A DNA stretch of 11,161 nucleotides, taken from the NCBI GenBank assembly GCA_030652715.1, contig JAUSQB010000295.1, forward strand, positions 1 through 11,161, in the 5' to 3' direction. The translations under genes were made by a program, and so were the position numbers. Numbering within the stretch: position 1 is the stretch's first letter; every line of letters starts with the position of its first letter. Positions 1 through 11,161 of this stretch are shown here, piece by piece. Below the pieces are notes generated by a model, which did no database searches, had not been told where the DNA came from, and was given only the letters and a program-made list of their open reading frames with translations. Source of the DNA: Rugosibacter sp. Lineage in GTDB: Bacteria; Pseudomonadota; Gammaproteobacteria; Burkholderiales; Rhodocyclaceae.

Positions 1-1
1 G

Positions 2-631
2 CTGCGCGCCTACAGCATCGCCAGCCCGAACCATGAAGAATACCTTGAGTTTTTCAGCATCAAAGTAGCCAGCGGCCCGCTCACTTCGCGGCTGCAAAAA
101 ATCGAAGTGGGCGCCTCAGTACTGGTGGGCAGCAAACCTACAGGCACGTTGGTGATTCGTGATTTGAAGCCGGGCAAAAATCTTTATCTGTTTTCAACCG
201 GCACGGGTCTCGCGCCGTTTTTGAGCATCGTGCAAGACCCCGAAACCTATGCCGCGTTTGAAAAAGTCGTGCTGATTCATGGCGTGCGCTACACCAGCGA
301 GCTGGCCTATGCCAAACTGTTCACCGAAGATTTGCCGCAGCATGAATTCCTGGGCGAAATGGTGCGCAACCAACTGATCTATTACCCCACAGTGACGCGC
401 GAGCCTTTCCGCAATCAAGGCCGCATCACTACACTGGTCGAATCCGGCAAGCTGTTTGCCGACATCGGCCTGCCACCGCTTGACCCGGCAACCGACCGTG
501 CGATGATGTGCGGCAGCCCGCACATGCTGGCCGACTGTGCAGCGATGCTCGACGCGCGCGGCTTCGCGATTTCACCGCACACCGGTGTGGCTGGCGATTA
601 CGTCATTGAGCGCGCATTCGTCGAACGCTGA
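2..631 (+). CDS. fpr: Ferredoxin--NADP(+) reductase, 5'-truncated by window edge
   Basis: Cytosolic flavoenzyme that passes electrons between NADP(H) and ferredoxin or flavodoxin. The frame is open from base 2 and gives 209 residues to the TGA at 629-631. Since bacterial Fpr proteins are near 258 residues, about 50 N-terminal residues lie outside the window. Visible motifs in order are the FAD-binding RAYSIASP at the very start, the NADP-binding FSTGTGLAPFLS about residues 65-76, MMCGSPHML near residue 170, and the C-terminal GDYVIERAFVER, which carries the aromatic-ERAFV tail typical of the bacterial Fpr subclass. An internal ATG at 107 is not the start, because homology runs through it. It converges on the minus-strand gene ending at 654, and no terminator hairpin is evident in the 22-bp gap. 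Family assignment is confident; the physiological partner is not shown. Confidence 0.93.
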   Translation: MRAYSIASPNHEEYLEFFSIKVASGPLTSRLQKIEVGASVLVGSKPTGTLVIRDLKPGKNLYLFSTGTGLAPFLSIVQDPETYAAFEKVVLIHGVRYTSELAYAKLFTEDLPQHEFLGEMVRNQLIYYPTVTREPFRNQGRITTLVESGKLFADIGLPPLDPATDRAMMCGSPHMLADCAAMLDARGFAISPHTGVAGDYVIERAFVER

Positions 632-653
632 TTGAACGCTGAAGCAAATTGCC

Positions 654-1040
654 TTATGAACGCAAGCGGTCGGCTGCCGCAAAGTATTTGCGAGCGTAGG
701 CCACCAGTTGCCCATCTGTCGGGTGATCAACCGTTTCCACCCCCACAACCTTGCTGCTCATCGGCTGGTCATGGTGATGGATATGCTTGATAAGATTGAG
801 CTTGGCGTTCGCCGGGCCGACGATCAGAATTTCCTCGGCGCCCTTTAACGCCTCAACCACCTCGTGGTAGAAGTGCTGGTCTTCTGGTACGCGCCCCACA
901 CCAACGACCCCGCGTTTACTGTGCAAGTGCTGATGGGGCTTGCTGGGGCGAACAATGGATGATTCGACGTCATCGGGGCTGATGTGCATCACGTGCGCTT
1001 CGGCGTGATCAATCCATACAACGGCGTGGTAGTGCGACAT
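654..1040 (-). CDS. Small His-rich protein of the 'translational machinery protein' family
   Basis: Predicted 128-residue cytosolic protein. It opens with MSHYHAVVWIDHAEAHV, has a His-rich stretch (residues 36-40 and 86-90), an ILIVGPANAK loop at 71-80 and ends with a conserved HPTDGQLVAYARKYF block at 106-120. I recognise this as the proteobacterial family that databases label translational machinery protein, apparently related to the eRF1 domain-2/host-attachment fold. The actual biochemical role is not established and I do not infer one. A longer frame reaches 1139, but the ATG at 1038-1040 is chosen because family homology begins there and an AAAGGA ribosome binding site lies about 6 bases upstream. 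A plausible sigma-70 promoter sits at 1080-1107. Upstream is the decayed integron integrase, so this gene marks the core-genome side of the integron junction. Confidence 0.8.
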   Translation of the reverse strand: MSHYHAVVWIDHAEAHVMHISPDDVESSIVRPSKPHQHLHSKRGVVGVGRVPEDQHFYHEVVEALKGAEEILIVGPANAKLNLIKHIHHHDQPMSSKVVGVETVDHPTDGQLVAYARKYFAAADRLRS

Positions 1041-1079
1041 GGCATTCCTTTCAGTGGTTATTGGTAGATTCGTTTTTCG

Positions 1080-1107
1080 ATTGTACGGTTTGCAAGGAAG
1101 ATAACAA
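1080..1107 (-). promoter_or_regulatory. Sigma-70-like promoter of the 654-1040 gene
   Basis: On the minus strand, TTGTTA (1107-1102) and TACAAT (1085-1080) are separated by 16 bases. This is 4/6 and 5/6 agreement with the -35 and -10 consensus. The predicted transcript would have a leader of about 35 bases before the ATG at 1040. Motif match only. Confidence 0.45.
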
Positions 1108-1172
1108 GCGCTTGATGGTTGCGGTTTGATATAAAACAAATGCCGTAGGTATTTGATCCAAAATAGTGCTTT

Positions 1173-1390
1173 TTATATGCGCTGCACCGGGAGGGTATGT
1201 GCTGCACGCCGTATCACCAGCGCCGACTTTTCGGCCAGGCAGCGCTTGCCATATAAAAGACGCGGCGTTTAATCCAACCAACATAAGCATGTTCAGCGCG
1301 GATGCTGTATTGTTTCACCCGTAACTTGTTGCGCACCTGATCGAGTAGTTTTAGCGGCGAGATGGTTTCAGGTGTGCTTGAAGGTGTCAT
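1173..1390 (-). pseudogene. intI: Integron integrase intI, N-terminal remnant, frameshifted and truncated
   Basis: Starting at the ATG at 1390, the first ~45 residues read as an integron tyrosine recombinase N-terminus. SPLKLLDQVRNKLR is followed by YSIRAEHAYVGWIKR, matching the IntI pattern LDQ(L/V)R...YS.RTE.AYV.W(V/I)(K/R). After WIKR the frame breaks: the original frame runs to a stop near 1214. IntI-like sequence resumes in another frame as YGKRCLAEKSALVIRRAAHTLPVQ, comparable to GKRHPAEMGA..V...L.HLAVQ, and stops at 1173. None of the catalytic R-H-R-Y core is present, against about 320 residues in intact IntI, so the enzyme is dead. Orientation, opposite to the cassettes and next to attI, is canonical for integrons. 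A 28-bp dispersed repeat copy lies in the degenerate part (about 1206-1233) and may have contributed to the damage. The chosen start could differ, because the same frame is open up to 1495. Confidence 0.8.
1206..1233 (-). repeat. 28-bp dispersed repeat, copy A, in intI remnant
   Basis: The reverse complement matches copy B at about 25 of 28 positions. It lies where the integrase frame is degenerate. Part of the similarity could be coincidental, because GCCGAAA is also expected from intI codons there. Confidence 0.55.
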
Positions 1391-1507
1391 GTCAGAAAGA
1401 AATTTGATTATTTTTAATGATTTCAATGCATTAAAAAATATGAAGAGAATTAGACACACAGAGACTTCAGGATATACACCGATTTGTGTGTCCATTTAAC
1501 GTTGGGC
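1391..1507 (+). other. attI: attI-like region and first cassette junction of the integron
   Basis: This 110-bp non-coding stretch between the intI remnant and the first cassette is where an integron keeps its attI site. It ends in AAC followed by GTTGGGC at 1501-1507, which fits the GTTRRRY core, with the crossover expected between G1501 and T1502. An inverted repeat GACACACA (1453-1460) / TGTGTGTC (1485-1492) with a 24-base spacer lies just upstream of the core. The stretch is AT-rich at 1400-1440. No convincing cassette promoter (Pc) could be read, only scattered weak hexamers. Assignment rests on position and the core heptamer. attI sites diverge between integrons, so the outer limit is arbitrary. 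Confidence 0.65.
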
Positions 1508-1529
1508 GGTGTTGCCCATAGGAGTTCCC

Positions 1530-2036
1530 ATGCCATTTGACCTTCCCGGAGTTAAGCCAGGCAGCGACATCGAGACGTTATTCAAGGCTGTTGGGTTTGT
1601 TGTAGTCCAATGGGGTTTTGCCGAACAATCGCTTGACCTCATGGTTGCAAATATCTTCCATTTTTTTGACGGACACCCCTTGCTCAAACGCCGCCCGCAA
1701 CATCTCGATCCAAAGATAGAATTCTTAGGCAAATGCTTCGCTGAATTACCGAAACTTCAGCAGTTCCGTGCCGAAGCCGAGTTGCTACTACCGCGATTTG
1801 CCGTTGCCGGGAAAAAGCGAAATGATCTTGTTCATGGGGCCATTTCGGAAATCTCGATTGAGGATGGTGCGTTCATGTTTTTAAAAATTGACGTAAAGCC
1901 CGCAGAGTCTCACAGCATCCGTTCAGTCTTTTTTGACAATTCGGATTGGCCAGCTTTTCGTAGAGAGTTATTGAGTCTAGGCAGAGACGGGCAGTCCCTT
2001 GCACAACGAGTGTGGGATAACGAGGAGAAACTGTGA
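1530..2036 (+). CDS. Cassette 1 first gene: unknown protein with HEPN-like Rx4H motif
   Basis: 168-residue protein with no family I can name. The N-terminal two thirds look mostly helical. One block includes VVVQWGFAEQSLDLMVANIF (residues 22-41). The stretch ending in KKRNDLVHGAISEI near residues 98-111 carries R-N-D-L-V-H: this is an Rx4H motif with a polar residue right after the Arg, the hallmark of HEPN RNases. A beta-rich tail follows (ISIEDGAFMFLKIDV). The HEPN reading is an inference from the motif and helicity, not from alignment. The ATG at 1530 is preferred over a GTG at 1509 because TAGGAG (1518-1523) lies 6 bases ahead of it. The gene starts 29 bases after the integron core, as expected for a first cassette. 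Its TGA shares its last base with the ATG of the next gene, suggesting translational coupling. No TM segment or signal peptide is seen. Confidence 0.72.
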   Translation: MPFDLPGVKPGSDIETLFKAVGFVVVQWGFAEQSLDLMVANIFHFFDGHPLLKRRPQHLDPKIEFLGKCFAELPKLQQFRAEAELLLPRFAVAGKKRNDLVHGAISEISIEDGAFMFLKIDVKPAESHSIRSVFFDNSDWPAFRRELLSLGRDGQSLAQRVWDNEEKL

Positions 2037-2362
2037 TGGGCTATGTTCGATATGGCTTTATTGGCATTCTGCTTTGCCTATCGCATGCTTATGTGAATGC
2101 TCAAGCTCAGGGCGGCTGTGCTCAGGATGCATTGGGGAAGACATTTTGCGCTCCTCCCGGAGGCACTGCAGTGCAAACACTTAACGGAGTTGCTTGCGCA
2201 CCAGGACGATGCGTTACCGACAACCTTGGGTATCTGAAATGTTCCAATCAGTTAGGTGGCGGGGCTACAACAGACAATTTGGGACGGGTCATTTGTGTTG
2301 GTCAGTGTGTCAATCCATCAAAACAGTATTGCAATGTAACTACTCATGAGGAAAAGAAATGA
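2036..2362 (+). CDS. Cassette 1 second gene: secreted Cys-rich repeat protein, unknown function
   Basis: 108 residues. The N-terminus (RYGFIGILLCLSHAYVNAQAQ) is a typical Sec signal peptide with likely cleavage after AYVNA or AQA, so the mature protein should be periplasmic or exported. The mature part has eight cysteines (28, 38, 54, 59, 69, 87, 91, 99). It also has a loose repeat: DALGKTFC, LNGVACAPGRCV, DNLGYLKC and DNLGRVICVGQCV, i.e. a D.LG...C unit alternating with a GG.A linker. Pairwise disulfides are plausible. The start ATG overlaps the TGA of the upstream gene by one base and is preceded by GAGGAG (2022-2027); a GTG immediately before it could also initiate. The 3' end overlaps the next gene in an ATGA. 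I do not recognise a named family. Confidence 0.72.
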   Translation: MGYVRYGFIGILLCLSHAYVNAQAQGGCAQDALGKTFCAPPGGTAVQTLNGVACAPGRCVTDNLGYLKCSNQLGGGATTDNLGRVICVGQCVNPSKQYCNVTTHEEKK

Positions 2363-2592
2363 AACGACTCAATCTTTTGGCATTTCCATTTCTCGCTATC
2401 TTCATCAGCGCATGTGCTACGTCTATTGGAGGAAACAAGCCTGGCACTACTCAGGCGGATTTTTCCAACGATCTCTTGGAGTGTCGTGGCGTAGCCAAGA
2501 GGCTGACAGGGGATAGTACAGATGAATATGCAGTGATAAGCTGCCTAAAAGGAAAAGGCTGGAAGGACGTGAAAACAAAGACGACCTTTTAG
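2359..2592 (+). CDS. Cassette 1 third gene: small lipoprotein
   Basis: 77 residues. The N-terminus MKRLNLLAFPFLAIFISAC has basic residues, a hydrophobic core and a lipobox I-S-A-C with the modified cysteine at residue 19. The mature protein would therefore be a lipid-anchored peptide of about 58 residues. It keeps two further cysteines (42, 62) in the context F.NDLLECRG...ISCLKGKGW. This C...C(L/M)..KGW layout is shared by many small proteobacterial lipoproteins of unknown function. The start ATG overlaps the stop of the preceding gene in ATGA, so all three genes of the cassette are chained by overlaps and probably made from one message. The residue at +2 after the Cys is Thr, not Asp, so outer-membrane sorting is expected under E. 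coli rules (inference). Confidence 0.72.
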   Translation: MKRLNLLAFPFLAIFISACATSIGGNKPGTTQADFSNDLLECRGVAKRLTGDSTDEYAVISCLKGKGWKDVKTKTTF

Positions 2593-2626
2593 TCCGGGCA
2601 AATCAAACCGGCCGAGTTCGGATTTC

Positions 2627-2654
2627 CGAAAAGTCGGCGCTGGCGAGACGGCGA
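2627..2654 (+). repeat. 28-bp dispersed repeat, copy B (reference orientation)
   Basis: Lies between the lipoprotein stop and attC1 in cassette 1. It is identical over all 28 bases to the reverse complement of 4525-4552. The core reads AAAAGTCGGCGCTGGCGAGA. Related copies are at about 1206-1233 (25/28, minus), 5394-5421 (24/28, minus) and 8134-8161 (about 22/28, plus). Function unknown. Confidence 0.8.
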
Positions 2655-2688
2655 TTGCAAGTTTTCAAAGCTATTCGTAGTCCAAAGC

Positions 2689-2869
2689 GCCCAACCCGGC
2701 AGTCCACACGGACGCTGCGCGATAAAGCCGCGCAGCGCCGGTGACTTCTACGTTGAGGCTGTAGAAAAACCCTTAACTCACTCATTTATTCATTTAAAAT
2801 TATCTACAAATCAATTGGTTACGAGAAAAATTTTCTCTTGAAATCACTTTTTCTACAGCCTCGTTAAGC
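2689..2869 (+). other. attC: attC1 of cassette 1, interrupted by a 108-bp element
   Basis: The R'' box GCCCAAC (2689-2695) fits RYYYAAC. The central hairpin has a perfect 9-bp stem, CGCTGCGCG (2713-2721) with CGCGCAGCG (2729-2737), and a 7-base loop. The R' box is split: GTT at 2752-2754 and again GTT at 2863-2865, where GTTAAGC (2863-2869) fits GTTRRRY perfectly. Removing the 108-bp insert and one GTT restores a continuous attC of about 70 bp. The insert's left end makes GTTGAGG, which keeps six of the seven R' positions. Confidence 0.75.
2755..2862. mobile_element. 108-bp MITE-like element inserted in the attC1 core
   Basis: Bounded by perfect 15-bp terminal inverted repeats, GAGGCTGTAGAAAAA at 2755-2769 and its reverse complement at 2848-2862. 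It is flanked by GTT on both sides (2752-2754, 2863-2865), consistent with a 3-bp target duplication. The interior is AT-rich, non-coding and includes a 15-base palindrome around GAGAAAAATTTTCTC (2823-2837). No transposase fits, so it would be non-autonomous. The same ends occur at 3642-3801 in the next attC. I cannot assign a parent IS family from the ends alone. Confidence 0.72.
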
Positions 2870-2882
2870 CCAGAGGCACTTT

Positions 2883-3569
2883 ATGGCAGATGTGAGCACC
2901 CAGCACAATCTAGACTTGGCGCACCATGTTCGCCAAGGAGCCGCGTGGCTGTCTGCGAGCGCCGAAGGCGAGAACACTGCTGCGCTATCGTATGCGGCAT
3001 TTGAGTTTCGCTTCGCAGTCGAGCGGTTGGCAGTGCACTACTGGGCTGGCCTGCTCAATCGAAAACCCGAAGAGAACGACTTGCGCGATATTGAGTCCTT
3101 CAAGCGAGTCGAGCGCCGGATTTACGAACTCGTTGGACATCAAAAGGAAATAGATGGTCACTTCGAGTTCATGCGTATCGTCCTTGGTGCCATGAAAATT
3201 GATATGTCTTTTCACACCCCAAAGATTGGTGATCTCTCGAAGTATTGGCACGAATGCAGCGAGCTATGCCACATTGCTTGGCCGTTGTCGTGCTCGGTGT
3301 CGGAAGTGAGGAAGATCGCGTTCGCCAATCTCATCGAAATTTCACAGTCGCTTTCGGCGCATGTCAGCAGCCTCGGCTGGCCAGTCCTCAAAGATGCCGC
3401 GTTTACCGAGCTTCGGGATAAATTCATAGCAGGTAAAGTGTCGGCCAGCGACGTACTCGCACATGTTCAACAAACTGGTCTTTGGGCGCGTGCCGAGTAC
3501 CCGGATGGGCGGCCATCGCAGTTTGTCGGCGAGCCAGTTGCGCCAAGCATATTGGGTAGCGCAACATGA
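2883..3569 (+). CDS. Cassette 2 gene: unknown 228-residue protein
   Basis: Single gene of cassette 2. It starts 20 bases after the GTTAAGC core and is preceded by AGAGG (2872-2876). The predicted protein is soluble and mostly helical: no signal peptide and no TM span. The N-terminal half carries AALSYAAFEFRFAVERLAVHY (roughly residues 33-53) and RDIESFKRVERRIYELVGHQ (about 68-87). These are amphipathic helices of the sort seen in HEPN/AbiV-like and other helical defence or stress proteins, but I see no clear Rx4-6H catalytic motif, so no function is assigned. The C-terminal ~60 residues (LRDKFIAGKVSASDVLAHV onward) are less structured near the end. The stop lies 13 bases before the R'' box of attC2, a spacing typical of integron cassettes. 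Codon use and length support a real gene. Confidence 0.7.
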   Translation: MADVSTQHNLDLAHHVRQGAAWLSASAEGENTAALSYAAFEFRFAVERLAVHYWAGLLNRKPEENDLRDIESFKRVERRIYELVGHQKEIDGHFEFMRIVLGAMKIDMSFHTPKIGDLSKYWHECSELCHIAWPLSCSVSEVRKIAFANLIEISQSLSAHVSSLGWPVLKDAAFTELRDKFIAGKVSASDVLAHVQQTGLWARAEYPDGRPSQFVGEPVAPSILGSAT

Positions 3570-3582
3570 TCTCCGGGTCTGG

Positions 3583-3808
3583 GTCTAACCTGTCAGTCGA
3601 GAGGGACTGCGCAAAAGCGCGCAGCCCCTCACTTTTACATTGAGGCTGTAGAAAAACCCATTTCGGAAAAATCGGGATCATCATGAACAAAAAACCGACC
3701 TCTCAGAACGCGCTGTGTTGGCCGATCTCCATCCGAGGAAGGATCAAGTGACCCCCGTAATTGGGGTTGTGCAACTCCTCAACTAGTTTCTCTACAGCCT
3801 CGTTGGGC
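3583..3808 (+). other. attC: attC2 of cassette 2, interrupted by a 160-bp element
   Basis: The R'' box GTCTAAC (3583-3589) fits RYYYAAC. The hairpin GAGGGACTGCGC (3601-3612) with GCGCAGCCCCTC (3619-3630) is 12 bp with one mismatch and a 6-base AAAAGC loop. R' is split: ATT at 3639-3641 left of the insert and GTTGGGC at 3802-3808 right of it. Without the insert the site would be about 66 bp with good R boxes. Confidence 0.75.
3642..3801. mobile_element. 160-bp MITE-like element inserted in the attC2 core
   Basis: The left end GAGGCTGTAGAAAAACCC (3642-3659) is identical over 18 bases to the left end of the 108-bp element. The right end CTCTACAGCCTC (to 3801) matches the inverted terminus with one change within 15 bases (GAGGCTGTAGAGAAA). 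Flanks are ATT (3639-3641) and GTT (3802-3804), so a 3-bp duplication would need one later mutation. The interior is unrelated to the 108-bp copy; it has a short ACCCC/GGGGT hairpin near 3752-3768 and only a 23-codon frame from 3683, so no transposase is present. Confidence 0.68.
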
Positions 3809-3834
3809 ATCATAAACATCTCGCTAAGATTCCG

Positions 3835-3863
3835 TTGCAACATTTACGGCATTGCCGTATAGT
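3835..3863 (+). promoter_or_regulatory. Promoter of the toxin-antitoxin cassette
   Basis: TTGCAA (3835-3840) and TATAGT (3858-3863) are separated by exactly 17 bases, 4/6 and 5/6 to consensus. The expected +1 is at about 3869-3870, which is the toxin ATG itself, so the message would be leaderless or nearly so. It lies inside cassette 3, so the module does not depend on the integron promoter. Confidence 0.65.
3845..3859. promoter_or_regulatory. Palindromic operator of the toxin-antitoxin cassette
   Basis: TACGGC-ATT-GCCGTA is a perfect 6+6 inverted repeat that fills the spacer between the -35 and -10 and overlaps the -10. A dyad there is the expected binding site for the Xre antitoxin or the toxin-antitoxin complex, giving autorepression (inference from family behaviour). 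Confidence 0.6.
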
Positions 3864-3869
3864 TCGCTT

Positions 3870-4184
3870 ATGCGAACAGTTGCCGAAACTCCAGTTTTTG
3901 AACGGTATGCCGCTGATATTTGGTCAGACTCAGAGCGTCAAGATCTAATCAACTGGATTGCAGCAAATCCAGAATCGGGTGACATCATTCGTGGAAGTGG
4001 AGGTTGTCGCAAGGTTCGCTGGTCTGCTCCCGGCAAAGGCAAACGAGGCGGTGCTCGTGTTATTTACTTCATCGCTGCCGATCAAACAGTCTGGTTGCTG
4101 ATTGCTTACAAAAAGGCCGCTTTCGATAATCTGCCCACATCATTCCTTACCACGCTAAAACAAGGAGTAGAAAATGCCCACTGA
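3870..4184 (+). CDS. RelE/HigB-type toxin (cassette 3)
   Basis: 104-residue toxin of a type II toxin-antitoxin module. RelE-superfamily members cleave mRNA, usually on the ribosome. The diagnostic stretch is residues 42-67: GSGGCRKVRW, then a glycine/lysine loop APGKGKRGGARVIYF, then a beta segment VWLLIAYKKA at 74-83 and a helical C-terminus. This is the signature of the RelE-like branch starting MRTVAETPVF, usually paired with a downstream Xre protein. The ATG at 3870 is chosen: the frame is open from a TTG at 3852, but that codon lies inside the operator and upstream of the predicted transcription start. No Shine-Dalgarno precedes the ATG, consistent with a leaderless message. The gene overlaps the antitoxin by 11 bases. 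Toxin-first order is the HigBA-style arrangement. Activity is inferred from family. Confidence 0.87.
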   Translation: MRTVAETPVFERYAADIWSDSERQDLINWIAANPESGDIIRGSGGCRKVRWSAPGKGKRGGARVIYFIAADQTVWLLIAYKKAAFDNLPTSFLTTLKQGVENAH

Positions 4185-4455
4185 AATTGAAAAGTTCCAA
4201 AATGATTTGCTGTCGTCGGTTAAACAAATGAAACGTGGTCAAGCGGCGCGAGTTACCAAAGTTAAATTGACACCCGCAACTGAAGCGCGTACCCGCATGG
4301 GGCTATCGCAGCATGATTTCGCATCCCTGCTTGGCATTTCATCTCGCACCCTGCAAGATTGGGAGCAAGGTCGAAGAGAACCGACGGGAGCGGCAAAAAC
4401 CCTGCTACGGGTTGCTGTTTCACACCCTGATGTATTGCGCGAACTCCAAGCGTGA
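4174..4455 (+). CDS. Xre/HigA-type antitoxin (cassette 3)
   Basis: 93-residue DNA-binding antitoxin. Residues 42-66 form a helix-turn-helix of the Xre/Cro type: MGLSQHDFASLLGIS followed by the recognition segment SRTLQDWEQGRREPTG. The first ~35 residues (EIEKFQNDLLSSVKQM...) are helical and are the likely toxin-contact region. It is expected to bind and neutralise the partner encoded just upstream and to repress the operon through the palindrome at 3845-3859. AAGGAG lies 6 bases ahead of the ATG, giving it a strong ribosome binding site, unlike the toxin. That asymmetry would favour antitoxin excess. The TGA at 4453-4455 is one base from attC3, making a very compact cassette. Confidence 0.88.
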   Translation: MPTEIEKFQNDLLSSVKQMKRGQAARVTKVKLTPATEARTRMGLSQHDFASLLGISSRTLQDWEQGRREPTGAAKTLLRVAVSHPDVLRELQA

Positions 4456-4456
4456 T

Positions 4457-4517
4457 GCCCAACCCATCATTTCATCTGACCGCGCAAAAGCGCGGCAGGT
4501 GAAATGATGGGTTGGGC
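4457..4517 (+). other. attC: attC3 of cassette 3, intact
   Basis: 61-bp site from GCCCAAC (RYYYAAC, 4457-4463) to GTTGGGC (GTTRRRY, 4511-4517). The outer 18 bases pair perfectly with the last 18. An inner stem around CCGCGC-AAAA-GCGCGG follows, with an unpaired A in the left arm, comparable to the extrahelical bases that direct integrase to the bottom strand. It is the cleanest attC in the window and the last one seen. Confidence 0.88.
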
Positions 4518-4524
4518 ACCTCAG

Positions 4525-4552
4525 TCGCCGTCTCGCCAGCGCCGACTTTTCG
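4525..4552 (-). repeat. 28-bp dispersed repeat, copy C
   Basis: Exact reverse complement of 2627-2654 over 28 bases, beginning 7 bases after attC3. It is in the same orientation as the copy in the intI remnant, so near-identical direct repeats bracket the cassette array. Confidence 0.8.
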
Positions 4553-4730
4553 TAGAGCATTTCGTCACCGATTTTTCGCAGGTATCGCGCCGGGATATTT
4601 TTATGTTTTAGGTGGTCGATATCCTATTCCCTTCCCTGTACTTGTGCTGGGTTGTTGGGCCGCTGTTGGGTATTGAGGAAGCGTATTTTGCACTGACGCG
4701 AGTCCTCATTATTGCTAACCCTGCAAGAGG
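4553..4730. other. Decayed stretch after the last attC
   Basis: No gene supported. Two GTTRRRY-type heptamers, GTTGGGC (4654-4660) and GTTGGGT (4665-4671), could be cassette-boundary relics, but no RYYYAAC partner or stem accompanies them. A short dyad ACCCT-GCAAG-AGGGT (4718-4732) precedes the toxin-like remnant and may be an old operator. Expected by chance at some rate; tentative. Confidence 0.35.
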
Positions 4731-4935
4731 GTGTTGTCTGTTGACTACTTTCATTCCCGAGTTCAGCACGAGATTGCCTCGTGGCTGTTCGCATGGGCAC
4801 TACCAAGAGCGCGTCTCTCGCCTGGAGGCCGCAAGCAAAGACACACCCTCGGTGGCTTCACTCAAGAAATATGCGGCGGCTGTCGGTGGCACATTGAAGA
4901 TAGAACTGGTTCCTGCTGTTACCAAGCGGGCATAA
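4731..4935 (+). pseudogene. Fused remnant of a second toxin-antitoxin pair
   Basis: Two fragments in different frames. From 4731 the codons give VDYFHSRVQHEIASW, resembling the N-terminus of HigB/Gp49-like toxins (a Y.(H/N)..V..EI..W pattern). From 4804 another frame gives QERVSRLEAASKDTPSVASLKKYAAAVGGTLKIELVPA, resembling the C-terminal half of an Xre/HigA antitoxin. The bases at 4796-4804 read G-T-T if one missing base is allowed before QERVSRLE, matching the usual ...GTTQ.RVSRLE order and pointing to a single-base deletion as well as a large internal loss. The middle of the toxin and the N-terminal helices of the antitoxin are gone. The downstream frame is open to the TAA at 4933-4935, so a peptide could be made, but neither protein is intact. 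Identification is by pattern and moderate in confidence. Confidence 0.5.
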
Positions 4936-4998
4936 GCGCGTCCTGCCTGGCGGTCAGCCGGATGTCTGGCCGTGTGTGGTGATTGTTTGTCAGGGTAG

Positions 4999-5493
4999 CT
5001 AGTCGAAATAACTCCGCGCTTCTTCAAACCGCGGGGCGAACCAGCCTTTGGCCAGGCTGTCGATTCTGACTTTGCCTTTGCTGCTTGGCGCGTGAATGAA
5101 GCGGCCTTCACCGATGTAGATGCCAACGTGTGAGTGAGACCTGTTCATGGTGTTGAAAAATACCAGGTCGCCGGGCTGGATATAGGCGATGTCCACTGCA
5201 CGACCGCGACGTGCGATGTCGGCAGCAGAGCCTTGCAGTTTTAGGCTGGCTGATTGATCAAAAACATAGCTGACCATGCCGCTGCAATCCAGCCCGGCTT
5301 CGGGGTTTTTGCCGCCGAAGCGATAGCCAGTGTTGATCAGTCCGAGCGAAAACAGCACGATTTCGTTGGCTTTTTCAAGCGCGGCGGCGGAGCGCGCCGT
5401 CTCGCCATAGCCGACTTTTTGAGGCGTGCTGCCGCACGCTGCAAGTAGCAGTACACAAGGTATTATCAGCAGGATGAGTCGGAACGAGCGCAT
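4999..5493 (-). CDS. NlpC/P60 family lipoprotein, probable peptidoglycan endopeptidase
   Basis: 164-residue lipoprotein expected to cut peptide cross-links or stems in the periplasm. The signal MRSFRLILLIIPCVLLLAAC ends in a lipobox with the lipidated Cys at residue 20. The NlpC/P60 domain covers about residues 40-160: YRFGGKNPEAGLDCSG with the catalytic Cys70, SHSHVGIYIG with the catalytic His122, and RFIHAPSSKG with His134 as the third polar residue. The short length resembles Spr/MepS-type enzymes. The start is uncertain: the same frame has ATGs at 5529 and 5505, but 5493 gives a compact signal peptide and follows AGGACA. A copy of the 28-bp dispersed repeat encodes residues about 25-34 (QKVGYGETAR), a stretch between lipid anchor and domain that tolerates insertion. 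Last gene of the minus-strand run, 60 bases after clsB. Confidence 0.88.
   Translation of the reverse strand: MRSFRLILLIIPCVLLLAACGSTPQKVGYGETARSAAALEKANEIVLFSLGLINTGYRFGGKNPEAGLDCSGMVSYVFDQSASLKLQGSAADIARRGRAVDIAYIQPGDLVFFNTMNRSHSHVGIYIGEGRFIHAPSSKGKVRIDSLAKGWFAPRFEEARSYFD
5394..5421 (-). repeat. 28-bp dispersed repeat, copy D, inside the NlpC/P60 gene
   Basis: The reverse complement matches copy B at about 24 of 28 positions. It is in frame within the NlpC/P60 lipoprotein, where it encodes QKVGYGETAR just after the lipidated cysteine. Confidence 0.5.
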
Positions 5494-5553
5494 TGTCCTG
5501 GACATAGATGTTGGCAGCAGAGTGTGCATCGTAAGAAAAAAGTGTGTGTTGCG

Positions 5554-6744
5554 TCAACTTGGGCCATGTGTGGTGTAGTGTTTTCCATATCCCGTCATGC
5601 CGACCAGCAGACGTACCAGCGCATAGGCGGCGGTGTTTATTTTTCGCCCCAGCCATGAATGGTTTTGTGATCCGCAGCGGATTTCGATGGTATCGCCACT
5701 GATTGCAGTGCGCAGATGCGCAGCCAGTTCGAGTGCGAAGGCGTGATCGCGGACGACGACATTTGCTTCGCGCGATAGAAGCAGGCTGAATGGATCGATG
5801 TTTGATGAGCCGACGGTTGCCCACTTTCCATCAATCACTGCCACTTTGGCATGCAGATAGGAGGGTTGATATTCAAAAATATGTATACCGGCGCTAAGCA
5901 GGCTGTCGTAAATCGACTGCATGGCGTGATGCTGGAGCACGTAGTCGGCGCGGCCCTGCAATAGCAGAGTCACGCTAACGCCGCGCCGAGCGGCTGCTAT
6001 CAGCGCATCGCGAAAGCGTCGTCCGGGCAGAAAATAGGCGTTGGCGATAAGAATTTCCTGCTGTGCATCATTCATTGCCGCCAGATAGGCTTCTTCGATA
6101 TCTCGCCGATGACGCAGGTTGTCGCGAATTACCAGGGCGGCGCGTACCGGTCCTGCCGGTTCCTGCGGGGGCGGTTGAAAGTCCGGCGCACTCGGGCGAT
6201 GGCCCAGATGCGTCCAGCGTACGATGTGCCACACGTGGCGCATGGCGGCGTGAATAACTCCAACCAGCGGGCCTTCGATGCAAACTGCATAATCAAAACG
6301 CGGGGCCGATATCCCTTTGTCGAAATCGTCGATGATATTGATGCCACCGGAGAAGGCCAGGCGGCCGTCGATTACCACCAGTTTGCGATGCAGCCGACGC
6401 AAACGATGCCAATGCAGGCGCTGTTGCCGGGGCTGGGGGCGATAGACCAATAGCTCGATGCCATCGGTGATTAGCGAAGCGCCAAGGCCTGCCGCGAATT
6501 CGCGTGCGCCAAAGCCATCGACCAGAACGCGCACGGCAACGCCGCGCCGTGCTGCTCTGGCTAATGCAGCAGCGACACTGCGACCGGTTTCGTCGTTGGC
6601 AAAAATATAGGTTTCCAGATGCACTTCGTGCGCTGCACTATTAATCGCGGCGATCAGCGCGGGGAAATACGCCACACCCGTCGCCAGAAGCTGTAGCGTG
6701 TTGCCGGATGAAAAGCCTTGAGTGCGTTCCTGGACGGTGCTCAT
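5554..6744 (-). CDS. clsB: Cardiolipin synthase (ClsB-type, phospholipase D superfamily)
   Basis: 396-residue membrane-associated enzyme that makes cardiolipin by phosphatidyl transfer. Two HKD motifs define the phospholipase D fold: HRKLVVIDG with H119, K121, D126, followed by FSGGINI; and HAKVAVIDG with H298, K300, D305, followed by VGSSNIDPFSL. Each falls in one of the two duplicated halves. There are no N-terminal TM helices, unlike ClsA, and the length is close to E. coli ClsB (413). A longer frame reaches 6828, but the ATG at 6744 is preferred: it forms an ATGA overlap with the stop of the upstream EEP-family gene, and homology starts about residue 14 (GNTLQLL..G). The adjacent EEP gene reproduces the E. 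coli ybhP-clsB pairing. No clear ribosome binding site, consistent with coupling. Confidence 0.9.
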   Translation of the reverse strand: MSTVQERTQGFSSGNTLQLLATGVAYFPALIAAINSAAHEVHLETYIFANDETGRSVAAALARAARRGVAVRVLVDGFGAREFAAGLGASLITDGIELLVYRPQPRQQRLHWHRLRRLHRKLVVIDGRLAFSGGINIIDDFDKGISAPRFDYAVCIEGPLVGVIHAAMRHVWHIVRWTHLGHRPSAPDFQPPPQEPAGPVRAALVIRDNLRHRRDIEEAYLAAMNDAQQEILIANAYFLPGRRFRDALIAAARRGVSVTLLLQGRADYVLQHHAMQSIYDSLLSAGIHIFEYQPSYLHAKVAVIDGKWATVGSSNIDPFSLLLSREANVVVRDHAFALELAAHLRTAISGDTIEIRCGSQNHSWLGRKINTAAYALVRLLVGMTGYGKHYTTHGPS

Positions 6745-7562
6745 GAGACGGCGCGCGGTAGAACGCTTTCTGGGGCAGCGATATGCAGCGTAGCGGAAAG
6801 TGCTGCATGATCTGAAATGGTGGACCACGGCAGGCCGGCGTGCCGATGCGCGGCAGTGACTGTTAAACCGCGTTGATAAATGCGATCAAGCCGGAATAAC
6901 GGCAGCGCGGCGGGGTAGCTGCGCGACGGGCGCGCAGCTTTTTGCTGAGTTGTGTGTTGACTTGCACGTCGCCCTGCCGTGGAGAATATCTCGTCCAGGC
7001 CCAACCGCTGTGCTAAAAGTTCGTCGGCGCGATTGCGCCAGTCATTGAAATCACCGGCAATCAATAGTGGCGCGTTCGCTGGCACCATGGCTTCGATATA
7101 GGTGGACAGCGCGTCTAGCTGCCAGCGGCGCGAACGCGCAAAGAGCGATAAATGTACGCACACGCAATGCAGCGGTTGGTCAAGTGGGGGCAGATCAACG
7201 GCGCAATGCAGCAGCCCTCGCCGCTCGAAACGCAAATGCGTGACATCCTGGTTGTGCTGATGCAGGATAGGGAAGCGCGAAAGTATGGCATTACCGTGAT
7301 GGCCGTGGTCATACACCATGTTCTGCCCGTAAGCGCTGCTGTGCCAGACATCGGCGGCAAGAAACTCGTGCTGCGGTTCAGTCGGCCAGTGTTCATGCCG
7401 CTCGGCATGTTTCAGATGCAGTCCCTGCACTTCTTGCAAAAATACGATGTCGGCATTGAGCGCGCGTAGGCGCTCGCGCAACTCGTGCACCATCATGCGG
7501 CGATTGAACTGGGAAAATCCTTTATGAATGTTCCAGGTGGCGACCGAAATAGGCAGTGTCAT
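6741..7562 (-). CDS. ybhP: Endonuclease/exonuclease/phosphatase (EEP) family protein, YbhP-like
   Basis: 273 residues with all hallmarks of the DNase I-like fold. WNIHKG has Asn11, LQEV has the metal-binding Glu44, GDFNDW has Asp171 and Asn173, RLDRIY has Asp226, and ISDHAALSA has the final Asp251-His252. The catalytic set is therefore complete and a metal-dependent phosphodiesterase or phosphatase activity is expected; the substrate is unknown. It overlaps clsB by four bases, the same order as E. coli ybhP-ybhO(clsB), so a link to phospholipid or headgroup turnover is a reasonable guess from context. No signal peptide or TM segment. The ATG at 7562 lies only three bases after the stop of the broken transporter upstream and lacks an obvious Shine-Dalgarno, so translation may formerly have been coupled to that gene. 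Confidence 0.85.
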   Translation of the reverse strand: MTLPISVATWNIHKGFSQFNRRMMVHELRERLRALNADIVFLQEVQGLHLKHAERHEHWPTEPQHEFLAADVWHSSAYGQNMVYDHGHHGNAILSRFPILHQHNQDVTHLRFERRGLLHCAVDLPPLDQPLHCVCVHLSLFARSRRWQLDALSTYIEAMVPANAPLLIAGDFNDWRNRADELLAQRLGLDEIFSTAGRRASQHTTQQKAARPSRSYPAALPLFRLDRIYQRGLTVTAAHRHAGLPWSTISDHAALSATLHIAAPESVLPRAVS

Positions 7563-7565
7563 GGT

Positions 7566-8093
7566 TTACACACGCACGTGAAAGGGGTTGAGATTAGTGT
7601 TGCGGTCGTACCAGCCTTCGTTTTTGGTGCGCTTGAGGAAGGCTGCAGCGCGGTAAGTGACAGGCGTCATGAGCACTTCCCAACAGGTCTTCAACACATG
7701 CTGGGCAATGACGGTGGTGATGATCTGCGCATTGGGCCAGATGCCATAAAGGCAATGACGTAAAACAGGCCTGAATCGACTGCTGCGCCGATCAGTGTTG
7801 AGTCTACGGTGCGCGTCCATAACCAGCGGCACGCGCTCCAGATTTTCATTTTCGCCATCACGTAACTGTTGGCGAAGCTGCCACACCAGCGCTGCAAAGC
7901 CTGCCCAAACCACGCGCTGGTCGCGGCCACCATAGACCTTAGTGAGTATGTCGCCGAAAATATATGAGATCGGGAAGAACAATATGCCGCTGCTGAAAGG
8001 TACCACCCCTATGCGGTTGGCGCAAAGCAGCACGCAGACAAAAGCCGCCATGACAAAATCGTAATAGCGGTAGCTGCGCTGCGGTGTGTTCAT
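7566..8093 (-). pseudogene. VUT/YhhQ-type transporter, disrupted by deletion and frameshifts
   Basis: Recognisable as the VUT family (YhhQ, queuosine-precursor import), an inner-membrane protein usually of 220-240 residues. The start is good: YRYYDFVMAAFVCVLLC, then GILFFPISYIFGDILTKVYG, then VVWAGFAAL. Near 7880-7890 the family sequence jumps to another frame, FANSYVMAKMKIW...RWLWTRTVDSTLIGAAVDSGLFYVIAF. Around 7745-7752 it returns to the first frame as YGIWPNAQIITTVIAQHVLK, WEVLMTPVTYRAAAFLK and the C-terminus. About 40-45 residues normally between AGF and FANSYV are missing, and the second break looks like one lost base. A continuous 175-codon frame exists, but its middle is out-of-frame nonsense, so the transporter should be non-functional. 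Two separate lesions argue against a lone sequencing error, though read-level checking would settle it. Confidence 0.78.
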
Positions 8094-8133
8094 CGGCTAG
8101 CGCGGTTGTGCGCTGAGGTACCCAAAACGCTAT

Positions 8134-8161
8134 GCAGAAAGTCGGCGCTCATGACACGGCG
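8134..8161 (+). repeat. 28-bp dispersed repeat, weak copy E, at nadA 3' end
   Basis: Matches copy B at about 22 of 28 positions and spans the nadA stop codon (8149-8151). The most degenerate copy and the least certain member. Confidence 0.35.
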
Positions 8162-9246
8162 AGCATGCGCTCCAGCGCGATCCTGGCCAGTACGGCTTCG
8201 TGTTCGGGCACCTTGATTTGATTGACGACTTTGCCCGCTACCAGATTTTCCAGCGTCCAGGCCAGGTGTTGCGGGTCGATGCGCTGCATGGTGGAGCACA
8301 TGCATATCGTGCTGGCCATGAACTGCACGATCTTGCCCTCATCTTTAACCTCGCGCGCCAGCCGCTCGACCAGATTCAGTTCGGTGCCGACCAGCCAGCG
8401 CGTATTGGGCGGGCCTTCCTTGACAGTTTTGAGAATATATTCGGTGCTGCCAATATAGTCGGACTGTTTGCATACTTCAAAGCTGCATTCGGGATGCGAG
8501 ATGACAATGCCATCCGGGTACTGGTTGCGAAACTTGATGATGTCGCTTGGCTGGAACATTTGATGCACAGAACAGAAGCCGTGCCAGAGGATGATTTTTG
8601 CCTTGCTGATTTGCTCACGCGTGAGGCCGCCTTGTTCAAGGTCGGGATTCCAGATCACCATTTCATCGAGCGGGATGTTCATCTTGTATCCGCTCCAGCG
8701 ACCCAGGTGCTGATCGGGAAAGAACAGCACTTTTTCACGCTGGTTAAACGACCATTCAAGAATCCTGGGTGCGTTGGATGAGGTGCATACAATGCCGCCA
8801 TGCGTGCCGCAAAAAGCCTTGAGATCGGCGGCCGAGTTGATGTAGGTAACGGGCGTGATCTTTTCGTCGGGATTCATCAAGGCCGACAATTCGCGCCAGC
8901 AGCGTTCTACCTTGGCCAGGCTTGCCATGTCGGCCATGGAGCAGCCAGCGGCGAGATCAGGCAGAATCGAAATTTGTTCCGGCCGCGAGAGAATATCGGC
9001 GACTTCGGCCATGAAGTGCACACCACAGAAGATGATGTTTTCTGCGTCCGACTGCCCGGCCAGGCGCGAGAGCTTGAGCGAGTCGCCCGTGAGATCGGCA
9101 TGTTCATACACATCGGCGCGCTGGTAGTGGTGGCACAGCAGGACGGCTTTTTTGCCGAGGGCAGCTTTGGCGGCGCGAATGCGCTCGCCCGCTTCTTTAT
9201 CGGCCAGCGCGTTGAAGCGATCAAATTGTATGGTGGCAGTTTGCAT
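8149..9246 (-). CDS. nadA: Quinolinate synthase
   Basis: 365-residue [4Fe-4S] enzyme that condenses iminoaspartate with dihydroxyacetone phosphate to quinolinate in de novo NAD synthesis. The three cluster cysteines are visible: C102 in AAGCSMADM, C225 in LWHGFCSVHQ, and C317 in TICMCSTMQ (C315 is nearby). Other landmarks are LLCHHYQRADVYEHADLTGDSL (34-55), FCGVHFMAE (73-81), FFPDQHLGR (175-183) and HPECSFEV (251-258). A longer frame extends to 9459, but that overlaps the rhodanese gene; the ATG at 9246, ten bases after the rhodanese stop, is the natural start. The ribosome binding site is weak. The 3' end coincides with a degenerate copy of the dispersed repeat. nadB and nadC are not in the window. 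Confidence 0.95.
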   Translation of the reverse strand: MQTATIQFDRFNALADKEAGERIRAAKAALGKKAVLLCHHYQRADVYEHADLTGDSLKLSRLAGQSDAENIIFCGVHFMAEVADILSRPEQISILPDLAAGCSMADMASLAKVERCWRELSALMNPDEKITPVTYINSAADLKAFCGTHGGIVCTSSNAPRILEWSFNQREKVLFFPDQHLGRWSGYKMNIPLDEMVIWNPDLEQGGLTREQISKAKIILWHGFCSVHQMFQPSDIIKFRNQYPDGIVISHPECSFEVCKQSDYIGSTEYILKTVKEGPPNTRWLVGTELNLVERLAREVKDEGKIVQFMASTICMCSTMQRIDPQHLAWTLENLVAGKVVNQIKVPEHEAVLARIALERMLAVS

Positions 9247-9256
9247 GGCAATGAAC

Positions 9257-9709
9257 TCAGCCCTGAATCCAGGGAAGGTCCGCATGGCGCCAACCGCCGG
9301 TTTGGTTGCGGTGGCCGTTGGCGTCTTTATCGCCTTCAAAACCTTCGAGTATGTTGTAGCAAGAGGGATAGCCTGCGGCAGAAGCCGCCTTGGCAGCTGC
9401 GCTGGAACGTGCGCCCGATCGGCATAAAAACATGAGCAGGGAATCGCTCGTGATGGCATGCTGCAATGTTTGCATAAACTCGGGATTGGGTTGCATGTCG
9501 GGATAGGTTAACCATTCGATTTCGATGGCATCCGGCACGCGCCCCACCCAGTCGCGCTCGGCACGGGTACGCACATCAATGATTGCCGCATTGGGCGCAA
9601 GTTGGCAAACTTCACTTGCCTCTTGCGGTGTTAGCGCTCCGGCGTAGGGCAATTGAAGGTCAGTGGCGCGTGCCTGCGCTAAAGTGAGAATTTCGTTCAG
9701 ACGTCCCAT
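9257..9709 (-). CDS. Rhodanese-like domain protein
   Basis: 150-residue single-domain cytosolic sulfurtransferase candidate. It has the CDC25/rhodanese pattern: LTPQEASEVCQL...AAIIDVRTRAERDWVGRVPDAIEIEW (about 26-66) and the active-site loop LMFLCRSGARSS with Cys96 and a six-residue CRSGAR loop, then a helix and GYPSCYNILEGFEGD (113-127). The loop length and basic residues fit a sulfur carrier rather than a phosphatase. It is the first gene of the minus-strand run, ten bases before nadA, and is divergent from the CDF gene. Pairing with nadA suggests a possible role in sulfur supply or repair for the NadA iron-sulfur cluster, but that is inference from position only. The start at 9709 has no clear Shine-Dalgarno. 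Confidence 0.85.
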   Translation of the reverse strand: MGRLNEILTLAQARATDLQLPYAGALTPQEASEVCQLAPNAAIIDVRTRAERDWVGRVPDAIEIEWLTYPDMQPNPEFMQTLQHAITSDSLLMFLCRSGARSSAAAKAASAAGYPSCYNILEGFEGDKDANGHRNQTGGWRHADLPWIQG

Positions 9710-9743
9710 GATAAGAAGCCCCAGTTAGAATAGAGATATCAGG

Positions 9744-9751
9744 AGTATAGC
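9744..9751. promoter_or_regulatory. Overlapping divergent -10 hexamers, rhodanese-nadA and CDF gene
   Basis: In the 57-bp divergent gap, TATACT on the minus strand (9749-9744) and TATAGC on the plus strand (9746-9751) overlap. -35 matches are poor on both sides (TGGCAT 17 bases away on the minus strand). Suggests mutually exclusive promoters but is weak evidence. Confidence 0.3.
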
Positions 9752-9766
9752 TTTCCACTTTCTATC

Positions 9767-10936
9767 ATGCCACGCGGAACCCACGATCCCTTGCATCGCC
9801 ACGCCCAGGATACTAACCAGCGCTTTGCCGATGGTCAGCGTATTACCTGGGTGAGTGTTGGCGTGAATCTGGTGCTCACTGCGATGCAGATGATCGTCGG
9901 GTTTTTCGCTCATTCGCAAAGCTTGATGGCGGATGCGATGCATACATTTTCAGACATTATTGCAGATGGATTTGTTCTTTATGCAAATCGCAAAGGCGCA
10001 GAAGCGGCCGATGATGCTCACCCGTATGGCCATGGCCGTTATGAAACTGCCGCATCGCTGGTGCTGGGTCTGTTGCTGGCGGGTACCGGCGTAGGTATTC
10101 TGATTTCTGCAGGCGGGCGCTTGTCGGATTTGAGCAGTCTGCCCCCTGTTGGTGTGGCGGCTATGTGGGCGGCGCTATTTACGCTGGCGGCTAAAGAAGG
10201 ACTCTTTCGCTACATGCTGGGCACAGCAGAGCGTTTGCGTTCCCCCATGCTGGTGGCCAATGCCTGGCATGCCCGTGCCGACGCGCTTTCTTCGCTAGTA
10301 GTGGCAGTCGGCATTGGCGGTGCATTGCTCGGCTTTAATTTTGCGGATGGCGTAGCAGCGATTGTCGTTGGCGCGATGATAGCGCGTGCCGGGTTTCGTT
10401 TTGCATGGGATGCGTTACGTGAGCTCATTGATACCGGGTTATCAGTTGAAGAGGTTGCCGCCATTCGCCAGACGGTTGTGTCTACCCCTGGCGTGATTGG
10501 TTTGCATGAGTTGCGCACCAGGCACATGGCGCATCAGGTGCTGGTGGATGCCCATGTGCAGGTTGATCCGCACATTAGTGTTTCAGAAGGCCACTGGATT
10601 GCCGAAACAGCCCGTAACCGCGTGCTTGAAAAACATGTCGAAGTGCTGGACGTGCTGGTTCATGTTGATGCGGAGAATGACATTTCCGGAAATGCTTCAC
10701 TCAAACTTCCCGCCCGGCCGATGTTGTTGGCGCATCTGCGTGATTTGCTCGGGTGCGAGCCACCGCAATTTAATCGAACAATATTGCATTATCTGGGCAA
10801 CCGGGCTGAAGCTGAAGTGGTACTCCCAGCCAGTTATCTGAACGAAGTCCATTTGGAGCTGGATGGTATAAAACGTCGGTTGGCAGAAGTATTACCAACG
10901 GATCCCTTGTTTTCCAAAGTGCGCATCAAGCAATAA
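9767..10936 (+). CDS. Cation diffusion facilitator (CDF) family metal exporter with C-terminal extension
   Basis: 389-residue inner-membrane proton-coupled exporter of divalent metals. Metal-site residues are in two helices: HTFSD (H59, D63) in the second TM segment and HARAD (H168, D172) in the fifth. HPYGHGRYE at 85-93 is the loop after TM2. An HxxxD/HxxxD pair is what zinc-selective CDFs carry, while Fe/Cd-tolerant members such as YiiP/FieF have DxxxD in TM2, so zinc is the better guess. The cytoplasmic ferredoxin-like domain runs from about 215 to 300 (IRQTVVSTPGVIGLHELRTR...VDAHVQVDP). Beyond it are about 85 extra residues (ARPMLLAHLRDLLG... to the end) not found in the ~300-residue YiiP, including a second V.LPASYLNEVHLEL segment. 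The start lacks a Shine-Dalgarno; no upstream in-frame ATG exists before a TAG. Confidence 0.88.
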   Translation: MPRGTHDPLHRHAQDTNQRFADGQRITWVSVGVNLVLTAMQMIVGFFAHSQSLMADAMHTFSDIIADGFVLYANRKGAEAADDAHPYGHGRYETAASLVLGLLLAGTGVGILISAGGRLSDLSSLPPVGVAAMWAALFTLAAKEGLFRYMLGTAERLRSPMLVANAWHARADALSSLVVAVGIGGALLGFNFADGVAAIVVGAMIARAGFRFAWDALRELIDTGLSVEEVAAIRQTVVSTPGVIGLHELRTRHMAHQVLVDAHVQVDPHISVSEGHWIAETARNRVLEKHVEVLDVLVHVDAENDISGNASLKLPARPMLLAHLRDLLGCEPPQFNRTILHYLGNRAEAEVVLPASYLNEVHLELDGIKRRLAEVLPTDPLFSKVRIKQ

Positions 10937-10961
10937 TTTTGCACCATTTTGGTGCAAAATT
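10935..10961. repeat. 11-bp perfect inverted repeat at the CDF stop codon
   Basis: AATTTTGCACC and GGTGCAAAATT are separated by ATTTT; the left arm starts in the TAA stop. It could act as a weak bidirectional terminator, but the stem is AT-rich with no real T-run, and its centre is a perfect NtrC-type dyad, which better explains it. Confidence 0.6.
10940..10956. promoter_or_regulatory. NtrC-type enhancer site 1
   Basis: TGCACCATTTTGGTGCA is an exact match to the NtrC dyad TGCACC-N5-GGTGCA. The centre at 10948 lies 139 bases upstream of the predicted sigma-54 start at 11087. Confidence 0.75.
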
Positions 10962-10970
10962 GAAACACAA

Positions 10971-10987
10971 TGCACTGGTAATGTGCA
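10971..10987. promoter_or_regulatory. NtrC-type enhancer site 2
   Basis: TGCACTGGTAATGTGCA keeps the outer TGCAC/GTGCA arms in the same 17-bp frame. The centre at 10979 is 31 bases (three helical turns) from site 1 and 108 bases upstream of the predicted start. Confidence 0.65.
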
Positions 10988-11060
10988 GTGCTGAATAGCA
11001 ACTCTTTTCAGAGTCTTTCCCGGGACTTGTGGCACAATTCGTTCCGACATTTGTAATGTA

Positions 11061-11075
11061 TGGCACAGTTACGGC
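11061..11075 (+). promoter_or_regulatory. Sigma-54 (-24/-12) promoter
   Basis: TGGCACAGTTACGGC carries the invariant GG (11062-11063) and GC (11074-11075) with the required 10-base spacing; -24 is perfect (TGGCAC) and -12 is weaker (CGGC rather than TTGC). The predicted start is 11087. A second TGGCACA at 11030-11036 has no GC at the right distance. Confidence 0.68.
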
Positions 11076-11145
11076 GTGAGGAGCTGCAGCGTATTAACTG
11101 GCTATTCATTTCATTTTTCCGCTTGAATATTTTTGATTCATTTTC

Positions 11146-11161
11146 AGGAGAGCAAGTCATG
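11146..11161 (+). CDS. Start of the next gene (ribosome binding site and ATG only), probably nitrogen-regulated
   Basis: AGGAGA (11146-11151) followed after seven bases by ATG at 11159-11161, the last bases of the window. The upstream NtrC/sigma-54 layout suggests glnA, or glnK-amtB; no coding sequence is visible to decide. The leader would be about 72 bases. Confidence 0.55.

Follow-up and report, generated by a model that had tools for sequence, protein, structure and literature searches.

Why do two different small inserts with the same ends lie in two adjacent attC sites? The question is raised by a stretch of 11,161 bp (the window), which is a whole contig of a 2.1-Mb MAG that is 82% complete. 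A sequence-only reading had described inserts of 108 and 160 bp with the same ends, the flanks GTT/GTT and ATT/GTT, and unrelated interiors, and all of these features are borne out by the sequence. We refer to the two inserts as MITE A and MITE B (Table 1). The repeat GAGGCTGTAGAAAAA is present four times in the window (three exact copies and one with one mismatch), arranged as two inverted pairs. Shuffled sequences gave an expectation of 0.03 occurrences, so chance is ruled out as the source of these repeats. The interiors of MITE A and MITE B are unrelated (z = −0.1 forward, 0.4 reverse). No Rfam family was found in the window at the gathering threshold. A promoter in the MITEs was rejected, as the search gave two matches in 1.3 kb against 0.8 expected, with a 9-of-12 match in the 108-bp insert.

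Table 1. Features of the two inserts and of the array around them, in window coordinates.
Feature	Position	Strand	Details
MITE A, 108 bp	2755..2862	+	TIRs 2755-2769 (+) and 2848-2862 (−)
MITE B, 160 bp	3642..3801	+	TIRs 3642-3656 (+) and 3787-3801 (−), one mismatch
GTT on the left of MITE A, one copy of the 3-bp target duplication	2752..2754	+	Right copy 2863-2865
ATT, left flank of MITE B	3639..3641	+	Read as mutated GTT; right copy GTT 3802-3804
attC1 body, R'' GCCCAAC to GTT core	2689..2754	+	R' resumes past the insert: GTTAAGC 2863-2869
attC2 body, R'' GTCTAAC onward	3583..3641	+	R' resumes past the insert: GTTGGGC 3802-3808
attC3, intact, array end	4457..4517	+	R1 12.7 bits; inverted repeat of 23 nt, 4456-4478/4496-4518
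Cassette ORF, 228 aa, no Pfam match	2883..3569	+	Begins 21 bp past MITE A
Cassette with RelE-like and HTH ORFs, past MITE B	3852..4455	+	RelE-like below Pfam cut-off
Probable relic of integron integrase gene, first ~30 residues only	1259..1348	−	TIGR02249 positions 1-30; reads away from the array

Covariance models were used to recognise attC sites, because a first hand-made arm score set sites apart from controls only modestly (15 of 58 sites scored higher than 95% of the 1,339 control sites; p-value = 4 × 10−16 by Mann-Whitney). The R1 model was built from 16 interrupted sites picked from 38 with clear arms. The R2 model was built from 31 of 59 intact attC sites, which were drawn from the 66 best of 111 R1 matches. 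R2 thus does not depend on the insertion sites, whereas it does depend on R1, since its training sites were found with the interrupted-site model. We found that the attC pairing covaries on the 31 intact sites (score 0.311 against 0.161 shuffled), and that paired cells make up 74% in these sites against 33–46% in six slid controls. Covariation and model matches show that the host sites have the R'', L'', L', R' pairing with extrahelical bases that characterises attC. When attC1 of the window is emptied of its insert, it folds on both strands (z = −2.9 bottom, −3.1 top), so folding energy cannot name the strand. The GTT core is unpaired in its predicted minimum-energy folds.

The inserts are located in a small cassette array at about 1.5–4.5 kb of the window. 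Both host sites had been read as attC, and this is confirmed by R2 matches at both and by homologous attC sites for the second. The attC1 match (2689–2758, 31.8 bits, E = 0.0005 in a 450-kb search) ends at the insert, and L088 holds an intact homologue that is 98% identical. The attC2 match (3583–3645) also ends at its insert and reaches only 18.5 bits (E = 0.5, 450-kb search); its homologues in L335–L339 are attC sites with 87–93% identity over 55–57 bases. The R1 match of attC3 is weak (E = 0.47 in an unfiltered search of the window alone), and attC3 is absent among the R2 matches at E ≤ 10. The RelE-like and HTH reading frames of the cassette past MITE B form a toxin-antitoxin-like pair.

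The minus-strand frame near the array was the sole match in the window to the integron integrase model TIGR02249 (19.6 bits, E = 6.6 × 10−4), in a search that also gives matches below the cut-off in 14 of 14 control genomes. It is a probable remnant of an integron integrase gene, and the remainder of intI beyond the first ~30 residues is absent from the window. Because this frame weakly matches the start of the integrase model, the window is probably a relic integron. A single 344-aa frame on contig C35 gives, in two pieces, the best TIGR02249 matches of the MAG (63.6 and 34.1 bits against a cut-off of 265); this frame is taken for another tyrosine recombinase. A one-ended relic of the element family, GAAGCTGTAGAAAAA, lies on contig C456 (L014) of the same MAG at 3077–3091 (−), at the R' core of another attC site (3088–3163, −). 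Other attC sites of the MAG's genus also bear element ends (L343, and L345 with one end found). Five copies of a different repeat of 25–31 nt (about CGCCGTCTCGCCAGCGCCGACTTTTCG) are spread over both strands, near the array and farther away (1207–1233, 2627–2657, 4522–4552, 5395–5421 and 8138–8162); this is possibly a dispersed REP-like repeat.

We scanned genome contigs for exact copies of GTTGAGGCTGTAGAAAAA, which is GTT plus the repeat, and obtained at least 117 stretches, about seven of which are expected by chance according to an arithmetic estimate. A viral scan for TT plus the repeat gave 46 stretches, with paired ends in two. Pairings of ends were kept if they did not overlap one another, had at most three mismatches and spanned under 2.2 kb. 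This rule kept 58 elements, namely 56 from 51 of the 163 fetched stretches and the two of the window; the other 112 stretches gave no pair. A looser rule (at most four mismatches, overlap allowed) gave 119 pairings. Among the 68 unpaired genome stretches, 36 break off no more than 310 bp from the repeat and may therefore lack the partner end; a group of 36, not identical to the former, has an R2 match ending at the selected GTT (compared by hand). Some of the remaining unpaired stretches are surely chance matches.

The element sizes form two clusters, at about 100–180 bp and about 1.6–1.85 kb. The right flank is GTT in 57 of the 58 elements (the exception is L042), and the scans had selected the left flank only. 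In the first set, R2 matched at the 5' junction of 33 of 62 elements and at none of the other 29. Seven loci that were found via the transposase, with flanks ignored (L188–L194), have GTT/AAC flanks at every locatable end. In 398 genomes of the phylum, no two exact ends lie 110–140 bases apart. At L018, an element of 313 bp (2107–2419) encloses another element bounded by inverted repeats, whose ends differ (about GAGGCTGTCGGACTATCC) and which is apparently a different MITE.

The sequence-only reading had proposed a search for a full-length insertion sequence with these ends, and the elements of the longer cluster, which have an IS1182-family transposase, answer this description. Three long elements encode a transposase of 512–523 aa with the Pfam domains DUF772 and DDE_Tnp_1_6. 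The IS1182 model NF033551 matches all three (E = 1 × 10−73 to 2 × 10−81), with 274, 265 and 249 bits against a cut-off of 270, so that one is above the cut-off and the others are 5 and 21 bits under it. D142, D311 and E476 are invariant in the three proteins and presumably form the catalytic triad. No DEDD transposase of the IS110/IS1111 family was detected in these three proteins, for which NCBIfam ranks IS1182 first, followed only by weak IS5 and IS1634 models.

In a tree of 31 proteins, computed with long-branch warnings, the 26 transposases of the attC-element family are split from five other IS1182 transposases with 100/100 support. Identity within the family goes down to 37%, and the five others have 23–26% identity to the proteins of L063 and L090. 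The ends of these outgroup elements are similar to GAGGCTGTAGAAAAA (for example, GAGGCTGTGTGAAAA in L328), and two of the five copies (L325, L329) have palindromic flanks, as read by eye. The transposase type, the related TIRs and the palindromic or hairpin targets, which some members are reported to use (here attC in 56 of 60 elements), all agree with membership of the IS1182 family.

A full-length element was not found in the window's own incomplete MAG, and we therefore infer the helper transposase from other genomes. In the phylum sample, only 4 of 398 genomes have a close transposase. Among plasmids, the transposase has matches in 1,511 of 72,556 records, and none of them reaches 60% identity; three of the 40 plasmid matches listed are at 42% identity and the rest at ≤26%. 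No transposase was confirmed in a viral scan.

To avoid selection on flanks, we surveyed one genus, in which the exact repeat is present in 58 of 124 genomes and the transposase (E ≤ 1 × 10−60) in 43. From the matches listed, 60 regions were taken, favouring paired ends and full transposase matches. From 54 of these regions came 60 elements, which were all oriented to make their flanks read GTT. Six unpaired regions were left uncounted (L266, L287, L309, L310, L311 and L314); the flank seen in them is GTT in five and ATT in L314. We found that the left flank is GTT in 59 of the 60 elements (TTT in L283) and the right flank is GTT in all 60 (GTTA 56, GTTG 3, GTTC 1). In 43 elements, an R2 match ends no more than 4 bases from where it is expected at the left (5') junction. 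Another 13 sites were judged by eye to be attC, with R'' recognisable in seven of them and degenerate in six, so that attC hosts 56 of the 60 elements. Among the four others, L271 is cut by the contig end, L296 lies behind another copy, and L257 and L258 are in ordinary genes. The L296 element is a 187-bp derivative directly behind a full-length element, with one GTT shared.

The concentration in attC R' boxes, which the sequence-only reading had named as a check, is thus seen across the surveys. The many copies away from attC that would have spoken against it amount to 2 of 60. Its proposal of an attC-seeking family in miniature form gains support, since the insertions of full-length relatives are concentrated in these boxes. 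Because L257 and L258 interrupt ordinary reading frames without attC, attC is not an absolute requirement. Both are in one genome (G474), which has only three R2 matches, and our guess is that insertions spill over to non-attC sites when attC is scarce.

What the transposase recognises can be considered from the flanks. The target might be only a short double-stranded motif contained in attC (about GCGTTR), with the elements and the enzyme otherwise the same; we consider this rather unlikely, while giving it real weight. The flanks share C at −4 (115 of 119), G at −3 (117 of 119) and A or G after the right GTT (118 of 119), where the pooled flanks, like the 77 transposase directions below, include loci present in both sets and are not all independent. 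At both non-attC sites, too, GGCGTT precedes the insert and the right GTT is followed by A or G. This preference, C-GTT and then GTT-R, is as clear as the folded-attC reading. However, seven genomes contain 16,927 GGCGTTR sites against 267 R2 matches at E ≤ 10, a count from 150 scored candidates per genome in which attC may be undercounted and some weak matches may be false. Of the 24 paired elements fetched from these genomes, 22 lie in attC, 15 of them by model and 7 by eye, and the other two lie elsewhere, so the motif alone falls short by several-hundred-fold. In addition, R'' on the opposite strand also reads GTTRRRY, yet the R' side is used, because 116 of the 117 other attC matches in the loci, counted per element, lie on the same strand as the site with the insert; the bases before the core differ at R''. 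We infer that the enzyme may read attC through its folded hairpin together with GTT, and not simply as a short run of bases. Such recognition is plausible because IS1272, of the same family, has been reported to replace hairpins.

The elements also have a preferred orientation. Among the elements over 400 bp, 77 of 78 match the transposase, and its direction is the GTT direction in 73 of the 77 (the exceptions are L067, L088, L098 and L194). The insertion spot in the GTT core coincides with the G/TT crossover of IntI. This coincidence and the orientation bias could be explained if the inserts, which would then begin with TT and end with G, were tiny gene cassettes moved by the integron integrase. 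We regard this as very improbable. At the 3' (right) end, the R2 model finds attC in none of the elements (0 of 62 and 0 of 60), which rules out cassettes with their own attC. The terminal repeats are common to an element that encodes an IS1182 transposase, and the two insertions in ordinary genes and the four inverted elements also argue against integrase.

Empty sites show what the insertion did to its target. For L257, the flanks joined at one GTT are matched in 11 congeners along their full 124 bases, at 98–100% identity. Matches to the joined flanks of L258 occur in 34 of 124 genomes and mostly span 122 bases free of gaps, at 80–93% identity, and G474 itself carries an uninterrupted paralogue of this site. 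Intact homologues of attC1 read CTACGTT (L088, L338, L344) or CCACGTT (L336) before the next cassette. Those of attC2 in L335–L339 read TTTTACGTT or TTCTACGTT, with CGTT in all seven that align over 55–57 bases (three in L335 and one each in L336–L339). Since intact homologues carry a single GTT, the target is one GTT that is duplicated on insertion; since the seven sites read CGTT, the ATT left of MITE B reflects a later G-to-A change. The earlier description, in which R' is split right after its TT, was correct in placing the inserts in the R' core. Their position is now refined to between two copies of GTT, a 3-bp duplication that by sequence alone is indistinguishable from a cassette-like insertion between G and TT.

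MITE B has moved, because a copy of 159 bp with 92% identity sits in a different attC, with different downstream sequence, in the congener L343. It belongs to a family of eight elements of 156–160 bp at six loci, including other genera. Elements were clustered as read forward, and in reverse none of the other short elements aligned to MITE B (best z = 2.3). The interior of MITE A has no clear relative in the element set (best z = 3.4). The alternative raised by the sequence-only reading, in which one element was copied with its attC and its interior was replaced later, would fit the adjacent sites, the same ends and the alignment of the two junction regions (repeat family D3), but is next to inconceivable, because the host attC sites are different from each other and separate intact homologues exist for each, and for the 160-bp copy it is rejected by an interior that comes from an independent family and is found in another attC.

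MITEs of bacterial insertion sequences are short and non-coding, with terminal repeats of an insertion sequence, a target duplication and many copies. The inserts are likewise short and non-coding, and have the ends of an autonomous element and a target duplication. Unlike MITEs in general, the elements examined here are mostly in attC R' boxes. Pieces of transposase sequence were read by eye inside the elements of L296 (187 bp) and L097 (232 bp), which resemble internal-deletion derivatives. A cluster of 13 MITEs of 164–176 bp from Marinobacter and Zhongshania has a conserved non-coding interior (L016, L047, L071, L101, L275, L279, L284, L288, L289, L312 and L313, where L016 and L275 are seemingly the same locus retrieved twice). 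In reverse, two elements outside this cluster align to it near the threshold (z = 5.9 and 5.6), so its orientation is provisional. We detected no convincing conserved RNA inside the MITEs: alignments of two families back the terminal repeats and contain few compensatory pairs inside (one of the structure alignments has eight sequences, seven from the 13-member family and one from another cluster).

Comparisons of the ends, the transposase family, the sites, the single GTT when empty, the orientation and the movement of MITE B make it very likely that the inserts are MITEs mobilised in trans by an IS1182-family clade that targets integron attC. An IS1182-family enzyme with an acquired attC preference would carry out DDE transposition. 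Its transposase, with DUF772 and DDE_Tnp_1_6, would act on the GAGGCTGTAGAAAAA ends and join them around the GTT core of the R' box, which would give the 3-bp GTT duplication, and the element would be inserted nearly always in one orientation relative to attC. The MITEs would use the same ends with transposase supplied in trans, as their shared ends and sites suggest.

After insertion, the left half-site reads GTTGAGG, which has six of the seven letters of GTTRRRY, and the hairpin is kept. The integrase may therefore still be able to use the upstream attC, and the element may be carried along as leader of the cassette that follows. A split attC can still score well (35.2 bits at L071). We put forward, tentatively and with more doubt than belief, the fuller proposal that the folded single-stranded attC is read as by IntI, with insertion at its crossover, and that GAGG mimics RRRY, so that the split attC would still be a substrate and the element, as leader of the next cassette, would have two systems of mobility.

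Other mobile elements are known to use attC. Group IIC-attC introns are ribozyme retroelements without terminal inverted repeats. The IS1111-attC group was reportedly described by Tetu and Holmes in 2008 and by Post and Hall in 2009. According to PMC7923331, group IIC-attC introns use the attC hairpin as a target. The present clade resembles them as a mobile element that targets this hairpin, but has terminal inverted repeats and is not a ribozyme retroelement. PMC11187229, PMC12444791 and PMC11089894 describe IS1111-attC elements as insertion sequences that target attC, and PMC11187229 states that IS1111 uses a DEDD transposase and a seekRNA. Our elements are also attC-targeting insertion sequences; unlike IS1111-attC, they have a DDE transposase, terminal repeats and MITE derivatives.

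IS1272/TnSha1 of the IS1182 family has been reported, in PMC5678879 and PMC4923244, to replace varied hairpins without target duplication or sequence specificity. The attC clade shares with it the DDE transposase family, similar terminal repeats and inverted-repeat or hairpin targets. Unlike IS1272 as described there, it uses one fixed place in attC, with a 3-bp GTT duplication and a preferred orientation. IS3/IS911 copies inside cassettes are named in PMC11023631, and many IS5 and IS3 transposases in cassette arrays were counted in PMC11089894. In the literature searched, which did not extend to ISfinder, so that an existing name is possible, we found no report of IS1182-type elements or MITEs that target attC. 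IS1111-attC elements and hairpin-targeting IS1182 members are thus known, and an attC-specialised IS1182 lineage was not found described.

The clade adds a third, unrelated kind of attC-specialised mobile element, and is the only DDE one that we have come across. It is common in one genus and rare across the phylum sample. It may explain some of the gene-less inserts of 100–180 bp in cassette arrays. It also provides a testable example of a transposase that may recognise a site able to fold, and the contrast between the attC clade and the other IS1182 elements bears on how target choice evolves.
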